Made by a program: the position numbers and the translations under genes
Assembly (NCBI GenBank): GCA_017938695.1
Contig: JAGBBA010000027.1
Span: 1 to 63,423 of the forward strand
DNA: 63,423 nt
DNA from: Clostridia bacterium
GTDB taxonomy: Bacteria > Bacillota > Clostridia > Christensenellales > Aristaeellaceae
Direction: 5' to 3'
Notes under the pieces: generated by a model
The model's input: only the letters and a program-made list of their open reading frames with translations
Databases searched by the model: none
Told to the model about the DNA's origin: nothing
In this document: piece after piece, positions 1 to 63,423 of the stretch
How positions within the stretch are numbered: the first letter of the stretch is position 1
Layout of the letters: every line of letters starts with the position of its first letter

Positions 1-104
1 CCACCGAGAATGCCGTCAAGACCGCTCAGGCCACCTACGGCCTGCCCCAGACCGGCATCGCCGACAACGCATTCCAGCAGCGCCTCTATTCCGAAAACCA
101 GTAA
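1..104 (+). CDS. C-terminal end of a peptidoglycan-binding (PG_binding_1) protein, partial
   Basis: Only the last 33 codons are in the window, read in the frame that begins at base 3 and ending at TAA 102-104. The residues TENAVKTAQ, then YGLPQTGIAD and FQQRLYSEN, match the end of a PG_binding_1 repeat, where an AVKxFQ helix, a GLxxTGxAD turn and an xQRLFS helix are typical. Such repeats anchor cell-wall hydrolases or secreted proteins to peptidoglycan. The rest of the protein lies upstream, so its catalytic partner domain cannot be seen. Confidence 0.7.
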   Translation, partial: TENAVKTAQATYGLPQTGIADNAFQQRLYSENQ

Positions 105-221
105 TCCATCCGTCCGGATCGGCAAGCCCGATCCGGATTTCTTCTGTTTTCAGCAAAATATGACGCAAATTCGACTCCAGCATGTATTTCAAAAAAAGTT
201 GAGAAAATCTCAAAAAACCTA

Positions 222-249
222 TTGACATATCCCGAGAATCGTGTATAAT
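222..249 (+). promoter_or_regulatory. Promoter of the Thr-Tyr-Leu tRNA operon
   Basis: A perfect -35 TTGACA (222-227) and a perfect -10 TATAAT (244-249) are separated by 16 bp, about 75 bp before the first tRNA. This is a strong sigma-A promoter, as expected for stable RNA. Confidence 0.85.
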
Positions 250-323
250 ATGTATCGTTGCCGACGCAAACGGATGAAAATCCTCAGAGCTGCTGAAAGC
301 GTAGGCCGTCGATCAGATGATAG

Positions 324-399
324 GCTGGCGTAGCTCAATTGGCAGAGCAGCTGATTTGTAATCAGCAGGTTGCGGGTTCGAGTCCCATCGCCAGCTCCA
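324..399 (+). tRNA. tRNA-Thr (anticodon TGT)
   Basis: The acceptor stem GCTGGCG pairs with CGCCAGC, followed by discriminator T and an encoded CCA. The anticodon loop TTTGTAA gives TGT, the T arm GTTCGAGTC is standard. First of three clustered tRNA genes sharing the promoter at 222-249. Confidence 0.93.
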
Positions 400-432
400 T
401 TCTCCTGGATAACGGAGAAACAAACTTCATAT

Positions 433-514
<82 letters not shown>

Positions 515-525
515 CACTCTTTTCT

Positions 526-613
526 GCGGGAATGGCGGAATTGGCAGACGCGCTAGATTCAGGTTCTAGTGAGGGCTTTCTTCATGCAGGTTCAAGTCCT
601 GTTTCCCGCACCA
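526..613 (+). tRNA. tRNA-Leu (anticodon CAG)
   Basis: The acceptor GCGGGAA pairs with TTCCCGC, followed by A and an encoded CCA. The anticodon loop TTCAGGT gives CAG, and a long variable arm is present as in class II tRNA-Leu. It is the last gene of the operon and borders the accessory block that starts right after it. Confidence 0.92.
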
Positions 614-620
614 AACAAGT

Positions 621-672
621 ATAATCCGAACCAGTTGTTCCTTATAGGAAACGGGTTCGGATTATTTCTTTA
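621..672 (+). terminator. Hairpin terminator after the tRNA operon; candidate left end of the element
   Basis: A 12-bp stem, ATAATCCGAACC (621-632) against GGTTCGGATTAT (654-665), is followed by a T-rich stretch. It should terminate the tRNA operon. Bases 608-633 match bases 14401-14426 at 19 of 26 positions, with identical ends (GCACCA and TCCGAACCA), so it may also be one attachment site of the accessory element. Confidence 0.7.
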
Positions 673-860
673 TTTCAACCGGGATAATCTTACTGGAAGT
701 GCAACCAAATAATACTGTTTGCTTTTTCCAGGTTTTATGTTAATATAGAATTTATGAAAGCGCATGAGTGTCCAACTCAAAAATGAAAAGAAGATGCAAA
801 ATGCTTCTATTTACATAAAATGGAGCAGCAAACATCTGAAGAACGAATAGGGGGGTACGG

Positions 861-1658
861 ATGAAGTACGTTGCTTTCTTGGACATCTTAGGCTTCAAAA
901 ACAAATTGAGAAGTCAGAATCAATTAGAAGCGAAACAGTTTATCGGAGATTTTTCACGGACGATTTATTCCGTGTTTAATGGAGGAGAATTCCACGATAT
1001 TCATGGGTACGTGGTGAGTGATTCCGTTATTCTGCATACATCAGATACAGCATCCCATAGCTTGATTGCGCTATATGATTTAATTCAGCAAATATGTCAG
1101 AAAGAATTTGTTGAGCATGGAATATTGATCAGAGGCGCTATTGCAAAAGGTGAATTTGATAAAATGCCAGCTGCTGAGTTACCCAATCTGCAGAAAGGAC
1201 TGATGGTTGGGCAGGCATATGTGGATGCATATCTTTTGGAAGGCTCAGTCAAGTCTATAGGAATCAATCTTTCTGAACCTGTATATCAGGATATACGGGA
1301 ATGTTATAGCAATGCAGATGTGGTTGATGAAAAATTCGAAAACCAAGTCCGCTATATCATGAGGACCATTACTGTAGACACTTTACTTGAACCTGATAGC
1401 CTTAGACAATTCGTTTCACTTGCAAATGCGAGCGAGTGGCTTCCTCACTACTATAATACCTTGCATTTTGCGCTAAAACTGGTGAATAGTGACGGAAAAG
1501 TAAACCAGGTATTTGATAACATATTTCACCTTTTGCGTAGTGCAGATGACAGTGGTTGGCGCAAGATTGATAGATTCGTCGAGAATGCTTTTCAAAGTGA
1601 GGTGATTTCTCACTTCAAAACAAGATTTCTGAGGTATATTCGGACTCATTTGCAGTAA
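861..1658 (+). CDS. Class III nucleotide-cyclase-like protein (stand-alone)
   Basis: 265 aa, no signal peptide or membrane segment. Seen: FLDILGF with D8, SDS with D54, a GILIRGAIAKGEF strand-turn (87-99) and GQAYVDAYLLEG (117-128). These line up with the class III cyclase core: metal aspartates in FxDIxGF and in the GD hairpin, then the hxGxxxG segment and the GxxVNxAARLxxxA helix. This minimal single-domain cyclase architecture also occurs in bacterial anti-phage signalling (Pycsar uridylate/cytidylate cyclases). That this one makes a cyclic nucleotide, and which one, is inference. No effector with a nucleotide-sensor domain is adjacent. The start is supported by a GGGGGG stretch 6 bp upstream. 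Codon use is AT-rich, unlike the chromosomal genes. A transcriptional start and the promoter are not clear. Confidence 0.6.
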   Translation: MKYVAFLDILGFKNKLRSQNQLEAKQFIGDFSRTIYSVFNGGEFHDIHGYVVSDSVILHTSDTASHSLIALYDLIQQICQKEFVEHGILIRGAIAKGEFDKMPAAELPNLQKGLMVGQAYVDAYLLEGSVKSIGINLSEPVYQDIRECYSNADVVDEKFENQVRYIMRTITVDTLLEPDSLRQFVSLANASEWLPHYYNTLHFALKLVNSDGKVNQVFDNIFHLLRSADDSGWRKIDRFVENAFQSEVISHFKTRFLRYIRTHLQ

Positions 1659-1701
1659 AGCTTGAAATCGGAGAATTTCAAAAGAGGTATTGATATGAGA
1701 A

Positions 1702-1733
1702 GGGACGCAGCCAATCGGATGCGTCCCCTTTGT
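1702..1733. terminator. Terminator between converging genes
   Basis: GGGACGCA (1702-1709) pairs with TGCGTCCC (1720-1727), with CCTTT following on the plus side. It lies between the cyclase-like gene and the minus-strand mob operon. Confidence 0.6.
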
Positions 1734-1738
1734 TATCC

Positions 1739-1924
1739 CTATGCAGTACTCGATATTTGCTCTTTTTTAGCTAATTCTCGTTCAGCCTTCCACGCCTCAA
1801 ACTCCCGCTGTCCCTCCTCTGATTGAAAGAACGCCACGATATCCGGGAATATACACCGGGCAACTGCCTCCAGTGCGTATTCCGGATATGGTGTGTTATT
1901 TATTCGTTTCTTCTGTCGGGTCAA
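1739..1924 (-). CDS. Small conserved protein downstream of the relaxase
   Basis: 61 aa, starting from TTG 12 bp after the relaxase stop codon, so it belongs to the same transcript. The acidic/aromatic core (YPEYALEAVARCIFPDIVAFF, then EEGQREFEAWKAE) looks like small proteins encoded beside relaxases or recombinases in Clostridia elements; this is from memory and no function is known to me. It has no membrane segment, and is predicted mostly helical with a charged C-terminal end. The ribosome binding site is weak, so translational coupling to the upstream gene is likely. Confidence 0.5.
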   Translation of the reverse strand: MTRQKKRINNTPYPEYALEAVARCIFPDIVAFFQSEEGQREFEAWKAERELAKKEQISSTA

Positions 1925-1936
1925 TATTACGCCTGC

Positions 1937-2917
1937 TTACCGTTGTTTCTGCTGATGCTTTTCCATCCGAGCAGCCTGTTTTGCCTGATCCAGAATGTCC
2001 TTGGGAATCCTGTCAAGAACAGCGATGGCTTCGCGGTACTCCCGTTGTAGCTTGGCATCTTGCAGTTGCTTTGTCAGGCTGGTTCGCTGCGCGGCGTCCA
2101 GTTCCTGTGAAAGCTGCACGTTCTCCTCGCGGAGAGACTGGTTTTCAGCTTTGGTTTCAGTGAACGCCACCCGATACTTTTTCATCTGGGTAGAGATCCT
2201 TTCTACATTGGGTATGTAGTCGCTAAGCAACTGGATGATTTCCGCTGCCTTGCTCTTAGCGTTGAAGGGATTGATGCTGGTGAGGAGATCTTCGAGGTGG
2301 TGACTCTGCTTGGTCAAAATCGTCATCTGTTTGTAGATGTATGTAGGAATGTGGTCGCGACGGGTCGTGCTGGCGCTCTCACCGCGATCCAGTTCGGGAT
2401 AGGCTTCCACCATGTACCGCCAGAAGTCATCCTGCCATTGAATGAGCTTCTGCCGGTTGCCGATGATCTCCTTGGCACAAAGCCGATTGTCGGCTGTCAG
2501 CGGCACAAAGATCAAGTGCATGTGGGGCGTTTTCTCGTCCATATGCACTACGGCAGAGATGATATTCTCCTTGCCAAGACGATCCTTCAGAAACTCGCAG
2601 GCTCTTGTGAAGAAGGCCCTGATCTCTTTACGGCTCTTTCCATCAAAGAACTCTGGGCTGGCGGTGATCAGCGTGTCCACGAAGCGGACGCTGTCCTTGC
2701 GTGTGCGACATCCTGCGGCTTCGATGCGCTGCTGGATCTCAGCATAGTACTTGCCACTGGGGCTAATGATGTGATAATTGTTCTTGCTCCTGCTGGTGTC
2801 CACATCGGGGTTACTGGCGTAAACGGTCTTGTTTCGTTCATGATGATCTTCTATCTTTTTCGCCGGATTGCCCTGATGCTTTTCAAATCGCAGAATAGCG
2901 TAGGTTGGGGTTGACAT
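1937..2917 (-). CDS. MobV (Pre/Mob) family relaxase
   Basis: 326 aa from the ATG at 2917, chosen because AAAGGAAAA lies just upstream; the longer frame adds 32 residues without homology. The N terminus STPTYAILRFEK, the KN..YHI segment (46-50) and HMDEKTPHMH (125-134), the His-rich metal site of Pre/Mob relaxases, identify the family. These enzymes nick one strand at an oriT and pilot it into a recipient using another element's transfer machinery. The C-terminal third (EENVQLSQELDAAQ...) is a coiled coil, as in MobV proteins. A hairpin that could be oriT lies upstream at 2949-2980. It marks the block as mobilizable rather than self-transferable, since no mating-pair genes are seen. Confidence 0.85.
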   Translation of the reverse strand: MSTPTYAILRFEKHQGNPAKKIEDHHERNKTVYASNPDVDTSRSKNNYHIISPSGKYYAEIQQRIEAAGCRTRKDSVRFVDTLITASPEFFDGKSRKEIRAFFTRACEFLKDRLGKENIISAVVHMDEKTPHMHLIFVPLTADNRLCAKEIIGNRQKLIQWQDDFWRYMVEAYPELDRGESASTTRRDHIPTYIYKQMTILTKQSHHLEDLLTSINPFNAKSKAAEIIQLLSDYIPNVERISTQMKKYRVAFTETKAENQSLREENVQLSQELDAAQRTSLTKQLQDAKLQREYREAIAVLDRIPKDILDQAKQAARMEKHQQKQR

Positions 2918-2948
2918 GAATTTTCCTTTCATTGAGTCTGTATTCGTC

Positions 2949-2980
2949 CAGCTGCCCGGCTGATCAGTTCCGGGCAGCTG
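2949..2980. other. Perfect inverted repeat; candidate oriT or operator
   Basis: CAGCTGCCCGG (2949-2959) is an exact inverted copy of CCGGGCAGCTG (2970-2980) around a 10-bp centre with TGATCA. It sits between the divergent relaxase and XRE genes, where MobV elements carry oriT. It could also be an operator for the XRE protein. A second imperfect repeat (ACCGCTT ... AAGCGGC) lies at about 3068-3105. Confidence 0.4.
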
Positions 2981-3176
2981 GTCTAAGACAATGTCATCGA
3001 TGACAATACCCATTGTATCGGAAAACCAGGCTTCTCCCCGTATATCCGCAAAGTAGGATTGCGCAGGAAAACCGCTTCATTTCCACGTTTGCGGAAGAAA
3101 AGCGGCTTGTGGTTCGTTTGTACTTGTAGCACAGAAAGTGCCATTATTATCAATAACAGGAGAACACAGGAAAACC

Positions 3177-3998
3177 ATGAAAACCCAGATAACAATTCAA
3201 GAAAAACTCAAGGACTTGCGCGTTGAGCGCGGGCTGACACTGGACCAGCTCGCCGCTGAGGTGGACATATCCCGTTCGGCTCTTGGTGCGTATGAAAACA
3301 ACGATTACAAAGACATCAGCCACACCAATCTGATTCAGCTGGCTAAGTTTTATGGTGTGTCTGCCGATTATCTGTTGGGGTTGACCGAAAACCGCGAGCA
3401 GGTGAATACGGAATTGGCCGAGTTGCATCTGGATGATACGACGGTGGCGCTTCTGAAAAGTGGGCGTATCAATAACCGCTTGCTGTGCGAGATCATCCAG
3501 CATCCTGATTTTGCAACGTTTATGGCTGATGCTGAGATCTATGTGGACGGCATTGCCACCATGCAGATCAACAATATGAACGACTGGTTGGATGCTGCCC
3601 GGACTGAAATCATCCAGAAAGCCAATCCAGACAAGAACGACCTGTATCTGCGGCTGCTGGAGAAATCAAAAATCAAAGAGGAGGAATATTTCTTCCATGT
3701 GACACACGAGGATTGGGACGGTATCCTGCGGGACATCCGGAAGGATCATGAAGGGGATGTGGAAAATGCCCCAACGGATGGAGACTCCCGCATTTCGCAG
3801 AAGCTGCTGCGGTCGTACCAGGATACGATGCGGCTAAAGCTACACCCAGAGGAGCAGGTATGGCGGTATTTCTGCGACCAAATGCAGATCGACTATGATA
3901 AGCTCGATCCGACAGAGCATGAGGCGATGCATCGGGTGCTGAAAAAGTCAAAATTGTTGAGGGCGTTTCCATCACACAGGCATAAGCGTAGGGGTTAA
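3177..3998 (+). CDS. XRE-family transcriptional regulator of the mobile element
   Basis: 273 aa. Residues about 7-62 form a HTH_3 domain (KDLRVERGLTLDQLAAEVDIS, then SALGAYENN and LAKFYGVSADYLLGL). The remaining two thirds have no domain I recognise, and the basic tail (KKSKLLRAF...RHKRRG) may bind nucleic acid. The ATG at 3177 follows AGGAGAACACAGGAAA; an earlier in-frame codon at 3138 lacks a binding site. It is divergent from the MobV gene across the candidate oriT, so control of mobilization and of itself is the likely role. Proteins of this type are common beside MobV genes in Clostridia. Confidence 0.75.
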   Translation: MKTQITIQEKLKDLRVERGLTLDQLAAEVDISRSALGAYENNDYKDISHTNLIQLAKFYGVSADYLLGLTENREQVNTELAELHLDDTTVALLKSGRINNRLLCEIIQHPDFATFMADAEIYVDGIATMQINNMNDWLDAARTEIIQKANPDKNDLYLRLLEKSKIKEEEYFFHVTHEDWDGILRDIRKDHEGDVENAPTDGDSRISQKLLRSYQDTMRLKLHPEEQVWRYFCDQMQIDYDKLDPTEHEAMHRVLKKSKLLRAFPSHRHKRRG

Positions 3999-4029
3999 TG
4001 TGGCGAACACGAATAGCTGTACTGCGCAC

Positions 4030-4058
4030 TTGTTTTAGGTGCAGAGATCATGTATAAT
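4030..4058 (+). promoter_or_regulatory. Promoter of the 397-aa gene
   Basis: -35 TTGTTT (4030-4035) and -10 TATAAT (4053-4058) are 17 bp apart, about 35 bp before the ATG at 4095. Confidence 0.65.
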
Positions 4059-4094
4059 ATCTATGAACGAGATTTTTAGAATGAGGTACCGAAA

Positions 4095-5288
4095 ATGAAC
4101 GATGAGTTGAATATCCCCATCGCTGCATCCATCCAGCATGCTTATGGACTCCAACTCATGCGTTTTGAGTCAGTATTCTATTTTTCTTTAACAGAACACA
4201 TTGCTAATCTGTTTGGGTTAGAAAAGACAAAACCACGATATGGATGTGTGTCTGGTCTTGCATCCTACATGGCTATCGGGCATCAGCTTGATTTAGCTGT
4301 ATTTGTGTACGAGTATATTAAGCACGCGGCGATATATGCACCGGAAGCGGTGGAGGCGATTAAGAAAAATCCACAATACGCTGATCTGGAGGTGGTTCGG
4401 AATAATATCCATACTTACTTCAAGAGGGGACGTTATGCACGCAAGGCCGATACTATTACTCAAACAAAGCTGGCTGAGTACAAAATGGATAAGCCGGATT
4501 TGTTATATGGGCTGCGTAGTGATATTTCTCTTTTGTTCCAGATTACGGGTCAGACACGACACTTGGTTGGCTGCGACTATTTCATTCAGCATTGCATTTT
4601 TGAATCAAGTAGAGAATGGAAGAGCAAAGATTTCAAAGCGTTTGCTGAGTTTACTTCCAGTTGTGTCAATGGTTTCTCTGCCAATGTTGACGAAACTGAA
4701 TACCAGTTCCAGCCATTGCGGTTTCCTGAAAGAATACCAGAGATCGAGTTCTTCGATTACAAAAGTCCAGCCCTATATGCAAGAAGTCAGCTCAATGAGG
4801 CGACTACCTTCCGTCTGATGCTGATGCTATATCAGATTTCTTATGGTATCATTCTTGTCGAAGCTTTGATTCATCCCGAGTGTTTAGCCGAGCCAGCGTG
4901 GCTATGTTTCACGACAAAACTTCTTGCTATCAAGTACGATGAATCCTTTGACAATCTCGTGAGCTTGCTTACTTATTCCAATGAGAGCGATAAGCGAAGG
5001 CTACAATCTGTACTCGATAATCATAAGCTCAACCCGAATGCACAAAAGTGCAGGGACTACGCACGTGGTTTGCGAAACACCATACATTTCCAGGAGATAG
5101 TGGTAAATGATTCTCTCGTATCTGGCGGGACTCCCCGTGATCATATTGTTTCAATGTACCTGTCCAATGCAGGAGTAAACAGCATGGATCAATTCATCCA
5201 ATATCGGAATTGCATGATCGAAGAAATGAAACAGCTGCAAGCTGTAATTCGAGAGATTATCGATGTTGACAAGGTTTATCGATACTGA
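4095..5288 (+). CDS. Unknown 397-aa cytoplasmic protein in the element
   Basis: I do not recognise the family. No signal peptide or clear membrane segment is seen; it is largely helical with many aromatic residues. Near the C terminus ARGLRNTIHFQEI carries an R..RN..H pattern that resembles the catalytic helix of HEPN ribonucleases (Rx4-6H), which are frequent in defence and toxin systems; this is only a resemblance. The gene has its own promoter, GAGGT before the ATG, and AT-rich codon use. It stands alone between the XRE gene and a long non-coding gap, in the region of the element where cargo is expected. Confidence 0.5.
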   Translation: MNDELNIPIAASIQHAYGLQLMRFESVFYFSLTEHIANLFGLEKTKPRYGCVSGLASYMAIGHQLDLAVFVYEYIKHAAIYAPEAVEAIKKNPQYADLEVVRNNIHTYFKRGRYARKADTITQTKLAEYKMDKPDLLYGLRSDISLLFQITGQTRHLVGCDYFIQHCIFESSREWKSKDFKAFAEFTSSCVNGFSANVDETEYQFQPLRFPERIPEIEFFDYKSPALYARSQLNEATTFRLMLMLYQISYGIILVEALIHPECLAEPAWLCFTTKLLAIKYDESFDNLVSLLTYSNESDKRRLQSVLDNHKLNPNAQKCRDYARGLRNTIHFQEIVVNDSLVSGGTPRDHIVSMYLSNAGVNSMDQFIQYRNCMIEEMKQLQAVIREIIDVDKVYRY

Positions 5289-6013
5289 AGCCCTTCTCAG
5301 CCGAGCTATTCGCGGGCACGATATACCTCTTGTGACCCCGGCGACGATGTCGCCTACATACGAACAGGGGGCAGGTGCGTGATGCAATGATCACACATCT
5401 GCCCCTGTTCTGTTTCGGCCATCACAGCCGCAAGGGCTGCGCTGGCTACACTTGCCCATTACAAGCAATGGGCTGCGTTAGTCGGGCGTTGCCCGACCTC
5501 AGCTGCCACCGGAAAGCACTGCGCCACACCGGACGCACCCCTTTCCGCCGTCAGCGGTCACAAAAGGTATAACACACTACACTTTGCGAGCAAAGTCGTG
5601 TGCCAACAGGGATGCTTCGCGCCCCTATTGGATGACCCAGCGAAAGGCGGTGTGGCTGCCTTTGGGGGAATCGTGGTTGCAGCAGCTGCTGTAACCATGC
5701 GAAGGCAGGAGTGGTATTACCGTCACCACTCTTTACCATGCGATACCATATTGGATCATTGCTGGTGTTATCTTGATGCCATGTGAAATCCGACGTAGTA
5801 CCAATATCCGTAGCAAACCTAACGAAACGAGCGGTGTCCCTTTGCTATTCTGATGAATGGCATACTTGACATATATGCGATAATTAGAGAAATAGATCTA
5901 CCAAAAACCTGTCGCATAACTGCAACGTTAGATAAGTGAATAGATGCACAAGCACCTGTTCAAACTGCCAAGCAGGCCTGCTGACAGACAACTCACCAAA
6001 GGGGACAGATATC
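5289..6013. other. Long non-coding gap with palindromic modules
   Basis: No credible gene is seen. Bases 5413-5501 repeat the module also found at 52164-52253: TTTCGGCC-TCAC, a variable hairpin, then GCTGGCTACACTTGCCCATT and a second and third hairpin ending in GACCTCA. Further hairpins follow near 5575-5605 (CACTTTGC...GCAAAG). The last 250 bases are AT-rich and presumably hold the promoter of the sigma gene (ACTTGACATATATGCGATAAT around 5866-5886 has a -35 but no proper spacing). Confidence 0.6.
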
Positions 6014-6496
6014 GTGGATGCTTTGACGTTTCAAGCGGAAGTCAGGCGGATTGAGAAGCTGATGTACCGCGTCAGCATGTCGTACCTCGACAATGTTGAG
6101 GACGCTGCCGATGCCGTACAGGATACGCTCGCCAAAGCCTGGGAGAAACGAAATATCCTCTCCCGCCCGGAGCAGTTCAAGCCCTGGGTCATGAGGATAC
6201 TCGTGAACCAGTGCAAGGATGTGCTGCGCAAACGCAGAAGAAGGAGCTTCTATCCACTTGAAGAGAACACCGCAAGCATTGATCCACCTGTACCGCAGCC
6301 GCCGGTCATGGAAGCCATCAATGCTCTCAATCCAGAGCTGCGCGCCGTGATGGTACTGCACTATGTGGATGGCTACGCGGTACAGGAGATTGCCAGCAGC
6401 CTCGGCGTGCCGCTGGGCACGGTGAAAACCCGCATGAGAAGCGCACGGAAACGCCTCAAGCAGACACTCCTCGTGGAATGGGAGGACGAAGAATGA
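6014..6496 (+). CDS. ECF-type sigma-70 family RNA polymerase sigma factor
   Basis: 160 aa from GTG 6014, preceded by AAAGGGGA at a good distance; the longer frame from 5936 has no binding site. Region 2 is at about 10-75 (LMYRVSMSYLDNVEDAADAVQDTLAKAWEK, with the DAxQxT helix) and region 4 at about 100-155 (LNPELRAVMVLHYVDGYAVQEIASSLGVPLGTVKTR). It directs RNA polymerase to a small regulon, probably including its own operon. The stop codon overlaps the next ATG (ATGA), coupling it to the membrane protein that follows, the normal sigma/anti-sigma arrangement. Confidence 0.88.
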   Translation: MDALTFQAEVRRIEKLMYRVSMSYLDNVEDAADAVQDTLAKAWEKRNILSRPEQFKPWVMRILVNQCKDVLRKRRRRSFYPLEENTASIDPPVPQPPVMEAINALNPELRAVMVLHYVDGYAVQEIASSLGVPLGTVKTRMRSARKRLKQTLLVEWEDEE

Positions 6497-7707
6497 AACA
6501 GGAAACCTTTCGCCGCGAACTTAGCGATCTGACCCCTGATGTGCCGGAAGTATTCCACCAGCGTGTGGAAGCCTTCCTGCAGGAGAAAGTCGATCAGGAG
6601 GTCAATATGAAAGAATCTACGAAACGTGCCCTGTACATGGGCGGTCGCTTTAGCAGCCGCGCACTGATCTTTGCGTTGGTTGCTGTGCTGATGCTGGGCT
6701 CCGTCGCTTTTGCAGCGACCCAGTGGGGCATCTTTGACTCGCTGGGTTTCATGCTGGGTGATCAACCGGTTAGCAGCGATGCTCAAATGCAGAAGATCCT
6801 GCATAAGGAAACCATCAATGATGTGGAAATTACCATCCATGAAGCTGCCTATGATGGACGAACCCTTTTCATCCAGTACAGCTATCGTATGCTGGATGAA
6901 ACCGAACCATTTGGAGCGATGACTGCCGATGGCAAGCAGGGCGGTATCCCGATTGATGCGCTGGAAAAGCTGGCCAGTCACAATGTGGGCTGGTGGATTG
7001 ATCACTTCTGGGTCAATGGTCAGTGCATGGATATGGCCGCAAACTCCGGCGCTGATGAAACTGGCACTCAGGTTCCTGGTGAGATCATGATGACGCAGTA
7101 TTGGCGACTGGATAATCTGGATGTCGCCCTGACTGGCGAAGTGAACATTGCGTTGCCCATCGGCGCTGTACAGCCTTTGAGCGATTACATCAAGAAGGAT
7201 CATCCCGAAAAGTATGATGCGGAAGGCAACCTGCTGCAGCCGGAAAAGGGCCTGGTGACCTTTAACTTCAATGCTGGCGATGTGCTGAGCAAGGTGACCA
7301 CGCTCACCCCCAATGTGGAGACTGTAACTCCGGAAGTGACAGCTAAGGTTTCCGAGGCTGCTTTTACTCCTCTGATGACCTACATCACGCTGGAACTGGA
7401 AGGCAATCCCGATGCACTGGCTGCCTACAAGGCTGCGAATGGTGAGGGCTATTTCGATGACGAAGGCAAGCTGCGCTGGTCTTACACTGCTGTGGATGTT
7501 CATCATGACTACATCCTCAGTCTGACGCTGGTAGACGGAAACGGCAAGCCTCTGTTCCCGGATCATGCTGGTTACAACGGCGTGGGCGATGCCTGGGCGG
7601 AGTTCCTCTACCCCTATATCGCGCCCGAAAATATGCCTGCCGAGCTGTGGCTGGCTCCCATGGACGGCAATGTAGCCGACATGAACGAAGCCATTCGCGT
7701 GAAGTGA
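6493..7707 (+). CDS. DUF4179-type membrane anti-sigma-like protein
   Basis: 404 aa. The first 45 residues (ELSDLTPDVPEVFHQRVEAFLQ) are a short cytoplasmic segment like those that hold ECF sigma factors. One membrane helix follows at about 57-75 (ALIFALVAVLMLGSVAFAA), then a long extracytoplasmic part beginning with QWGIFDSLGFMLG and VEITIHEAAYDGRTLFIQY, typical of DUF4179. The start at 6493 is chosen because GGAGG lies 7 bp upstream; it overlaps the sigma stop. Known family members are annotated as anti-sigma or envelope-stress proteins; binding to the upstream sigma factor is inferred from the overlap. Confidence 0.75.
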   Translation: MKQETFRRELSDLTPDVPEVFHQRVEAFLQEKVDQEVNMKESTKRALYMGGRFSSRALIFALVAVLMLGSVAFAATQWGIFDSLGFMLGDQPVSSDAQMQKILHKETINDVEITIHEAAYDGRTLFIQYSYRMLDETEPFGAMTADGKQGGIPIDALEKLASHNVGWWIDHFWVNGQCMDMAANSGADETGTQVPGEIMMTQYWRLDNLDVALTGEVNIALPIGAVQPLSDYIKKDHPEKYDAEGNLLQPEKGLVTFNFNAGDVLSKVTTLTPNVETVTPEVTAKVSEAAFTPLMTYITLELEGNPDALAAYKAANGEGYFDDEGKLRWSYTAVDVHHDYILSLTLVDGNGKPLFPDHAGYNGVGDAWAEFLYPYIAPENMPAELWLAPMDGNVADMNEAIRVK

Positions 7708-7755
7708 GTTCCGGGAGGGCATGGGAAACCATGCCCTCCTTTTAAGGAGATTGTG

Positions 7756-8871
7756 ATGAAACAACTGATTGCCTTCATACTTTGCTTCGCTGTGTCCATG
7801 CCTGCTGCCAGTGCAGAAGACTGGTTTTCTATTGCCAACATGCCCGTTCCAGACCGTTGGGCAGCAACCTACGATACATCATGGCGCACTATCACCGTCG
7901 ATGTGCAGCCCACCATTCCTGATGTCGAGGAAATATCCATCCTACAAGTCCGTCCGGCTTACTGGATTCCTCAGCCGGATGGCGAGACTGCATGGAGTGC
8001 TAAGGATATTCATTTTGACAAGGGCGGCGATGCTTTTGAATTGATCTGTGGTGATTTCGGCAAGGAATACGACGCTGCTCGCGGTAAAAAAGACGTTGTT
8101 AACCACTCCTACTATGTATATGGACCATTTGATGCAAACAGTTCCTACGCTCCTGAAAATAGCCTTACCCTCGGACAAATGCTCTCGCATTTCGATAGTA
8201 TTTTAGCTGAAACAGCGGCATGGAAGCCGACCTTTGATACGCAGCATGTTCAGTCAATCCGAATCAACACATACAAAAACAAGAAGACAGGTGAGGTGCT
8301 GCTGCCAGCGTACATGGCTGTAACCTTGCCACAGGCACTGGAAGGCGTTCCACTTTGGGGACATATCATTACATCTGTCGATGAGCATCAGGATAATGAG
8401 CTCTTTTATGATCCCAATGTTTCGTTCACCATGCTCAACTCTGAAACTTATCAAATGTTAGGAAAGGTTGTCAAGCCAACGGCTGTCCTTTCGTCGGATG
8501 TACCGCTGTGCAGCTTTGAAAAGGTACAGGAAGCTCTTGAGTCGGAGATCGAGGCCGGGCATATTCGCATGATATATAGTGTTGATCTCGGCTATGCTCT
8601 ATATAACGAGCCCGGTGTTACCCGTGCATCGGGACGCGAATGGATAAAATCAGCCATGTTCTATGTCAAGCCTGTATGGCGCTGCGTGTGCATTTATGAA
8701 AAGAAGGTCAGCAAAAATTTGTCCGATAATATCTTTACCGATCCTATTGTTTCTGTGTATTACAAAACGCTCTATGTAGATGCGCAAACCGGCATTTTGA
8801 TTGATCCCTTGGACACTCGGCAAGGATGCGGAGATTACAACGGATATATCACATGGGAGGCCGTACAATGA
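7756..8871 (+). CDS. Secreted protein of unknown function, first of two paralogues
   Basis: 371 aa with a signal peptide (MKQLIAFILCFAVSMPAASAEDWF, cut near ASA). AAGGAG lies 6 bp before the ATG. It shares blocks with the next protein: a WFSI/WLSI start, the R-W...Y.T-WR segment, APENS/QY, VLSSDVPLCSFEKV, ESEIEAGHIR, then LGYALYNEPGV and a final CGDYNGYITWEAVQ. The C-terminal half (yxDAQTGxLID) resembles PepSY-like secreted folds, though weakly. It is in the sigma/anti-sigma operon, so it is likely part of the regulon acting outside the membrane. Confidence 0.65.
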   Translation: MKQLIAFILCFAVSMPAASAEDWFSIANMPVPDRWAATYDTSWRTITVDVQPTIPDVEEISILQVRPAYWIPQPDGETAWSAKDIHFDKGGDAFELICGDFGKEYDAARGKKDVVNHSYYVYGPFDANSSYAPENSLTLGQMLSHFDSILAETAAWKPTFDTQHVQSIRINTYKNKKTGEVLLPAYMAVTLPQALEGVPLWGHIITSVDEHQDNELFYDPNVSFTMLNSETYQMLGKVVKPTAVLSSDVPLCSFEKVQEALESEIEAGHIRMIYSVDLGYALYNEPGVTRASGREWIKSAMFYVKPVWRCVCIYEKKVSKNLSDNIFTDPIVSVYYKTLYVDAQTGILIDPLDTRQGCGDYNGYITWEAVQ

Positions 8872-10022
8872 AGAAGCTTTTGTGCTTTATGTCATTTCTG
8901 CTGACCCTGTTGTCAGTTGCTTATGCAGAAGAATGGTTATCTATCAGCGAGCTGCAAGGGCAGGTTCCGGAACGTTGGACAAAAGAATACCAGACGGAAT
9001 GGCGTGACCTCGGCATTGATGCTGAGGTGATCGTACCGCAGGTGGACACGATTCCTGTTGTGCTGATCTGCGGCGGCGCAACAGAACCAGTGCTGGCAGC
9101 AAATGAAGCGGGCTGGGACGAGATTGAATATCGCGGCCCCTATGATATTCTGCTGATCAACCAGATTCCAGCCTACCCGAAAAAGGTCGGTGGAAAACGG
9201 GTCAGCTCTCCCGTTTTCAAAGGGAACTGGTACGGTGGTTTTGCACCAGAAAACCAATATGTTCCGTTAGATGATATTACCTTTGGTGAGATTGTGGCAC
9301 AGGCAAAAGCGGAGATCATCAAGTTTGGCTATGATCCGGAGAATTGGGATCTGAACAATCCGCGCCGCGTTTGGACGCATCATGTATATGCTAAAGGAAC
9401 AGAGCAGGACATTCTACCAGGCTTTCTGTATATGGAAGTGCGCACCAAGTTAGCCAGAATCCCTGTCATGTCCCATATCTGGGACGCCGTGGTTTCCCAC
9501 CACGGTACGACACGCAATGACGAAATCTGGCGGCCTGTAACAAGCGATATAGCATATGATGGATATCTTGGCGGACTAAGTCATATCTATCTTACGCCAT
9601 TTACAATTAAAACGGTTCTGGCAGAAGATGTCCCACTATGTTCCTTTGATAAAGTGCTTGCTGTTGTCGAATCCGAAATAGAGGCTGGGCATATCCGAAA
9701 GATTTATGAGATTGAGCTGGGATATGTGCTGTATAACGAACCAGGAGTGTATCGTAGTAGGAAAAACAGCGAGCGGACTGCTTACGAACAGTATCAAACA
9801 GTGCACCATTATGCTCGTCCTATGTGGCAAGTAAACTGTCTTTATGTAGAGAAGACAACTGCTGAGCTACGCGATGTTTCAGGATATACTGATGATGAGC
9901 GGAACTCAATAGATTACTATCAGCTCTTGATTGATGCGCAAACAGGAGAACTGGTTGAGCAAAACAATGCACGAGATCGCTGTGAATACAAAGGATTCAT
10001 CTCATGGGAGGATGTACAATAA
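8868..10022 (+). CDS. Secreted protein of unknown function, second paralogue
   Basis: 385 aa with a signal peptide (MKKLLCFMSFLLTLLSVAYAEEW). The ATG overlaps the upstream stop (ATGA), and GGGAGG is 7 bp ahead. It is a tandem duplicate of the preceding gene, with the same blocks (DVPLCSFDKV, ESEIEAGHIRKIYEIELGYVLYNEPGV read in order, and a CEYKGFISWEDVQ end). The two differ most in the middle third. It belongs to the same operon as the sigma and DUF4179 genes. A decayed third copy follows directly. Confidence 0.65.
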   Translation: MKKLLCFMSFLLTLLSVAYAEEWLSISELQGQVPERWTKEYQTEWRDLGIDAEVIVPQVDTIPVVLICGGATEPVLAANEAGWDEIEYRGPYDILLINQIPAYPKKVGGKRVSSPVFKGNWYGGFAPENQYVPLDDITFGEIVAQAKAEIIKFGYDPENWDLNNPRRVWTHHVYAKGTEQDILPGFLYMEVRTKLARIPVMSHIWDAVVSHHGTTRNDEIWRPVTSDIAYDGYLGGLSHIYLTPFTIKTVLAEDVPLCSFDKVLAVVESEIEAGHIRKIYEIELGYVLYNEPGVYRSRKNSERTAYEQYQTVHHYARPMWQVNCLYVEKTTAELRDVSGYTDDERNSIDYYQLLIDAQTGELVEQNNARDRCEYKGFISWEDVQ

Positions 10023-10318
10023 AACAGCTATTCTTCATTTTGTTGGCAACGCTGATGCTTTTCGCAACTGCCAACGTCGAGGAATGGTATTCTATGCGCC
10101 GTATACGGATTCAGAGCATCTTGATGTGTTCTAACTACGAAGTGGTATGTGAAAGGAAGATATACGGTTGATCCCGAGCGGGAGTTTAGCCTTGACTAAA
10201 TACATATGCTACAGTGACAGACGACGGCATTGAATGCCGGTATGTTTTGTTTAAGGTGCAACGCGAGAAGTTGATGGATTGGGCAGATTGTGGAGAGCTT
10301 CGAAGGGATGTTAGGTAA
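10019..10318 (+). pseudogene. Decayed third copy of the secreted paralogue family
   Basis: Right at the stop codon of the second paralogue the sequence repeats the ATGA-type junction, but reads ATAA, so the start codon is ATA. The frame then gives a signal-peptide-like KQLFFILLATLMLFATA followed by NVEEWYS, like AEEWLS in the intact copies, and soon stops (TGA 10169-10171). Other frames downstream give broken coding remnants, for example KWYVKGRYTVDPEREFSLD before a TAA and ECRYVLFKVQREKLMDWADC before TAA 10316. Together they suggest loss of the start plus several frameshifts. Confidence 0.55.
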
Positions 10319-10337
10319 AACCTTGCAAGGGCGGATA

Positions 10338-10382
10338 TAAAAAAGCGAGGATTCAAACCTTCATGTTGAAAGAATCCTCGCT
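10338..10382 (-). terminator. Terminator of the Cas2-like operon
   Basis: On the minus strand AGCGAGGATTC (10382-10372) pairs with GAATCCTCGCT (10354-10344), followed by a run of T. It lies just after the stop codon at 10395. Confidence 0.85.
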
Positions 10383-10394
10383 ACTGTGCTGGCC

Positions 10395-10664
10395 TTACAG
10401 ATTTTCCATTAGGTAGTCACTAACTCTCTTGTCCAAGCACCGCCACGCGGCAACTCCCGTGAGTTCAGCGACGAACAGTTTATCATCCGCATCCATAACC
10501 GAAGCAAGTGAATCACGGACTGTGGAACAAGATGCACCGGTCTTAATGAACCATGATGATTCGGTGATGTGAGCCCAGGTACCATAGCTCTTGATCTTCT
10601 CAATCAGAGCATCATAGTTCTTACCAGAGCCGCACAGATCGTAGGTGATAATCATTGACTTCAT
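10395..10664 (-). CDS. Cas2-fold small protein (SinR-family type)
   Basis: 89 aa. MIITYDLCGSGKNYDALIEKI, then WAHITESSWFIKT, VRDSL and DDKLFVAELTGVAAW give the beta-alpha-beta-beta-alpha-beta pattern of the Cas2/VapD ferredoxin-like fold; the YDL start matches the strand with the metal Asp of Cas2. No cas1 or repeat array is present, so this is not a CRISPR adaptation gene. Databases annotate relatives as SinR family proteins of unknown role (from memory). GGGAGG precedes the ATG. It is 14 bp downstream of the next listed gene and shares its transcript; a toxin or small nuclease role is only a possibility. Confidence 0.6.
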   Translation of the reverse strand: MKSMIITYDLCGSGKNYDALIEKIKSYGTWAHITESSWFIKTGASCSTVRDSLASVMDADDKLFVAELTGVAAWRCLDKRVSDYLMENL

Positions 10665-10678
10665 GTGTATGCCCTCCC

Positions 10679-10939
10679 TTAGGCCACGGAGTACTCACGC
10701 CATGGAATGGCATGAAAGGGGACGTGGCTCAGAAATCTGACGATATCCTTACGACCGTAGTAGGTCGGAATTCCGCGAGAATTCTGTGCCATCAGCACAA
10801 TCGGAATCATCCCCCATACGGAGACACCGAAACGCTGAATAGATGCTGCTTGTGCTTCATTGTGCAGAACCTCAGGCTTCACACTGATAATGCCAAAGGT
10901 TACGCCCTGTTCTTTGATTTTTGCGCCTTGAAATCGCAT
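10679..10939 (-). CDS. Conserved protein paired with the Cas2-fold gene
   Basis: 86 aa from ATG 10939, 6 bp after GGAGGG; the ATG at 10945 is too close to that site. Sequence MRFQGAKIKEQGVTFGIISVKP, then GMIPIVLMAQNSRGIPTYYGRKDIVRFLS. I recall similar proteins as conserved hypotheticals encoded next to the Cas2-fold family, so the two may form a functional pair. No catalytic motif is obvious. It is compact and likely alpha/beta, without membrane segments. Confidence 0.55.
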   Translation of the reverse strand: MRFQGAKIKEQGVTFGIISVKPEVLHNEAQAASIQRFGVSVWGMIPIVLMAQNSRGIPTYYGRKDIVRFLSHVPFHAIPWREYSVA

Positions 10940-10968
10940 TGTCATCCCTCCTTGGATGCAATCAGTCT

Positions 10969-11118
10969 TTAGGTATTGCAGTGTTCTCTTGAATACTGCT
11001 TGATATGCTGGGTCGGGTAGCTATCCCGAGTCGTGCCTATCTGCACCTCCTCGTATACATCTTCGAAAAGGCTTGCTACCCTGTTTATTTCCTTTCCACC
11101 AGCAAGGAGATATTGCAA
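10969..11118 (-). CDS. Possible 49-aa leader gene of the Cas2-like operon
   Basis: An open frame from TTG 11118 to TAA 10971-10969, 29 bp before the RFQG-type gene. It reads QYLLAGGKEINRVASLFEDV, then YEEVQIGTTRD and HIKQYSREHC, a plausible helical small protein rather than random sequence. The frame is closed upstream by a TAG and has no ATG; only AGG stands before the TTG. If real it makes the operon a trio. The low-quality start is the main doubt. Confidence 0.4.
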   Translation of the reverse strand: MQYLLAGGKEINRVASLFEDVYEEVQIGTTRDSYPTQHIKQYSREHCNT

Positions 11119-11557
11119 AGTGGCCTGATTTGTGATAACATGGATCTGCTACAATACCATTACCACAAGTCTTCGCGCTTGCTGGTACAGGGAGAGGCGC
11201 CGGCCACGGCGCCTTTTTGCATGCCGGTTCGAGCTTTGGGAAGCGTTCTTGCCAACTTCTTCCGACTTTATGCTATCACACTGCCGCGTCTTTGTCAAGG
11301 CCAAAAAGCAAAATAATACTCGAATAGGAGAAAAAAGCTCTCCATATTAGATGTTAAATACGATATTTGTGTAAATAAGGCTTGACAAAGAGATGGAAAA
11401 CATGATAGTATAATCTACGGCTACTTTTGCCATTGTACGTACGCGCTATTATCACGAGAAAAAGGATCACCGAATTAGTATAGAGCTATGGAGCACAAAG
11501 TGCAATGGAGTATTTCGATAAGAAAGGAGCACCGGGCTTGTCGCTCGGAATGTTGTT
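11119..11557. other. Intergenic region with a hairpin terminator and possible small RNA
   Basis: GGCGCC (11196-11201) pairs with GGCGCC (11208-11213) around GGCCAC... and TTTTT follows at 11214-11218, a plus-strand terminator with no gene in front of it. A weak promoter (TGATTT, then TACAAT at 11150-11155, 18 bp apart) would give an RNA of under 70 nt. Further on, TTGACA at 11382-11387 and GATAGTATAAT at 11404-11414 may drive the ATPase gene, though the spacing of the best boxes is not ideal. Confidence 0.45.
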
Positions 11558-12895
11558 ATGTTTACAAAAATCAGGATGCAAAATTTTCGTTCATTCAAGG
11601 ACTTGACGTTCGATCTGTGTGAAAAGTCTGATACACCAAAACATATTGCCGTCATATATGGTGAAAATGGTTCCGGCAAGTCAAACTTGGCATCTGTTTT
11701 TGTTCTGCTAAACGAACTCATGCAGACAATGGATGTCCGCGATCAATATGAAGAACTTCTCCAACAAAAGTCGGTTTTTAGCGATGAGAATCTGGAGCAA
11801 TTGATGCGCCAGCGTTTACTTTCTGGTATGCGTGATATCCGTGCGATCATTCAAGATTATCGTATGGTTGATAATGCTGAGCCTATTGTTGTAGATTATG
11901 AATTTATGATTAACGGGTATCCTGGATCATATAGCATTACCCTTGGCGAACAAGAAATTATCCATGAGCACCTTGAGTATAGGCTTAATCGAAGACGCGG
12001 TGTGTACTTTGATTGCTCGAGGGAAGCAATTACAATAAATAAAAGCATTGTCACTGACAGAGACTTGTTTGCTGATATAAAGCAAGCTGCGAAAAAGTAT
12101 TGGGGAAAGCATTCCCTTTTGGCTATTATTCAGCATGAACTCGATGATAAATCCGAAGCATATGGTCAAGGCAATATTACTGGTAATTTCGAGGATGTTC
12201 TGTATGAACTGCGTTTAGTGTCTTGCTATATTGGCTATGGCACGCGTGATTGGGAAAGTTTGTTTTCTCCATTTCAGATTCTCAACAAGCCCATTTCTGG
12301 GAAAATGTCGGTTGATAACGAGGAACAATTGGCTCTTGCAGAACAGATTTTCTCAAGTTTCTTTTCAGCTATTAATTCTAACGTAAAGGGACTATCATAT
12401 CGAAAAACATATACTGATCGCTATATTGATTATACCCTACAAATGATCAAGTATGTTGCCGGAGAATACCGAACGATTGACTTTGCCAGAGAATCAAAGG
12501 GTACTTATCAGTTGCTAATGGTTCTGTGCTATCTACTGGTGGCTTGCCTCGGTGGTATTGTTATTCTGGATGAAGCTGATTCGGCAATCCATGATTTGTT
12601 GTTTAAGAAGATTATTCAGGAAATTGCTCCGGAAATCAAAGGCCAAATCATTTTTACCACACACAATACGATGTTGATGGAAGCGGATCTAAATCGGAAT
12701 TCGATATATGTTTTGCTTGAGGAGGAGAAAGGCGAAAAGCTAATTCGCTGTATTTCTGACCATGTAAACAGAACATATATTACGAACAATCTGCGAAACA
12801 AGTATTTACATGGCGAATACGGCGGCCTGCCGGATGTAAGCCGGATCGATTTTGCTAATCTGATTCTATCTCTTGCTGAAAAGTTGATGCAGTAA
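11558..12895 (+). CDS. AAA15 (OLD/RecF-like) ATPase
   Basis: 445 aa. The start MFTKIRMQNFRSFKDLTF is the typical first strand of AAA15/ABC-type ATPases, Walker A is YGENGSGKSN (34-43), the Walker B is VILDEADS, and a following FTTHNT gives the H-loop. A helical insertion lies between. No TOPRIM or HNH nuclease domain is fused, unlike OLD or RloC. Such stand-alone ATPases act in abortive-infection or nuclease-partner systems (for example with RloB-type partners), but no partner gene is adjacent here. AAAGGAG is about 30 bp upstream of the ATG, an unusual distance. It is directly followed by the recombinase and shares the AT-rich composition of the element. Confidence 0.75.
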   Translation: MFTKIRMQNFRSFKDLTFDLCEKSDTPKHIAVIYGENGSGKSNLASVFVLLNELMQTMDVRDQYEELLQQKSVFSDENLEQLMRQRLLSGMRDIRAIIQDYRMVDNAEPIVVDYEFMINGYPGSYSITLGEQEIIHEHLEYRLNRRRGVYFDCSREAITINKSIVTDRDLFADIKQAAKKYWGKHSLLAIIQHELDDKSEAYGQGNITGNFEDVLYELRLVSCYIGYGTRDWESLFSPFQILNKPISGKMSVDNEEQLALAEQIFSSFFSAINSNVKGLSYRKTYTDRYIDYTLQMIKYVAGEYRTIDFARESKGTYQLLMVLCYLLVACLGGIVILDEADSAIHDLLFKKIIQEIAPEIKGQIIFTTHNTMLMEADLNRNSIYVLLEEEKGEKLIRCISDHVNRTYITNNLRNKYLHGEYGGLPDVSRIDFANLILSLAEKLMQ

Positions 12896-12924
12896 AGTCG
12901 AGAAATACATAATGGAGAAATGTC

Positions 12925-14412
12925 ATGAAAGCTGTCATCTACGCCCGCTATTCTTCCGACAACCAGCGTGAAGAGAGTATTGAAGGCCAGATCCGCGAGT
13001 GTACTGCATTCGCCGTGAAGAATGGTATCACCATCTTGCAGCACTACATTGACCGCGCTTTCTCCGCAAAGACGGATAATCGTCCGGAATTCCAGCGTAT
13101 GGTTAAAGACAGCGGCAAGCACCTTTTTGATATGGTGATCGTTTGGAAGCTGGATCGCTTTTCCCGTAACCGCTATGACAGTGCACGGTACAAGGCACTC
13201 CTGAAAAAGAATGGTGTAAAGGTAGTATCTGCCACAGAGGTTATCTCAGAAGGTGCAGAAGGCATTATCCTGGAATCTGTCTTAGAAGGCTATGCCGAGT
13301 ACTATTCCGCTGATCTTGCTGAAAAGGTCGGGCGTGGTTTGACGGAGAACGCTCTTAAGTGCAAATTCAATGGTGGCACAAAGCCCATTGGCTATGTGAT
13401 TGACAGCGAGCAGCATTTCCAGATCGACCCGTTTACTGCGCCTTTTGTTCGTGAAGCCTTCCAGCGATATGCTGAGGGCGCAACCATGAAAGAACTGGTA
13501 GTATGGCTAAATGATCGCGGCATCCGCAACAGTCGAGGCTTGCCGCTGAACTTTAACAGCATCCAGCGAATGCTCAACAACCGCCGCTATATCGGCGAAT
13601 ACTCATTCCGGGATATTGTCATTCCTGACGGCATCCCCGCCATCGTCCCGAAGGAGCTGTTCGACCGGGTACAGGAGAAGTTGGAGAAAAACAAGAAAGC
13701 GCCTGCTCGGCATAAGGCAGAAGACGATTATTTGCTGACAACAAAGTTGTTCTGTGGATACTGCGGCGCATACCTGTGTGGAGAGAGCGGAACGAGCCGG
13801 ACTGGCGATGTCCATCACTATTACAAGTGTGTTTCGGTCAAGAAAAAGCGGACTGAATGCCATAAAAAGCCTGTCCGCAAAAACTGGATTGAAGATATTG
13901 TTATTCGTGCCACCATGCAGATGGTCATGGATGATGACGCGGTGGAGGCTATCGTGGCGCTCCTGATGGAGCTCCAGGACAAAGAGAACGCAAATCTGCC
14001 TTTGTACGAGAAGGAACTACGTGAGACTAACATCAGCATTCAAAATTTGCTGAATGCAATCCAGCAAGGTATACTGACCCGCTCTACCAAGGAACGACTG
14101 GAACAGTTGGAGGAGCTGCGCGACGAGCTGGAAGGTAAGATTGCTTGCGAGAAACTGGCAAAGCCTCGAATCAGCGCAGAATTCATGACCTTCTGGCTGC
14201 ACCGTTTCCGCAAGCTGGATGTGACCAAGCAAGAGCATCGGAAGATGCTGATTGACACCTTCGTTAATGCGATCTTCTTGTATGATGACAAGCTGGTCAT
14301 CACATACAACTTCAAAGAAGGAACAACGACCATCACCTTTGCGGAGCTGCAAAGTGCTATTGACGCGGTGTGTGGTGGTTCGGATATGGATTCGTTTGGT
14401 GCACCAGAGTAA
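12925..14412 (+). CDS. Large serine recombinase (integrase of the element)
   Basis: 495 aa. Resolvase domain 1-145 with YARYSSDNQ (nucleophile Ser10) and VWKLDRFSRN; the Recombinase domain follows at about 165-265 (GGTKPIGYVID, then NSRGLPLNFNSIQRMLNNRRYIG); a zinc ribbon at about 275-315 with CGYCGAYLCG and a later Cys pair; then a coiled-coil region at about 345-420. This is the full arrangement of integrases that insert and excise Clostridia integrative and mobilizable elements. GGAGA precedes the ATG. The gene ends at the right edge of the block, where such integrases are usually found, next to a hairpin similar to that beside tRNA-Leu. Confidence 0.92.
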   Translation: MKAVIYARYSSDNQREESIEGQIRECTAFAVKNGITILQHYIDRAFSAKTDNRPEFQRMVKDSGKHLFDMVIVWKLDRFSRNRYDSARYKALLKKNGVKVVSATEVISEGAEGIILESVLEGYAEYYSADLAEKVGRGLTENALKCKFNGGTKPIGYVIDSEQHFQIDPFTAPFVREAFQRYAEGATMKELVVWLNDRGIRNSRGLPLNFNSIQRMLNNRRYIGEYSFRDIVIPDGIPAIVPKELFDRVQEKLEKNKKAPARHKAEDDYLLTTKLFCGYCGAYLCGESGTSRTGDVHHYYKCVSVKKKRTECHKKPVRKNWIEDIVIRATMQMVMDDDAVEAIVALLMELQDKENANLPLYEKELRETNISIQNLLNAIQQGILTRSTKERLEQLEELRDELEGKIACEKLAKPRISAEFMTFWLHRFRKLDVTKQEHRKMLIDTFVNAIFLYDDKLVITYNFKEGTTTITFAELQSAIDAVCGGSDMDSFGAPE

Positions 14413-14413
14413 A

Positions 14414-14446
14414 AACATCCGAACCAATGGTTCGGATGTTTTCTTT
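14414..14446 (+). terminator. Recombinase terminator; candidate right end of the element
   Basis: AACATCCGAACC (14414-14425) pairs with GGTTCGGATGTT (14429-14440), loop AAT, then TTCTTTAT. The stem core (TCCGAACC/GGTTCGGA) and the preceding GCACCA match the sequence after tRNA-Leu at 608-665. Confidence 0.75.
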
Positions 14447-14463
14447 ATGCACAAACAAAGGCA

Positions 14464-14495
14464 GAAAAACAGCCGCTGATCCTTGCATCAGCGGC
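14464..14495 (-). terminator. Terminator of the zinc-ribbon peptide gene
   Basis: On the minus strand GCCGCTGAT pairs with ATCAGCGGC around GCAAGG, followed by TGTTTTTC. It ends transcription of the gene at 14515-14754. Confidence 0.8.
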
Positions 14496-14514
14496 CTGTG
14501 CTGTTCACATCCAA

Positions 14515-14754
14515 TCAGCTGCCGGGGTGAATCACAACATCGGTCTGAACGCCGTGCATCACTTCCACGCCGCCGCACTTGGGGCAGGCACCTTCGCTGA
14601 CCTGGAAGGCCACCCGACACTTGAAGCAGGTGACATACCAGCCCAGGGGCAGCCTTTCTTCGTTAAGGAAAAACACATCGCTGATGCCGCCGGAAACGCG
14701 GTCCAGCTCGCTGTCGTCCAGTTCCTGCAGGTTCTTCTTTTCATGCTTACACAT
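14515..14754 (-). CDS. Peptide with double-glycine leader and zinc ribbon
   Basis: 79 aa from the ATG at 14754, 8 bp after AAGGAG; the longer frame to 14808 has no such site. Residues 11-22, LDDSELDRVSGG, fit the LSxxELxxIxGG leader of class II bacteriocins and related exported peptides that are cut after GG by C39-peptidase ABC transporters. After it comes WYVTCFKCRVAFQV and ACPKCGG, two CxxC pairs of a rubredoxin-like zinc ribbon. No C39 transporter or immunity gene is nearby. Either this is an exported metal-binding peptide or the leader resemblance is accidental. Confidence 0.6.
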   Translation of the reverse strand: MCKHEKKNLQELDDSELDRVSGGISDVFFLNEERLPLGWYVTCFKCRVAFQVSEGACPKCGGVEVMHGVQTDVVIHPGS

Positions 14755-14857
14755 CGCTTGATTCTCCTTGCATATGAAATGAATGGTGCAGTTTTTGCGC
14801 GGTATCAATCTATGCTTATTATAGCCCGGTTGCCTCCGATAGTCAACAAATCGCAGA

Positions 14858-14889
14858 AGAAAACGCTCCGAGCCAGCCGGTCCGGAGCG
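14858..14889 (-). terminator. Terminator of the sigma/DUF4349 operon
   Basis: On the minus strand CGCTCCG (14889-14883) pairs with CGGAGCG (14870-14864), followed by TTTTCTTCT. It lies just after the DUF4349 stop codon. Confidence 0.75.
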
Positions 14890-14906
14890 CGATTTGGTGT
14901 ATCAGC

Positions 14907-15962
14907 TTACTTCTTCTTTTTGCGGATGACCTTCCCCAGAATGATCACCACGGCCACGATCACGATGAAAGGCAGGGCGGCGGCGATGAACACGGTCATG
15001 TCGGCCATGAACTCCACGAAGGACTCCCAGCCGGTGGAAAGGGCGTCGGCGATGCGCTCGCCCAGGGACTTCTCGGGGTCGGTGATGCTGTCGGCGGGCT
15101 TTTCTTCCTGGAGGGAGATGTCCACCGTGGCGTAGTCCACCTGGCGGTCGGTGCTGTTCAGGCTGGCCTGCAGGCGGTCGATCTGGTACTGGGTGTCGGC
15201 AATCTGGCTTTCCAGGGCCAGCAGGTCGCTCAGGTCGGCGGCGTCGGTCACCAGGGCCTGAAGGCGATCCATCAGGGCCTGCTGGGTGGCCAGGCGGGCC
15301 TTGGTGTCGTAGTAGGACTCAGTCACGTCGTCGGCGGATTCCGACCGACGGGTCACGCGGCCGGTATTGCCAGCATCGGCCAGGAAGGCATCCAGCTGGT
15401 CGGAGGGGATGCGCATGGTCAGGTTGGCGGTGCGGCGGTAGGAGCTGTCGTTCTCGGAAGAGAAGGCGATCCAGCCGCCCAGGCTTTCGCACTTGGCGCG
15501 CAGGGCAGCCAGGCTTTCCTCAAAGGTCTGGGTGGTGATGGTCAGGCTGGCGTTGCGGATGATCTTCTTCTCTTCGCCCATTTCCTGGGCGGCAGGGGCG
15601 TCTGCACCGCTGGCCTTGGCGAGCATCACGGTGTTCTCAGCCGCATCGTAGGAGGTGCTGCGCATGCTGTAACCGCTGGTGCTGCCGTAGTCGTATTCGT
15701 AGTCGTAGCTGCTTTCGTAGGTTGTGTCGCTGAACTTAGGGGACAGGTCGTCCCGGGTCAGGATCGTACCGCCGATGATGAACACCGCGGCGGCAGCTAC
15801 GGAGAGGATCCGGGTCCAGGTGGTTTTCTTGCTGGGCTTTTGCATAGTTTCTTCCTCCACTTGCTTCATCCAGCCTGCGTGAAAGTCCTCCGGCATGGGG
15901 GGGACATCGTCCTGCAGGCTCTTGAGCTCTTTCTCCAGGAGGTCCATGGGTTCCTGATGCAT
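14907..15962 (-). CDS. DUF4349 membrane protein, probable anti-sigma factor
   Basis: 351 aa. A short cytoplasmic N terminus (LLEKELKSLQDDVPPMPEDFHAGW, similar in style to that of the DUF4179 protein) is followed by a membrane helix at about 48-66, a Ser/Tyr-rich linker, then the DUF4349 body from IIRNASLTITTQTFEESL, with a coiled coil (LESQIADTQYQIDRLQASL). A second membrane helix (VFIAAALPFIVIVAVVIILG) and a lysine-rich tail end it. The start overlaps the sigma stop codon (TAATG) and GGAGGAG is 7 bp ahead. Both features point to control of that sigma factor in the membrane. Confidence 0.82.
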   Translation of the reverse strand: MHQEPMDLLEKELKSLQDDVPPMPEDFHAGWMKQVEEETMQKPSKKTTWTRILSVAAAAVFIIGGTILTRDDLSPKFSDTTYESSYDYEYDYGSTSGYSMRSTSYDAAENTVMLAKASGADAPAAQEMGEEKKIIRNASLTITTQTFEESLAALRAKCESLGGWIAFSSENDSSYRRTANLTMRIPSDQLDAFLADAGNTGRVTRRSESADDVTESYYDTKARLATQQALMDRLQALVTDAADLSDLLALESQIADTQYQIDRLQASLNSTDRQVDYATVDISLQEEKPADSITDPEKSLGERIADALSTGWESFVEFMADMTVFIAAALPFIVIVAVVIILGKVIRKKKK

Positions 15963-16552
15963 TATTGGCTCCTCCTTTCACTGTGTTGGACGAAGGAAAC
16001 GGCGGATTGTTCCCGTCTGGCCAGCAATTCTGATATTTTTTGCCGGGCGCGGTTGATGCGGCTCTTCACCGTGCCAGCCGCCACGCCGGTGATCTGGGCG
16101 ATCTCCTCGTACTTGCGGCCTTCCACGGCACTGAGGATCAGCGCGGTACGCATGTCCTCGGGCAATTGATCCAGGGCGGCGCGGAGCTGGGCTTTGTCGT
16201 CCTGGCGGAGGGCGGTTTCCTCGGGGGTGGGGGAGGGATCGACAGGGTCAAAGCCGGATGCTGCCATCTCATCGGTGGAAGAGGCGGCGTAACGCTTCTG
16301 CCGCCGGAGGAAATCCAGGCAGCAGGACACGGCAATGCGGTACAGCCAGGTTTCCAGGGCGCAGTCCTGCCGGTACTGGGGCAGGGAACGCCAGGCCTTC
16401 ACCATGGCCTCCTGGGCGCAGTCCTTGGCGTCCTCGGTGTTGTGTGTATAGTGCCAGCACACGCGCCACACCAGCTGCTCGTGTGGTGTGACAAGCTGCT
16501 CAAAGGCGGCGGTGTCGCCGTTTCTGGCACGGCGAAGGATGAGTTCATCCAT
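15962..16552 (-). CDS. ECF RNA polymerase sigma factor
   Basis: 196 aa from ATG 16552, 7 bp after GAGG; the ATG at 16558 is too close. Region 2: FEQLVTPHEQLVWRVCWHYTHN with DCAQEAMVKAWRSL; region 4: LPEDMRTALILSAVEGRKYEEIAQITGV with AAGTVKSRINRARQKI. The two are joined by an acidic linker (DPSPTPEETALRQDD). It is the second of three ECF sigma factors in the window and is paired with the DUF4349 protein. Homology to SigW/RpoE-type factors suggests an envelope or stress regulon. Confidence 0.9.
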   Translation of the reverse strand: MDELILRRARNGDTAAFEQLVTPHEQLVWRVCWHYTHNTEDAKDCAQEAMVKAWRSLPQYRQDCALETWLYRIAVSCCLDFLRRQKRYAASSTDEMAASGFDPVDPSPTPEETALRQDDKAQLRAALDQLPEDMRTALILSAVEGRKYEEIAQITGVAAGTVKSRINRARQKISELLARREQSAVSFVQHSERRSQ

Positions 16553-16647
16553 GGGCATACCTCGCTTTCAGGGTTCACCTGACCATTAGACGAATGGGCG
16601 GAGCATTTTGTTCCGTATCAATTCCATTATGATGGTAATTTTCCACC

Positions 16648-16676
16648 TTGTCAACCGCAGAAGATTATGATAGGAT
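16648..16676 (+). promoter_or_regulatory. Possible promoter of the MFS gene
   Basis: TTGTCA (16648-16653) and TAGGAT (16671-16676) are 17 bp apart in the divergent space between the sigma and transporter genes. Confidence 0.45.
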
Positions 16677-16713
16677 AACCCCGGCTTCCATTACACGAAT
16701 GAGGTGCATGCCA

Positions 16714-17865
16714 ATGGTACTTCTTGCAATTATCTACATGGCGTTTATTTCCCTGGGCCTGCCGGACAGCCTGCTGGGCGCGGCCTGGCCCACCATGCGC
16801 GTGGATCTGAACGCGCCCATCTCCATGGCGGGGGCGGTGGCCATGGTGTGCTCTGCCGGGACCATCGTTTCCAGCCTGATGAGCACGCGCATGATCAACC
16901 GCTTCGGCACGGGCAAGGTGACCATGCTTTCCACTGCCCTGACGGCACTGGCCCTGGTGGGCTATGCGCTGGCACCGGCACCCTGGCTGCTGTTTGTGGT
17001 GGCGATCCCCCTGGGCCTGGGTGCAGGCAGCGTGGACAGCGCGCTGAACAACTATGTTTCCCTGCACTATGAGGCCAAGCACATGTCCTGGCTGCACTGC
17101 TTCTGGGGCGTAGGCTGTTCCATCGGCCCGGCGATCCTGGCGGCCTGCATTGCCAATGGCCTGGGCTGGCGCACGGGCTACGGCGTGGTGATCGGCATCC
17201 AGGCTGCGCTGGTGCTGGTGATGGCCCTGACCCAGTCCCTGTGGAAGAGCGAGGCTGCATCGCCCATCGCCCACGAGGCCGTGGAGCAGGAGTTTCTCAC
17301 CAACACCCAGGCACTGAAGCTGCCGGGCATGAAGGCGGTGCTGATCACCTTCTTCTGCTACTGCGCGGCAGAGTCCTCCATGATCCTGTGGACCTCCAGC
17401 TATGCAGAATACCTGGGTGCCAGCAAGGAGCAGGCCAGCATTGCCTCCAGCCTGTTCTTCATTGGCATCACGGTGGGCCGCGGCTTGAACGGCTTCCTGG
17501 CCATCAAGTTCACCAGCAAGCAGCTGATCCGCGCTGGCATCGCGCTGATGCTGGTTGGTATCGGCGTGCTGTTCCTGCCCCTGAGCTATGCCGGATGCCT
17601 GGCCGGGGCGATGATCATTGGTCTGGGCTGTGCGCCGGTGTACCCCTGCACCATCCATGAAACGCCCCGGCGGTTTGGTGCATCCGCCAGCCAGGCGGCC
17701 ACCGGCTTGCAGATGGCCTGTGCCTACACCGGCTCCACGCTGATGCCGCCTTTGATGGGCGCGCTCTCCAACCTGACGGGTCTGGGCATCATGCCCCTGT
17801 GGCTACTGGGCCTGACCGGCGTGATGCTGGTGTGCAACGAAGCGGTGAATAAGCGGGCAGCGTAA
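16714..17865 (+). CDS. MFS transporter
   Basis: 383 aa from the ATG at 16714, 7 bp after GAGGTG. About 12 membrane segments are seen. The first helix carries LGLPDSLLGAAWP, and the loop 2-3 region SSLMSTRMINRFGTGKV matches the conserved MFS loop (G/S-x-x-x-D/R-R-x-G-R/K-R). A WGVGCSIGP segment lies in the middle and CAPVYPC near the C terminus. The closest group I can name is the sugar/FucP-like or YfkF-like uniporters and symporters; the substrate cannot be deduced. It stands alone, divergent from the sigma operon. Confidence 0.8.
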   Translation: MVLLAIIYMAFISLGLPDSLLGAAWPTMRVDLNAPISMAGAVAMVCSAGTIVSSLMSTRMINRFGTGKVTMLSTALTALALVGYALAPAPWLLFVVAIPLGLGAGSVDSALNNYVSLHYEAKHMSWLHCFWGVGCSIGPAILAACIANGLGWRTGYGVVIGIQAALVLVMALTQSLWKSEAASPIAHEAVEQEFLTNTQALKLPGMKAVLITFFCYCAAESSMILWTSSYAEYLGASKEQASIASSLFFIGITVGRGLNGFLAIKFTSKQLIRAGIALMLVGIGVLFLPLSYAGCLAGAMIIGLGCAPVYPCTIHETPRRFGASASQAATGLQMACAYTGSTLMPPLMGALSNLTGLGIMPLWLLGLTGVMLVCNEAVNKRAA

Positions 17866-17897
17866 AGTGAATTTTATGTGAGATTAGAAAAATTTAC

Positions 17898-17926
17898 TTG
17901 CTATTTTTTGAAAACAGGACTATAAT
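17898..17926 (+). promoter_or_regulatory. Promoter of the structured RNA
   Basis: TTGCTA (17898-17903) and a perfect TATAAT (17921-17926) are 17 bp apart; transcription should begin near 17932. Confidence 0.75.
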
Positions 17927-17931
17927 GAGCG

Positions 17932-18160
17932 CGGTTGAATTCCTTCGGGTCTGTGGTTGCAAGCCGATGCCAGTCGCAGGCAAAACGGTCCACGTAAGGC
18001 ACCCAAAGCGGTGCTGAGCATGGTGCGGTTTAGAAGTAAGTCCGCCCGGAGCAACGACTCCGAGAGAAGTGCGTGAGGGCGCAAATGCGTTGAGCTACCT
18101 TCCAGGCGGCGAGTGTGGGGTCAAAAACCAGGTCAGCCGGAGAATTCGCCTATTCTTAAC
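17932..18160 (+). ncRNA. Structured non-coding RNA or leader, candidate raiA-type RNA
   Basis: About 230 bases without an open frame, between a good promoter and a zinc-ribbon gene. The ends pair (GGTTGAATTCC region near 17933 with GGAGAATTCGCC near 18140-18152), closing a multi-branched fold. Inside are clear hairpins: GCACC/GGTGC around CAAAGC near 18000-18015, GCGG/CCGC around 18025-18045, and CGGAG/CTCCG around CAACGA near 18046-18062. The size, closed terminal stem and many short stems recall the raiA RNA motif of Bacillota, which is about 200 nt; I cannot confirm this without an Rfam search (RF03072). 6S, tmRNA and RNase P do not fit by size or signature. Confidence 0.55.
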
Positions 18161-18181
18161 AATTCAGGGGGTTACCTAACC

Positions 18182-18463
18182 ATGTACGAAGACAAGACGC
18201 TGGTATGCAAAGACTGTGGTGCTGAGTTCGTTTTCACCGCCGGTGAGCAGGAATTCTACGCCGAAAAGGGATTCCAGAACGAGCCCACCCGCTGCCGTGC
18301 CTGCCGTCAGGCCCGCAAGGCCAGCCGCCCCGCTGCTGGCGCTCCCCGTGAGATGCACGACGCTGTGTGCGCCGAGTGCGGGAAGCCCACCCAGGTTCCT
18401 TTCCTTCCCCGTGAAGACCGTCCTGTGTATTGCAGCGAGTGCTTTGCGGCGCGTCGTGGTTGA
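18182..18463 (+). CDS. Zinc-ribbon domain protein (first copy)
   Basis: 93 aa. Two Cys4 modules are seen: YEDKTLVCKDCGAEFVF with RCRACRQAR, and then AVCAECGKPTQVPF with VYCSECF. The first is the zf-trcl-type probable zinc ribbon, preceded by the ExxFYAEKGFQNEP segment. Function unknown; small proteins of this type are very common in Clostridia. The second copy at 48482-48772 is close in sequence. The start codon follows a GGGGGTTACCTAACC stretch in which the ribosome binding site is part of a small palindrome. It is behind the structured RNA. Confidence 0.8.
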   Translation: MYEDKTLVCKDCGAEFVFTAGEQEFYAEKGFQNEPTRCRACRQARKASRPAAGAPREMHDAVCAECGKPTQVPFLPREDRPVYCSECFAARRG

Positions 18464-18480
18464 TACGCTGCGCTTTCAAA

Positions 18481-18506
18481 AAAGTGGCCTTTGGGCCACT
18501 TTTTTG
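18481..18506 (+). terminator. Terminator of the zinc-ribbon gene
   Basis: AAAGTGGCC pairs with GGCCACTTT, followed by TTTTGAG. Confidence 0.9.
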
Positions 18507-18510
18507 AGTT

Positions 18511-18657
18511 TTGGCACTACGTCGCTGTGGGCTAAAGCCCACGGTCGCTCCTTCGCGTAAGGTATGTTTCCAGCAGAGCTGGAAACGCCCCGCCCCGGCG
18601 GCAAAGCCACCGGAGACGATGAGGATCAGAGGGCCTGCGGGCCCTCCGATACCTCCC
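18511..18657. repeat. Mosaic palindromic repeat, class B
   Basis: The unit contains TCCTTCGCGTAAGG-ATGTTT, a variable hairpin, AAACGCCCCGCCC, a GGCAAAGCC hairpin, and AGAGGGCCTGCGGGCCCTCCGA-ACCTCC. The same order recurs at 52066-52336, where a second module is inserted. No coding sense is seen. Confidence 0.8.
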
Positions 18658-18741
18658 GGGGTGGTGCATGGTGCAACATATTTCATGATATGTTCGCTTG
18701 CACGGATGCGGCAGTTTCAATAAAATGATGGGGGAGGTGCA

Positions 18742-19767
18742 ATGATGGATATACAGGAGATCATGCGGCTGCGGCTGGCACGGCAGCACTTATTGACGCC
18801 GGTGGATGCCATCACGGCGGCCAGCGATTTATGCGGCATACAAGCACAGTTTCTGGGGGCGGCACTGCATGCGCTGCGCATCCGCACAACGGATGCCTCG
18901 GTGGACGGCCTGATGAAAACCTGGACGCTGCGTGGCACGGTGCACCTGATCCCGGAAAGGGACTTGCCGCTGTACATTCGCAGGCAGGGCACGCCGGAGG
19001 ATGTGTGCGACAGCGGCTGGTACCAGTGGCTGAAAAGCCGGGGGCATGCGTTGCCGCCGGAGAGAGAAACCTTCTTTGCCCGGCTGGTGACGGATGAGAT
19101 CATTCGGGGCAATGACACCCGTGAAGGCCTGCGCCAAGCCTGCCGCGCTGCCGGTATGACGGCGCAGGAGGAACCCGTGCTGTTCAGCGGCTGGGGCGGC
19201 GTGATCGGCGAACTGGCGCAGCTGGGCGTGATCTGCCACAAGGTGCAGAGCGAGAAAGCCTACCGCCTGTGCCCTGCCTTTAACCCCATGCCAGCAGAAG
19301 AAGCCCAGCTGGAGCTGGCCCGTCGCTACTTTACCCACTACGGCCCGGCAACCCTCCGGGACGCGGCGTATTTCTTCCGCGTGCCGCAAAAGGACGTGAA
19401 GGCCTGGCTGAATAAACTCCCTGTGGAAAGCCTGACGTGCGAAAACCGCGAATACTTCCACATCCCCACACAAACGCCGGATGCGGACATCCCGGACTGC
19501 CTCTTCCTGGCCGGGTTCGACCAGCTGATGCTGGGCTACCGCAAGGAGGACAACCCCTTCCTCCCGTCGGAAAACCTGCGCGGCATCTTCAACCTGACAG
19601 GCATTGTGCTGCCTCCGGTGCTGCTCCATGGCCGCGTCGTCGGCAAATGGAAGCAGGAAAAGGATCACGCCAAAATCACCCTGTTTGAAAAAGTGCTAAA
19701 AAAAGATCAGAAACTAATCGAACGCGCCGGAAAAACACTGTGGCCAAACGGCGTCACCATAGAATAA
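18742..19767 (+). CDS. AlkZ-like winged-helix DNA glycosylase (HTH_42)
   Basis: 341 aa. The N-terminal part has LRLARQHLL, then CGIQAQFLGAALHALRIRT. The QxQ motif at about 34-36 is the catalytic signature of the AlkZ/AlkX family of glycosylases that unhook interstrand crosslinks and remove bulky lesions. TLRGTVHLIPERDL and the C-terminal GRVVGKWK segment also belong to HTH_42 proteins. The family is established; the particular lesion here is unknown. GGGGGAGG precedes the ATG. Monocistronic, flanked by repeat blocks. Confidence 0.8.
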   Translation: MMDIQEIMRLRLARQHLLTPVDAITAASDLCGIQAQFLGAALHALRIRTTDASVDGLMKTWTLRGTVHLIPERDLPLYIRRQGTPEDVCDSGWYQWLKSRGHALPPERETFFARLVTDEIIRGNDTREGLRQACRAAGMTAQEEPVLFSGWGGVIGELAQLGVICHKVQSEKAYRLCPAFNPMPAEEAQLELARRYFTHYGPATLRDAAYFFRVPQKDVKAWLNKLPVESLTCENREYFHIPTQTPDADIPDCLFLAGFDQLMLGYRKEDNPFLPSENLRGIFNLTGIVLPPVLLHGRVVGKWKQEKDHAKITLFEKVLKKDQKLIERAGKTLWPNGVTIE

Positions 19768-19770
19768 ACA

Positions 19771-19905
19771 GCAGCATCTCCCACGTCGCGGTGCGCCCTC
19801 CGCGCACCGTGACCCCATCTTATATGGCGTACGCATGCCATCCCCGAACGGGATTCTTAAGGGACGAAGTCCCTTAAGCGGAGTCCAGAGGCGGCGCCTC
19901 TGGCG
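19771..19905. repeat. Mosaic palindromic repeat, class A
   Basis: It begins with CGTCGCGGTGCGCCCTCC and GCGCACCGTGACCCCAT, then a TTAAGGGACGAAGTCCCTTAA hairpin and GAGTCCAGAGGC with GGCGCCTCTGG. The same modules recur at seven other intergenic sites in the window. Confidence 0.8.
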
Positions 19906-19963
19906 TATATTCGTGCCTCAAGCAGCATAGGTTGTCTCAACCAAGATGCGAGGAGGCATAGCG

Positions 19964-21001
19964 GTGAAGCTGAAATTGAAGCGGGCAGACCTGGAACGGA
20001 TATTGATCGTGTGTGCGGCGGCGCTGGTAGTGGCACTGGCACTGAGGGGCGGCGGAGAAACGCAGGTGGAGATGATCTACGAAGAAACGCCGCTGACGGT
20101 GACGGAAACGGCGGCGGATGCATCCAGTCAGGTGGAAATGCAGTCCACGGTGTGCTGGTATGAGGACGGCGACGGCTACCTGGTGCCGGTGACCCGGCAG
20201 GTGCCCAAGCAGGACGGCGTGGCCAAGGCGACGCTGGCCCTGATGGTCAAATCCAGCCAGAATGACCTGGCGGCGGCGCGCATGGGGCTGACCAATGTGA
20301 TCCCCGAGGGCGTGACCTTCGATTTGGATATTGCAGGCGGCCAGGCGCGGCTGGACATGAGCAAGGAAGCCCTGAACTGCGCCAGCGCGGAGGAAGAGCT
20401 GCTGATGGTGCACGGCGCGGCGGCAGCCCTGTGTGGCTTTGATACGGTGGAGGAAGTAAGCTTTCTGTTCGACGGGCAAAAGCGCAGCAAGCTGACCCAC
20501 GGCACGGACGTGAGCGGCGTGTTCACCGCTGACACCGTGAACCTGGAAAGCGTGAGCACCATGGCCTCGGGCTATGCGGATCAAGTGCAGCTGTACTTCC
20601 CCTCGGCCAGTGGACGGCTGCTGGTGCCGGTGAGCCGCACGGTGTTCTCGCCTGCGGATATCTCCACCGCCATCTTGGAGCTGGCCAAGGGCCCGAAGAC
20701 CGACAGCGGCCTGGAGAATCCGTTGCCCAAGGACTGCGGTATTAAGTCCGTGACGGTGAAAAACGGCACGGCGACCATCGACTTCAGCCAGGAATTTCTG
20801 AACGTGACCCAGCAGGACGACGGCGGCCAGATGGCCGTGCGGGCGGTGCTGTTTACGGCCAGCCAGTTCCCCGGGGTGAAGAAAGTGGAGATCCTGGTGG
20901 ACGGCCAGCCTTACAAGCCGGAAGCAGCAGCTCAGACCACCTTCCTGAACGCAGCGGAGGAGGTCATGAGCCAATACCCCGGCGTGGTGGAGATCGACTA
21001 A
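19964..21001 (+). CDS. GerMN-domain membrane-anchored protein
   Basis: 345 aa from GTG 19964, 7 bp after AGGAGG. A membrane helix at about 11-25 (ILIVCAAALVVALAL) is followed by two similar GerMN domains: about 50-180 (VCWYEDGDGYLVPVTRQV, with ATLALMVKS) and about 200-335 (QLYFPSASGRLLVPVSRTV, with TAILELAKG and VKNGTATIDFSQEFLN). GerMN proteins are surface lipoproteins or membrane proteins linked to sporulation and cell wall in Bacillota. The next gene, recO, starts 58 bp downstream and may be co-transcribed. Confidence 0.78.
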   Translation: MKLKLKRADLERILIVCAAALVVALALRGGGETQVEMIYEETPLTVTETAADASSQVEMQSTVCWYEDGDGYLVPVTRQVPKQDGVAKATLALMVKSSQNDLAAARMGLTNVIPEGVTFDLDIAGGQARLDMSKEALNCASAEEELLMVHGAAAALCGFDTVEEVSFLFDGQKRSKLTHGTDVSGVFTADTVNLESVSTMASGYADQVQLYFPSASGRLLVPVSRTVFSPADISTAILELAKGPKTDSGLENPLPKDCGIKSVTVKNGTATIDFSQEFLNVTQQDDGGQMAVRAVLFTASQFPGVKKVEILVDGQPYKPEAAAQTTFLNAAEEVMSQYPGVVEID

Positions 21002-21059
21002 GCAGGAAACGGCGCGGCTGACCGCGAATGAAATACCAAGGATGAAGGGAGGTGCGCCC

Positions 21060-21788
21060 ATGCGGCAAACGGAACACACGGCCATCGTGCTGCGGTATGC
21101 CAACTACCGGGACAACGACCGCATGCTGACTTTGCTCAGCCCTACCCGGGGGCGCATCGAGGCCCTGGCCCGGGGCTGCAGGCGGCCGAAATCGCCGCTG
21201 CTGAATGCCAGCGAGCTGTTTGCCCTGGGGGACTATGAGTGCTACGAGCGCGGCGGACGGATGACCGTGACCTCCGCCACGCTGATCGAAACGTTTTATC
21301 CGCTGCGCGCCGATTTTGACCGGCTGGCCTGCGGAACCTATTTATTGAACCTGGCAGAGGCGGCGGCCCAGCCGGGCGAGCCGGATCAGGAGCTGTTCAT
21401 GCTGCTTTTGCACACGCTGAGCAGGCTGACCTTCTCCGACCAGGAATGGAAGCCGCTGCTGGCGGGGTTCCTTTTGCACTATGCGGCGTGCCAGGGCACC
21501 AAGCCGCGCCTGAACCACTGCGTGCAGTGCACCCGGCGGCTGACGGAAACCGAGCAGGTCTATTTTGACCAGGCGGAGGGCGGATTGTGCTGCCACGACT
21601 GCCACACCCAGGGGCAAACAGCGGTATCCGTGGCCCAGGCAAAGTGGATGCGCAAGGCCCTGGAAACAGGCTCTGCCGCCTGGGTGAACGAGCCGGACTG
21701 CTACGCGCCCTTCACGCTTTTGCGCGGCTTTGTGGAAAGCCGGGTGGATAAGCCCATCCGGGCGGCCAGCATGCTGCCGAAGGACTAA
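21060..21788 (+). CDS. recO: DNA repair protein RecO
   Basis: 242 aa, the usual length. The N-terminal OB fold reads TEHTAIVLRYANYRDNDRML, then LLSPTRGRIEALARGCRRPKS, typical of RecO. A zinc site is formed by CVQC and CCHDC in the C-terminal half. RecO loads RecA onto SSB-coated single strands with RecR. The ATG at 21060 lies about 8 bp after GGGAGG; the ATG at 21042 precedes that site. It is downstream of the GerMN gene. Confidence 0.93.
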   Translation: MRQTEHTAIVLRYANYRDNDRMLTLLSPTRGRIEALARGCRRPKSPLLNASELFALGDYECYERGGRMTVTSATLIETFYPLRADFDRLACGTYLLNLAEAAAQPGEPDQELFMLLLHTLSRLTFSDQEWKPLLAGFLLHYAACQGTKPRLNHCVQCTRRLTETEQVYFDQAEGGLCCHDCHTQGQTAVSVAQAKWMRKALETGSAAWVNEPDCYAPFTLLRGFVESRVDKPIRAASMLPKD

Positions 21789-21789
21789 C

Positions 21790-21833
21790 AAAAAAGCGAA
21801 GCTCCCTTAAGTGCGGGAGCTTCGCTTTTTGCA
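21790..21833. terminator. Bidirectional terminator
   Basis: AGCGAAGCTCCC pairs with GGGAGCTTCGCT, with A and T runs on both sides. It serves recO and the converging ABC operon. Confidence 0.9.
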
Positions 21834-21838
21834 TGCCG

Positions 21839-22627
21839 TTATGTTCCTGTGGAGCGGTAGTGCTTCACGCCGATGTACCACACGCGGGTCATCAGCAGGA
21901 AGAACACCGGCCCGGTCAGCGGTGCCAGCCACACCAGGGCCATGGGTACGTCAAACAGGGGCTTGCCCAGCACATGGCTGATGGGCAGGTGCATGCTCAG
22001 GGCAAAGGGGGCCACCCAGGTGAACAGGATGCGCAGGGGTCGGGGGTAGATGTCCACCGGGTACTCGCAGGTGGTGCGCCCGCCGTAGGTGAGGACGTTC
22101 ACCATCTCGATGGAGCGCACGGAGAAGAAGCTCACCGTGGCTTCAATGAGGAACAGGCCCAGGATCAGGAAGAATCCGCCCAGGGCAGCGATCAGCGTCA
22201 GGCCCAGCTTTTCCAGCGTCCACACGATGTTCAGCCGGGCGCAGGCCATGGCGATGGCCCCTGCGCCCACGATCATGCCGCCCAGGCGGCGAGGGTCCAG
22301 CCTGTGGCCGACGACCTGCTGCATCAGCGGCCGGGGCCGGAGCAGGATGGTGTCGAAATCGCCGCTGCCCACATAGTAAGCAAAGGTGGAGATGCCGCGC
22401 CCCAGGCACTCGCACAGGGCGAAGGTGAGCTGCATCGTGCCCCAGAAGAACATGATCTCCTCGGCCCGCCACTGACCGGCGGAGGAGAAACGGGTCATCA
22501 GCACCACCACGGCCAGGAACTCGCCGCCCACCATGATGAACTGGGCGATGTTCTGCATCAGGAAGGAGGCGCGGTACTGGGCGATGCTTTTCAGGTTCAT
22601 GCGCATGGCATGGTAAAGGTAGCGCAT
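21839..22627 (-). CDS. ABC-2 family transporter permease (DUF990-type), second permease
   Basis: 262 aa with about six membrane helices. The N terminus MRYLYHAMRMNLKSIAQYRASFLMQNI and the LLRPRPLMQQVV segment are characteristic of the ABC2_membrane_6 (DUF990) family. It is the last gene of a three-gene operon of ATPase plus two permeases; start and upstream stop are only a few bases apart. The heterodimeric arrangement resembles the viologen/multidrug-type exporters of Gram-positive bacteria; the substrate is unknown. Confidence 0.83.
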   Translation of the reverse strand: MRYLYHAMRMNLKSIAQYRASFLMQNIAQFIMVGGEFLAVVVLMTRFSSAGQWRAEEIMFFWGTMQLTFALCECLGRGISTFAYYVGSGDFDTILLRPRPLMQQVVGHRLDPRRLGGMIVGAGAIAMACARLNIVWTLEKLGLTLIAALGGFFLILGLFLIEATVSFFSVRSIEMVNVLTYGGRTTCEYPVDIYPRPLRILFTWVAPFALSMHLPISHVLGKPLFDVPMALVWLAPLTGPVFFLLMTRVWYIGVKHYRSTGT

Positions 22628-22631
22628 ATCA

Positions 22632-23432
22632 TCAGCCTCCCTGCACGGTCACGTTGCGCAGCTGCCGGGCCCACATCCAGCGGCCCAGGGCCATCAGCGC
22701 GGCGATCCACATCAGCTGGATCACCAGGTTTATCAGCCAGTCGCCCATGGGCTGGCCCTCCAGATACATGCGGATGGGGGCGTCCAGCACCTGGGCAAAG
22801 GGCTGGTAGCGGATCAGCTGCTGAAAGCTGTCGGGGAAAAGGGTCAGGGGTACCACATTGCCGGAGAAGGTCATGAGCAGCAGGCTGAGCATGGAGCTCA
22901 GGCCGCGGTGATCCAGCGTTTTCATCACGCAGGCGAGGCCGATGGCCTGGATCTGCGATACGCAGAAGATACCCAGCACCAGGCTGATGGTGAACTGCGC
23001 CAGGGCCAGGGGGCTGGCGGGCAGCGACATGCGGATGTCCGCTGGCAGCAGGAACTGCACCAGCAGCATGGGCAGGGCCCGCATCAGGGCTCCCACGGTC
23101 TGGGCAGCCAGGTTGCGGCTGATCCAGTACAGGTGCTGATCCACCGGGCGGCACAGCGTATAGGCCAGGGAGCCGGTCATGATCTGCTGCTGCAACTCGC
23201 CGTCGCTCATGAACAGGGCGCGGAAAAACATCTGCTGCAGCCATACATAGGTGATGGTGGCCTGCAGGCCAGCCGGGTCGCGCCCGGCATACAGCGCGCT
23301 GTACAGGTAGGCGTACACCATGCCGAAAAACATTTGCGTCACCAGGCCGCCCAGGGCTGCTCCGCGGTACTGGGTCTCCAGCAGGGCGCGGACGCGGAAG
23401 GCGGTCAGGTAGGGGCGGAGCTTTTGCATCAT
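22632..23432 (-). CDS. ABC-2 family transporter permease, first permease
   Basis: 266 aa, about six membrane helices; MQKLRPYLTAFRVRALLETQYRG begins it, and the sequence LCRPVDQHLYWISRNLA matches the CRP-type loop of DUF990 permeases. The ATG overlaps the stop of the ATPase gene (CTATGATG), and AGGAG is 8 bp ahead. A start one codon later is equally possible. It pairs with the 262-aa permease in one membrane complex. Confidence 0.83.
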   Translation of the reverse strand: MMQKLRPYLTAFRVRALLETQYRGAALGGLVTQMFFGMVYAYLYSALYAGRDPAGLQATITYVWLQQMFFRALFMSDGELQQQIMTGSLAYTLCRPVDQHLYWISRNLAAQTVGALMRALPMLLVQFLLPADIRMSLPASPLALAQFTISLVLGIFCVSQIQAIGLACVMKTLDHRGLSSMLSLLLMTFSGNVVPLTLFPDSFQQLIRYQPFAQVLDAPIRMYLEGQPMGDWLINLVIQLMWIAALMALGRWMWARQLRNVTVQGG

Positions 23433-24406
23433 AGCTTCATCTCCTCGTACATGCGGGCGATCAGGTGGTCGATGTTCTGCTCCTTCAGCGTCATTTCGCG
23501 GATGGCACCGCAGCTCAGCACCCGGCTGAGCACCTCGCCGGTGGGAATCTCCGCCGGGGCGAAGGTGAGGGCATAGGCATCGCCGTCGCGATCCTGGCGG
23601 ATGGCGGCAGGCAGGGCGGACAGATCCACCGCGCCCTCGAAGGTGCAGCGCAGGGTGTGCACCGTATCGTAGCGGCGGAGCAGGGCGTCCAGCTGGCCGT
23701 CGTAGAGCAGTTTGCCCCGGCCCAGCACCATCACCCGCTGGCACAGGGCCAGCATGTCCTCCATGTCATGGGTGGTGAGCAGGATCGTGGTGCCCTGCTG
23801 CCGGTTTTCCTCCTTGAGGAAGGCGCGCAGCTTCAGCTTGCTCACCGCGTCCAGGCCGATGGTAGGCTCGTCCAGGAAGAGCAAACGGGGCTGGTGCAAA
23901 AGAGAGCCGCACAGCTCGGCACGCATGCGCTGGCCCAGGCTCAGCTGGCGCAGGGGTGTGGCCAGGAATTCAGCCAGATCCAGCGCGTCCACCAGTTCAT
24001 CCAGCCGACGCTGCCAGGCCTGCTTGTCCAGGCTGTACACATCCCGCAGCAGCAGGAAGGAATCGTGGATGGGCACGTCCCACCACAGCTGGGTGCGCTG
24101 GCCGAACACCGCGCCCAGGTGGCGCACATGCTCCCGGCGTTCCAGCCACGGCACCCGACCATCCACCCGGCAGGTGCCGCCGGTGGGGGTCAGGATGCCG
24201 GTGAGCAGCTTCACCGTGGTGGATTTGCCTGCGCCGTTGGGCCCAATAAGGCCCACCAGCTCACCCTCGTCAATGGAAAAGGATGCGTTCTGCAGGGCGT
24301 TGATGACCTGGGTATCCCTCTTCCACAGCCGGGACAAGCCGCCGTCCTTGGGTTTCACGCGGCGGATGTACGTTTTGCTTAAGTTTTCTGCCTCCAAAAA
24401 ACGCAT
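23429..24406 (-). CDS. ABC transporter ATP-binding protein
   Basis: 325 aa from the ATG at 24406, 7 bp after AGGAGG. Walker A GPNGAGKST (55-63), Q-loop VFGQRTQLWWDVP, the signature LSLGQRMRAEL, Walker B LLFLDEPTIGLD and the H-loop LLTTHDMED are all present. A C-terminal ferredoxin-like extension follows (LRCTFEGAVDLSAL...). The WWDVP element after the Q-loop is typical of ATPases paired with DUF990 permeases. It energises the exporter made by the two downstream genes. Confidence 0.92.
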   Translation of the reverse strand: MRFLEAENLSKTYIRRVKPKDGGLSRLWKRDTQVINALQNASFSIDEGELVGLIGPNGAGKSTTVKLLTGILTPTGGTCRVDGRVPWLERREHVRHLGAVFGQRTQLWWDVPIHDSFLLLRDVYSLDKQAWQRRLDELVDALDLAEFLATPLRQLSLGQRMRAELCGSLLHQPRLLFLDEPTIGLDAVSKLKLRAFLKEENRQQGTTILLTTHDMEDMLALCQRVMVLGRGKLLYDGQLDALLRRYDTVHTLRCTFEGAVDLSALPAAIRQDRDGDAYALTFAPAEIPTGEVLSRVLSCGAIREMTLKEQNIDHLIARMYEEMKL

Positions 24407-24485
24407 CAAATTTTCCTCCTTTTTTTCGTGGGGTGGACATTATAGCGGCGGAATTTTGAATTGTCAAGGAAAAATGTGAAATTTG

Positions 24486-24494
24486 TGGTATAAT
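24486..24494 (+). promoter_or_regulatory. Extended -10 promoter of the DUF402-dus operon
   Basis: TGGTATAAT is an extended -10; the TTGTCA at 24461-24466 is 22 bp away, too far for a standard -35. It is divergent from the ABC operon. Confidence 0.5.
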
Positions 24495-24518
24495 GGGGCA
24501 GCAAAGGAGCGATGTGAC

Positions 24519-25031
24519 ATGAAACGCAAGCGGCTTGACCGGGATAAATGGGGCTTTCAGGGATTCCCGTATGCGCAGATGCGCGTGGACCTGCCGGAAT
24601 TTCACGGCATGGCCAGCATGATCCAACTGCTCAGCGGCGACTATTGCTATTGGGAAACGCCCAAGGCTGGAAAGGTGCCGGTATGCGGCAAGGGCATGAC
24701 GTGGCTGCAGCTGGTGCCGGATGACCAGCACCGGCTGATCACGGTGAAGTATCTGCCCAATGGAAAGCCCTCTCTGTGGTATGTGGATGTGATCATCACG
24801 CCCCAGGGCGATGTGAAGATCGACGACCGGGAAGAGCTGGAGGCTGCCTATGCCTCGGGCGATATGACGGAGGAACAGTACCGGCGTACCCTCGCAGAAG
24901 GCGAAAAGATCGTGCAGGATATGTGCACGGATATCAGGCAGCTGAAAAAGTGGTGCAAGGGGATATACCGTCATGTGCAAAGCCGCTTGCAGGCACCGGA
25001 TACTTTCAGAAAAAATGAGAAACGGGGTTGA
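24519..25031 (+). CDS. DUF402 family protein
   Basis: 170 aa. The central part, GMTWLQLVPDDQHRLITVKY followed by LWYVDVIITPQGDVKIDDREELEAAYASG, matches DUF402, a beta-barrel phosphatase-like fold (FomD and the nucleoside-di/triphosphatase Ntdp belong to it) in which Asp and Glu bind metal. AAAGGAG precedes the ATG. Its stop codon abuts the next ATG, so it is co-transcribed with the dihydrouridine synthase gene. The exact substrate is unknown. Confidence 0.78.
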   Translation: MKRKRLDRDKWGFQGFPYAQMRVDLPEFHGMASMIQLLSGDYCYWETPKAGKVPVCGKGMTWLQLVPDDQHRLITVKYLPNGKPSLWYVDVIITPQGDVKIDDREELEAAYASGDMTEEQYRRTLAEGEKIVQDMCTDIRQLKKWCKGIYRHVQSRLQAPDTFRKNEKRG

Positions 25032-25976
25032 ATGATGGATATTCGCTCTGCGCCCATGGAGGGCCTTACGGATGCGGTGTTCCGTCGGGTGCACCATCGG
25101 CTGTTCGGCGGTGTGAACAGGTACTACATCCCCTTTGTCAGCCCCACGTCCCACCACTGCTTTCCGCCCAGGGAGCAGCGGGATGTCGCCCCGGAAAACA
25201 ATGCCGGCGTGCCGGTGATCCCGCAGATCATGACGCGCTACCCGGAGCATTTCCTCTGGGCGGCGCAGGAAATGCAGGACAGGGGCTATGACGAGGTGAA
25301 CCTGAACATCGGTTGCCCCTCCGGCACGGTGACGGCCAAGGGCAAGGGCGCAGGGATGCTCCGTGAGCCGGATGCGCTGCGGACTTTTCTGGATGAAATC
25401 TTCGCCCATTCGCGGCTGCCAATTTCCATCAAGACGCGCATTGGCTTTGCCTCGCCGGAGGAATGGGACGCGCTGCTGGATATCCTGCGGCAATACCCCA
25501 TGAAAGAGCTGATCGTGCATCCGCGCATCCGCACGCAGTTCTACAAGGGCGGCGTGTACTCGGAGGCCTTCGCCCTGGCGGCGCAAACGGAGCTGCCCCT
25601 GGTGTATAACGGCGATTTGTTCGACCTGCCTGCCTGCGAGGAATTGCAGCAGCAATACCCCGGCATGCCCATGATGCTGGGCCGGGGGCTGCTGGCCAAT
25701 CCGGCCCTGCCCAGGCAACTGAACGGCGGCGCACCCCTCACGGTGGAGGAAGTGCGGCGTTTCCACGATGCGCTGGAGCAGGAGTACAGCCAGCTCTTTC
25801 CCAGGGATCAGGTGCATTGCAGGATGCGGGGCATCATGAAGCATGTGGCCTGCTGCTTTGAACGACCGGAAAAGATGATGAAGCTTATCGCCAAGACGAA
25901 CCCGCATACCTATCATGACGCGGTGGAAAAGCTGCTGCTGCAGCCCCTGCGGGAAGCACCGGGGTATGTGCCTTGA
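25032..25976 (+). CDS. tRNA-dihydrouridine synthase (Dus family)
   Basis: 314 aa TIM-barrel FMN enzyme. APMEGLTDAVFRRV near the start, VNLNIGCPSG with catalytic Cys95, IKTRIGF, and VHPRIRTQFYKG followed by YNGDLF and LGRGLLANP are the standard Dus motifs. It reduces uridines in the D-loop of tRNA with NAD(P)H. Which position it modifies cannot be told. It directly follows the DUF402 stop codon (TGAATG). Confidence 0.9.
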   Translation: MMDIRSAPMEGLTDAVFRRVHHRLFGGVNRYYIPFVSPTSHHCFPPREQRDVAPENNAGVPVIPQIMTRYPEHFLWAAQEMQDRGYDEVNLNIGCPSGTVTAKGKGAGMLREPDALRTFLDEIFAHSRLPISIKTRIGFASPEEWDALLDILRQYPMKELIVHPRIRTQFYKGGVYSEAFALAAQTELPLVYNGDLFDLPACEELQQQYPGMPMMLGRGLLANPALPRQLNGGAPLTVEEVRRFHDALEQEYSQLFPRDQVHCRMRGIMKHVACCFERPEKMMKLIAKTNPHTYHDAVEKLLLQPLREAPGYVP

Positions 25977-25990
25977 TGGAAATCACAAAC

Positions 25991-26027
25991 AAAAAACGGC
26001 CTCTCTGCATTTTTAGCAGGGAGGCCG
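25991..26027 (-). terminator. Terminator shared by converging genes
   Basis: CGGCCTCTCTGC (25997-26008) pairs with GCAGGGAGGCCG (26016-26027); the minus strand continues into a T run. It serves the acyl-CoA ligase operon and possibly dus. Confidence 0.85.
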
Positions 26028-26033
26028 CGTTGC

Positions 26034-27683
26034 TTATTTGGCTTCGTCTTCCTTGCGGATCTTCACGCGCTGGATCTTGCCGGAAAGGGTCTTGGGGAGC
26101 TCGTCCACAAACTCCACGATGCGGGGATATTTGTAGGGGGCAGTGGCTTTCTTGACGTGGTTTTGCAGCTCCTTCACCAGCTCGGGGGAGGGCTCGTAGC
26201 CCTTGGTGAGCACGATGGTGGCTTTCACCACCTGGCCGCGGTCGGGGTGGGGGACGGCGGTGATGGCGCATTCCAGCACGGCGGGGTGTTCCATCAGGGC
26301 ACTTTCGACCTCAAACGGGCCGATGCGGTAGCCGGAGGACTTGATCACGTCGTCGCTGCGGCCAATGAAGAAATAGTAGCCGTCCACATCGCGCCAGGCC
26401 ATGTCGCCAGTGTGATACATGCCGCCGCGGAAGCACTCGGCGGTCTTTTTTTCATCGCGGTAGTAGCCCAGGAACAGACCGGCAGGGCGGCTCTGATCCA
26501 GTCGGACCACGATCTCGCCTTCCACACCGTCTTCCACGGGGTTGCCGTCCTTGTCCACCAGGTCGATATGGTAGGCGGGGGAGGGGCGGCCGGTGGAACC
26601 CATTTTGGGGGTCATCCACTTGCTGGTCATCAGCAGGGGTGTGGTCTCGCTCTGGCCGAAGCCTTCGTGAATCTCAATGCCGGTAACCTTCTTGAACTGG
26701 TGGAATACCTCGGGGTTCAGGGGTTCGCCGGCGGTGTTGGCCCACTTCAGGGCGGACAGGTCATAGCTGGCCATATCCTCCTTGATCATGAAGCGATACA
26801 CCGTGGGCGGTGCGCAGAAGCTGGTGACGCGGTACTTTTCCAGCATGCGCAGCATATCGGTGGCGATGAAACGGTCGAAGTCGTACACAAACAGGCACGC
26901 GCCGCAGATCCACTGGCCGTAGATCTTGCCCCAGCCAGCCTTGGCCCAGCCGGTATCCGCCACGGCAATGTGCAGGGAATCGTCGTTCACGTTATGCCAA
27001 TAGGCGGCGGTGGCGATCTGCGCCAGGGGATAGGTGTAGGAGTGGGCGGCCATCTTGGGCATGCCGGTGGTGCCGGATGTGAAGTACATCATCAGCATAT
27101 CATCGTTGCTGGGCAGCTCGGCGGGCTTTTCAAAGGTGGTGGGCTGGGCGGCCATGCCGGTGTTCAGGTTCAGCCAGCCTTCCCGGTCGCCCAGGGTGAT
27201 GAGATGCTCCAGGGTGGTGCACTCGGGCTGGGCTTCCTCCATGTGGTGGCACACTTCATCCAGATACACGGTCACAATGGCGCGGATGGAGGCTGCCTCG
27301 CAGCGGTAGACCACATCCTTCTTGGCCAGCTGGGCCGTGGCAGGGATGATGACGCAGCCCAGCTTCATCAGGGCCAGGGCGCAGAACCAGTATTCATAGC
27401 GGCGCTTCATCACCAGCATCACCGGGTCGCCCTTTTTCAGGCCCAGGGTGCGGAAGTAATTGGCCACCTGGTTGCTCTTTTCGCTCATATCCCGGAAGGT
27501 GAAGCGGTGCTCCTCGCCCTCCACGTTGGTCCAAACCATGGCGGGCTTGTCGGGGGTGATGCGGGCGTATTCGTCCACGATGTCGTAGGCGAAGTTGAAC
27601 CGCTCGGGGATATTCAGCGTATAGTTCTGTTCGAAATCTTCTTGGGAGGTAAAATCGGTGCGGATATATCGGGTCGCAAGCAT
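26034..27683 (-). CDS. AMP-dependent acyl-CoA synthetase/ligase (copy 1)
   Basis: 549 aa. The ATP/AMP signature YFTSGTTGMPKMAAHS, then GFGQSETTPLLM, YHTGDMAWRDVDGYYFFIGRSDDVIKSSGYRIGP (seen as consecutive motifs) and the C-terminal PKTLSGKIQRVKIR with the catalytic Lys are complete. The family activates carboxylic acids as adenylates and transfers them to CoA; overall it resembles acetyl-CoA-synthetase-like medium-chain ligases. It follows a XRE-cupin regulator gene by 26 bp and shares its transcript. A paralogous pair stands at 31278-33548. The substrate is not evident. Confidence 0.88.
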   Translation of the reverse strand: MLATRYIRTDFTSQEDFEQNYTLNIPERFNFAYDIVDEYARITPDKPAMVWTNVEGEEHRFTFRDMSEKSNQVANYFRTLGLKKGDPVMLVMKRRYEYWFCALALMKLGCVIIPATAQLAKKDVVYRCEAASIRAIVTVYLDEVCHHMEEAQPECTTLEHLITLGDREGWLNLNTGMAAQPTTFEKPAELPSNDDMLMMYFTSGTTGMPKMAAHSYTYPLAQIATAAYWHNVNDDSLHIAVADTGWAKAGWGKIYGQWICGACLFVYDFDRFIATDMLRMLEKYRVTSFCAPPTVYRFMIKEDMASYDLSALKWANTAGEPLNPEVFHQFKKVTGIEIHEGFGQSETTPLLMTSKWMTPKMGSTGRPSPAYHIDLVDKDGNPVEDGVEGEIVVRLDQSRPAGLFLGYYRDEKKTAECFRGGMYHTGDMAWRDVDGYYFFIGRSDDVIKSSGYRIGPFEVESALMEHPAVLECAITAVPHPDRGQVVKATIVLTKGYEPSPELVKELQNHVKKATAPYKYPRIVEFVDELPKTLSGKIQRVKIRKEDEAK

Positions 27684-27709
27684 GCGGTGAATCCTTCTTC
27701 CTTGTTATA

Positions 27710-28267
27710 TCAGTCGGGAATGACCATGGCCAGGAAGTTCACCGGCTCATCCCCGGCGCAGGTCATGGCGTGAGGTGCACGGGAATTGTAGTAAATGCTG
27801 TCGCCGGGGCGCAGGATGACCTCGTGGCCCGCCACGACGATCTTCATCGTGCCGGAGAGGATGTAGTCGAACTCCTGGCCCTCGTGGGCATTGGGCTCCA
27901 GCTTCTTGTTGGTGTCCACAGGAATGGTCACGAACAAGGGCTCGATCTTGCGGTGAACAAAGTTGTAGCCAAGATTTTTATAAATGTACTGGTCGCGGCG
28001 GTTGATGTCCACACCCTTGCCTGCGCGGGTCACGGAGTACACGTTCAGGCGGGGGGCTTCGCCGGTGAGCAGCTCGGTCATATCCACATGGAAGATCTCG
28101 TTCAGCTTCAGCAGGAAGCTGATGGGGATATCCGTCTCGCCACTCTCATAGCGGGCATATTCGTCCTCGGACACGCCGCACATATCGGCCATCTGGGCGA
28201 CGGTGTAGTCCGAGATCTCGCGGAGATCAGTAATTCGCATGGCGATCTGCTTTACCTGTTCGGACAT
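27710..28267 (-). CDS. XRE-cupin transcriptional regulator (copy 1)
   Basis: 185 aa from ATG 28267, with GGAGGT well placed upstream. Residues about 8-65 are a HTH_3 domain (MRITDLREISDYTVAQMADMCGVS); about 105-180 a cupin (HEGQEFDYILSGTMKIVVAGHEV, then LRPGDSIYYNSRAPHAM). Such proteins sense a small ligand in the cupin barrel and control the neighbouring metabolic gene, here the acyl-CoA ligase. The ligand is likely related to the ligase substrate (inference). Confidence 0.87.
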   Translation of the reverse strand: MSEQVKQIAMRITDLREISDYTVAQMADMCGVSEDEYARYESGETDIPISFLLKLNEIFHVDMTELLTGEAPRLNVYSVTRAGKGVDINRRDQYIYKNLGYNFVHRKIEPLFVTIPVDTNKKLEPNAHEGQEFDYILSGTMKIVVAGHEVILRPGDSIYYNSRAPHAMTCAGDEPVNFLAMVIPD

Positions 28268-28357
28268 AAATGGATACCTCCTTCGGGCACTTGATTTTTC
28301 TATGATACCATAGAAGAATGCAGGATTGCAACGGGAAAGGTGCATTTTTCATGTACT

Positions 28358-28384
28358 GAAAAGGCTCCCCCGAGCAGGGGAGCC
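28358..28384 (-). terminator. Terminator of htpG
   Basis: On the minus strand GGCTCCCC pairs with GGGGAGCC, followed by TTTTC, just after the htpG stop codon. Confidence 0.85.
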
Positions 28385-28396
28385 GTGTTGGCAGGA

Positions 28397-30298
28397 TTAT
28401 TTCACCAGCATGCCCAGCAGCTTCTGGCTGCGGTTGAGGAATGCGGTGATCTCGTCGGCCTCCAGGGGCTGGGCGGCCATGCGGGCCAGGTCGTACACCT
28501 GCTGGCAGAGAAGCGCGGTGGTCTCATCGTCGGCATCGCGCTGGGCCAGAGCCTGAATGGTTTCGCTGCGGCGGTTCAGCACCAGGGTGAACTGGTCGGG
28601 CATGTCGAAGGACTGGCCGTAGAGGCGGCTCATTTCCTTGAAGCGGCGGGACTGCTCGTCCTCGGTGACCATGGCGGACATGTCGGCATTGGCCAGGGCT
28701 TCCAGCTTTACGGGCAGCTCATCCTTGCCCAGAGCCTTGCGGAACAATTCCTGCAGCTTGTCGGCATCCAGCTCCTTGCCTTCGTCGGATTCTTCGGTCA
28801 GGCCGGATACGTCAGCATCCACACGGGCGAAGGTGATGGCGTCTTCCTCCTTGCCGTAGTTGCCGTACTCCATAAAGGAGAGGAAGTTGCCGTCGATGAT
28901 GGTGTCCATCACCGCCACGTCGATGCCGAGCTGGGTGTACAGTTCCACGCTGGCGGCCTGACGCTTGGCGTCGTTGGTGTAGAAGACCTTCTTGTCTGCC
29001 TTGTCGCCGTTGCGGGTCTTGTATTCCTCCAGGGTGAGGTACTCATCCTTGGTGGTCTTGAACAGCAGCACGTTCTTGACGCTGTCGTAGAACTTGTTGT
29101 CCTTCATGCAGCCGTACTTCACGAAGGGCGCAATGTCGTCCCAGTAGCCCTGGTAGGTCTCGCGCTCGGTGTTGAACAGGCTGGTCAGCTTGTCTGCCAC
29201 CTTCTTGGTGATGTGGGCGGAGATCTTCTTCACATAGCCGTCGTTCTGCAGGAAGGAGCGGCTCACGTTCAGGGGCAGGTCGGGGCAGTCGATGACGCCT
29301 TTGAGCAGCATCAGGAACTCAGGGATGACCTCCTTGATGTTGTCCGCCACGAACACCTGGCCGGAGAAGAGCTTGATCTGCCCCTCGTGGGTGCCGAAAT
29401 CATTTTTGAGCTTGGGGAAGTACAGGATGCCCTTCAGGTTGAAGGGATAGTCCACGTTCAGGTGGATCCAGAACAGGGGATCGTCGTAGCCGAACATCTT
29501 GTGGTAGAGGTTCTTGTAGTCCTCCTCGGTGCAGTCGGAGGGCTTCTTCAGCCACAGGGGAGAGGTTTCGTTGATCAGCTGGGGCTGGGGCATTTCGTAG
29601 ACGGTTTCGGTCTTCTGGGAGCCGTCCTCGTTCTTTTCGCCCTCCACGGGTACCTGCTTTTCAAAGGGCTTGGCGTTGGCGTCCTTCAGGTAGATGGGGG
29701 AGGCCATATAGCCGCAGTAGCGGTTCAGCACCTCGCGCACGCGCCAGACCTCCAGGAACTCCTTCTCCTCCTCGCTGACGTGGAGGATGATGGTGGTGCC
29801 GTGGGTGGTGCGGCTGCCCTGGCTGATTTCGAAATCCATGCCGTCGGCAGAAACCCAGTGCACGGGCTCAGCGCCCTCCTGATAGGACAGGGTCTCGATC
29901 TCCACGGACTCGGACACCATGAACACGGAGTAGAAGCCCAGGCCGAAGTGGCCGATGATATCGCCCTTCTCGCCGTCCTTGTCGTCGAAATTCTTCATGA
30001 ACTCGGTGGCGGAAGAGAAAGCCACCTGGTTGATATAGCGGCGCACCTCGTCGGCGGTCATGCCGATGCCGGTATCGCTGATGGAGATGGTCTTGTTCTC
30101 CTTATCCACAGACACGGTGACGGACATAGTCTCTTCCGTGCCGGGGTGGAGCATCTTGAATTTGGTGATGGCGTCGCAGCCGTTGCTGACGACCTCGCGC
30201 AGGAAAATGTCCTTATCGGAATACAGCCAGCGTTTGATGACCGGCATAATGTTTTGCGCGTCGATAGAAACAGAGCCTTTTTCCATATTGATGGCCAT
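28397..30298 (-). CDS. htpG: Molecular chaperone HtpG (Hsp90)
   Basis: 633 aa from the ATG at 30298, 8 bp after AGGAGG. The GHKL ATPase motifs are present: LREVVSNGCDAI, ISDTGIGMT, GHFGLGFYS and GTTIILH. The middle and C-terminal domains follow (LNVSRSFLQND). HtpG is the ATP-dependent bacterial Hsp90. The promoter region contains a perfect CIRCE operator, so the gene is under HrcA heat-shock repression. It is monocistronic. Confidence 0.96.
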   Translation of the reverse strand: MAINMEKGSVSIDAQNIMPVIKRWLYSDKDIFLREVVSNGCDAITKFKMLHPGTEETMSVTVSVDKENKTISISDTGIGMTADEVRRYINQVAFSSATEFMKNFDDKDGEKGDIIGHFGLGFYSVFMVSESVEIETLSYQEGAEPVHWVSADGMDFEISQGSRTTHGTTIILHVSEEEKEFLEVWRVREVLNRYCGYMASPIYLKDANAKPFEKQVPVEGEKNEDGSQKTETVYEMPQPQLINETSPLWLKKPSDCTEEDYKNLYHKMFGYDDPLFWIHLNVDYPFNLKGILYFPKLKNDFGTHEGQIKLFSGQVFVADNIKEVIPEFLMLLKGVIDCPDLPLNVSRSFLQNDGYVKKISAHITKKVADKLTSLFNTERETYQGYWDDIAPFVKYGCMKDNKFYDSVKNVLLFKTTKDEYLTLEEYKTRNGDKADKKVFYTNDAKRQAASVELYTQLGIDVAVMDTIIDGNFLSFMEYGNYGKEEDAITFARVDADVSGLTEESDEGKELDADKLQELFRKALGKDELPVKLEALANADMSAMVTEDEQSRRFKEMSRLYGQSFDMPDQFTLVLNRRSETIQALAQRDADDETTALLCQQVYDLARMAAQPLEADEITAFLNRSQKLLGMLVK

Positions 30299-30377
30299 AA
30301 TGATTACCTCCTGTTGGTAAGAGCGAACTGCTCTGGAAAGTATTGTAGCACCACTCAAATGGAAATGCAAGAGAAAA

Positions 30378-30404
30378 TTAGCACTCAATGCACGAGAGTG
30401 CTAA
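30378..30404. promoter_or_regulatory. CIRCE operator (HrcA binding site) of htpG
   Basis: TTAGCACTC (30378-30386), a 9-bp spacer and GAGTGCTAA (30396-30404) match the CIRCE consensus in every base. It lies about 80 bp upstream of the htpG start. HrcA repression of groE and dnaK through CIRCE is established; its use at htpG is less common. Confidence 0.97.
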
Positions 30405-30423
30405 CAATTTATATTTTGTTCAC

Positions 30424-30454
30424 AAAAAGGAGCAGTCTACGATTAGACTGCTCC
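30424..30454 (-). terminator. Terminator of the GNAT gene
   Basis: On the minus strand GGAGCAGTCTA pairs with TAGACTGCTCC around ATCG, followed by TTTTTG. Confidence 0.9.
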
Positions 30455-30460
30455 TCAAAA

Positions 30461-31009
30461 TTACAGCTCCTTGACCATCATGATCAGGTCGCACAGTGTG
30501 CCGTCCTTCTGCCGGATGGCATTGGGGTGCGCACCCACGCGGCGGAAACCCATCTTCTCATAAAGGGCTTTACCCCGGTCGTTGCCGTCGATGTACTCCA
30601 GCTCCAGCTGCATAATGCCCCGTTCCCTGGCGGCGACGATCATCTGCTCAAACATGGCTGAGCCAATGCCCAGGCCCCAGAACTCCTTGTACAGAGCAAT
30701 GGCCACATCACCCCGGTGAGCGATCTTCTTCGCGCCGAAAAAGGTCAGGTGGCAGTTGCCTGCAATGCGGCCGTCCACCTCGCACACCAGCATCAGATCG
30801 TTGGGGGAGTCCAGCACAGCGCGGAGGAAGGCTTCCTCCTTCTCCGGGGTAAAGTTGCGCTCCTCCGGATACGCCAGCACAAAGGGGGACTCTCCTGCCA
30901 CATCCTTCAAATACTGTGCCAGGGCCGCAGCATCCTTTGCCGGATCCGGCACGCGGATCACGGCGGAGCGACCATCCTTGAGAGGGAAAGATTTAGCGGG
31001 GTAGAGCAT
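30461..31009 (-). CDS. GNAT family N-acetyltransferase
   Basis: 182 aa. VCEVDGRIAGNCHLTF is the central beta hairpin, HRGDVAIALYKEFWGLGIGSAMFEQM carries the acetyl-CoA pyrophosphate loop (Q/RxxGxG/A form), and ALYEKMGFRRVG is the last motif of the fold. These enzymes acetylate amines; this one resembles RimJ/RimL-like or phosphinothricin-type small GNATs and its substrate is unknown. AAGGAGG precedes the ATG. It is alone on its transcript. Confidence 0.87.
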   Translation of the reverse strand: MLYPAKSFPLKDGRSAVIRVPDPAKDAAALAQYLKDVAGESPFVLAYPEERNFTPEKEEAFLRAVLDSPNDLMLVCEVDGRIAGNCHLTFFGAKKIAHRGDVAIALYKEFWGLGIGSAMFEQMIVAARERGIMQLELEYIDGNDRGKALYEKMGFRRVGAHPNAIRQKDGTLCDLIMMVKEL

Positions 31010-31017
31010 GGGGCCTC

Positions 31018-31276
31018 CTTGAATAATGCGGAATGCGGAATGCGGAATTGAGAGTGAGGGGGGGCGATCGTAGATCGCCCCTACCTATGCACAGCTAAGC
31101 AGCTTGCTCCGCGTCGCGGCGCGACCGTACTCGCGCCGTGACCCCATCTCGAAGACCACGGCGTAGCATCATCCCCGAATGGGTTTCGAAAGGGCCGAAG
31201 GCCCTTCGTGGAGGAGTCCAGAGGAGGCAAAGCCTCCTCTGGCAAGGGGATTCCCAAGGGGGCGGAGTCCCCTTGG
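31018..31276. repeat. Mosaic of repeat classes E, D and A
   Basis: In order: a short tandem (GAATGCG)n run, a GGGGCGATC/GATCGCCCC palindrome, then the class A block with CGCGTCGCGGCGCGACC and CGCGCCGTGACCCC, GGGTTTCGAAAGGGCCGAAG with its inverted partner, AGTCCAGAGGAGG with CCTCCTCTGG, and a final CCAAGGGG/CCCCTTGG. All units recur elsewhere in the window. Confidence 0.85.
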
Positions 31277-31277
31277 G

Positions 31278-32954
31278 TTACTTCTTCGCAGCGTCCCTTT
31301 CGCGCAGTTCGACGCGGCGGACCTTGCCGGAGATGGTCTTGGGCAGGGCGTCGACAAATTCGATGACGCGGGGGTACTTGTAGGGGGCGGTGAGCTTCTT
31401 GACGTGATCCTGGAGTTCTTTCTTCAGGGCGTCGGAGGGCTCCCAGCCGGGCTTGAGGACGATGGTGGCTTTCACGACCTGGCCGCGCATGGGGTCGGGC
31501 ACGCCGGTGATGGCGGTTTCCAGCACGGCGGGGTGTTCCACCAGGGCACTTTCGACCTCGAAGGGTCCGATGCGGTAGCCGGAGGACTTGATCACGTCGT
31601 CGGCACGGCCCACATACCAGTAGTAGCCCCATTCATCGCGCCAGGCCACGTCGCCGGTGTGGTAAATCTGGCCGTCCCACACGTCGGCGGTCATGCCCTC
31701 GTTACGGTAGTAACCGGCAAACATGCCGATGGGTGCGCCGTGGTGGGTGCGGATGATGATCTCGCCGGAAACGCCGGGCGGGCAGGGCTTGCCTTCGCCG
31801 TCGATGAGGTCAACGTCGAACACGGGGGCAGGCTTGCCCATGGAGCCGGGCTTGACCTCCATCCAGGGGAAGGTGGCCAGGGTGACCAGAAGCTCGGTCT
31901 GGCCGAAGGCTTCGCGCATTTCCAGACCGGTGCGCTTCTTCCATTCCTCGAACATGTCGGGGTTCAGGGGTTCGCCGGCCACGGCGCAGTGCTTCAGGCT
32001 GGAAAGGTCGTACTTGGAGAAGTCCTCCTGCAGCATGTAGCGATACATGGTGGGGGGAGAACAGTAGGTGGTGATGTGGAACTTGCCGATCATCTCCAGC
32101 AGCTCGGCGGCCTTGAACTTATCGAAGTCGTAGACGAACACGCAGCTGCCGCCCAGCCACTGGCCGTAGAGCTTGCCCCAAACGGACTTGGCCCAGCCGG
32201 TCTCGGACACGGTGAGATGCAGGCCGCGATCCTGCACCTGCAGCCAGTACACGGCGGTGAGGATGTGGCCCAGGGGATAAAGGAAGTTGTGGGTCACCAT
32301 CTTGGGCATGCCGGTGGTGCCGGAGGTGAAGTAGAGCAGCATCAGGTCTTCGTTGTGGGGATAATCGGCACCGGTGGGCTTTTCCCATTCCTCGGAGGCA
32401 GCGGCAAAGCCTTCGTCGTAATTCAGCCAGCCTTCGCGCTGGGTGCGGACGAGAACCTTGTGCTTGAGGTGGGTGCAGTCCGGGGCGGCCTCGTCGATAG
32501 CGTCGCAGACCACGGAGGTGTGCTCGGTGGCCACGATAACGGACACATCAGCCGCGTTGCAGCGATAGCGGATGTCCTTGGCGGTGAGCAGGTGGGTGGC
32601 GGGGATAGTGATGGCACCGATCTTGTGCAGGGCCATGATGATGGGCCAGAATTCGTGATGACGCTTGAGGATCAGCATCACGGCGTCGCCTTTCTTCACG
32701 CCCAGGGACTTGAAGTAGTTGGCGGCTTTGTTGGAATCCACCATCATGCGCTGGAAGTCGTACTTCACCACGTCGCCTTCGGGGTCGGTCCACAGAAGGG
32801 CTTCACGGGTGGGGTCTTCCTTGCCGTAGCGGTCGACCACGTCATAAGCGAAGTTGAAAGAATCGGGACGCTTGATGCGGAAGTTCTTGTTGAAGTCATC
32901 ATAATTGATGAAATCGCCCTGAACGGCCATATATTCATGATAAAGCGGCAGCAT
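31278..32954 (-). CDS. AMP-dependent acyl-CoA synthetase/ligase (copy 2)
   Basis: 558 aa, a paralogue of the ligase at 26034-27683. YFTSGTTGMPKMVTHN, AFGQTELLV, YHTGDVAWRDEWGYYWYVGRADDVIKSSGYRIGP (read as successive motifs) and PKTISGKVRRVELR are intact. It activates a carboxylic acid with ATP and CoA. It lies 30 bp downstream of its XRE-cupin regulator. The operon is preceded by a T-box leader, which links its expression to the charging level of a tRNA, so the product is probably used in amino acid metabolism (inference). GAGGGAA is just ahead of the ATG. Confidence 0.88.
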   Translation of the reverse strand: MLPLYHEYMAVQGDFINYDDFNKNFRIKRPDSFNFAYDVVDRYGKEDPTREALLWTDPEGDVVKYDFQRMMVDSNKAANYFKSLGVKKGDAVMLILKRHHEFWPIIMALHKIGAITIPATHLLTAKDIRYRCNAADVSVIVATEHTSVVCDAIDEAAPDCTHLKHKVLVRTQREGWLNYDEGFAAASEEWEKPTGADYPHNEDLMLLYFTSGTTGMPKMVTHNFLYPLGHILTAVYWLQVQDRGLHLTVSETGWAKSVWGKLYGQWLGGSCVFVYDFDKFKAAELLEMIGKFHITTYCSPPTMYRYMLQEDFSKYDLSSLKHCAVAGEPLNPDMFEEWKKRTGLEMREAFGQTELLVTLATFPWMEVKPGSMGKPAPVFDVDLIDGEGKPCPPGVSGEIIIRTHHGAPIGMFAGYYRNEGMTADVWDGQIYHTGDVAWRDEWGYYWYVGRADDVIKSSGYRIGPFEVESALVEHPAVLETAITGVPDPMRGQVVKATIVLKPGWEPSDALKKELQDHVKKLTAPYKYPRVIEFVDALPKTISGKVRRVELRERDAAKK

Positions 32955-32984
32955 GGTATTCCCTCATTTCATATTAGAATAGGG

Positions 32985-33548
32985 TCAGTCGGCGTTTTCC
33001 TTAACCACCACGGCGATGAACTTGCAGTCGCCTTCCATGGCATACATGGCGTGGGGCAGGGAGGAATCGTAGTACACAGAATCGCCGGGGGCGAGCATGA
33101 GCTCGTTGCCGCCCAGAACCATCTTCAGGTAGCCTTCCAGCACATAGTCGAACTCCTGGCCTTCGTGGCTGTGGGCCTGCTTGACGGTGCCAGGAGCATC
33201 CTGCTCCACGGTGACGATGAAGGGCTCGGCCAGCTTTTTGGCAAAGTTATAAGCCAGGTGCTGATAGTGGTACTGCTTGCGGCGGTCAAAGGCCAGGCCC
33301 TTGCCAGCACGGGTGAGCACATAACCGCGGAGCTTGGGGCTTTCGCCGGTGAGCAGGTCGGAAATATCCACGCCCAGGGTTTCGGCAATATTAAACAGGT
33401 GGGAGAATGAGAAGTCCTTCTCGCCGGATTCGTAGGCGATGTAGTCTTCCACAGGCACGCCGGACTTCTGGGCAACTTCCTCGGCGGTCATGCCGGAAAT
33501 ATCGCGCAGATCGGCAATTCGCAGGGCAATCAACTGAATCTGGTTCAT
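32985..33548 (-). CDS. XRE-cupin transcriptional regulator (copy 2)
   Basis: 187 aa. HTH_3 at about 7-62 (LRIADLRDISGMTAEEVAQKSGVP) and cupin at about 108-180 (HEGQEFDYVLEGYLKMVLGG, then LAPGDSVYYDSSLPHAMYAM). It is similar throughout to the regulator at 27710-28267. GAGGAGG precedes the ATG. It is the first gene after the T-box terminator, so it is controlled by transcription antitermination besides any autoregulation. Confidence 0.87.
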   Translation of the reverse strand: MNQIQLIALRIADLRDISGMTAEEVAQKSGVPVEDYIAYESGEKDFSFSHLFNIAETLGVDISDLLTGESPKLRGYVLTRAGKGLAFDRRKQYHYQHLAYNFAKKLAEPFIVTVEQDAPGTVKQAHSHEGQEFDYVLEGYLKMVLGGNELMLAPGDSVYYDSSLPHAMYAMEGDCKFIAVVVKENAD

Positions 33549-33580
33549 GGTGATCCTCCTCTGTCAGATAAATTAGGGGT

Positions 33581-33847
33581 AAAAAAACCCCTGCTTCCTC
33601 AAATACTGAGGCGCAGGGCTTGAAAAGCAATAACAGGAACGCAAAAAAACGTTCGGTCGTCGGCTCCAACAAGCCCAAGCCTATCACGCGGCACCGTCCT
33701 TCACTACTGGGGGAAGCCCCTTTTGCAAAGGCTGCTCGGGAGTGATGTACCTTGTCCTGTGCCTCCGGCTTACACCAGCCGCCGGATCTCTTTGCGCAGG
33801 GAGGAGAAGGCTTGTCTCCGTCAGAGCATTTCGTGCAATATTTGATT
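33581..33847 (-). promoter_or_regulatory. T-box leader (tRNA-sensing riboswitch)
   Basis: On the minus strand: GCTC...GACGGAG opens Stem I and pairs with CTCCCGAGC near 33745-33755; AAAGAGA then CCGGCGGCTGGTGTAAGCCGG (two motifs in a row, about 33766-33800) is the distal AGAGA/GGTG signature of Stem I. A GGTACATCA strand faces the specifier loop, where ATC (Ile) is the best reading. AGGACGGTGCCGCG at about 33686-33701 is the T-box core (consensus GGGTGGNACCGCG, so two bases differ). CCCTGC/GCAGGG with TTTTTTT at 33581-33618 is the terminator, right before the XRE-cupin gene. Confidence 0.85.
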
Positions 33848-33853
33848 GAGTGT

Positions 33854-33882
33854 ATGATAGCACGGCGAAGCTGCGCCGTCAA
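33854..33882 (-). promoter_or_regulatory. Promoter of the T-box operon
   Basis: Minus strand -35 TTGACG (33882-33877) and -10 TATCAT (33859-33854), 17 bp apart; start expected near 33847, at the 5' side of T-box Stem I. Confidence 0.8.
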
Positions 33883-33913
33883 TGGGGTAGATTGTTTTTC
33901 TGATGTACGGGAA

Positions 33914-34178
33914 AAGAATGATGAATGGTAAATTATGAATTATGAATGATGAATTGAGAGTATGGCCTAATGTTCGCAGATCGCCCCTACATTGATCAGC
34001 TGCTTGCCTCGCCCTGCGGCGCGACCGAAGGAAATGGGTCGAAGACTCCGCGCCGTGACCCCAACAAAGTGAAAACCCACTCTGCTCTCGCAGAATGGGT
34101 TTCGAAAGGGCCGAACGGCCCTTCGCGGGGTGGAGGGGCAGAGCCCCTCCCGGGAGTGCAGAGGGCAGAGCCCTCTGC
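33914..34178. repeat. Mosaic of repeat classes E, D and A
   Basis: An AAATTATGAATTATGAATGAT run, a partial GATCGCCCCTAC palindrome half, the CTGCGGCGCGACC...CGCGCCGTGACCCC unit, GGGTTTCGAAAGGGCCGAAC with CGGCCCTTCG, and two GGGGCAGAGCCCC-type hairpins, the last serving as the end of the araD transcript. Confidence 0.8.
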
Positions 34179-34185
34179 GTCCTCG

Positions 34186-34890
34186 TTACTTCTTCTGACC
34201 GTAGTAGGCGTTGGGGCCATGCTTGCGGAGGAAGTGCTTGTCGCGGACGTAGTTGGGCAGGCACTCGCGGGTCTGCTGCATGGGCAGGGCTTCGGTGTGC
34301 CAGGCCATCATGGCGACTTCTTCCATCACGACGGCGTTGTGGACGGCCTCAATGGCGTCCTTGCCCCAGGCGAAGGGGCCGTGGTGACGGGCCAGCACGC
34401 AGGGGACGTGGGCGGGATTGAGGTTGTTCTCTTCAAAATGGGAGGCGATGAGCTTGCCGGTTTCCAGCTCGTAGGCGCGCTCGACCTCTTCCTGGGTCAG
34501 GTCGCGGCAGCAGGGGATGGCACCGTAGATGTAATCAGCATGGGTGGTGCCATAAGCGGGAATGTCGCGGCCAGCCTGGGCCCAGATGGTGGCCCAGCGG
34601 GAGTGGGTGTGCACCACGCCGCCGATGGTGGGGAAGCGGCGGTACAGCTCGGCATGGGTGGGGGTATCGGAAGAGGGGTTCATGTCGCCCTCGACCTTGT
34701 TGCCCTCCAGGTCGATGACGACCATGTCTTCTGGCTTGAGTTCTTCGTAGGGAACGCCGCTGGGCTTGATGACGAACAGGCCCTTTTCACGGTCAATACC
34801 GGACACGTTGCCCCAGGTGAAGGTCACCAGATGGTGGGCGGGCAGGAGCATATTGGCCTCGTAAACCTTTTGCTTCAGCGCTTCAAGCAT
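34186..34890 (-). CDS. araD: L-ribulose-5-phosphate 4-epimerase
   Basis: 234 aa, standard length. [19 protein letters not shown] and [16 protein letters not shown] with the zinc histidines, then [11 protein letters not shown] and [12 protein letters not shown], are the class II aldolase/epimerase motifs of AraD. It interconverts L-ribulose 5-phosphate and D-xylulose 5-phosphate, linking arabinose (or ascorbate-type) catabolism to the pentose phosphate pathway. No araA or araB is nearby. AGGAGG precedes the ATG. It is downstream of the EAL protein on the same strand. Confidence 0.93.
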
Positions 34891-34923
34891 GGTAGATCCT
34901 CCTGTATAGATGGTGTGGAAATA

Positions 34924-36855
34924 TCAGGCAACACTATTTTTCGCCATGTGGGTCAGGAAATCCTTCTCCTCCATGGGACGGGCGTAATAGAAGCCCTGCA
35001 TGCGGTCAACGCCGATGTTCTGCATGCGGTGGGACTGCTCGCTGGTCTCAACGCCCTCGATAAGGACTTCCACGTCCAGCTGTTTCAGACCGCTGACCAG
35101 GGCCTGGAGCAGATCGTTGGCCTTGCTGTCGGGCTCGTTGGTGAGCAGGGAACGGTCCACCTTCACGACTTCGATGGGGTAGTTCAGCACGCTGGCCAGG
35201 TTGGAATAGCCGGTGCCGAAGTCGTCCAGGTACAGGCCGACGCCCATTTCCTGCAGGCCGTGGATGTTGCGCAGCAGCAGGTCGTTGATCTCGGTGAAAA
35301 CGCGCTCGGTGATCTCGATCTTGATCTGGCTGGGGGACACGCGGTAGTGGTCGAGGTAACGCTTGATCACGGTGCACATGTCGGTTTCAGCAAACTGCTG
35401 GGCGGAGAAGTTGATGGAAATAGGCGGCAGATGCTCGTCCTTATGGGTGCTGAGGAACTCACACACCTTGCCCAGCACCATCCAGGTCACCTGGATGATG
35501 GAGCCGTTCTCCTCGGCGGCGGGAATGAAAATGCCGGGGGAGATGATGGAGCCGTCCTCGTCGCGCAGGCGGAGCAGAGCTTCGGCCGCGCAGGGCTTGG
35601 TGCCGCTGGCGTCGTAAATGGGTTGATAGCAAAGGAAGAAACGGTTGGTGGACAGGGAGGAAACGATCAGGTCGTTGATGCGTTCGCGGTTGGCCAGCTG
35701 CTGGCGGACGTTGTCGTCGAACACCACCACGGCACTGTCGGGCAGGTCGCGGGCGCGAAGCTGGCAGTATTCCAGGTTGTTGATCAGCTCCTCGGCCGTG
35801 TCGCCGCCGTTGGGATAGCTGACCTGGGCAAAGGACACACCTAGATGCGTGCGAACGCCGTCGGCCTCCCAGAAATCGGTGAAACGCTCGCGGAGGGCAT
35901 CCAGCTGGGCGTTGCTTTCTTCATTGGGCAGGTGGGTGTGGAGGATGACGAAATCAGTACCGTTAAAGCGGTAGCAATGGTCGTTGGGGCAAACCTTCTG
36001 GATGGCGTGGGCGACCTCGCGCAGGAGTGCGTCGCCCGCCTGCAGGCCGAAGCGGCGGTTGGTGTGGCGGAAGTGCAGAAGGCTGACCTGCTGCAGGGTG
36101 AAGGGCTGCTTGGCGGCGATCATGCGGTGCATGATGGCGGACAGGGCTTCGCGGCTGCCCACGGAGGTGAGGCGGTCGTGGTGCACACGCTGACGCTGGC
36201 AGCACACGAACAGCAAAAGAAGCAGCAGGGCCAGAATGATGCCGTCGATGAGCATATAGGGAGTTACAGCCTGGAATAAGGCAATGCCAGCCCCAACAAA
36301 GGGGAACAGAAGCATCGCATGGTGGAAGCCGTGATCCGCTTCCTTGCGGTGGTGGATGTAGCAAACCAGCACAATGGCATACTGAGTGAAATAGATGGCC
36401 TTGGGCATCCAGGCCATGACGCCGTCGTGGATCATGCCCTGGTCGTCGATGGCGAACAGCAGGTGGTGCAGGTGGTTGAAGGCACACATGAGGAAGTAGA
36501 TACCGAAGAGCGTCCACAAAATCGTTCGGGCTATGCGGAAGCTCCGCCGTGTGGAGGTGCCGGGGTAAATCTCAACCAGCGAGTAGGTGCAGATGAGCGA
36601 TACGGTGAGCATGGTGACGACTTGCCCCCAGATGGCCATGCTGTAAATGCCCTGGGGGAAGGGATCGGCCATCTGCTGATAGGTCACCAGGGCCAGGGAG
36701 CATAGCGTGGACACCGTGGCCATCACAAGGCAGGAGGTAAACAAACCTGTGCGGCGGCTGGCGTAGGTGGAGTCCGTCAGGGACAGAACCAGAAGGATAA
36801 ATAACAGGATCAGCGCAAGCATTTCAGGAATGGCGCTTGCTACCTGGAGAATCAT
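34924..36855 (-). CDS. Membrane GGDEF-EAL protein, probable c-di-GMP phosphodiesterase
   Basis: 643 aa. Seven or eight membrane helices fill residues 5-220. A GGDEF-like domain follows (DRLTSVGSREAL at 227-238), but its active-site loop is NGTDF (298-302) instead of GGDEF, so cyclase activity is unlikely. The EAL domain is complete: EAL at 425-427, KIEITERVF, DDFGTGYSN (544-552), KVDRSLL (565-571) and QGFYYARPM. It should hydrolyse c-di-GMP at the inner membrane face, with the degenerate GGDEF possibly binding GTP as a sensor. AAGGAAG precedes the ATG. Confidence 0.88.
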   Translation of the reverse strand: MILQVASAIPEMLALILLFILLVLSLTDSTYASRRTGLFTSCLVMATVSTLCSLALVTYQQMADPFPQGIYSMAIWGQVVTMLTVSLICTYSLVEIYPGTSTRRSFRIARTILWTLFGIYFLMCAFNHLHHLLFAIDDQGMIHDGVMAWMPKAIYFTQYAIVLVCYIHHRKEADHGFHHAMLLFPFVGAGIALFQAVTPYMLIDGIILALLLLLLFVCCQRQRVHHDRLTSVGSREALSAIMHRMIAAKQPFTLQQVSLLHFRHTNRRFGLQAGDALLREVAHAIQKVCPNDHCYRFNGTDFVILHTHLPNEESNAQLDALRERFTDFWEADGVRTHLGVSFAQVSYPNGGDTAEELINNLEYCQLRARDLPDSAVVVFDDNVRQQLANRERINDLIVSSLSTNRFFLCYQPIYDASGTKPCAAEALLRLRDEDGSIISPGIFIPAAEENGSIIQVTWMVLGKVCEFLSTHKDEHLPPISINFSAQQFAETDMCTVIKRYLDHYRVSPSQIKIEITERVFTEINDLLLRNIHGLQEMGVGLYLDDFGTGYSNLASVLNYPIEVVKVDRSLLTNEPDSKANDLLQALVSGLKQLDVEVLIEGVETSEQSHRMQNIGVDRMQGFYYARPMEEKDFLTHMAKNSVA

Positions 36856-37057
36856 AAGGTCACTTCCTTGCGGGTTGTTCGTGTAACGAAGATAACATTT
36901 TCAATAGTATACATATTATATGAGAAAAAAGCAAGCAATTAACCGAATTATACATCGTCATATTTGAGTAACGTAACAGATACATTCCAAAAATGTTACA
37001 TGTAACCATGCGCAAATACAAGTTTCCATCCGCTGGTTTCTTTTCTGGATGGGTTAT

Positions 37058-37065
37058 GGTATAAT
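37058..37065 (+). promoter_or_regulatory. Extended -10 promoter
   Basis: TGGTATAAT type extended -10 just upstream of the gene at 37089; no convincing -35. The remaining bases from 36856 hold nothing else recognisable. Confidence 0.5.
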
Positions 37066-37088
37066 CATACAAAACGGAGGTGATCGGG

Positions 37089-37700
37089 GTGCGGCGACTG
37101 GTTTGCTTGCTGCTTTCCATGCTGATGCTGTGCACTGCTGCCCTGGCGGATGGCTTCGACCAGGCCCGGCTGGAGCAGACCAAGGACTATACCACCTACA
37201 TGGACATTCACCAGGTCAATACCATTGTGGCACCGCCGGGCCAGCCCTGGATGGGCGAAACGGAGCTGGAGGACTCGGAGGTGGCGGTGTACCTGGATTT
37301 CATCCAGATGCCCGATGAGGACATGACCTTTCTGCGGCTGACGCTGTCGCTGACGTCCTATGAGTTTGTCGCCGCGGGCGAGCTGACCATCACCGTGGGC
37401 GGAAAGGACTATGTTTTTGATGTGTTCCCGGAGGTATGGGAGTATGACCTGACCTACTTTGAGGATTACATCATCTGCATGACGGACGCCAGCCTGCCCA
37501 TGATCAAGGCCATGGCCCGCAGCAAAACGGACACCTTTCCCATCAAGCTGGCTGGCGATATGACGGTGCAGGGCAGCATCACCCTGGATCTGGACCAGGT
37601 GGCACAAATCTATGATACCTACATCGACTGCGGCGGCGAAAGGCAGAACCTGGGCCTGTGCCGGGAGCTGTGGCCGGTGATGATCATGAAAGACGAATAA
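37089..37700 (+). CDS. Secreted protein of unknown function
   Basis: 203 aa from GTG 37089, 8 bp after GGAGG; an upstream GTG overlaps that site. A signal peptide (VRRLVCLLLSMLMLCTAALADG) is cut near ALA. The mature part is beta-rich and acidic, without a family I recognise. It precedes a XRE/S24-like gene by 12 bp and likely shares its transcript with the two genes that follow. No cysteine pairs or catalytic motif are evident. Confidence 0.6.
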   Translation: MRRLVCLLLSMLMLCTAALADGFDQARLEQTKDYTTYMDIHQVNTIVAPPGQPWMGETELEDSEVAVYLDFIQMPDEDMTFLRLTLSLTSYEFVAAGELTITVGGKDYVFDVFPEVWEYDLTYFEDYIICMTDASLPMIKAMARSKTDTFPIKLAGDMTVQGSITLDLDQVAQIYDTYIDCGGERQNLGLCRELWPVMIMKDE

Positions 37701-37712
37701 CGGAGGCAATGT

Positions 37713-38441
37713 ATGAGCAGACTCGGAGATCTGATCCGCACCGAGCGTGTGCGGGCAAAAATGACCCCCAAGCAGGTGGCCAAGAAGTGCGGCGTGGCGG
37801 AGAGCTTCATCGTTGCGGTGGAGGCGGGCACCCGTATCATCGCCGATGACCAGGCTCGCCGCATCCTGAAGACCATCGGCCTGAAGGAGCACAACGAGGC
37901 CGACTTTACCCTGGACGACATCGCAGCCACGGTGGACCTGGCCTCGGTACAGCCCCAGATGGCCAAGGCTGTCAGCCAGCCCAAGCCCAAGGCGGTGGAG
38001 AAGGTCGCTTCCACCGAGGAAAAGGACGAGGGCGTGGTGGGCAGCGTGTGGCTGGATGCCCTGACCAGCGTACTCAAGCATGTGCCGGTGATGAACGCCG
38101 TGATGAAGCCTGTGGATCACAAGCTGCTGCCCATCCAGGGCGGTAAGATCGAGGGCGCGAATCCGGACAAGGTGTTCTACTTCCTGGCCCCCGACGACAG
38201 CATGCGCGGCTTCCGCATCCACGCTGGCGACCACGCGCTGGTGGTACCCTCCCAGTCCCCGGTGGACGGCGCGGTGATGCTGGTGGAGTACAACAACCAC
38301 CGCTACCTGCGCAAGGTGAAAAAGCTGGACACCTACCAGGTGTTGCTTCAGTCCTACGACCGGGAGTACGACGCCGTGACCGCCAAGCTGGGCGATGTGA
38401 ACTTCATCGGCCGGGTGGTCAAGCTGGAGATCACACTGTGA
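37713..38441 (+). CDS. XRE-type HTH protein with S24/LexA-like domain
   Basis: 242 aa. HTH at about 5-57 (LIRTERVRAKMTPKQVAKKCG), a Lys/Pro linker, then a LexA/S24-like beta domain. LAPDDSM RGF gives Ser163 at the nucleophile position of the S24 family and RYLRKVKKL gives Lys201, the possible general base. In LexA and CI-like repressors this dyad performs self-cleavage; whether this protein is cleaved is not known. It is flanked by two exported proteins in one operon, so it may be a regulator or a membrane-associated S24/S26-like factor. The stop overlaps the next GTG. Confidence 0.7.
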   Translation: MSRLGDLIRTERVRAKMTPKQVAKKCGVAESFIVAVEAGTRIIADDQARRILKTIGLKEHNEADFTLDDIAATVDLASVQPQMAKAVSQPKPKAVEKVASTEEKDEGVVGSVWLDALTSVLKHVPVMNAVMKPVDHKLLPIQGGKIEGANPDKVFYFLAPDDSMRGFRIHAGDHALVVPSQSPVDGAVMLVEYNNHRYLRKVKKLDTYQVLLQSYDREYDAVTAKLGDVNFIGRVVKLEITL

Positions 38442-39070
38442 AGAAGCTGATCAAGTGCATGCCGCTGCTGGCTGTGCTGGCGCTGCTGGGTGCTATGATC
38501 CTCTCCAAGGTGCCCAGCAATGAGGAGCGTATCCAGCAGATGATCGACCAGCACGGCTTCCGCCCCAAGGAAAGCTATGAGCTGGACAGCGACGAGCCCG
38601 GGGAGAAGGGGGCGTACCTCTCCATGGTATACGGTCACCTGCCGGGCAAGGTGGGCGATCATTGGGCACTGATGACCTTCCCCAGTGAGAAGCACGGCGT
38701 GGGCTTTGATGCCCAGCGCATGGAGCTGGTACTGTTTGGCGAAGGGGAAGAACCGCTGCGCACCTTCACCTATGGTCAGGCGGAACTCGCGGCGGCACTG
38801 ACCTGGCACAACGAAACGAAGAACCTGTTCTCGAATCAGCGGAACGAGCTGTTTCTCGAACGCGCTATTATTCTGGGTGTCCCGGCACAGACCAGCACAG
38901 GCAAGACCCGCTTCGAGCCCCACGACATGGCCACGCTGGTGGTGCTTGTCCCCTGGGACAATACGCTGGAAGGTCTGGGCATTAGCATCGTCGGTGTGGA
39001 TGATGCTGGCGTGAACCGGGAATTCCACAACTATATGACCTTGCCGGAGGACGGCGGGGGGATGCTCTGA
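38438..39070 (+). CDS. Membrane-anchored or secreted protein of unknown function
   Basis: 210 aa from GTG 38438, overlapping the previous stop (GTGA). The N-terminal KKLIKCMPLLAVLALLGAMIL is a signal or anchor; the rest is soluble, with EERIQQMIDQHGFRPKESYEL after it. No recognised family. It is coupled translationally to the S24-like protein, which suggests a shared function. The gene ends before a repeat-rich gap. Confidence 0.6.
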   Translation: MKKLIKCMPLLAVLALLGAMILSKVPSNEERIQQMIDQHGFRPKESYELDSDEPGEKGAYLSMVYGHLPGKVGDHWALMTFPSEKHGVGFDAQRMELVLFGEGEEPLRTFTYGQAELAAALTWHNETKNLFSNQRNELFLERAIILGVPAQTSTGKTRFEPHDMATLVVLVPWDNTLEGLGISIVGVDDAGVNREFHNYMTLPEDGGGML

Positions 39071-39084
39071 GCAATTGCATATCT

Positions 39085-39263
39085 GTAGGGGCGATCTGTG
39101 ATCGCCCGTGCGCTGCACGAATGCGCAATAGGCAGAAGAAGCGGTGTGGCGGGCGAACGCAGTTCACCCCTACATTTGCACAGCCAAGTAGCACGTTGAT
39201 ATAAGCAGTGCTCCCCCTCAGTCAGCCGCAAGCGGCTGACAGCTCCCCTTACACAGGGGAGCC
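39085..39263. repeat. Repeat classes D and C
   Basis: GTAGGGGCGATC/GATCGCCC (39085-39107) is class D, with a second diverged half ending in CCCCTACA at 39177. CTCCCCCTCAGTCAGCC, GGCTGACAGCTCCCC and AGGGGAGCC (39211-39263) form class C, which is also at 60392-60489. No gene is seen between 39071 and 39330. Confidence 0.8.
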
Positions 39264-39329
39264 TTGCACTGAATGCATGCAATTGGATGAAAAATTGAAA
39301 TTGGGCGGAGAAAAACAATAAAATTCCCG

Positions 39330-39358
39330 TTTACAAAGCTCGGGAAGTCTGCTATAAT
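39330..39358 (+). promoter_or_regulatory. Promoter of rpsO
   Basis: TTTACA (39330-39335) and TATAAT (39353-39358) are 17 bp apart. Confidence 0.85.
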
Positions 39359-39364
39359 GTCTGA

Positions 39365-39480
39365 TGGGTTTTTGTGAACCGTCTGCGCGGACGCATGAAT
39401 CACTCCGACGGCGCACTGCGTGAACGGCGATTGCCCACAATAAAGCGGCACCAGCCGCAGAAAAAATGGAGGAAGACACC
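39365..39480 (+). promoter_or_regulatory. Structured 5' leader of rpsO
   Basis: A 115-nt untranslated leader with the stems CGTC/GACG around TGCGCG near 39381-39395 and CGCA..TGCG further on. Ribosomal protein S15 binds its own mRNA leader in many bacteria; whether this leader does so is inference. Confidence 0.45.
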
Positions 39481-39735
39481 ATGACCAAGAGCGAGATCAT
39501 CGCAGCCTACGCCCAGCACGAAGGCGACACCGGCTCCCCCGAGGTTCAGGTCGCCCTGCTGACCGCCCGCATCAACCACCTGAACGAGCACCTGAAGAGC
39601 AACAAGAACGACCACCACTCCAACCGTGGTCTGCTGCTGATGGTTGGCCGTCGCCGTGGCCTGCTGGAGTACCTGAAGAAGACCGACATCGAGCGCTACC
39701 GCGCCCTGATCGCCAAGCTGAACCTGCGCAAGTAA
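39481..39735 (+). CDS. rpsO: 30S ribosomal protein S15
   Basis: 84 aa. [41 protein letters not shown] and [12 protein letters not shown] are the invariant S15 sequence. S15 binds the central domain of 16S rRNA early in 30S assembly. GGAGGAAG precedes the ATG at 39481; the start five codons upstream is rejected. It is followed by a terminator and pnp, the common order. Confidence 0.98.
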
Positions 39736-39859
39736 GGCGGGCAGTGCCCGCACCCATTTCCGACGAACGAGTGCTGTCGCAGGGCGAGTGCCCCGCGATT
39801 GGAACGAGTGCATCGGATGGGGCGCAAGGAAGACACAGCAAAGGTTATGTCCTGTCGGA

Positions 39860-39895
39860 GCCGCCGGGATGGACAAGCTGTCCCGGCGGCTTTTT
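39860..39895 (+). terminator. Terminator between rpsO and pnp
   Basis: GCCGCCGGGA pairs with TCCCGGCGGC, followed by TTTTT. The 322-bp gap between the two genes also has CCCTTGAAA (39969-39976) and CATATGATA (39995-40003), a possible separate pnp promoter with imperfect spacing. Nothing else is recognised in it. Confidence 0.88.
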
Positions 39896-40057
39896 CGAGC
39901 CTTGCGGATGAAGGAGTGGTCGTCCGGCAAGGATGATGTGCAAGAACGTGTGCCTGGGGGATGTTATCCCTTGAAAATCCCATGGAGGGGTTTTCATATG
40001 ATAGCATCTCCGGGCGGCATGGGGCGCCTTGCCCCGAACGTAGATAAGGAGATAAGC

Positions 40058-42214
40058 ATGGAAAGCAAGAAATTTACCATGGACCTTGCCGGTAAAGAGC
40101 TGACGCTGGAATTCGGCAAGTATTGCGAGCAGGCTGCTGGCTCTGTGTGGGTGCACCTGGGCGACACCGTCGTCATGGTCAACGCCACCATGGCCCCCAC
40201 CCCCCGTCCCGGCGTGGACTTCTTCCCTCTGGCTGTGGACGTGGAAGAAAAGCAGTATTCCGTGGGCAAGATCCCCGGCGGCTTCATCAAGCGTGAAGGC
40301 CGTCCCACCGAGAAGGCGACCCTGACCTGCCGTCTGATCGACCGCCCCCTGCGTCCCCTGTTCAACAAGGGCATGCGCAACGACGTGCAGGTGGTCATCA
40401 CCATCCTGAGCGTTGAGCAGGACGTGCCCCCGGAAATCCCCGCCATGATCGGCTCCTCCATCGCCCTGGGCGTGAGCGAGATTCCGTGGAATGGCCCCAC
40501 CGGTGCTGTGGTCGTTGGCCGTGTGAACGGTCAGTACGTCATCAATCCCGATGAGGAGCAGCGCAAGGTTTCCGATATGCATGTGTACCTGGCTGGCACC
40601 AAGGATGCCATCATGATGGTGGAAGCCGGTGCCAACGAGGTTTCCGAAGAAGTGATGCTGGACGCCATCATGTTCGGCCACGAGGAGATCAAGAAGCTGG
40701 TCGCCTTCCAGGAGGAGATCATCGCTGCCATTGGCAAGGCCAAGGTGGAAGTGCCCCTGAACGTGACCGGCGACGACGTGAAGGCCGCCGTGCGCGAGTT
40801 TGCCTTTGACAAGTGCAAGTGGGTGTTCGAGACCTTCGACCGCCAGGAGCGTCAGAGCCGCGAGGCCCAGGTGAAGGAAGAAACCCTGGCTGCCCTGGCC
40901 GAGCAGTTCCCCGAGCGCGAGGCTGAGATCGCCGACGCCCTGTACTACCTGAACAAGGAAATCATGCGCGCCAAGATCCAGAACGAGGGCATCCGTCCCG
41001 ATGGCCGTAAGGTCACCGAGGTACGTCCTATCTGGTGCGAAGTGGGCGTGCTGCCCCGTGTGCACGGCTCCGCTGTGTTCACCCGTGGCCAGACTCAGGC
41101 CCTGACTGTGACCACCCTGGGCTCCACCAGCGAGGGTCAGATCCTGGATGGCCTCAGCAACGAGGACTTCAAGCGTTACATCCACCACTACAACATGCCC
41201 CCCTACGCCACCGGCGAGGCTGGCCGCATGAAGAGCCCCGGTCGCCGCGAGATCGGCCACGGTGCTCTGGCAGAGCGCGCTCTGCTGCCTGTGATCCCCA
41301 CCGAGGAAGAGTTCCCCTATGCGCTGCGCCTGGTGAGTGAGATCCTGTCCTCCAACGGTTCTTCTTCCATGGCTTCCGTGTGCGGCTCCACCCTGTCCCT
41401 GATGGACGCCGGTGTGCCGATTCACGCCCCCGTTGCCGGTGTGGCCATGGGCCTGATCAAGGATGCTGAGTCCGGCAAGGTTTCCGTGCTGACCGACATC
41501 CAGGGCCTGGAAGACTTCCTGGGCGACATGGACTTCAAGGTGGCCGGTACCATGAACGGTATCACCGCCATCCAGATGGATATCAAGATTGCCGGCATCG
41601 ACCGCGCCATCCTCAAGCAGGCTCTGGCCCAGGCTCTGGAAGGCCGTCTGCACATTCTGAAGATCATGCTGGATACCATCGGCGAGCCCCGTGCTGAGCT
41701 GAGCCAGTATGCGCCCAAGATCGTGCGCTTCACCATCAACCCCGAGAAGATCCGCGAGGTTATCGGACCCGGCGGCAAGATGATCAATAAGATCATTGCC
41801 GAGACCGGCGTGAAGATCGACATCGAGGACGATGGCCGCGTGTTCATCTCCACCCCCGATGCCGATGCCGCCGCCAAGGCTCGCAAGATCATCGAGGGCA
41901 TTGCCAAGGATATCGAAGTGGGCGATGTGTTCACCGGCAAGGTCGTGCGCATCATGAACTTCGGTGCCTTTGTGGAGCTGGCCCCCGGCAAGGACGGCAT
42001 GATCCACATCTCCAAGCTGGATAACAAGCGCGTGGAGAAGGTGGAAGACGTTGTGAACATCGGTGACGAGCTGGAAGTGAAGGTCAACGAGATTGACGCC
42101 CAGGGCCGCATCAACCTGATCCGCAACGACATGGTCTACGAAAACAAGCCCGCCGAGCGTCGCGAAGGTGGCAACTTCCGTTCCCGCCCCCCGCGCCGTG
42201 ACGGCCGCCAGTAA
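40058..42214 (+). CDS. pnp: Polyribonucleotide nucleotidyltransferase (PNPase)
   Basis: 718 aa from ATG 40058, after AAGGAG; a 90-codon upstream extension in frame has no homology. First RNase PH domain ([22 protein letters not shown] as successive motifs), linker helices, second RNase PH domain ([31 protein letters not shown] and [16 protein letters not shown]), KH domain ([19 protein letters not shown]) and S1 domain ([15 protein letters not shown]). The enzyme degrades RNA 3' to 5' with phosphate, in the degradosome. Confidence 0.97.
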
Positions 42215-42320
42215 GCAGGGGTTTCACCCCTGCACCCCAGTCAGGGCGCTGCCCTGACAACCCGCCCAAGGGCTCTGCCCTTGGGAATCCCGCGAAGGGG
42301 CTTCGACCCTTTCGAAACCC
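42215..42320. repeat. Mosaic palindromic repeat, class A (reverse orientation)
   Basis: GCAGGGGTTTCACCCCTGC, TCAGGGC/GCCCTGA, CCCAAGGGC/GCCCTTGGG, then CGCGAAGGGGCTTCGACCCT and TTTCGAAACCC. The order is the inverse of that at 31189 or 34095. Confidence 0.85.
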
Positions 42321-42390
42321 TTTTTGTGAAGAGCGGCTGGGTTGCGTTAAAGCAACAGGCTGGATCAAGTAGCAAAATGGGGTGCGAAGG

Positions 42391-42492
42391 TTTCTCAAGG
42401 GCGATCGCAAAGCCCTTGAGTCGCGTCCGCAGACGCGAAACCTCTTGCGACATAATCAGTCCAGAGGGATATTCCCTCTGGACTTTCACTTT
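42391..42492 (+). terminator. Hairpin string before the M16 peptidase gene
   Basis: CTCAAGGGC/GCCCTTGAG, TCGCGTC/GACGCGA and AGTCCAGAGGG (42458-42468) with CCCTCTGGACT (42474-42484) then TTTCACTTT. The last could terminate transcripts from pnp. Part of the stems share the AGTCCAGAGG core of repeat class A. Confidence 0.55.
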
Positions 42493-42552
42493 ACATAAGA
42501 AAGGAATCGGGTGGATACGATAATGGAAAAGCATTTGGGGATGGAGAAGCGT

Positions 42553-43812
42553 ATGAACGATCAGTGGATTCTTCCCAATGGCCTGCGCGTGATCGGCGAG
42601 CGGCTGCCGTATCTCCGCTCGGTTTCCATTGGCGTGTGGCTGGGCGTGGGCTCCATGATGGAAACACCCACCGAGAACGGCCTGAGCCACTTCCTGGAGC
42701 ACATGGTGTTCAAGGGCACGGCCAAGCGCAATGCCCGGCAGATCGCTGAGGAAATGGATGCCGTGGGCGGCCAGCTCAACGCCTTTACCGGCAAGGACTG
42801 CACCTGCTACTATGCCAAGGTGATCGACGAAAATCTGCCTCTGGCGGTGGATATCCTGGCCGACCTGACCTGCCATGCGGTGCTGGATGAAACCGAGCTG
42901 AACAAGGAACGCGGCGTGATCCTGGAGGAGATCGCCATGGACGAGGACTCCCCGGAGGACCTGGTGCACGAGCTGCTGAGCAAGGCGCAGTTCGGCGAGC
43001 AGAGCCTGGGCATGCCTATCCTGGGTACCAGCGAGCTGATCGAGAAGTATACCCGTGCCGACCTGGCGGCCTACCGCGCAAAGCACTACTGCCCCGGCAA
43101 CACCGTGGTGGCCCTGGCTGGCAACTACGATCCGGAGCAGGTGCGCGCCCTGGTGGAACAGTTCTTCGGCGACTGGGAAAGCCCGGCCATCGGTCTGATG
43201 CTGCCTCAGCAGGCTCCGCTGTCCGGTGTGAAGCTGGCCAAGGAAAAGGATACCGAGCAGATGCACCTGTGCATGGGCTTCACCGGCACGCCCTATGGCG
43301 GCGAGGACCTGTACCCCCAGGCGGTGCTGAACAACCTACTGGGCGGTGCCATGTCCTCCCGGCTGTTCCAGCGCATCCGCGAAGACCTGGGCATGGCCTA
43401 TTCCATCTACACCTATCCCAACAGCTACCGAGGCTGCGGCACCTTTGCCGTATACGCAGGCGTATCTCCCAAGAACGCCGAAAAGGTGCTGGATGAGATC
43501 TGCAGCGAAATGAAAAAGTTGCTTGACGACGGCATCACCCAGAAGGAGTTCGACGCCTCCAAGCAGCAGCTGCGCTCCGGCTACCTGCTGGGTCTGGAAA
43601 GCCCCGGCAGCCGCATGCAGGCCATGGGCCGCGGCCTTCTGCTGCTGGGCAAGTCCATCACCCCGGACGAAACCATCGCCCGCATCGAAGCGGTGACCAT
43701 GGAGCACGTCATGGACAAGGCGCAGCGAATCCTCGATGCCGCCCCCTGCATTGCCATCGTCGGCAAAGGGGCGGGGGAAATTAGGAATTATGAATTAGGA
43801 ATTATGAATTAA
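42553..43812 (+). CDS. M16 family zinc peptidase (pitrilysin-like)
   Basis: 419 aa from ATG 42553, 6 bp after GGAG; GTG 42511, 5 bp after AAGGA, is also possible. HFLEH (46-50) is the inverted zinc motif HxxEH, with the distal Glu in the NKERGVILEEIAM helix. LGGAMSSRLFQRIREDLGMAYSIY is the C-terminal half signature. Homologues next to pnp in Bacillota (YmxG/MlpA type) process peptides or regulate other proteases. The last 14 residues, GEIRNYELGIMN included, are encoded by a class E repeat run into which the gene reads. Confidence 0.9.
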   Translation: MNDQWILPNGLRVIGERLPYLRSVSIGVWLGVGSMMETPTENGLSHFLEHMVFKGTAKRNARQIAEEMDAVGGQLNAFTGKDCTCYYAKVIDENLPLAVDILADLTCHAVLDETELNKERGVILEEIAMDEDSPEDLVHELLSKAQFGEQSLGMPILGTSELIEKYTRADLAAYRAKHYCPGNTVVALAGNYDPEQVRALVEQFFGDWESPAIGLMLPQQAPLSGVKLAKEKDTEQMHLCMGFTGTPYGGEDLYPQAVLNNLLGGAMSSRLFQRIREDLGMAYSIYTYPNSYRGCGTFAVYAGVSPKNAEKVLDEICSEMKKLLDDGITQKEFDASKQQLRSGYLLGLESPGSRMQAMGRGLLLLGKSITPDETIARIEAVTMEHVMDKAQRILDAAPCIAIVGKGAGEIRNYELGIMN

Positions 43813-43970
43813 GTGTGTGCTGCGTAAAAGCAGCATTTCCCGCGTCGCGGCGCGCCCGTTGCGCGGCGTGACCCCGGCTTAAATGCATACACCCCGGCAT
43901 CCCCAAAAGGGAGTCCAGAGGGTCGAAGACCCTTTGGTGGAGGAGTCCAGAGGAGGCAAAGCCTCCTCTG
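43789..43970. repeat. Mosaic of repeat classes E and A
   Basis: Two copies of AATTAGGAATTATG start inside the end of the M16 gene, then CGCGTCGCGGCGCGCCCG with GCGCGGCGTGACCCC, GGGTCGAAGACCC and AGTCCAGAGGAGG with CCTCCTCTGG. It fills the gap to ruvX. Confidence 0.85.
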
Positions 43971-43996
43971 GTGCCGAAGGCGGAATGGAGATTGTT

Positions 43997-44740
43997 ATGA
44001 ACGAAAGAATTCTGGCACTGGACATTGGCGACGTGCGCATTGGTGTGGCGGTGAGCGACAGCATGCGGATGATCGCCACGCCGGTGGAGGTCATCAAGAG
44101 GGTGGGGTTTGGCCCGGATGTGAAGCGGGTCAAGCAGCTGTGCGAGCAGTATGACACCACCATTGTGCTCAGCGGTCTGCCCTATAATATGGATGGAACG
44201 CTGGGTTTCCAGTCGGAAAAAGTAAAACTATTTTGTGAACAGCTTGAAAAAGCGGGCCTGACGGTGTATTATCAGGATGAGCGGCTGACCACGGTGACCG
44301 CCGAGCATGCTTTGCTGGAGGACAACATGCACCGCGCAGAGCGCAAACAGAATGTGGACAAGGTGGCTGCGGCCATCATTCTGCAGCAATACCTGGATTC
44401 TCAGGCACAAAATACGATGCCCGCAGGGCACGAAAGCGAGGAAGAAACCATGACCATGGAAAACGAGAGCAACATCATTGAACTGATCGACGACGAAACC
44501 GGCGCGACTGTGCCCTTTGAGCACCTGGCTACCATCGAGCACGAGGGTGAGTACTACATCGCCCTGATGGTGATCGAAGAGGAAGATGACAACGACGAAG
44601 AGGGCGAAGTGGTCATCATGAAGATCGAAGCCGACGACGAGGGCAACGAGTGCTACGTCTGCGTGGAGGACGAAGAGCTGCAGGAGACTGTGTTCGAGAA
44701 GTTCCTCCAGCTGATGGAAGAAGCCGAGGACGAAGAGTAA
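43997..44740 (+). CDS. ruvX: RuvX (YqgF) fused to a DUF1292 domain
   Basis: 247 aa. Residues 1-136 are RuvX: LALDIGDVRIGVAVSD with Asp9, LPYNMDG, YYQDERLTT (Glu95) and NVDKVAAAIIL (Asp121), the RNase H-like active site of the putative Holliday junction resolvase/16S pre-rRNA nuclease. Residues 155-247 are a DUF1292 domain (IIELIDDETGATVPFEHL, then YYIALMVIEEEDD and FEKFLQLMEEAEDEE). The two are separate neighbouring genes (yrrK, yrzB) in most Bacillota. GAGGAAG stands 6 bp before an internal ATG at 44450, so the DUF1292 part may also be made alone. GGAG is 7 bp before the ATG at 43997. Confidence 0.88.
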   Translation: MNERILALDIGDVRIGVAVSDSMRMIATPVEVIKRVGFGPDVKRVKQLCEQYDTTIVLSGLPYNMDGTLGFQSEKVKLFCEQLEKAGLTVYYQDERLTTVTAEHALLEDNMHRAERKQNVDKVAAAIILQQYLDSQAQNTMPAGHESEEETMTMENESNIIELIDDETGATVPFEHLATIEHEGEYYIALMVIEEEDDNDEEGEVVIMKIEADDEGNECYVCVEDEELQETVFEKFLQLMEEAEDEE

Positions 44741-45096
44741 TGAGCGAATACGATCTGAACGACGCGGTGGTGGAGCTCACTTCGCCCGATGGCCAGGTGT
44801 ACCGCTTCCGTTACGGCGCGACCATCCCTTACGCAGGCCAGGAATATGTGGTGCTGCTGGAGATGGAGAATGATGCCAACGGTGAGGAGCAGATCCTTAT
44901 CACCCGTGTGGAAGAAAAGGATGGCGAGCTCTCCTTTGTTGTGGCAGAGGAAGAGGACATGATCCAGCAGGTGTTCGACAAGTATGTGGCGGCCACCATC
45001 AACCAGGCTGTGGAAGGCCTGGAGGATTGCGACTGCGGCTGCGAACATCACCATCATCATGACGGCTGTGACTGCGGCTGCCATCACGAGGAATAA
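44740..45096 (+). CDS. Second DUF1292 protein with a Cys/His-rich tail
   Basis: 118 aa; its ATG overlaps the ruvX stop (TAATG). VVELTSPDGQVYRFRYGATIPYAGQEYVVLLEM and MIQQVFDKYVAATIN fit DUF1292, the same fold as in the preceding fusion. The last 23 residues are CDCGCEHHHHH followed by CDCGCHHEE, a likely metal-binding tail that DUF1292 proteins normally lack. Function unknown. A terminator follows directly, so it is the last gene of the ruvX operon. Confidence 0.8.
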   Translation: MSEYDLNDAVVELTSPDGQVYRFRYGATIPYAGQEYVVLLEMENDANGEEQILITRVEEKDGELSFVVAEEEDMIQQVFDKYVAATINQAVEGLEDCDCGCEHHHHHDGCDCGCHHEE

Positions 45097-45104
45097 CCCC
45101 TACA

Positions 45105-45137
45105 AGCCGCGGCAGAAGTGTCGCGGCTGTTTGCTTT
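45105..45137 (+). terminator. Terminator of the ruvX operon
   Basis: AGCCGCG pairs with CGCGGCT, followed by GTTTGCTTT. Confidence 0.7.
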
Positions 45138-45173
45138 GCAGCCTTTCCAAATGATCCCAAGGAGGAACTGCCG

Positions 45174-46520
45174 ATGAAACGCTTGCTTGCGCTGCTGCTG
45201 GCCTGCATGCTCCTGCTGCCTGCCGCAGCCGGGGCAGAATACCTGGGCACCATCCAGGACTGCCATCGCGTGACGGTGACCAAGAAGGACACCACCCAGG
45301 ACAACAAGAGCGTGATCCGCCGTTGGACGGTGGATACCGCGCTGGACAGCGTGGACGAAGAGCTTGCTGTGCTGGCGGATGAATACGTGGAGCGGCTTGG
45401 CCCCACGCTGCAAAAGGCCGCGAACACCACCAGCAAAAACTCGCGCCTGGAGGTGGAGACCCGATACAGCCGCACCGGCCTTACCTGGATGAGCTTTCTG
45501 GTGCAGGCCCGCGTGACCTATCACCGGGAGCTGATCGGCCAGGAGATCCAGAGCCGCACCTTCGACATGACCACCGGCGAGCGCATCTGGCTGACGGATA
45601 TCTTTGATGCCAACAGCGAAGGCTGGCTGGTGCTGGAAGAGGCTGTACGGGAACAGGCTGCGGCCTACTGGCCCGACGTGGCCCCTGATGCAGATGCCCT
45701 GGAAAGCCTGTGCACCCTGCAGGCCTTGTCGGAACTGGACTTCACGCTGCACGGCATGTCGCTGGTGTTGCACATTCCGGCGGAGAAGCTGTATCCGGAA
45801 AAGCGCAGCCTGATCGAAGTGACGCTGATGTACCCGGACATCCGCCCCTACATGACGGAGCGGGCTCAGACCGAAACCGACAACCTGACCTATTACAAGA
45901 CCTGCGCCCTGACCTTCGACGACGGCCCCAGCCGCACCAACACCACCAAAACGCTGAACTCCCTGCTGGAGGCTGGCGCGCGGGCGACCTTCTTCGTGCT
46001 GGGCAACCGCATTGAGGAATACGACGATCTGGTGCAGCGCGAGCATGACGAAGGCCATGCGGTGGCTTCCCACAACTGGCACCACGGCAATGCCTCCAAG
46101 TCGAAGGCATCGGGCCTGCGCGCCATGGTGGAAAAGTGCGATAATGCGATGATCAAGGCCATCGGCATTCCCACGCGCTACAACCGCGTGCCCTACGGCC
46201 TGTACAACCAGATGATCGACGCCAAGACCGGCTGGCCGCTGATCCAGTGGAGCCTGGATACCTACGACTGGCGCGGCCGCTCCACCCGGGTGGTGCTGAA
46301 CACGGTGAAGGACCAGATCAGCGACGGCGATATCATCCTGTGCCATGACATCAAGGACAATACGCCGGAGTCTGCGCTGAAGATCTGCAACTACCTGGCC
46401 GAGGAAGGCTACATGCTGCTGACCATCGACGAATTGTTTGCTAAGGACGGCGTGGAGCTGCAGGGGGACAAGGTGTATTACCGCTGCGTGGACGGCGATA
46501 CAAGTATTAAAAAACGATGA
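45174..46520 (+). CDS. Secreted polysaccharide deacetylase (NodB domain)
   Basis: 448 aa with a signal peptide (MKRLLALLLACMLLLPAAAGA). Residues about 30-225 form a RsiV/DUF3298-like domain (HRELIGQEIQSRTFDMTTGERI), and 245-440 a NodB domain: TFDDGPS (247-253), SHNWHHG with metal His300 and His304, RVPYG, WSLDTYDWRG and ILCHDI. It removes acetyl groups from peptidoglycan or another polymer at the cell surface. GGAGG is 8 bp ahead of the ATG. The combination of the two domains is common in Clostridia. Confidence 0.9.
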   Translation: MKRLLALLLACMLLLPAAAGAEYLGTIQDCHRVTVTKKDTTQDNKSVIRRWTVDTALDSVDEELAVLADEYVERLGPTLQKAANTTSKNSRLEVETRYSRTGLTWMSFLVQARVTYHRELIGQEIQSRTFDMTTGERIWLTDIFDANSEGWLVLEEAVREQAAAYWPDVAPDADALESLCTLQALSELDFTLHGMSLVLHIPAEKLYPEKRSLIEVTLMYPDIRPYMTERAQTETDNLTYYKTCALTFDDGPSRTNTTKTLNSLLEAGARATFFVLGNRIEEYDDLVQREHDEGHAVASHNWHHGNASKSKASGLRAMVEKCDNAMIKAIGIPTRYNRVPYGLYNQMIDAKTGWPLIQWSLDTYDWRGRSTRVVLNTVKDQISDGDIILCHDIKDNTPESALKICNYLAEEGYMLLTIDELFAKDGVELQGDKVYYRCVDGDTSIKKR

Positions 46521-46550
46521 CGTTACAATGTTTAAATCTTTTCAAATGTG

Positions 46551-46579
46551 TTGACTGTATGCTGTGCCGATGGTATAAT
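46551..46579 (+). promoter_or_regulatory. Promoter of the DUF3048 gene
   Basis: TTGACT (46551-46556) and TATAAT (46574-46579), 17 bp apart, with TGG ahead of the -10. Confidence 0.88.
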
Positions 46580-46623
46580 CATACAGTGTGACAACACAGC
46601 AACGCAAAGGAGGTCCTTTCCTT

Positions 46624-47781
46624 ATGAAGAAGCTTGTAAGCCTGCTGCTGGCGATGATCCTGGTGCTGAGCCTGGTTCCTGCCGCCGTAGCCGATCAAGT
46701 GATGCTGAACCCTGATGAAAACCGCAAGATCAAGCTGCAGAAGGTTGGTCTGAACGAGGCCGAGGAAGGCGTGAGCCCCACCACCGGCCTGTATTTGGAA
46801 GACCTGGAAGCCCCTGCTGGCTTTGCCGGCCTGGCTGTGACTGGCCGCTATATGCCCATGCTGGTGCAGATCGACAACACCAGCGGCGGTATCGACGCCC
46901 GTGCCCCCTGGGGTGCCAGCTTTGCCGATATCGTGTATGAGACCCCCCTGTACAAGAACGGTATCACCCGTCTGTCCTTCCTGTATTCTGACCTGATCCC
47001 CGACAGCGTGGGCCCCATCCGCTCTGCCCGTATGGGTCACGCCTGGCTGCGTGAGGAATGGGACGCTGGCTTCCTGTATTTCGGCCAGCAGGAATATGTG
47101 AAGTCCGACGTGAAGAAGGAACTGAAGGAGCTGGGCGTGGAAAAGAAGGGCCTGGCTTTCTCCGGCACCGTCGGCTCCGGCAAGCCCTGGAAACAGTTCT
47201 ACTCCCGCCGCAAGGGCATCGTTTCTCCCCATAACGTGGATGCCAATGTGGCCGCCATCTATGAGCTGATCGACCCCAGCTTCGTGGCCCCCAACCACAC
47301 CTTCCTGTTCACCGATGAACTGCCCGAGGGTGATGTGGCCGACGAGATCCGCATCAAGACCGGCCAGCTGGGCTATGGCTCCAACCTGATCTACGACATG
47401 GACTCCAACCTGTACTACCGCTACATGCGCATCAAGGATGACGAGCTGGTGGCTTACGAAGACCTGGACACCCAGGAGCACATCGGTTTCGCCAACGTGA
47501 TCATCCAGTTTGCTGAGGTGCAGTGGCTGCGCTCCGACGCTCCCATCACCTATCATGTGGGCAAGAAGTACTACTCCGGCAAGGGCGATGAGTCCATCGG
47601 CGGCAATGCTGATTTCTTCATGGGCGGCGTCCATGTGGAAGGCTACTGGCAGCGCGAGAGCATGGAATCCCGCACGGTGTTCTACACCGCCGACGGCCAG
47701 GAGCTGCAGATGCAGCGCGGCAAGACGCTGATCGTTGTGGTGGACAGCAAGAACTGGGAAGTTTCCTATCAGGCTTACTAA
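46624..47781 (+). CDS. Secreted DUF3048 (YerB-like) protein
   Basis: 385 aa from the ATG at 46624, after AGGAGG. Signal peptide MKKLVSLLLAMILVLSLVPAAVADQ. PMLVQIDNTSGGIDARAPWG, then YETPLYKNGITRLSFLYSD, VGPIRSARMGHAWL and the C-terminal half beginning AYEDLDTQEHIGFANVIIQF are the DUF3048 pattern. Proteins of this family (B. subtilis YerB) are exported, of unknown function. It is monocistronic with a strong promoter and terminator. Confidence 0.85.
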   Translation: MKKLVSLLLAMILVLSLVPAAVADQVMLNPDENRKIKLQKVGLNEAEEGVSPTTGLYLEDLEAPAGFAGLAVTGRYMPMLVQIDNTSGGIDARAPWGASFADIVYETPLYKNGITRLSFLYSDLIPDSVGPIRSARMGHAWLREEWDAGFLYFGQQEYVKSDVKKELKELGVEKKGLAFSGTVGSGKPWKQFYSRRKGIVSPHNVDANVAAIYELIDPSFVAPNHTFLFTDELPEGDVADEIRIKTGQLGYGSNLIYDMDSNLYYRYMRIKDDELVAYEDLDTQEHIGFANVIIQFAEVQWLRSDAPITYHVGKKYYSGKGDESIGGNADFFMGGVHVEGYWQRESMESRTVFYTADGQELQMQRGKTLIVVVDSKNWEVSYQAY

Positions 47782-47790
47782 GATAAACGA

Positions 47791-47827
47791 AACGCTCTGC
47801 AGGCAAATGCTTGCAGAGCGTTTTTTG
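47791..47827. terminator. Terminator after the DUF3048 gene
   Basis: CGCTCTGCA pairs with TGCAGAGCG, followed by TTTTTTG; A residues on the other side allow use by the converging HTH gene. Confidence 0.9.
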
Positions 47828-47836
47828 TATGTTGAT

Positions 47837-48154
47837 TTACTCGTCCTTCCAGCCCAGCACGGTGGCCTCGGCCATGCGCAGGAAATGGCTGAGCTTGGTG
47901 CGGTCGCCATCGGAAAAACCGGTGGGCATCTGGTACAGGCTGTTGTCCAGGCTGGCACTGAGCAGGTATTCCGGCGTGGTGTTCAGCGTGTTGCACAGGG
48001 CGACCAGCGTTTCCAGGCTGGCGACACGGGTGCCGCGCTCGATATGCCCCAGGAAGGAGGCGGAAATACCGACCTTTTCGGCAAGGACTTCCTGCGTAAT
48101 GCCCATTTGCCTGCGCAGGGTGCGCACACGCATGCCCATATCCTGATAATCCAT
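47837..48154 (-). CDS. Small XRE-family regulator
   Basis: 105 aa from ATG 48154, after GGAGGG. Residues about 8-65 are HTH_3 (MRVRTLRRQMGITQEVLAEKVGIS, then FLGHIERGTRVASLETLVALCNTLN). The C-terminal 40 residues (SDGDRTKLSHFLRMAEATV) are a short helix pair, as in many small Clostridia regulators. Its target is not evident; it is divergent from the second zinc-ribbon gene. Confidence 0.87.
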   Translation of the reverse strand: MDYQDMGMRVRTLRRQMGITQEVLAEKVGISASFLGHIERGTRVASLETLVALCNTLNTTPEYLLSASLDNSLYQMPTGFSDGDRTKLSHFLRMAEATVLGWKDE

Positions 48155-48320
48155 GAAAGTCCCTCCTTCGACCAGAGCCGTTAAGGTCATTTTACTTGAT
48201 TGAACGAACAAGTTGAATCGACGGAAAGCAGAGGAATAATTCTTTAAGAACAATTTTCATCGACTGAAAGGATCGGTGCATTCGCCTATCGGGCGGCAGG
48301 GGAAAATTTGCGCGGAGGGC

Positions 48321-48349
48321 TGTACATTTGGGGAAGGGCATGGTATAAT
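48321..48349 (+). promoter_or_regulatory. Promoter of the second zinc-ribbon gene
   Basis: TGTACA (48321-48326) and TATAAT (48344-48349), 17 bp apart; TGG stands before the -10. Confidence 0.78.
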
Positions 48350-48355
48350 AGGCAG

Positions 48356-48481
48356 CGTAACCCAGCCAGGTATGACCGGTTCTTTCCTCCTTTGGTTGTC
48401 ACCAGACCAATGTCGGGACCCATGGAAGCAACGGAATGGCAATTTGGGATGGGTAAACAATTTTAGGGAGGTATACCTACC
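48356..48481 (+). promoter_or_regulatory. Structured leader of the second zinc-ribbon gene
   Basis: About 125 nt without an open frame. ACCCAT (48420-) can pair with ATGGGT (48445-), and AGGTATACCT at 48467-48476 is a perfect palindrome that contains the ribosome binding site. Its end, AACAATTTTAGGGAGGT-ATACCTACC, parallels AACAATTCAGGGGGT-TACCTAACC before the first copy at 18182. Regulation by occlusion of the binding site is inferred. Confidence 0.5.
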
Positions 48482-48772
48482 ATGTATCAGGACAAGACTC
48501 TGACCTGCCGTGACTGCGGCAACGAATTCGTTTTCTCTGCTTCCGAGCAGGCCTTCTTCGCCGAGAAGGGCTTCCAGAATGAGCCCAGCCGCTGCCCCGC
48601 TTGCCGCGCTGCTCGTCGTGCCCAGAACGGCGGCAACACCGCTCCCCGTCAGATGTACGAAGTGATCTGCGACGGCTGCGGCTGCACCACCCAGGTGCCC
48701 TTCCAGCCCCGTGGCGATCGTCCCGTTTACTGCCGCGAGTGCTTCGAGGCCCAGCGTCAGAACCGCTTCTAA
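48482..48772 (+). CDS. Zinc-ribbon domain protein (second copy)
   Basis: 96 aa. YQDKTLTCRDCGNEFVFSASEQAFFAEKGF, RCPACRAARR, then VICDGCGCTTQVPFQPRGDRPVYCRECF: two Cys4 zinc modules, as in the protein at 18182-18463, with which it is largely identical in layout. Role unknown; expression seems strong judging from the promoter and codon use. A good terminator follows. Confidence 0.82.
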   Translation: MYQDKTLTCRDCGNEFVFSASEQAFFAEKGFQNEPSRCPACRAARRAQNGGNTAPRQMYEVICDGCGCTTQVPFQPRGDRPVYCRECFEAQRQNRF

Positions 48773-48823
48773 TCAAAGCGGCGACCGCACGGTCACGAGC
48801 AGACTGTTATAGTCTAACCAGGA

Positions 48824-48858
48824 AGCTGCTGATGGAACCCATCAGCAGCTCCTTTTTC
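48824..48858 (+). terminator. Terminator of the second zinc-ribbon gene
   Basis: AGCTGCTGATGG pairs with CCATCAGCAGCT around AAC, followed by CCTTTTTC. Confidence 0.92.
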
Positions 48859-48873
48859 GTTTATGAGGTGCTG

Positions 48874-49377
48874 ATGATGGAAGAACTATTCATGTGCGAC
48901 ATGATCGCCAACCTGACCACCATGCCGCCCATGCCCCAATTGCCCGAGGGTGTGGAGCTCAAGCGGGCCCAGGCGGCAGAAAAGCGCGCCATTCTGGACT
49001 ATGTGGAAAAGAATTTCTCCGACGCCTGGTACGGTGAGGTGGATGTGGCCCTGAGCAGCTGCCCTGCCCGCTGCATTCTGGCGGTGAAGGATGAGAAGCT
49101 CATCGGCTTTTCCTGCTGGGATGTGGCTGCCAAGGGCTTCTTTGGGCCCATCGGCGTGGAAGAAAGCCTGCGGGGCACCGGCATTGGCACTGCGCTGCTG
49201 ATCCGCACCCTGGAATACATGCGCGATGATGGCTACGGCTATGCCATCATCGGCTGGGTGGACAAGGCTGCTCCCTTCTACCAGAAAACCATCGGCGCGG
49301 AGTTTATCCGCGGGGGAGAGCCGCAGAACAGCGTGTACAGCAACATGATCCAAAAACGCTGGCTGGGACATAAGTAA
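48874..49377 (+). CDS. GNAT family N-acetyltransferase
   Basis: 167 aa from ATG 48874, 5 bp after GAGG, right behind the terminator of the previous gene. RCILAVKDEKLIGFSCWDVAAKG is the central hairpin; GPIGVEESLRGTGIGTALLIRTL holds the acetyl-CoA loop RGTGIG; AIIGWVDKAAPFYQKTIGAEFI is the last motif. Substrate unknown. It may be read by partial read-through, as no separate promoter is evident. Confidence 0.87.
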   Translation: MMEELFMCDMIANLTTMPPMPQLPEGVELKRAQAAEKRAILDYVEKNFSDAWYGEVDVALSSCPARCILAVKDEKLIGFSCWDVAAKGFFGPIGVEESLRGTGIGTALLIRTLEYMRDDGYGYAIIGWVDKAAPFYQKTIGAEFIRGGEPQNSVYSNMIQKRWLGHK

Positions 49378-49380
49378 CAA

Positions 49381-49407
49381 AAAGGACGGTTGTGCCGTCC
49401 TTTTTTT
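49381..49407 (+). terminator. Terminator after the GNAT gene
   Basis: AAAGGACGG pairs with CCGTCCTTT around TTGTG, then TTTTT. Confidence 0.92.
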
Positions 49408-49582
49408 CATGCTGTTGCACTTTATCAATTTAAATTGTATTTCTCGTGTATTATGCTTGCATTTTTCGTCAGAATGGTGCATACTATGTGCAGTGGTTCG
49501 GATTTCACCCGGCGGGCGAAAAATGTCCCACAAAAGAATAGCAAGCGAACAATCACCTGAATGATAAAAGGAGGCTACCCAT

Positions 49583-50659
49583 ATGGAACGCGTATATAAT
49601 TTCTCTCCCGGACCCTCGATGCTGGCTCAGCCCGTGCTGGAAAAGGCGCAGAAGGAACTGGTCGTTTATGGCAACACCGGCATGTCTGTGATGGAGATGA
49701 GCCACCGCAGCAAGATGTACACCGATATTTATGATCAGACCGTGGCTGACCTGCGCGACCTGATGGCCATCCCCGACACCCATGAGGTGCTGCTGCTCCA
49801 GGGCGGCGCGACCCAGCAGTTCTCTGCCATCCCCCTGAACCTGATGGTGAACGGCAAGGCTGACTACATCGACTCCGGCAACTTTGCCCACCTGGCCGCT
49901 GAAGAAGCCAAGCGTTACGGCGAAGTGAACATCGTGGCCTCCAGCCGCGACGATGTGTACACCTACATCCCCGATTGGAAGAAGGGCACCTTCACCCCCG
50001 ATGCGGATTATGTGCACATCACCAGCAATAACACCATTTACGGCACCCGTTATGTGGAGCTGCCTGAAGTGAACGCCCCCCTGGTCACCGACGCTTCCTC
50101 CATGATCCTCTCTGAGGTGATGGACGTCAGCAAGTTCGGCGTGATCTACGCTGGTGCCCAGAAGAACATCGGCCCCTCCGGTCTGTGCGTGGTCATCGTC
50201 CGCAAGGATCTGCTGGGCAAGGCCAAGGACATCTGCCCCAAGCTGCTGAACTGGGAAGTGCAGGCCAAGGCTGGCAGCATGTACAACACCCCCAATACCT
50301 ATGGCATCTACCTGGCTGGCCTGACCTTCCAGTGGGTGAAGGAAATGGGCGGCGTGGCCGAGATGGAAAAGATCAACATCGAAAAGGCCGCCCTGCTCTA
50401 CGACTTCCTGGACAACAGCAAGCTGTTCAAGGCTACTGCCCAGAAGGAATTCCGTTCCCGCATGAACGTGACCTTCATCACCGGCGATGCTGACAAGGAC
50501 GCTGCCTTCGTGAAGGCCGCCGCTGCTGAGGGCCTGGTGAACCTGAAGGGCCACCGCTCCGTGGGTGGCATGCGCGCCAGCATCTACAACGCCATGCCCC
50601 GCGACGGCGTGGTCAAGCTGGTCGACTTCATGAAGAAGTTCGAAGCCGAGAACGCCTAA
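49583..50659 (+). CDS. serC: Phosphoserine aminotransferase
   Basis: 358 aa. VYNFSPGPSMLAQPVLEKAQ, MEMSHRSK, LLLQGGATQQFSA, TSNNTIYGTRY and IYAGAQKNIGPSGLCVVIV (Lys for PLP) are class V aminotransferase motifs specific to SerC. It converts 3-phosphohydroxypyruvate to phosphoserine with glutamate. AAAGGAGG precedes the ATG. serA follows after a 184-bp repeat-filled gap, so the two steps of serine synthesis are adjacent. A possible promoter is TTGCAT...CATACT around 49459-49487. Confidence 0.96.
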   Translation: MERVYNFSPGPSMLAQPVLEKAQKELVVYGNTGMSVMEMSHRSKMYTDIYDQTVADLRDLMAIPDTHEVLLLQGGATQQFSAIPLNLMVNGKADYIDSGNFAHLAAEEAKRYGEVNIVASSRDDVYTYIPDWKKGTFTPDADYVHITSNNTIYGTRYVELPEVNAPLVTDASSMILSEVMDVSKFGVIYAGAQKNIGPSGLCVVIVRKDLLGKAKDICPKLLNWEVQAKAGSMYNTPNTYGIYLAGLTFQWVKEMGGVAEMEKINIEKAALLYDFLDNSKLFKATAQKEFRSRMNVTFITGDADKDAAFVKAAAAEGLVNLKGHRSVGGMRASIYNAMPRDGVVKLVDFMKKFEAENA

Positions 50660-50797
50660 GGGGATTTCATCCCTTTAGGGATCCCCGACCAGAGGGCTTT
50701 GCCCTCTGGACTCCCAGCAGGGGTGCTGCCCCTGCACCCTGCTTAAGGGCTCTGCCCTTAAGAATCCCGCGAAGGGCTTTCAGCCCTTTCGAAACCC
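50660..50797. repeat. Mosaic palindromic repeat, class A (reverse)
   Basis: GGGGATTTCATCCC, then CCAGAGGGCTTTGCCCTCTGG, GCAGGGG/CCCCTGC, CTTAAGGGC/GCCCTTAAG and CGAAGGGCTTTCAGCCCTTTCG with AAACCC. It lies between serC and serA. Confidence 0.87.
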
Positions 50798-50843
50798 ATC
50801 TTTTGTGCACGTCCTTGGGGGAGTGCGGTGAGGAGTTACTGTT

Positions 50844-52016
50844 ATGTTCAAGATTCAGACGCTGAATGCGATTTCCGATATCATCCATGCCGAGCTTTCG
50901 GCTGATATGTACACCGTGGCCAAGGAAGAGCCCACCCCCGACGGCATTCTGGTGCGCTCTGCTGCCATGCACGATATGGAGCTGGGCGACAACCTGCTGG
51001 CCATCGCCCGCGCCGGTGCCGGTGTGAATAACATCCCGATCGACAAGTGCTCCAAGCAGGGCATCGTGGTGTTCAACACCCCCGGTGCCAATGCCAACGC
51101 TGTGGCCGAACTGGTCATCGGCGGCCTGATCATGGGCAGCCGCAACGTGGCCGCCGCCAACGTGTGGGCTGCTGGCCTGAAGGGCCAGGGTGCTGATGTG
51201 CCCAAGCTGGTGGAAAAGGGCAAGGGCCAGTTTGTGGGCCCGGAGCTCCGCGGCAAGACCCTGGGTGTCATCGGCCTGGGTGCCATCGGCGCGCTGGTGG
51301 CCAACAAGGCTGCCCGTGGCCTGGGCATGAAGGTCGTGGGCTACGATCCTTTCATTTCCGTTGAAAATGCGTGGAGCCTGTCCAGCGGCGTTGGCCGTGC
51401 TGCCAGCGAGGACGAAGTGCTGGCCCAGGCTGACTATGTGACCTATCACATTCCGCTGAATGACAAGACCCGCGGCTCCATCGACGCGGCCAAGATCGCC
51501 AAGATGAAGAAGGGTGCCTACCTGATGAACTTCTCCCGCGCCGAACTGGTCAATGCTGACGACCTGAAGGCCGCCCTGGCTGATGGCCAGCTGTCCGGCT
51601 ACGTGGTAGACTTCCCCACGGACGAGATGATCGGCGTGGAAAAGGTCACCTGCATTCCTCACCTGGGTGCTTCCACCCCCGAGAGCGAAGAGAACTGCGC
51701 CCAGATGGCCGCTGCTGAGCTGCGCGACTACCTGGAAGTGGGCTGCATCCACAACAGCGTCAACCTGCCCGAAGTGCAGCTGACCGCGCCCGATGCTGCC
51801 CGCGTACTGGTCATCCACGAGAATATCCCCAACACGGTGGCTCCCATCTCTGGCTGCATAAGCCAGGAGGGCATCAACATCGACACCATGGTCAACAAGT
51901 CCAAGAAGGACATGGCTGTGACGGTGTTCGAGCTGCCCGATCTGCCCAGCGAGAACGCCCTGGCCGCCATCAAGGCCCTGCCCGGCGTGATCCGCGTGCG
52001 CACCTTTGTCCGCTAA
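50844..52016 (+). CDS. serA: D-3-phosphoglycerate dehydrogenase
   Basis: 390 aa. ARAGAGVNNIPID, LGVIGLGAIGALVANKA (NAD-binding GxGxxG), DYVTYHIPLNDKTRG, MNFSRAELV and CIPHLGASTPESEENCA with the catalytic His make up the 2-hydroxyacid dehydrogenase core; residues about 318-390 (VHENIPNTVAPIS, GVIRVRTFVR) are an ACT domain used for serine feedback. The usual catalytic R and E are conserved. GAGGAG precedes the ATG. It oxidises 3-phosphoglycerate in the first step of serine synthesis. Confidence 0.95.
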   Translation: MFKIQTLNAISDIIHAELSADMYTVAKEEPTPDGILVRSAAMHDMELGDNLLAIARAGAGVNNIPIDKCSKQGIVVFNTPGANANAVAELVIGGLIMGSRNVAAANVWAAGLKGQGADVPKLVEKGKGQFVGPELRGKTLGVIGLGAIGALVANKAARGLGMKVVGYDPFISVENAWSLSSGVGRAASEDEVLAQADYVTYHIPLNDKTRGSIDAAKIAKMKKGAYLMNFSRAELVNADDLKAALADGQLSGYVVDFPTDEMIGVEKVTCIPHLGASTPESEENCAQMAAAELRDYLEVGCIHNSVNLPEVQLTAPDAARVLVIHENIPNTVAPISGCISQEGINIDTMVNKSKKDMAVTVFELPDLPSENALAAIKALPGVIRVRTFVR

Positions 52017-52032
52017 CCTCTCCCCCTTGCTT

Positions 52033-52061
52033 GAGCTGTCGCCTGTGCGGCAGCTCTTTTC
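52033..52061 (+). terminator. Terminator of serA
   Basis: GAGCTG pairs with CAGCTC, with the inner GTCGCC/GGCGAC-like bases, then TTTTC. Confidence 0.75.
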
Positions 52062-52065
52062 ATGT

Positions 52066-52336
52066 CATCGAAGTGGCAAAGCCACTTCGATGAGTTTGCG
52101 CTTCGTCACTGCTCGCGGCAAAGCCGCTCACGGGCGTTCCTTCGCGTAAGGAATGTTTTCTGGTTTCGGCCGTCACCGGGGCAAGCCCGGTGCTGGCTAC
52201 ACTTGCCCATTGCAAGCAATGGGCTGCGTTAGTCAGGCTGAAGCCTGACCTCACAGAGCGGAAAACGCCCCGCCCGCCCGGCAAAGCCGGGCGATACGAT
52301 TTCAGTCAGAGGGCCTGCGGGCCCTCCGACACCTCC
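52066..52336. repeat. Mosaic palindromic repeat, class B with an inserted module
   Basis: ATCGAAGTGGC/GCCACTTCGAT, GCGGCAAAGCCGC, TCCTTCGCGTAAGGAATG, then the module TTTCGGCC..GCTGGCTACACTTGCCCATT..GACCTCA (52164-52253, also at 5413-5501), then AAACGCCCCGCCC, CCCGGCAAAGCCGGG and AGAGGGCCTGCGGGCCCT. Compared with 18511-18657 the inner module replaces the simple hairpin. Confidence 0.87.
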
Positions 52337-52383
52337 AGAATAGACCAATCAGGTCGTGATACTTACACCGCAGCTCTTTTTGC

Positions 52384-52412
52384 TTGACGCAAACGGGCAC
52401 ATGCGCTACACT
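52384..52412 (+). promoter_or_regulatory. Promoter of the Fe-ADH operon
   Basis: TTGACG (52384-52389) and TACACT (52407-52412), 17 bp apart. Confidence 0.78.
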
Positions 52413-52444
52413 AATACTATCTTTGGATTTCGAGGTGTTTTGAC

Positions 52445-53569
52445 ATGGTTCAGAAGGTGCTTCGCGGCCGCGGCAAGCTGGGCAAGGTCGCTGAGTTGAT
52501 GGATAAGCTGAATATGAAAAAGCCCCTGCTGGTGTGCGGCAAGCGCATGGCGCAGGTGTTTGCGGAGCAGGTTTCCGGCGTGGCTTATGCGCACTTTGAC
52601 GGGTATCACCCCAACCCCGATTTTGCCGACTGTGCAGCCGGTGCCGCCATGTATCAGGCGGAGGGCTGCGACGGCATCATTTCCCTGGGCGGCGGCAGTG
52701 CCATGGACACTGCCAAGGCCGTGAAAGCCCTGCTGATCGCCGAGAATGCTAACAAGGCCATGCAATCCATCCTGCCGGAGGATGCGGTGCTGCCTCATAT
52801 TGCCATCCCCGGCACGGCTGGCACCGGCGCGGAGGCCACGCAGATCGCCGTGATGTATGTGAACGACCAGAAGCTGAGCCTGAGCCATCCGGCCCTGCTG
52901 CCCGAGGGCGTGATCCTGGACGCGGCCCTGCTGGACACCCTGCCGGAGTATCACAAAAAGGCCTGTGCGCTGGATGCGCTGTGCCAGGGCATCGAAAGCT
53001 ACTGGGCCAAGGCGGCCACCAGCGACAGCCAGGTGCATGCCTACCTGGCCATCATCGGCGTGCTGGATAACATCCGGGCGTACCTGGCTGGTGATCCCAA
53101 CGCGGCGGAGGCCATGCTGGAGGCTGCCTACCGCAGCGGCCGGGCGATCCAGATCAGCCGCACCACGGCGGCCCACGCCATGAGCTATCAGATCACCAAG
53201 AAGCTGGGCCTGGCCCACGGCCACGCCTGTATGCTGACCCTGCCCGTTCTGTGGGACGTGATGATCGACAACACCGACACGCTGTCCATCCTGATGGACC
53301 TGTCGCAGAAGATGCGCCTGGGCAGCGAATACATGGGCAGCCGCCTGCTGGCGGGCCTGCTGATCGACCTGGGCATGGAGCCCGAAACCATGCCCGACGA
53401 AGCCACGCTGGATGCCCTGGCCGACTCGGTGAATGCGGAACGGCTGGGCAACCATCCCATGCCCCTGACCCGTGACGACCTGAAGAAGATCTACCGCCGG
53501 GCCTTTACCCGCCGCGCTGGCGCGGACCGGCAGGTGTGCATCGACCTGTGGAAATACTATGGACAATAA
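52445..53569 (+). CDS. Iron-containing alcohol dehydrogenase family protein
   Basis: 374 aa. GIISLGGGSAMDTAKAVKA and PGTAGTGAEAT bind NAD(P); the metal site is expected from ALDALCQGIESYWA, TAAHAMSYQI and LAHGHACML, where Asp and three His normally bind Fe(II). The group includes butanol, lactaldehyde and phosphonate-related dehydrogenases; the substrate is not evident. GAGGTG stands upstream of the ATG. It overlaps the next gene by 11 bp. Confidence 0.88.
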   Translation: MVQKVLRGRGKLGKVAELMDKLNMKKPLLVCGKRMAQVFAEQVSGVAYAHFDGYHPNPDFADCAAGAAMYQAEGCDGIISLGGGSAMDTAKAVKALLIAENANKAMQSILPEDAVLPHIAIPGTAGTGAEATQIAVMYVNDQKLSLSHPALLPEGVILDAALLDTLPEYHKKACALDALCQGIESYWAKAATSDSQVHAYLAIIGVLDNIRAYLAGDPNAAEAMLEAAYRSGRAIQISRTTAAHAMSYQITKKLGLAHGHACMLTLPVLWDVMIDNTDTLSILMDLSQKMRLGSEYMGSRLLAGLLIDLGMEPETMPDEATLDALADSVNAERLGNHPMPLTRDDLKKIYRRAFTRRAGADRQVCIDLWKYYGQ

Positions 53570-54185
53570 GCTGAGCCTGGGCGCGGACACCTTTGTCCGC
53601 GCGGTGACCGATTTCATTTTCGTGGAAGACGCCCCCCAAAAGAGCGACGTGATCTTCGTGACCGGCTGCAGCCACCCGGAGCATGCGCTGCGCGCAGCAG
53701 AGCTGTATCGCCAAGGCATGGCGGAGTACATCCTGCCCTCTGGCCGGTACAGCATCACCCTGGGGCACTTCAAGGGCGTACCGGAGCAGTTCCGGCAGGA
53801 TTACCCCGACGAATATGAAACCGAGTGGGCGTACCTCCGTGCGGTGCTGATGAAGGCAGGTGTGCCCGACCATGCCATCCTCCGGGAAGACCAGGCCACC
53901 TACACCTGGGAAAACGCCCTGCGCTCCCGCGAACTGCTGGACAGCATGGGCATCAAGGTGCAGAGGGCCATCCTCTGCTGCCGCGCCTTCCATGCCCGCC
54001 GGGCCATGATGTACTACCACGCAGCCTTCCCGGACACGGAACTCCTCGTTTGCCCGGCTTCCACCCCCGGCGAAAGCCGTAACGACTGGTTCACCAACGC
54101 CAAGGGCCGCAAGCGCGTCCTGGGCGAGGTGCGCCGCCTTGGCAGCCAGGTGAACGAAGTCTTCGAAATGATGATCGAAAAATAA
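53559..54185 (+). CDS. YdcF (DUF218) family protein
   Basis: 208 aa. SDVIFVTGCSHPEHALRAAELY, then LREDQATYTWENALRSRELL and LCCRAFHARRAMMYYHAAFP match DUF218, where the ENxxxS segment and the R residues are conserved. The fold binds nucleotide or SAM-like ligands (YdcF) and the family includes envelope proteins SanA/ElyC; this copy has no membrane segment. It overlaps the ADH gene, so the two are co-translated. Confidence 0.78.
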   Translation: MDNKLSLGADTFVRAVTDFIFVEDAPQKSDVIFVTGCSHPEHALRAAELYRQGMAEYILPSGRYSITLGHFKGVPEQFRQDYPDEYETEWAYLRAVLMKAGVPDHAILREDQATYTWENALRSRELLDSMGIKVQRAILCCRAFHARRAMMYYHAAFPDTELLVCPASTPGESRNDWFTNAKGRKRVLGEVRRLGSQVNEVFEMMIEK

Positions 54186-54319
54186 GCAACGCTCCCTGCG
54201 TCGCGGTGCGCCTGTCGCGCACCGTGACCCCATAAAAATCCTACTTGTAAGGTAAAAAGTGGGTTTCGAAAGGGCTGAAAGCCCTTCGTGGGAGTCCAGA
54301 GGGCAAAGCCCTCTGGCAG
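54186..54319. repeat. Mosaic palindromic repeat, class A
   Basis: TGCGTCGCGGTGCGCC with GCGCACCGTGACCCC, then GGGTTTCGAAAGGGC and GCCCTTCG, and AGTCCAGAGGGC with GCCCTCTGG. Confidence 0.87.
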
Positions 54320-54370
54320 GCGAAAGATGCAAGAAACAAGGCACTTGGATCGTTGGATGGAGTGAAGAGA

Positions 54371-55153
54371 ATGACCATGCACGAGGGGCATCGCAAACGG
54401 ATGCGGGAGCGGTTCCGGAAGGACGGGCTGGACGGGTTTGCGGATCATGAGGTGCTGGAGCTGCTGCTGTTTTACGGCAGGGCCCGGGGCGATGTGAATC
54501 CGCTGGCGCACACGCTGATGGACACCTTCGGCTCGCTGCAGGGCGTGCTGGAGGCTCGGCCTGATCAGCTGATGGCCGTGCCCGGCGTGGGCGAGGAAAC
54601 GGCAACGCTGCTTTCCGCCATGCTGCCAGTGTTCCGGCGGTATACCGAGTGCATTTGCAGGGAGAAAAAGCGGTTCGATACCCGGCAGGATATGAAGCAG
54701 TTCTGCAAAGCATTGCTTTCCGGCTGGCGGGCGGAACGGTTTTACACCATCTGCCTCACGGCGGACAACCAGCTGCTGGGTCAGCGGCTGATCGCCGAGG
54801 GCAGCGTGGAGGGCGTGCATGCCTATCCGCGGCGCGTGGTGGAGGCCGCGCTGAACCTCAATGCCCGCGGGGTGGTTCTCTGCCATAATCATCCGGGCGG
54901 TTCCAACTGGCCATCCCAGCAGGACATTGCATCCACCGAGCAGATCAGGCTGATTTTGAAGGGCATGGATATCATCCTGCTTGACCACATCATTGTGGCA
55001 GGCGAGGATGCGTACAGCATGGTGGAGCATGGCGATATTGCTCAGGGGTATGATTACTCGCCGGTGCTGGCGGCCATTGCGGCGGACAGCGGCGGGCAGA
55101 TCATGCACAAAAAGGCCAGCGGAACCGGCACGAAGGGAAAGGAAACAACATAA
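54371..55153 (+). CDS. radC: RadC family JAMM-domain protein
   Basis: 260 aa. An N-terminal helix-hairpin-helix region (FADHEVLELLLFYGRARGDVNPLA, then VPGVGEETATLL) precedes the JAB/MPN domain, with CHNHPGGSNWPSQQD giving His172, His174, Ser182 and Asp185 of the JAMM metal site. RadC was linked to DNA repair historically, but its function is unsettled. The ATG at 54371 lies about 10 bp from GGAG; 54353 is an alternative. It heads an operon with a YdcF-like gene and rsmG. Confidence 0.93.
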   Translation: MTMHEGHRKRMRERFRKDGLDGFADHEVLELLLFYGRARGDVNPLAHTLMDTFGSLQGVLEARPDQLMAVPGVGEETATLLSAMLPVFRRYTECICREKKRFDTRQDMKQFCKALLSGWRAERFYTICLTADNQLLGQRLIAEGSVEGVHAYPRRVVEAALNLNARGVVLCHNHPGGSNWPSQQDIASTEQIRLILKGMDIILLDHIIVAGEDAYSMVEHGDIAQGYDYSPVLAAIAADSGGQIMHKKASGTGTKGKETT

Positions 55154-55154
55154 G

Positions 55155-55769
55155 ATGAAGAAAATCCCCGGAGGAGGCCGCCGCATTTTGATGCTGTTGC
55201 TGATTGCTGTACTGGTGGCCGTGCTGGCCTATCTTGGCGTGGTGGGTATGCTGGTGTGGAAAGTCACCCATGTGCCCCCGGCCGAAAACTACGATGCTAT
55301 TGTGGTGCTGGGTGCCCAGGTGAAGGCCGACGGCTCCCTGTCGCTGCAACTGAAGTGGCGGCTGGATGCTGCCTATGAGGCCTGGCAGAAGGAGAACAGC
55401 CTGATCGTGGTCTGCGGTGCCCAGGGCGAAAACGAGCCCATGACCGAAGCCCAGGCTATGCATGACTACCTGGTGGGACTGGGCGTGCCGGAGGATGCGA
55501 TTATCATGGAGGACACGTCCGTGAACACCCGGCAGAATATCCGCAACGCTGCTGCACTTTTGAAAGGCCGCAATGCCCAAAAGGCGCTGATGGTGACCAG
55601 CGATTACCACCTGCCCCGGGCCATGGCTCTGGCAGAGGATGAGGGCATGACGGCCACCGGCCTGGGTGCCCCCACCAAGGCGATTTACTGGCCCAAGAAC
55701 TATGGCCGCGAGGCCCTGGCATGGATCAAATACTGGATGCAGAAATACCTGCATCTGCCCTTGGAGTGA
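55155..55769 (+). CDS. SanA/ElyC/YdcF family membrane protein
   Basis: 204 aa. An N-terminal membrane helix at about 10-36 (RILMLLLIAVLVAVLAYLGV) and a DUF218 domain: YDAIVVLGAQVKADGSLS, LQLKWRLDAAYEAW, NSLIVVCGAQGENEPMTEAQ and MEDTSVNTRQNIRNAAALL, VTSDYHLPRAMALA. Family members such as SanA and ElyC act in envelope barrier function. It starts 1 bp after the radC stop codon, with AAAGGAAAC ahead of the ATG. Confidence 0.85.
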   Translation: MKKIPGGGRRILMLLLIAVLVAVLAYLGVVGMLVWKVTHVPPAENYDAIVVLGAQVKADGSLSLQLKWRLDAAYEAWQKENSLIVVCGAQGENEPMTEAQAMHDYLVGLGVPEDAIIMEDTSVNTRQNIRNAAALLKGRNAQKALMVTSDYHLPRAMALAEDEGMTATGLGAPTKAIYWPKNYGREALAWIKYWMQKYLHLPLE

Positions 55770-55774
55770 CACGA

Positions 55775-56518
55775 ATGAATGCAATGGAGCTGGCTGCGCG
55801 CCTTACGGCGTGCGGTATTCCCTTTGATGATGCGCTGCCGGAAAAGCTTTTGCGCTATCACGCCCTGCTGATGGACTGGAATACCCGGATGGACCTGACC
55901 GCCGTGACGGACGAGGACGAGATGATCGACCGGCATTATGTGGACAGCCTGATGGCCCTGAAGGAGCCGGGGCTGATTCCGGCGGAGGGTAAAGTGATCG
56001 ACGTGGGCACGGGCGCGGGCTTCCCTGGCATGCCCCTGGCACTGGCGTGCCCTCAATTGCAGGTGACGCTGATGGACGCCCAGCAGAAGCGGTTGACCTT
56101 CCTGCAGGCGGTGATCGACGAGCTGGGCGTAAAGAACGTGACGCTGATCCACCGCCGGGCGGAGGATGGCGCAAGGGACGCTCAGCTGCGGGAACAGTTT
56201 GACGTAGCGGTGGCTCGTGCGGTGGCACCCTTGGCTGTGCTGGCGGAATACTTGCTGCCCTTTGTGAAGGTGGGCGGCAAGGCACTGTGCTGGAAGGGCC
56301 CTGCCTTGCAGGATGAACTGACCCAGGGCCGGAGAGCGGCCTTCCTGCTGGGCGGCCAGGCAGGGGAACCCATTCCCTGCGAATTCCCCGGCCGGGAATG
56401 GCAGCATCAGCTGCTTCCTATTCAGAAAGTGGCGAAAACCGCTCGACAGTATCCGCGAAAAGCCGGCACACCCTCCAAATCGCCCCTGGGACAATCGGCA
56501 AAGAATGCGGAAATGTGA
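55775..56518 (+). CDS. rsmG: 16S rRNA (guanine-527 N7) methyltransferase
   Basis: 247 aa. MDWNTRMDLTAVTDEDEMIDRHYVDSL, VIDVGTGAGFPGMPLALA (SAM site), LMDAQQKRLTFLQAV and VARAVAPLAVLAEYLLPFVKVGG are the RsmG set. It methylates G527 of 16S rRNA in the ribosomal decoding region. GGAG is 9 bp ahead of the ATG. It is followed, after a terminator, by a ParB/Noc-like gene, the usual origin-proximal order in Bacillota. Confidence 0.95.
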   Translation: MNAMELAARLTACGIPFDDALPEKLLRYHALLMDWNTRMDLTAVTDEDEMIDRHYVDSLMALKEPGLIPAEGKVIDVGTGAGFPGMPLALACPQLQVTLMDAQQKRLTFLQAVIDELGVKNVTLIHRRAEDGARDAQLREQFDVAVARAVAPLAVLAEYLLPFVKVGGKALCWKGPALQDELTQGRRAAFLLGGQAGEPIPCEFPGREWQHQLLPIQKVAKTARQYPRKAGTPSKSPLGQSAKNAEM

Positions 56519-56538
56519 TAAAATCAGCATGAAAACGA

Positions 56539-56596
56539 CCTGCTTGCACCGGGAATCGTGACGAACGATTCTTCCGACGGCAAGCAGGGTTTTTCT
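56539..56596 (+). terminator. Terminator of the radC-rsmG operon
   Basis: CCTGCTTGC (56539-56547) pairs with GCAAGCAGG (56580-56588), with an inner GAATCGT/ACGATTC, then GTTTTTC. Confidence 0.88.
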
Positions 56597-56639
56597 TTTG
56601 CCCGAACGAAAAAACACAGGGTAGAGAGGGGAGAAGTCC

Positions 56640-57479
56640 ATGCTGTATCAGAAGGAAAACGATGCTGCTGCGTGCGCACAGCAGGTGTGCTGGCTGCCGC
56701 TGGAGAGGATCTCGCCCCGGCCGTCGGTGGGCCGGGAACCCGTGGACGGCATGACGCTGATGGAGCTGGTGGATTCCATCCGCATGCACGGGGTGATCGA
56801 ACCCATTGCGGTGCAGAAAAGCAGCGGCGGCCGGTATGTGATCGTTTCGGGGAACCGGCGGTTCATGGCGTGCCGCATGGCTGGACTGACCCACATCGAC
56901 GCGGTGGTGCTGGACGGCGTGGAGCAGGATCAGGGGGCACGGTCGCTGCTGGAGGGCATCATGAGCGGCCATATGCACTACCTGGACGAAGCCGCGGCCA
57001 TGAAGGCACTGACCGAGCAGCACGGCTTCACCCGGGAAGAAGTGGCCCGGGGGCTGGGGTGCTCGGTCAGCATGGTGAACCAGCGTCTGCGCCTGACGGA
57101 GCTGGACCGGGAACTGCAGGCCTTTCTGATGGAGCAGGGCATGCCGGAAGGCTATGCCCGGGCCCTGCAAAAGCTACCGGACCGCCGGGGGAGGATGAAC
57201 ATCGCCCGGCAGGCCGTAAGGGAAAAGCTGTGCGTCCGGGACGTGGAGCTGCTGGTGGCCAGTGCTCAGGCGCGGCTGCCGGTGCCGCCGCTGCCTGGGG
57301 GACGCACCATCACGCTGGTGAGGGATCACCGGCTGTATCTGAATGCCATCCGGAATATTGTGGCGCAGATGCAGGAGGCAGGCATCAAGGCGACCACGGA
57401 GGAACGCACCCTGGCGGACAGCGTGGAGGTAACGCTGCGCCTTCCCACCCGGCACAGGCGGGCCGGAAGAAGCCTGTGA
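56640..57479 (+). CDS. ParB/Noc family DNA-binding protein
   Basis: 279 aa. LPLERISPRPSVGRE, LVDSIRMHGVIEPIAVQ and YVIVSGNRRFMACRMAG are the ParB N-terminal CTP-binding motifs (GxRRxxA-type box is GNRRFMA). The central HTH is FTREEVARGLGCSVSMVNQRLRLTELD. It follows rsmG, the place of noc in Bacillota, so the nucleoid-occlusion type is likely. No parA or second parB follows in the window; tRNA genes do. GGGAGAAG precedes the ATG. Confidence 0.87.
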   Translation: MLYQKENDAAACAQQVCWLPLERISPRPSVGREPVDGMTLMELVDSIRMHGVIEPIAVQKSSGGRYVIVSGNRRFMACRMAGLTHIDAVVLDGVEQDQGARSLLEGIMSGHMHYLDEAAAMKALTEQHGFTREEVARGLGCSVSMVNQRLRLTELDRELQAFLMEQGMPEGYARALQKLPDRRGRMNIARQAVREKLCVRDVELLVASAQARLPVPPLPGGRTITLVRDHRLYLNAIRNIVAQMQEAGIKATTEERTLADSVEVTLRLPTRHRRAGRSL

Positions 57480-57531
57480 AAGTGACCAGTTATAAGACTG
57501 AAAGTTTTTTTGAAAAAAGTGAAAATGGGGG

Positions 57532-57560
57532 TTGACAAAAATGTCGGATTGAGGTATTAT
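57532..57560 (+). promoter_or_regulatory. Promoter of the five-tRNA operon
   Basis: TTGACA (57532-57537) and TATTAT (57555-57560), 17 bp apart. Confidence 0.88.
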
Positions 57561-57619
57561 AAACAAGTCGCCGCGGTAACCGAGAGGTTACAGAGTCAAG
57601 CCACTTGGCTATGGCGCAC

Positions 57620-57692
57620 GGGAGCATAGCTCAGCTGGGAGAGCATCTGCCTTACAAGCAGAGGGTCACAGGTTCGAGCCCTGTTGTTCCCA
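57620..57692 (+). tRNA. tRNA-Val (anticodon TAC)
   Basis: Acceptor GGGAGCA pairs with TGTTCCC. The loop CTTACAA gives TAC; the T loop GTTCGAGCC is standard. CCA is not encoded. Confidence 0.93.
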
Positions 57693-57703
57693 CTTACAAA
57701 TAT

Positions 57704-57780
57704 GGCCCGGTAGCTCAGTTGGTTAGAGCGCCAGCCTGTCACGTTGGAGGTCGAGGGTTCGAGCCCCTTCCGGGTCGCCA
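57704..57780 (+). tRNA. tRNA-Asp (anticodon GTC)
   Basis: Acceptor GGCCCGG pairs with CCGGGTC; the loop CTGTCAC gives GTC; CCA is encoded. Confidence 0.95.
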
Positions 57781-57788
57781 TCATATTT

Positions 57789-57864
57789 GCCTTGGTAGCT
57801 CAGTCGGTAGAGCAGCAGACTGAAAATCTGCGTGTCGGTGGTTCGATTCCGCCCCAAGGCACCA
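57789..57864 (+). tRNA. tRNA-Phe (anticodon GAA)
   Basis: Acceptor GCCTTGG pairs with CCAAGGC; the loop CTGAAAA gives GAA; CCA is encoded. Confidence 0.95.
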
Positions 57865-57869
57865 TGTGT

Positions 57870-57944
57870 GCGGTAGTAGCTCAGTGGTAGAGTGCCACCT
57901 TGCCAAGGTGGATGTCGCGGGTCCGAATCCCGTCTACCGCTCCA
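57870..57944 (+). tRNA. tRNA-Gly (anticodon GCC)
   Basis: Acceptor GCGGTAG pairs with CTACCGC; the loop TTGCCAA gives GCC; CCA is encoded. Confidence 0.95.
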
Positions 57945-57951
57945 CACATCC

Positions 57952-58023
57952 GGTGCCATAGCCAAGTGGTAAGGCGAAGGTCTGCAAAACCTTTATTCCC
58001 CAGTTCGAATCTGGGTGGCACCT
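57952..58023 (+). tRNA. tRNA-Cys (anticodon GCA)
   Basis: Acceptor GGTGCCA pairs with TGGCACC; the loop TCTGCAAA gives GCA; CCA is not encoded. Last gene of the cluster. Confidence 0.94.
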
Positions 58024-58031
58024 CGCAAATC

Positions 58032-58060
58032 AAGATCAATCGCAAGGTTGATCTTTTTTT
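58032..58060 (+). terminator. Terminator of the tRNA operon
   Basis: AAGATCAA pairs with TTGATCTT, then TTTTT. Confidence 0.9.
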
Positions 58061-58082
58061 GTATATCAAAGGAGCGATGATC

Positions 58083-58442
58083 ATGATGAAGCAAGCGGCT
58101 TGCGGCCTGGATTGCAATGCGTGCGATCTCTACAAAGCCAAGACCGACCGCCGAGCGGCGGAGAACCTGGTGCCGTGGTTCCGGCAGCGCGGGTGGATCA
58201 GCGCGGATGAGGGTGCGGAGGCCGTTATGGCCCGGGTTCCCTTTTGCGAAGGCTGCTGGGAAACAGGCGTCAACTGGTGCGGCAACTGCCATATGCGTAC
58301 CTGCTGCCAGCAGAAAGACCTTGCAGACTGCGGCAAGTGTGATAGCTTTCCCTGCAAAGCCTATGTTGAATGGACAGTGGACACGCCTCACCACATCGAA
58401 GCCATGAACAAACTTTTTGCGCAACGCAATCAAAAAAAGTAA
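58083..58442 (+). CDS. DUF3795 protein
   Basis: 119 aa from ATG 58083, 8 bp after AAAGGAG. CGLDCNACDLYKAK near the start, FCEGCWE, CGNCHMRTCC and DCGKCDSFPCK give ten or so cysteines in the order seen in DUF3795, a small family of zinc- or iron-sulfur-type proteins of unknown function, common in anaerobes. It stands alone after the tRNA terminator and is followed by a class A repeat. Confidence 0.85.
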   Translation: MMKQAACGLDCNACDLYKAKTDRRAAENLVPWFRQRGWISADEGAEAVMARVPFCEGCWETGVNWCGNCHMRTCCQQKDLADCGKCDSFPCKAYVEWTVDTPHHIEAMNKLFAQRNQKK

Positions 58443-58521
58443 ATATTTGTTGAAACACTTTTGATGCCCACGCTACTAACAGATGCAAGCCCAATGAAAA
58501 GCGTGCGCTGGGTATAAAAAA

Positions 58522-58612
58522 TGGGTTTCGAAAGGGCCGAATGGCCCTTCGCAGGAGAGTCCAGAGAGGGCAGCGCCCTCTCTGGCGGGGTGCAGGGGCA
58601 GAGCCCTTGCCG
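58522..58612. repeat. Mosaic palindromic repeat, class A
   Basis: GGGTTTCGAAAGGGCC with GGCCCTTCG, AGTCCAGAGAGGGC with GCCCTCTCTGG, then GGGGCAGAGCCC. Confidence 0.85.
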
Positions 58613-58627
58613 AAAGGAGGTGATGGG

Positions 58628-59119
58628 GTGGAAGAGTTTGAACGGATGTGCCACGAGGAGTATCAGACGGTGCGGAAGTTTCTGCTGAGGCTTTCGGGCA
58701 GCGAGGAGCTGGCGGAGGAGCTGACGCAGGAAACGTTCTATCAGGCGATGCGCAAGTGGAAAACGTTCAGGCGGCAGTGCGCGGTATCGACATGGCTGTG
58801 CGGCATTGCGAAGAACCTTTTCTACACCTATTGCCGCAAGCCTAAGCCATTGCCGGTGGAAAACCTGCCGGAAAAGCCCGGCGAGGATTTCGTCGACACG
58901 CTGATGGACAAGGAGCAGAAGCTGCAGGCCCACCGGCTTTTGCACAGCCTGCCGGAGCCGTACAAAGAGGTGGTCACCCTGCGCACCTTCGGCGATCTGA
59001 CTCACCAGGAGATCGGCGCGCTGTTCGGCAAGCCGGAGCGGTGGGCGAGGGTGACCTATTACCGGGGACGGCAGATGCTTGTCCGACTGATGAAGGGAGA
59101 GGACATTGATGAGCAATAA
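58628..59119 (+). CDS. ECF RNA polymerase sigma factor
   Basis: 163 aa from GTG 58628, after GGAGGTGAT. Region 2: EEYQTVRKFLLRLSGSEELAEELTQETFYQAM; region 4: LPEPYKEVVTLRTFGDLTHQEIGALFG with ARVTYYRGRQML. Third ECF factor of the window. It overlaps its zinc-finger anti-sigma gene by 11 bp. The short spacer (KPLPVENLPEKPGEDF) is normal. Confidence 0.9.
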   Translation: MEEFERMCHEEYQTVRKFLLRLSGSEELAEELTQETFYQAMRKWKTFRRQCAVSTWLCGIAKNLFYTYCRKPKPLPVENLPEKPGEDFVDTLMDKEQKLQAHRLLHSLPEPYKEVVTLRTFGDLTHQEIGALFGKPERWARVTYYRGRQMLVRLMKGEDIDEQ

Positions 59120-60086
59120 GAATACTTTGCCGGATAAATGCGCGGTGGCCCGCGACCTGATGCCCCTGTGCATCGACGGGACGGCCAGCGACGCCAGCCA
59201 GCGGCGGGTGAACAAGCATGTGGTGGATTGTCCGCCCTGTGCGACGGTGTACCAGGAAATGCAGACGAACATCGAGCTGGATGTGCCTGACCAGCAGGAA
59301 ACGGCGCAGTTCGACACAGCTGTGAAAAAGGTGAAGCACAAGCACGCCTGGCGCAAGCTGCGCAACGTGCTGCTGGGCATCGTACTGGCACTGGTGGCGT
59401 GTGCCGGGCTGGCCTACGGGTATTACTGGTACTTTGTGGAGGATGTGCCGCTGCCCATCGAGCTGTATGAGATGGAGATAAACCTGAGCACACCCCAGCG
59501 TGCAGAAACGCCGGTGATCATCCGAACCAAGAACATGCCCAAGCCTGCTAAGATGCACATTCAGGTGCAGTTCGACGGCTCGGTGATGAATGACGACGGC
59601 GAACTGGAACCCAGCTGGGTGATGTACATCTGGGCATCCACCACCCGCTCGACGGATCTGGATACCTGCGGCTATACGGATTATAACTACTACGCCTTCG
59701 ACCAGACGTATGTGGCGGGTTCCTTCATGATCAACAACGAATTGTACAAGGTGAACAGCGTCTACCGCGGTGCACCTACGGCAGAGCAGGAGCTGGCATT
59801 CAAGCCTGATGTGAAGAAATTGAAGTGGACGACCATCGGCAATCTGGTGCTGCGCAACGTGGCCAGCCTGGATATCGTGGGTGGCGAAAGAGCGGTGATG
59901 CCCTTCGTGACCACACCGAGCACGGATATGTTTGATCCATTTGTTACGCCTAAGACCAACGAGAACCAGGGCTTTGCGATGTATGGCGAGGTCAAGCCGG
60001 CGCAATCCACTCCCACACCCATGCTGACGGTGGAGCCCCAGGCGACCGTGATCCCTCAGGTGACCAAGGAGCCTAACGCGGACTGA
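59109..60086 (+). CDS. Membrane anti-sigma factor with zinc-finger (zf-HC2) domain
   Basis: 325 aa from ATG 59109. CAVARDLMPLCIDG, then VNKHVVDCPPC gives the HxxxCxxC anti-sigma zinc motif (His59-Cys66 region). A membrane helix follows at about 82-100 (VLLGIVLALVACAGLAYGYYW), and an exported part of some 220 residues has no domain I recognise; it ends in a Pro/Thr-rich tail. The overlap with the sigma gene and the zinc motif identify it as the cognate anti-sigma factor. Confidence 0.88.
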   Translation: MSNKNTLPDKCAVARDLMPLCIDGTASDASQRRVNKHVVDCPPCATVYQEMQTNIELDVPDQQETAQFDTAVKKVKHKHAWRKLRNVLLGIVLALVACAGLAYGYYWYFVEDVPLPIELYEMEINLSTPQRAETPVIIRTKNMPKPAKMHIQVQFDGSVMNDDGELEPSWVMYIWASTTRSTDLDTCGYTDYNYYAFDQTYVAGSFMINNELYKVNSVYRGAPTAEQELAFKPDVKKLKWTTIGNLVLRNVASLDIVGGERAVMPFVTTPSTDMFDPFVTPKTNENQGFAMYGEVKPAQSTPTPMLTVEPQATVIPQVTKEPNAD

Positions 60087-60324
60087 CGCACTCGACGATT
60101 TCCACCAGGATCACATCGTCGCCGATTTTGCAGATGTTGTCCCAGGGAATGACGATGCCGCAGCGTTCGCCACGAAGCAGCGCAGCCAGGCTGAACTCGC
60201 CGGGCACGACCAGGGCGGTCACCCGGCCGTCGGCTGCGCAGAACTCGATATCCATGGGCTTGCCCAGGGATGCGCCTGTCAGGGTGTTGATCACGTCCTT
60301 CTGCTTGAGATCACCCAGGGTCAT
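60073..60324 (-). CDS. YlmC/YmxH-type PRC-barrel protein
   Basis: 83 aa from ATG 60324; GTG 60333 is an alternative. MTLGDLKQKDVINTLTGASLGKPMDIEF and LVVPGEFSLAALLRGE...IPWDNICKIGDDVILVEI match the sporulation-linked YlmC/YmxH family. It is a small PRC-barrel protein of unknown function, conserved in spore formers. Its end converges with the anti-sigma gene and overlaps it by 14 bp. Confidence 0.85.
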   Translation of the reverse strand: MTLGDLKQKDVINTLTGASLGKPMDIEFCAADGRVTALVVPGEFSLAALLRGERCGIVIPWDNICKIGDDVILVEIVECVSPR

Positions 60325-60391
60325 GGAGATCACCGACCTTTCGGGATAGCATATGCGTGAAAAGCCGGGAATGTGCTGACTGCGGCAGACA

Positions 60392-60489
60392 CCTCATCAG
60401 TCGCCTTGCGGCGACAGCTTCCCCTCAAGGGGAAGCCTTTTTTTGCCTTCCCCTTGAGGGGAGGGTGGCCGAAGGTCGGATGAGGTGGA
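60392..60489. repeat. Repeat class C with a terminator hairpin
   Basis: CCTCATCAGTCGCC, GGCGACAGCTTCCCCT, AGGGGAAGCCTTTTTTT and then the inverse CTTCCCCTTGAGGGG and GGATGAGG. The second half is an inverted copy of the first, so the whole is one long imperfect palindrome. Similar to 39211-39263. Nothing else is recognised between 60325 and 60560. Confidence 0.85.
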
Positions 60490-60571
60490 TAGCAACGGGC
60501 TGGACAAGTCGAATGTAGCGGTGCTTGCAGAAAACTTTGATATTTTTCTCACAGAATCCGCGAATTTCCCC

Positions 60572-60600
60572 TGTTCAGAAGGGAAAAAGTGTGCTATACT
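60572..60600 (+). promoter_or_regulatory. Possible promoter of the NifU-like gene
   Basis: TGTTCA (60572-60577) and TATACT (60595-60600), 17 bp apart; the -35 is weak. Confidence 0.5.
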
Positions 60601-60659
60601 ATCATGGACAATGAATGTCCCCATGTCACGACTATCTCATGATAGGAGGAACCAATCCG

Positions 60660-61361
60660 ATGCTTTACACCAAGGAAGTTGAAGAAATGGTATGCGTCGC
60701 GAAGGGCCCCAACCACGGCCCCGCGCCCATCCCGGAAGAGGGCAAGTGGATCCAGGCCAAGGAGATCAAGGACATCTCCGGTCTGACTCACGGTATTGGC
60801 TGGTGCGCCCCCCAGCAGGGCACCTGCAAGCTGACCCTGAACGTGAAGGAAGGCGTCATCCAGGAAGCTCTGGTCGAGACCATCGGCTGCTCCGGCATGA
60901 CCCACTCCGCCGCCATGGCCAGTGAGATTCTGCCCGGCAAGACCATTCTGGAAGCACTGAACACCGACCTGGTGTGCGATGCTATCAACACCGCTATGCG
61001 CGAGCTGTTCCTGCAGATCGTGTACGGCCGCACCCAGTCCGCCTTCTCTGACGACGGTCTGCGTATCGGCGCTGGCCTGGAAGACCTGGGCAAGGGCCTG
61101 CGCAGCCAGGTGGGCACCATGTACGGCACCCTGGAAAAGGGCCCCCGTTACCTGGAAATGGCCGAAGGCTATGTGCTGAAGATCGCCCTGGATAAGGACA
61201 ACCAGATCTGCGGCTATCAGTTCCTGTCCCTGGGCAAGATGATGGACGCCATCAAGAAGGGCATGAGCCCCAACGAGGCCTACGAGAAGAACATCGGCAC
61301 CTACGGCCGCTTCAAGGCCGAAGACGGCGCGGTCGCCTGGATCGACCCCCGCAAGCAGTAA
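60660..61361 (+). CDS. NifU-like iron-sulfur scaffold protein partnered with GGGtGRT
   Basis: 233 aa. Cys residues fall in WCAPQQGTC and TIGCSGMTHSA, as in IscU/NifU N-terminal domains; MASEILPGKTILEALNTD is the following helix. It is longer than IscU (about 130 aa), with a C-terminal extension. In Clostridia this version is encoded next to a GGGtGRT protein, an arrangement I recall from annotation; an iron-sulfur or metal role is supposed. AGGAGG precedes the ATG. The next gene begins 19 bp after its stop codon. Confidence 0.82.
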   Translation: MLYTKEVEEMVCVAKGPNHGPAPIPEEGKWIQAKEIKDISGLTHGIGWCAPQQGTCKLTLNVKEGVIQEALVETIGCSGMTHSAAMASEILPGKTILEALNTDLVCDAINTAMRELFLQIVYGRTQSAFSDDGLRIGAGLEDLGKGLRSQVGTMYGTLEKGPRYLEMAEGYVLKIALDKDNQICGYQFLSLGKMMDAIKKGMSPNEAYEKNIGTYGRFKAEDGAVAWIDPRKQ

Positions 61362-61380
61362 TTAAAGGAGGTATGTGATA

Positions 61381-62397
61381 ATGGCTCTGTTTGAAAACTA
61401 CGAAGGCCGCATGCCTCAGCTGCAGCCTGTTCTGGAAAAGTACGGCTTTGCCTCCTGGGAAGACCTGAAGGCTTACAACAACTCCAAGGGCGTGGACGGC
61501 TACGGCATCACCGAAGGCATCCAGCCCATCTGCTTTGAGAATGCCAAGTGGGCCTATGAACTGGGTGCCGGCATCGCTCTGAAGAAGGGTGTCAAGACCG
61601 CTAAGGAAGCCGCCGTGTGCATCGGCGAGGCCCTGCAGGCCTTCTGCATCCCCGGTTCCGTTGCTGACCAGCGTCAGGTTGGTCTGGGCCACGGCAACCT
61701 GGGTGCCATGCTGCTGGACGAAGCTACCGAGTGCTTCGCTTTCCTGGCTGGCCACGAGTCCTTCGCTGCTGCTGAAGGTGCCATCGGCATTGCCCGCAAC
61801 GCCAACAAGGTTCGTAAGACCCCCCTGCGCGTGATCCTGAACGGCCTGGGCAAGGACGCCGCCATGATCATCAGCCGCATCAACGGCTTCACCTATGTGG
61901 AGACCAAGTACGACTACCTGTCCGCCGACGTGAAGGAAGACCACGCTCTGACCGTTGTGAAGACTGTGGCTTACTCCGATGGCGAGCGCGCCAAGGTGAA
62001 CTGCTACGGTGCTGACGATGTCCGCGAAGGCGTGGCCATCATGTGGCACGAGGGCGTGGGCGTTTCCATCACCGGTAACTCCACCAACCCCACCCGCTTC
62101 CAGCATCCCGTTGCCGGCACCTACAAGAAGGAAATGATCGAGGCTGGCAAGAAGTACTTCTCCGTTGCCTCCGGCGGCGGCACCGGCCGTACCCTGCATC
62201 CCGACAACATGGCTGCTGGCCCTGCCTCCTACGGCATGACCGACACCCTGGGCCGTATGCACTCCGACGCTCAGTTCGCTGGCTCCTCTTCCGTGCCCGC
62301 TCACGTGGAGATGATGGGCCTGATCGGCATGGGCAACAACCCCATGGTTGGCGCTACCGTTGCCGTGGCTGTGGCCGTGGAGAACGCCTCCAAGTAA
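61381..62397 (+). CDS. GGGtGRT protein
   Basis: 338 aa. Family-defining motif ASGGGTGRTLHPDNMAAGPAS near residue 262, then DAQFAGSSSVPAHVEMMGLIGMG as the following blocks. The ATG at 61381 is 9 bp after AGGAGG. Function unknown; it is found with the NifU-like protein as here. Codon use is that of highly expressed genes. Its last 18 codons plus stop are duplicated exactly downstream of the next gene (63101-63158). Confidence 0.88.
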   Translation: MALFENYEGRMPQLQPVLEKYGFASWEDLKAYNNSKGVDGYGITEGIQPICFENAKWAYELGAGIALKKGVKTAKEAAVCIGEALQAFCIPGSVADQRQVGLGHGNLGAMLLDEATECFAFLAGHESFAAAEGAIGIARNANKVRKTPLRVILNGLGKDAAMIISRINGFTYVETKYDYLSADVKEDHALTVVKTVAYSDGERAKVNCYGADDVREGVAIMWHEGVGVSITGNSTNPTRFQHPVAGTYKKEMIEAGKKYFSVASGGGTGRTLHPDNMAAGPASYGMTDTLGRMHSDAQFAGSSSVPAHVEMMGLIGMGNNPMVGATVAVAVAVENASK

Positions 62398-62399
62398 GT
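62342..62399 (+). repeat. Direct repeat, left copy (end of the GGGtGRT gene)
   Basis: 58 bases starting CCATGGTTGGCGCTACCG and ending CCTCCAAGTAAGT, identical to 63101-63158. It contains the gene's last codons and TAA. Confidence 0.95.
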
Positions 62400-62456
62400 C
62401 TATCTGGAAGGACAGAGTGATTCTGTCCTTCTTTTTTTAAAGAGGAGGAGAAGTAG

Positions 62457-63062
62457 ATGGTTATCATTTTGGCCTACGTCATACAAGGCCTTATCTTTGG
62501 CTTTATCGCAAAATACATTGCGGAAAGCAAAGGCTATGATACGGGTTTTGCTTGGGGTTTCTGGTTGGGCATTATTGGTTTGCTGGTAGTGGGTTTTCGA
62601 CCTACGATTTTACAGACTACGACTTCACATGCTACAACACTGAAACAAAGTGAGTATTGGAGTAATCTTTCTGCTGCAAAGAGTACTCCCTCGGGATGGA
62701 CATGTGTATGCGGTCAGGATAATGCGTATGGGCTATCTTACTGCACTAAGTGCCGCCGCTCTAAGGATGAAAGTGCAAATCTGAGAAAACCAAAGGTTGA
62801 ATGCCACTATTGTGGGGCAAAAAACAATGCAAGCAACGAAGAATGTTTTGCTTGCGGGCGCTCTTTGAAAGATTCAATTAACACATTGGCAGCGCAGACG
62901 GTCAAACAAGAAACGCCTCCAACGTTAGAAATGCCGAAACAAGTTGTTGGTGATGTCGACAGCCTGGAAGCGTTGAAAAAACTTGCAGAATTGCGAGATT
63001 TAGGTGTGTTGACTGAGAATGAATTCCAAGAAAAGAAAGCGACTATCATGGCTAAGATATGA
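62457..63062 (+). CDS. Membrane protein with zinc ribbons and SHOCT-like tail, in a cassette
   Basis: 201 aa. Two hydrophobic helices at the N terminus (MVIILAYVIQGLIFGFIAKYI, GFWLGIIGLLVVGF), a CVCGQDNAYGLSYCTKC zinc finger and a CHYCGAKNNASNEECFACG zinc ribbon, then a C-terminal LEALKKLAELRDLGVLTENEFQEKKATIM that fits SHOCT. AGAGGAGGAG precedes the ATG. It is far more AT-rich than its neighbours and lies between the 58-bp direct repeats, so it is probably recently acquired. The function is unknown. Confidence 0.75.
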   Translation: MVIILAYVIQGLIFGFIAKYIAESKGYDTGFAWGFWLGIIGLLVVGFRPTILQTTTSHATTLKQSEYWSNLSAAKSTPSGWTCVCGQDNAYGLSYCTKCRRSKDESANLRKPKVECHYCGAKNNASNEECFACGRSLKDSINTLAAQTVKQETPPTLEMPKQVVGDVDSLEALKKLAELRDLGVLTENEFQEKKATIMAKI

Positions 63063-63100
63063 TGCGATATGGGTGAAACGGGGAATTTCGGAGTGACAAT

Positions 63101-63158
63101 CCATGGTTGGCGCTACCGTTGCCGTGGCTGTGGCCGTGGAGAACGCCTCCAAGTAAGT
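63101..63158 (+). repeat. Direct repeat, right copy
   Basis: 58 bases identical to 62342-62399. Here the reading frame has no start in place, so it is not a gene; it is the remnant of, or the duplicated, GGGtGRT 3' end. Confidence 0.95.
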
Positions 63159-63257
63159 TAAATCAAGGCTTACAGGGAACTCTCTCAGAGAGGCGTTATT
63201 ATGTAGAGGAAGGTTTACCCCTCCTCGTCATGAGTCGCGGGAAATACAAGTAATTCA

Positions 63258-63306
63258 AGCAGTTATGGCTTGAAGGGAAACCTTCAAGTCCATAGCTGCT
63301 TTTTCT
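63258..63306 (+). terminator. Terminator
   Basis: AGCAGTTATGG-CTTGAAG pairs with CTTCAAG-TCCATAGCTGCT (one unpaired base), then TTTTTC. It ends the transcript coming from the GGGtGRT region; the gap 63063-63332 otherwise holds only the repeat copy. Confidence 0.85.
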
Positions 63307-63332
63307 ATTGCAGCAGAAAGCGAGGATACCCC

Positions 63333-63423
63333 ATGAAACTGACCTATCGCCGCTGCGGAGACTACTACCTGCCCAACATCGGCATCCCTGCCGAGGACAT
63401 GCGCCCGCTTGGCAAGTACGGCA
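63333..63423 (+). CDS. TnpV-type transposon-associated protein, start only
   Basis: 30 residues, MKLTYRRCGDYYLPNIGIPA followed by EDMRPLGKYG, match the N terminus of TnpV proteins carried by Clostridia transposons. GAGGAT lies before the ATG. The gene runs out of the window, so length and completeness are unknown. It suggests that another mobile element begins next to the cassette. Confidence 0.7.
   Translation, partial: MKLTYRRCGDYYLPNIGIPAEDMRPLGKYG

Follow-up and report, generated by a model that had tools for sequence, protein, structure and literature searches.

The window analysed here is a whole contig of 63,423 bp, taken from a genome of 2.53 Mb (G000) that is assembled in 76 contigs and is 87.5% complete. 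Near its right end lies a NifU-like gene, followed by an intact GGGtGRT gene and a smaller gene that is set between two direct repeats of 58 bp (Table 1). The two copies are identical and are 759 bp apart from start to start. Each is made of two nucleotides of a proline codon, 17 complete codons, the TAA stop codon and GT, and represents the 3' end of the GGGtGRT gene, for which an alternative start is possible at 61381. A preliminary description of this DNA had recognised a one-gene cassette between perfect copies of the last 18 codons and stop of an upstream gene that stays intact. We found the same arrangement, with 17 complete codons plus two nucleotides in place of 18. Since the next longest repeats returned by a repeat search of positions 60000-63423 are short and imperfect, a perfect 58-mer at this spacing is far beyond chance. 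Plain tandem duplication was rejected as the origin of the repeat; the smaller gene is present once only.

The DNA between the copies, hereafter the islet, has a GC content of 0.434 against 0.566 for the contig. It is AT-rich, as had been noted before, though not unique in that, as 36 of the 628 overlapping 700-bp windows of the contig have a GC content as low. The list of open reading frames has no integrase-sized ORF between the repeats, in agreement with the earlier remark that no integrase lies inside, and the single ORF there encodes a protein with a SHOCT domain. Positions 60300-63423 gave no Rfam match at gathering score. When positions 62300-63200 were compared with INPHARED, six unannotated human-gut 'Bacteriophage sp.' records matched at query positions 1-82, which lie inside the GGGtGRT gene.

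The contig ends 265 bp past copy 2. An ORF at 63333-63422, open at the contig end, matches TnpV over its first 30 codons (PF14198, E 6e-6; 26.6 bits against a cut-off of 27). Because of this resemblance, another mobile element is probably located downstream of the islet.

Table 1. Features of the GGGtGRT locus in the window
Feature	Position	Strand	Basis
NifU-like gene, upstream of the target gene	60615..61361	+	PF01592 just under cut-off; NifU-type NCBIfam models weak
GGGtGRT gene, target, intact, 340 aa from GTG	61375..62397	+	PF14057, E 2.9e-184, 612 bits
Repeat copy 1 (putative attL): end of the target gene with its stop and GT	62342..62399	+	Repeat search
Terminator-like hairpin followed by T run, between target gene and islet gene	62406..62432	+	Predicted intrinsic terminator
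Islet gene, 201 aa, with hydrophobic N-terminus, cysteines as in zinc ribbons and C-terminal SHOCT	62457..63062	+	ORF list, Pfam
Putative degenerate outer part of att site, directly before copy 2	63089..63100	+	Alignment to 24 detached gene ends
Repeat copy 2 (putative attR), adjoining the old downstream sequence	63101..63158	+	Repeat search, G014 comparison
Old downstream sequence, common to the window and the G014 empty site	63159..63191	+	Alignment of 63101-63191

Comparison of the locus in related genomes

The locus is syntenic in G014, G007 and G004, with neighbouring genes that are about 79-83% identical. Positions 63101-63191 of the window match the sequence directly behind the gene in G014 at 94.5% over 91 bp, so that copy 2 and the DNA following it are the old site and the DNA from copy 1 to copy 2 was added. 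The empty site for which the preliminary description had proposed to look in relatives is thus found in G014, and the islet is also absent from G011. A homologous islet is present in G007, in the same order and with its own repeat, the copies of which differ at 2 of 54 positions. The identity of the copies in the window had been taken to mean a recent event; this could be so at most for the present genome, given the diverged copies of the G007 twin, and gene conversion could keep copies identical.

That the repeat is an artefact of fragmented metagenome assembly might be suspected from the number of contigs, the nearness of the contig end to copy 2 and the many contigs of the family that end within the GGGtGRT gene. 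We consider it very improbable, because the diverged twin in G007 comes from a separate assembly and copy 2 continues into the sequence found behind the gene in G014. Neither of the two outcomes that had been named in advance as speaking against an insertion has therefore appeared: the repeat recurs in another assembly, and relatives do not all carry the same structure with diverged repeats.

Contigs of the family often start or stop within the GGGtGRT gene, and the high conservation of this gene between species may break metagenome assemblies. Between genomes, the NifU-like/GGGtGRT pair (60531-62399 in the window) has 93-97% identity where the genes around it have about 80%, a sign either of exchange or of unusually strong constraint. 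Upstream of the NifU-like gene lies a palindromic element (60390-60493) that recurs in G007 just past copy 2 (L100:4322-4442; 77.7% identity over 121 columns) and looks like a dispersed repeat.

The SHOCT protein of the islet is matched in 7 of the 18 genomes of the genus (E 0.001), and close matches are confined to G000, G007 and G004. A SHOCT gene also occupies the place of the islet in G004, and another small gene occupies it in G002 and G003; none of the three genomes has a second gene end there. When the islets of the window and of G007 are aligned, the first ~420 columns are 45-73% identical by block and the last ~300 columns are 79-100% identical. The alignment makes the two islets mosaics, the right parts of which were exchanged recently, by whatever route, since they reach 79-100% identity where the neighbouring genes have about 80%.

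Mosaic islets and small genes without a second gene end, the latter found in G004, G002 and G003 and more distantly at L182, would be expected if the second gene end had come in through homologous or illegitimate recombination and not through a site-specific recombinase, for example when a donor fragment holding a GGGtGRT end and a SHOCT gene was joined at the gene end. The high identity of the gene between species would also favour homologous exchange. We nevertheless regard this origin as unlikely, because viral contigs and genomes of other genera repeatedly show detached gene ends next to integrases, and because copy 2 of the islet has a degenerate form of the outer boundary of these ends, as described below.

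Detached gene ends and tyrosine integrases

A motif scan of the gene end, which finds exact fits only, detected the motif in 180 of 308 genomes of the family, with at least two copies in eight. In two of these eight (G005 and G044) we took the second copy for part of another, incomplete gene or for the overlapping end of a contig. G111 has a 396-aa tyrosine integrase 165 bp behind the gene and oriented towards it, and a second gene end 19.4 kb away; the left-end sequence found after the first end recurs after the second, as though a further element came next in tandem. In both G286 and G289 a full-length related integrase precedes the second copy by ~0.2 kb; as this copy is not on the contig of the first, the two gene ends are paired provisionally. 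A gene end is likewise found ~0.2 kb behind a related integrase in G280 and G288, the integrase of G288 being a fragment. The gene end of G280 has the left-end sequence of the G289 element behind it, an order compatible with a circular or tandem junction.

Three of these integrases, aligned and read by eye, share R, K, H-x-x-R, H and Y where tyrosine recombinases have them, and the integrases searched match PF00589 and phrog_1. A profile of the three, searched in the 308 genomes at E 1e-40, listed 25 hits in 22 genomes. Eight hits score above 190 bits, and six of them have the gene-end motif in their stored flanks; among the 17 lower-scoring hits the motif is found at none of the 13 with stored loci. 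Integrase remnants are also found behind the gene, at ~0.3 kb in G016 and at ~0.6 kb in G002. At the same threshold the profile found no close relative in the G007 assembly and none in the 87.5% complete assembly of G000; the best match to these integrases in G000, from a separate search, has 27% identity (E 3.5e-10).

G155 has three separate gene ends without the gene (L110:8139 on the minus strand, L111:8489 and L112:450). They sit in common stretches of 180-250 bp that are 70-84% identical, and tblastn found no related integrase near them. A dUTPase behind the gene in G018 was considered as a sign of a prophage and dropped, as the DNA beyond it has no phage sign by eye. No rate was drawn from the 59 regions downstream of the gene that were read by eye.

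The gene-end motif is also found in 29 viral contigs of IMG/VR, in which the gene body was sought by tblastn with five GGGtGRT proteins. Twenty of these contigs have the gene end without the gene body, three have the whole gene and the remaining six run up to the limit of the stored sequence. A relative of the G111 integrase, used as the single query at E 1e-3, lies within ~0.25 kb of 6 of the 20 detached ends (L206, L210, L213, L217, L223 and L224). At L196, on the same contig as L206, the gene end is flanked to the left and right by GTGGACAAA-type repeats and has the integrase to one side of it, which is the layout of an attP. The closest named phage integrase in INPHARED, that of Clostridioides phage phiCDKH02, is 35% identical to the one at L196. 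L197 was found through its integrase and has a divergent gene end, recognised by eye; the motif scans missed it because they find exact fits only. A longer piece of the gene is present at 4 of the 20 detached ends (L207, L211, L220 and L226), and the boundary is therefore not universal.

Outer boundary of the candidate attachment site

All of 24 detached ends, which include by appearance the near-duplicates L212/L219, L208/L215 and L213/L225, start with GG-N-AA-Y-AA-Y-CC before ATGG. At the corresponding boundary the window has GTGACAATCC and G007 has GTAACAATCG, a degenerate form with one base fewer. Shuffled sequences reached the boundary score of the window in 7 of 2000 trials and that of G007 in 3 of 2000, and random positions of the window reached it in 10 of 3000 for each. 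Since the two islets are homologous, the two tests are not independent and count effectively as one. A simple pattern for arm-like repeats found none at the left end of the islet; the same pattern is absent or single in 7 of 10 elements tested.

These data bear on whether the islet could be a non-autonomous mobile cassette, which would be excised as a circle and integrated at GGGtGRT 3' ends by an integrase supplied in trans from a phage or island. Its compactness, its perfect repeats and the diverged twin in another species (G007) would suit such a cassette, as would the recent exchange of islet parts, with 79-100% against 45-73% identity in the alignment columns and about 80% in the neighbouring genes. 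We consider it rather improbable, however, as we saw no circle, integrase or arm-like repeats, found a close integrase in neither host assembly and found no copy of the islet at another gene end. Of the earlier proposal that a circular cassette carrying a copy of the gene end was inserted here, or that recombination duplicated that end, the addition of DNA with a gene-end copy behind an intact gene still stands, but the circular form has neither a sign of its own nor an integrase in the islet.

The islet protein and its possible expression

The islet gene had been described as a membrane/zinc-ribbon/SHOCT gene. The SHOCT domain scores beyond the Pfam cut-off (E 3.2e-7, 30.3 bits), while zinc ribbons are matched only below it. 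PADLOC gave no match for three SHOCT proteins, and for the window protein all NCBIfam matches are far below cut-off and PHROGs returned families of unknown function only, the best being phrog_2700 at residues 135-199. In the viral contigs, 56 stretches fit a peptide pattern for SHOCT relatives and none was confirmed. It had been suggested to look for the zinc-ribbon/SHOCT protein at other gene ends: a gene-end repeat surrounds 1 of 21 loci with SHOCT relatives, and this one (L175) is the G007 locus.

A distant SHOCT gene (29%) is located behind GGGtGRT in the Oscillospiraceae MAG SIG509 (L182:3948-4424), with its own consensus-like promoter by eye and no gene-end repeat. A 107-aa protein of the G111 island resembles the hydrophobic N-terminus of the SHOCT protein at 26 of 57 positions, and at L178 the start of a SHOCT relative coincides with the end of an ORF that we interpret as a serine recombinase. 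These two cases place such proteins on mobile DNA. The G111 island holds two similar modules (L098:5845-10605 and 11394-15929), each of which encodes a membrane-like protein of 107 aa and, after it, a very long repetitive one (1470 and 1395 aa) with RCC1-like and other repeats.

It had been proposed that the highly transcribed host gene could drive the islet gene. This would be hindered by the predicted terminator between the two genes, and similar hairpins are seen by eye at that place in G007, G004, G003 and G002. As we found no forward-strand promoter-like site in 62300-63300 either, read-through into the islet gene is a possibility only. Accounts of the GGGtGRT protein as highly expressed in vivo in gut bacteria (PMC11204068) and of a GGGtGRT-NifU pair within the iron stimulon of Bacteroides thetaiotaomicron (PMC10434189) suggest that even weak read-through could matter. 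A more far-reaching view would make the GGGtGRT locus an exchangeable slot for single genes, in which membrane/zinc-ribbon cassettes behind a short terminator are moved by co-resident phage or island integrases and fed by read-through; we regard it as speculative and quite improbable.

Discussion

Here, we have described an islet of one gene between a GGGtGRT gene and an exact copy of its 3' end. We think it likely that the GGGtGRT 3' end is the attB of elements with tyrosine integrases, that the repeats of the islet are attL and attR, and that the islet is a CIME-like remnant without integrase. An att site of such elements is the most likely identity of the repeat, which goes beyond the preliminary description. 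What can be read from the sequences themselves is the repeat, the empty site in G014, the diverged twin in G007 and the related integrases at detached ends elsewhere.

How the islet could have formed is suggested by these elements. The GGGtGRT 3' end would serve as attB for prophages and islands in gut Clostridia. An attP with the last codons of the gene would recombine with the gene end through the integrase, and since it carries these codons, integration would restore the gene and leave the 58-bp repeats as attL and attR. A recombinase of this kind may thus have placed the islet as part of a larger element, the core of which, including the integrase, would later have been lost by deletion, shrinking the islet to one cargo gene. 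The islet as it stands probably cannot move on its own. A crossover between the two 58-bp copies would delete it precisely and restore an empty site, and its movement would be limited to such loss or to mobilisation in cis with a neighbouring element. We would like to point out that several findings count against this reading: an integrase is missing from the islet; G004, G002/G003 and L182 have SHOCT or other small genes without a second gene end; G000 and G007 have no close integrase; the left end has no arm-like repeats; and 4 of 20 detached ends have longer gene pieces. An element holding both the SHOCT gene and such an integrase was not found.

Integrase-less islets at gene ends are of a known kind. 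CIMEs are elements that have lost their integration and transfer genes and kept attL and attR, according to one account (PMC5704250). In Streptococcus salivarius, classical CIMEs of 1.2-13 kb and gene-free microCIMEs of 130-220 bp are found at the 3' ends of protein genes, according to another (PMC7563491). The present islet is similar in that it has cargo between a putative attL and attR at the 3' end of a protein gene, with no integration or transfer genes, and in that tandem elements appear at the GGGtGRT site elsewhere. It differs in size, its ~0.7 kb and one gene falling between the classical CIMEs and the microCIMEs as reported there, and in its target, which is GGGtGRT and not rpmG, rpsI, fda or rplL. 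The attL and attR flanks are represented, at the level of sequence, by the direct repeats, the empty site and the degenerate boundary, and the loss of integration and transfer genes by the SHOCT ORF alone between the repeats. No parental ICE or IME with the SHOCT gene was found; the related integrases are seen in viral contigs as well as in islands. The islet fits a CIME by its structure, and its descent from an ICE or IME is putative.

Dehalococcoides provides a similar case. There, 15 ssrA islands without an integration module were read by the authors as possible CIMEs (PMC3146451). As at the islet, direct repeats of a gene 3' end bound these islands, but there a serine recombinase, an RNA-gene target and cargo of reductive dehalogenase and other genes are involved (PMC3146451). 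Among prophages and islands with phrog_1/PF00589 integrases, in turn, related integrases adjoin copies of the GGGtGRT end, whereas the islet has none and is in this respect no autonomous element. It resembles an integron cassette in being a unit of one promoter-poor gene, but its flanking repeats are a host gene end, and a general repeat search, run without an attC model, listed no compact inverted repeat at copy 2 as a candidate attC.

Among the papers searched, few of them from subscription journals, none names GGGtGRT as an integration site in its accessible text. Our results suggest that phages and islands of gut bacteria attach repeatedly at the GGGtGRT 3' end, and knowledge of this site would help in setting the limits of prophages and islands in these genomes. 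The islet would be a natural example, on a very small scale, of gene capture at a site of this kind, and since empty, filled and diverged states exist within one genus, its origin and loss can be tested directly.
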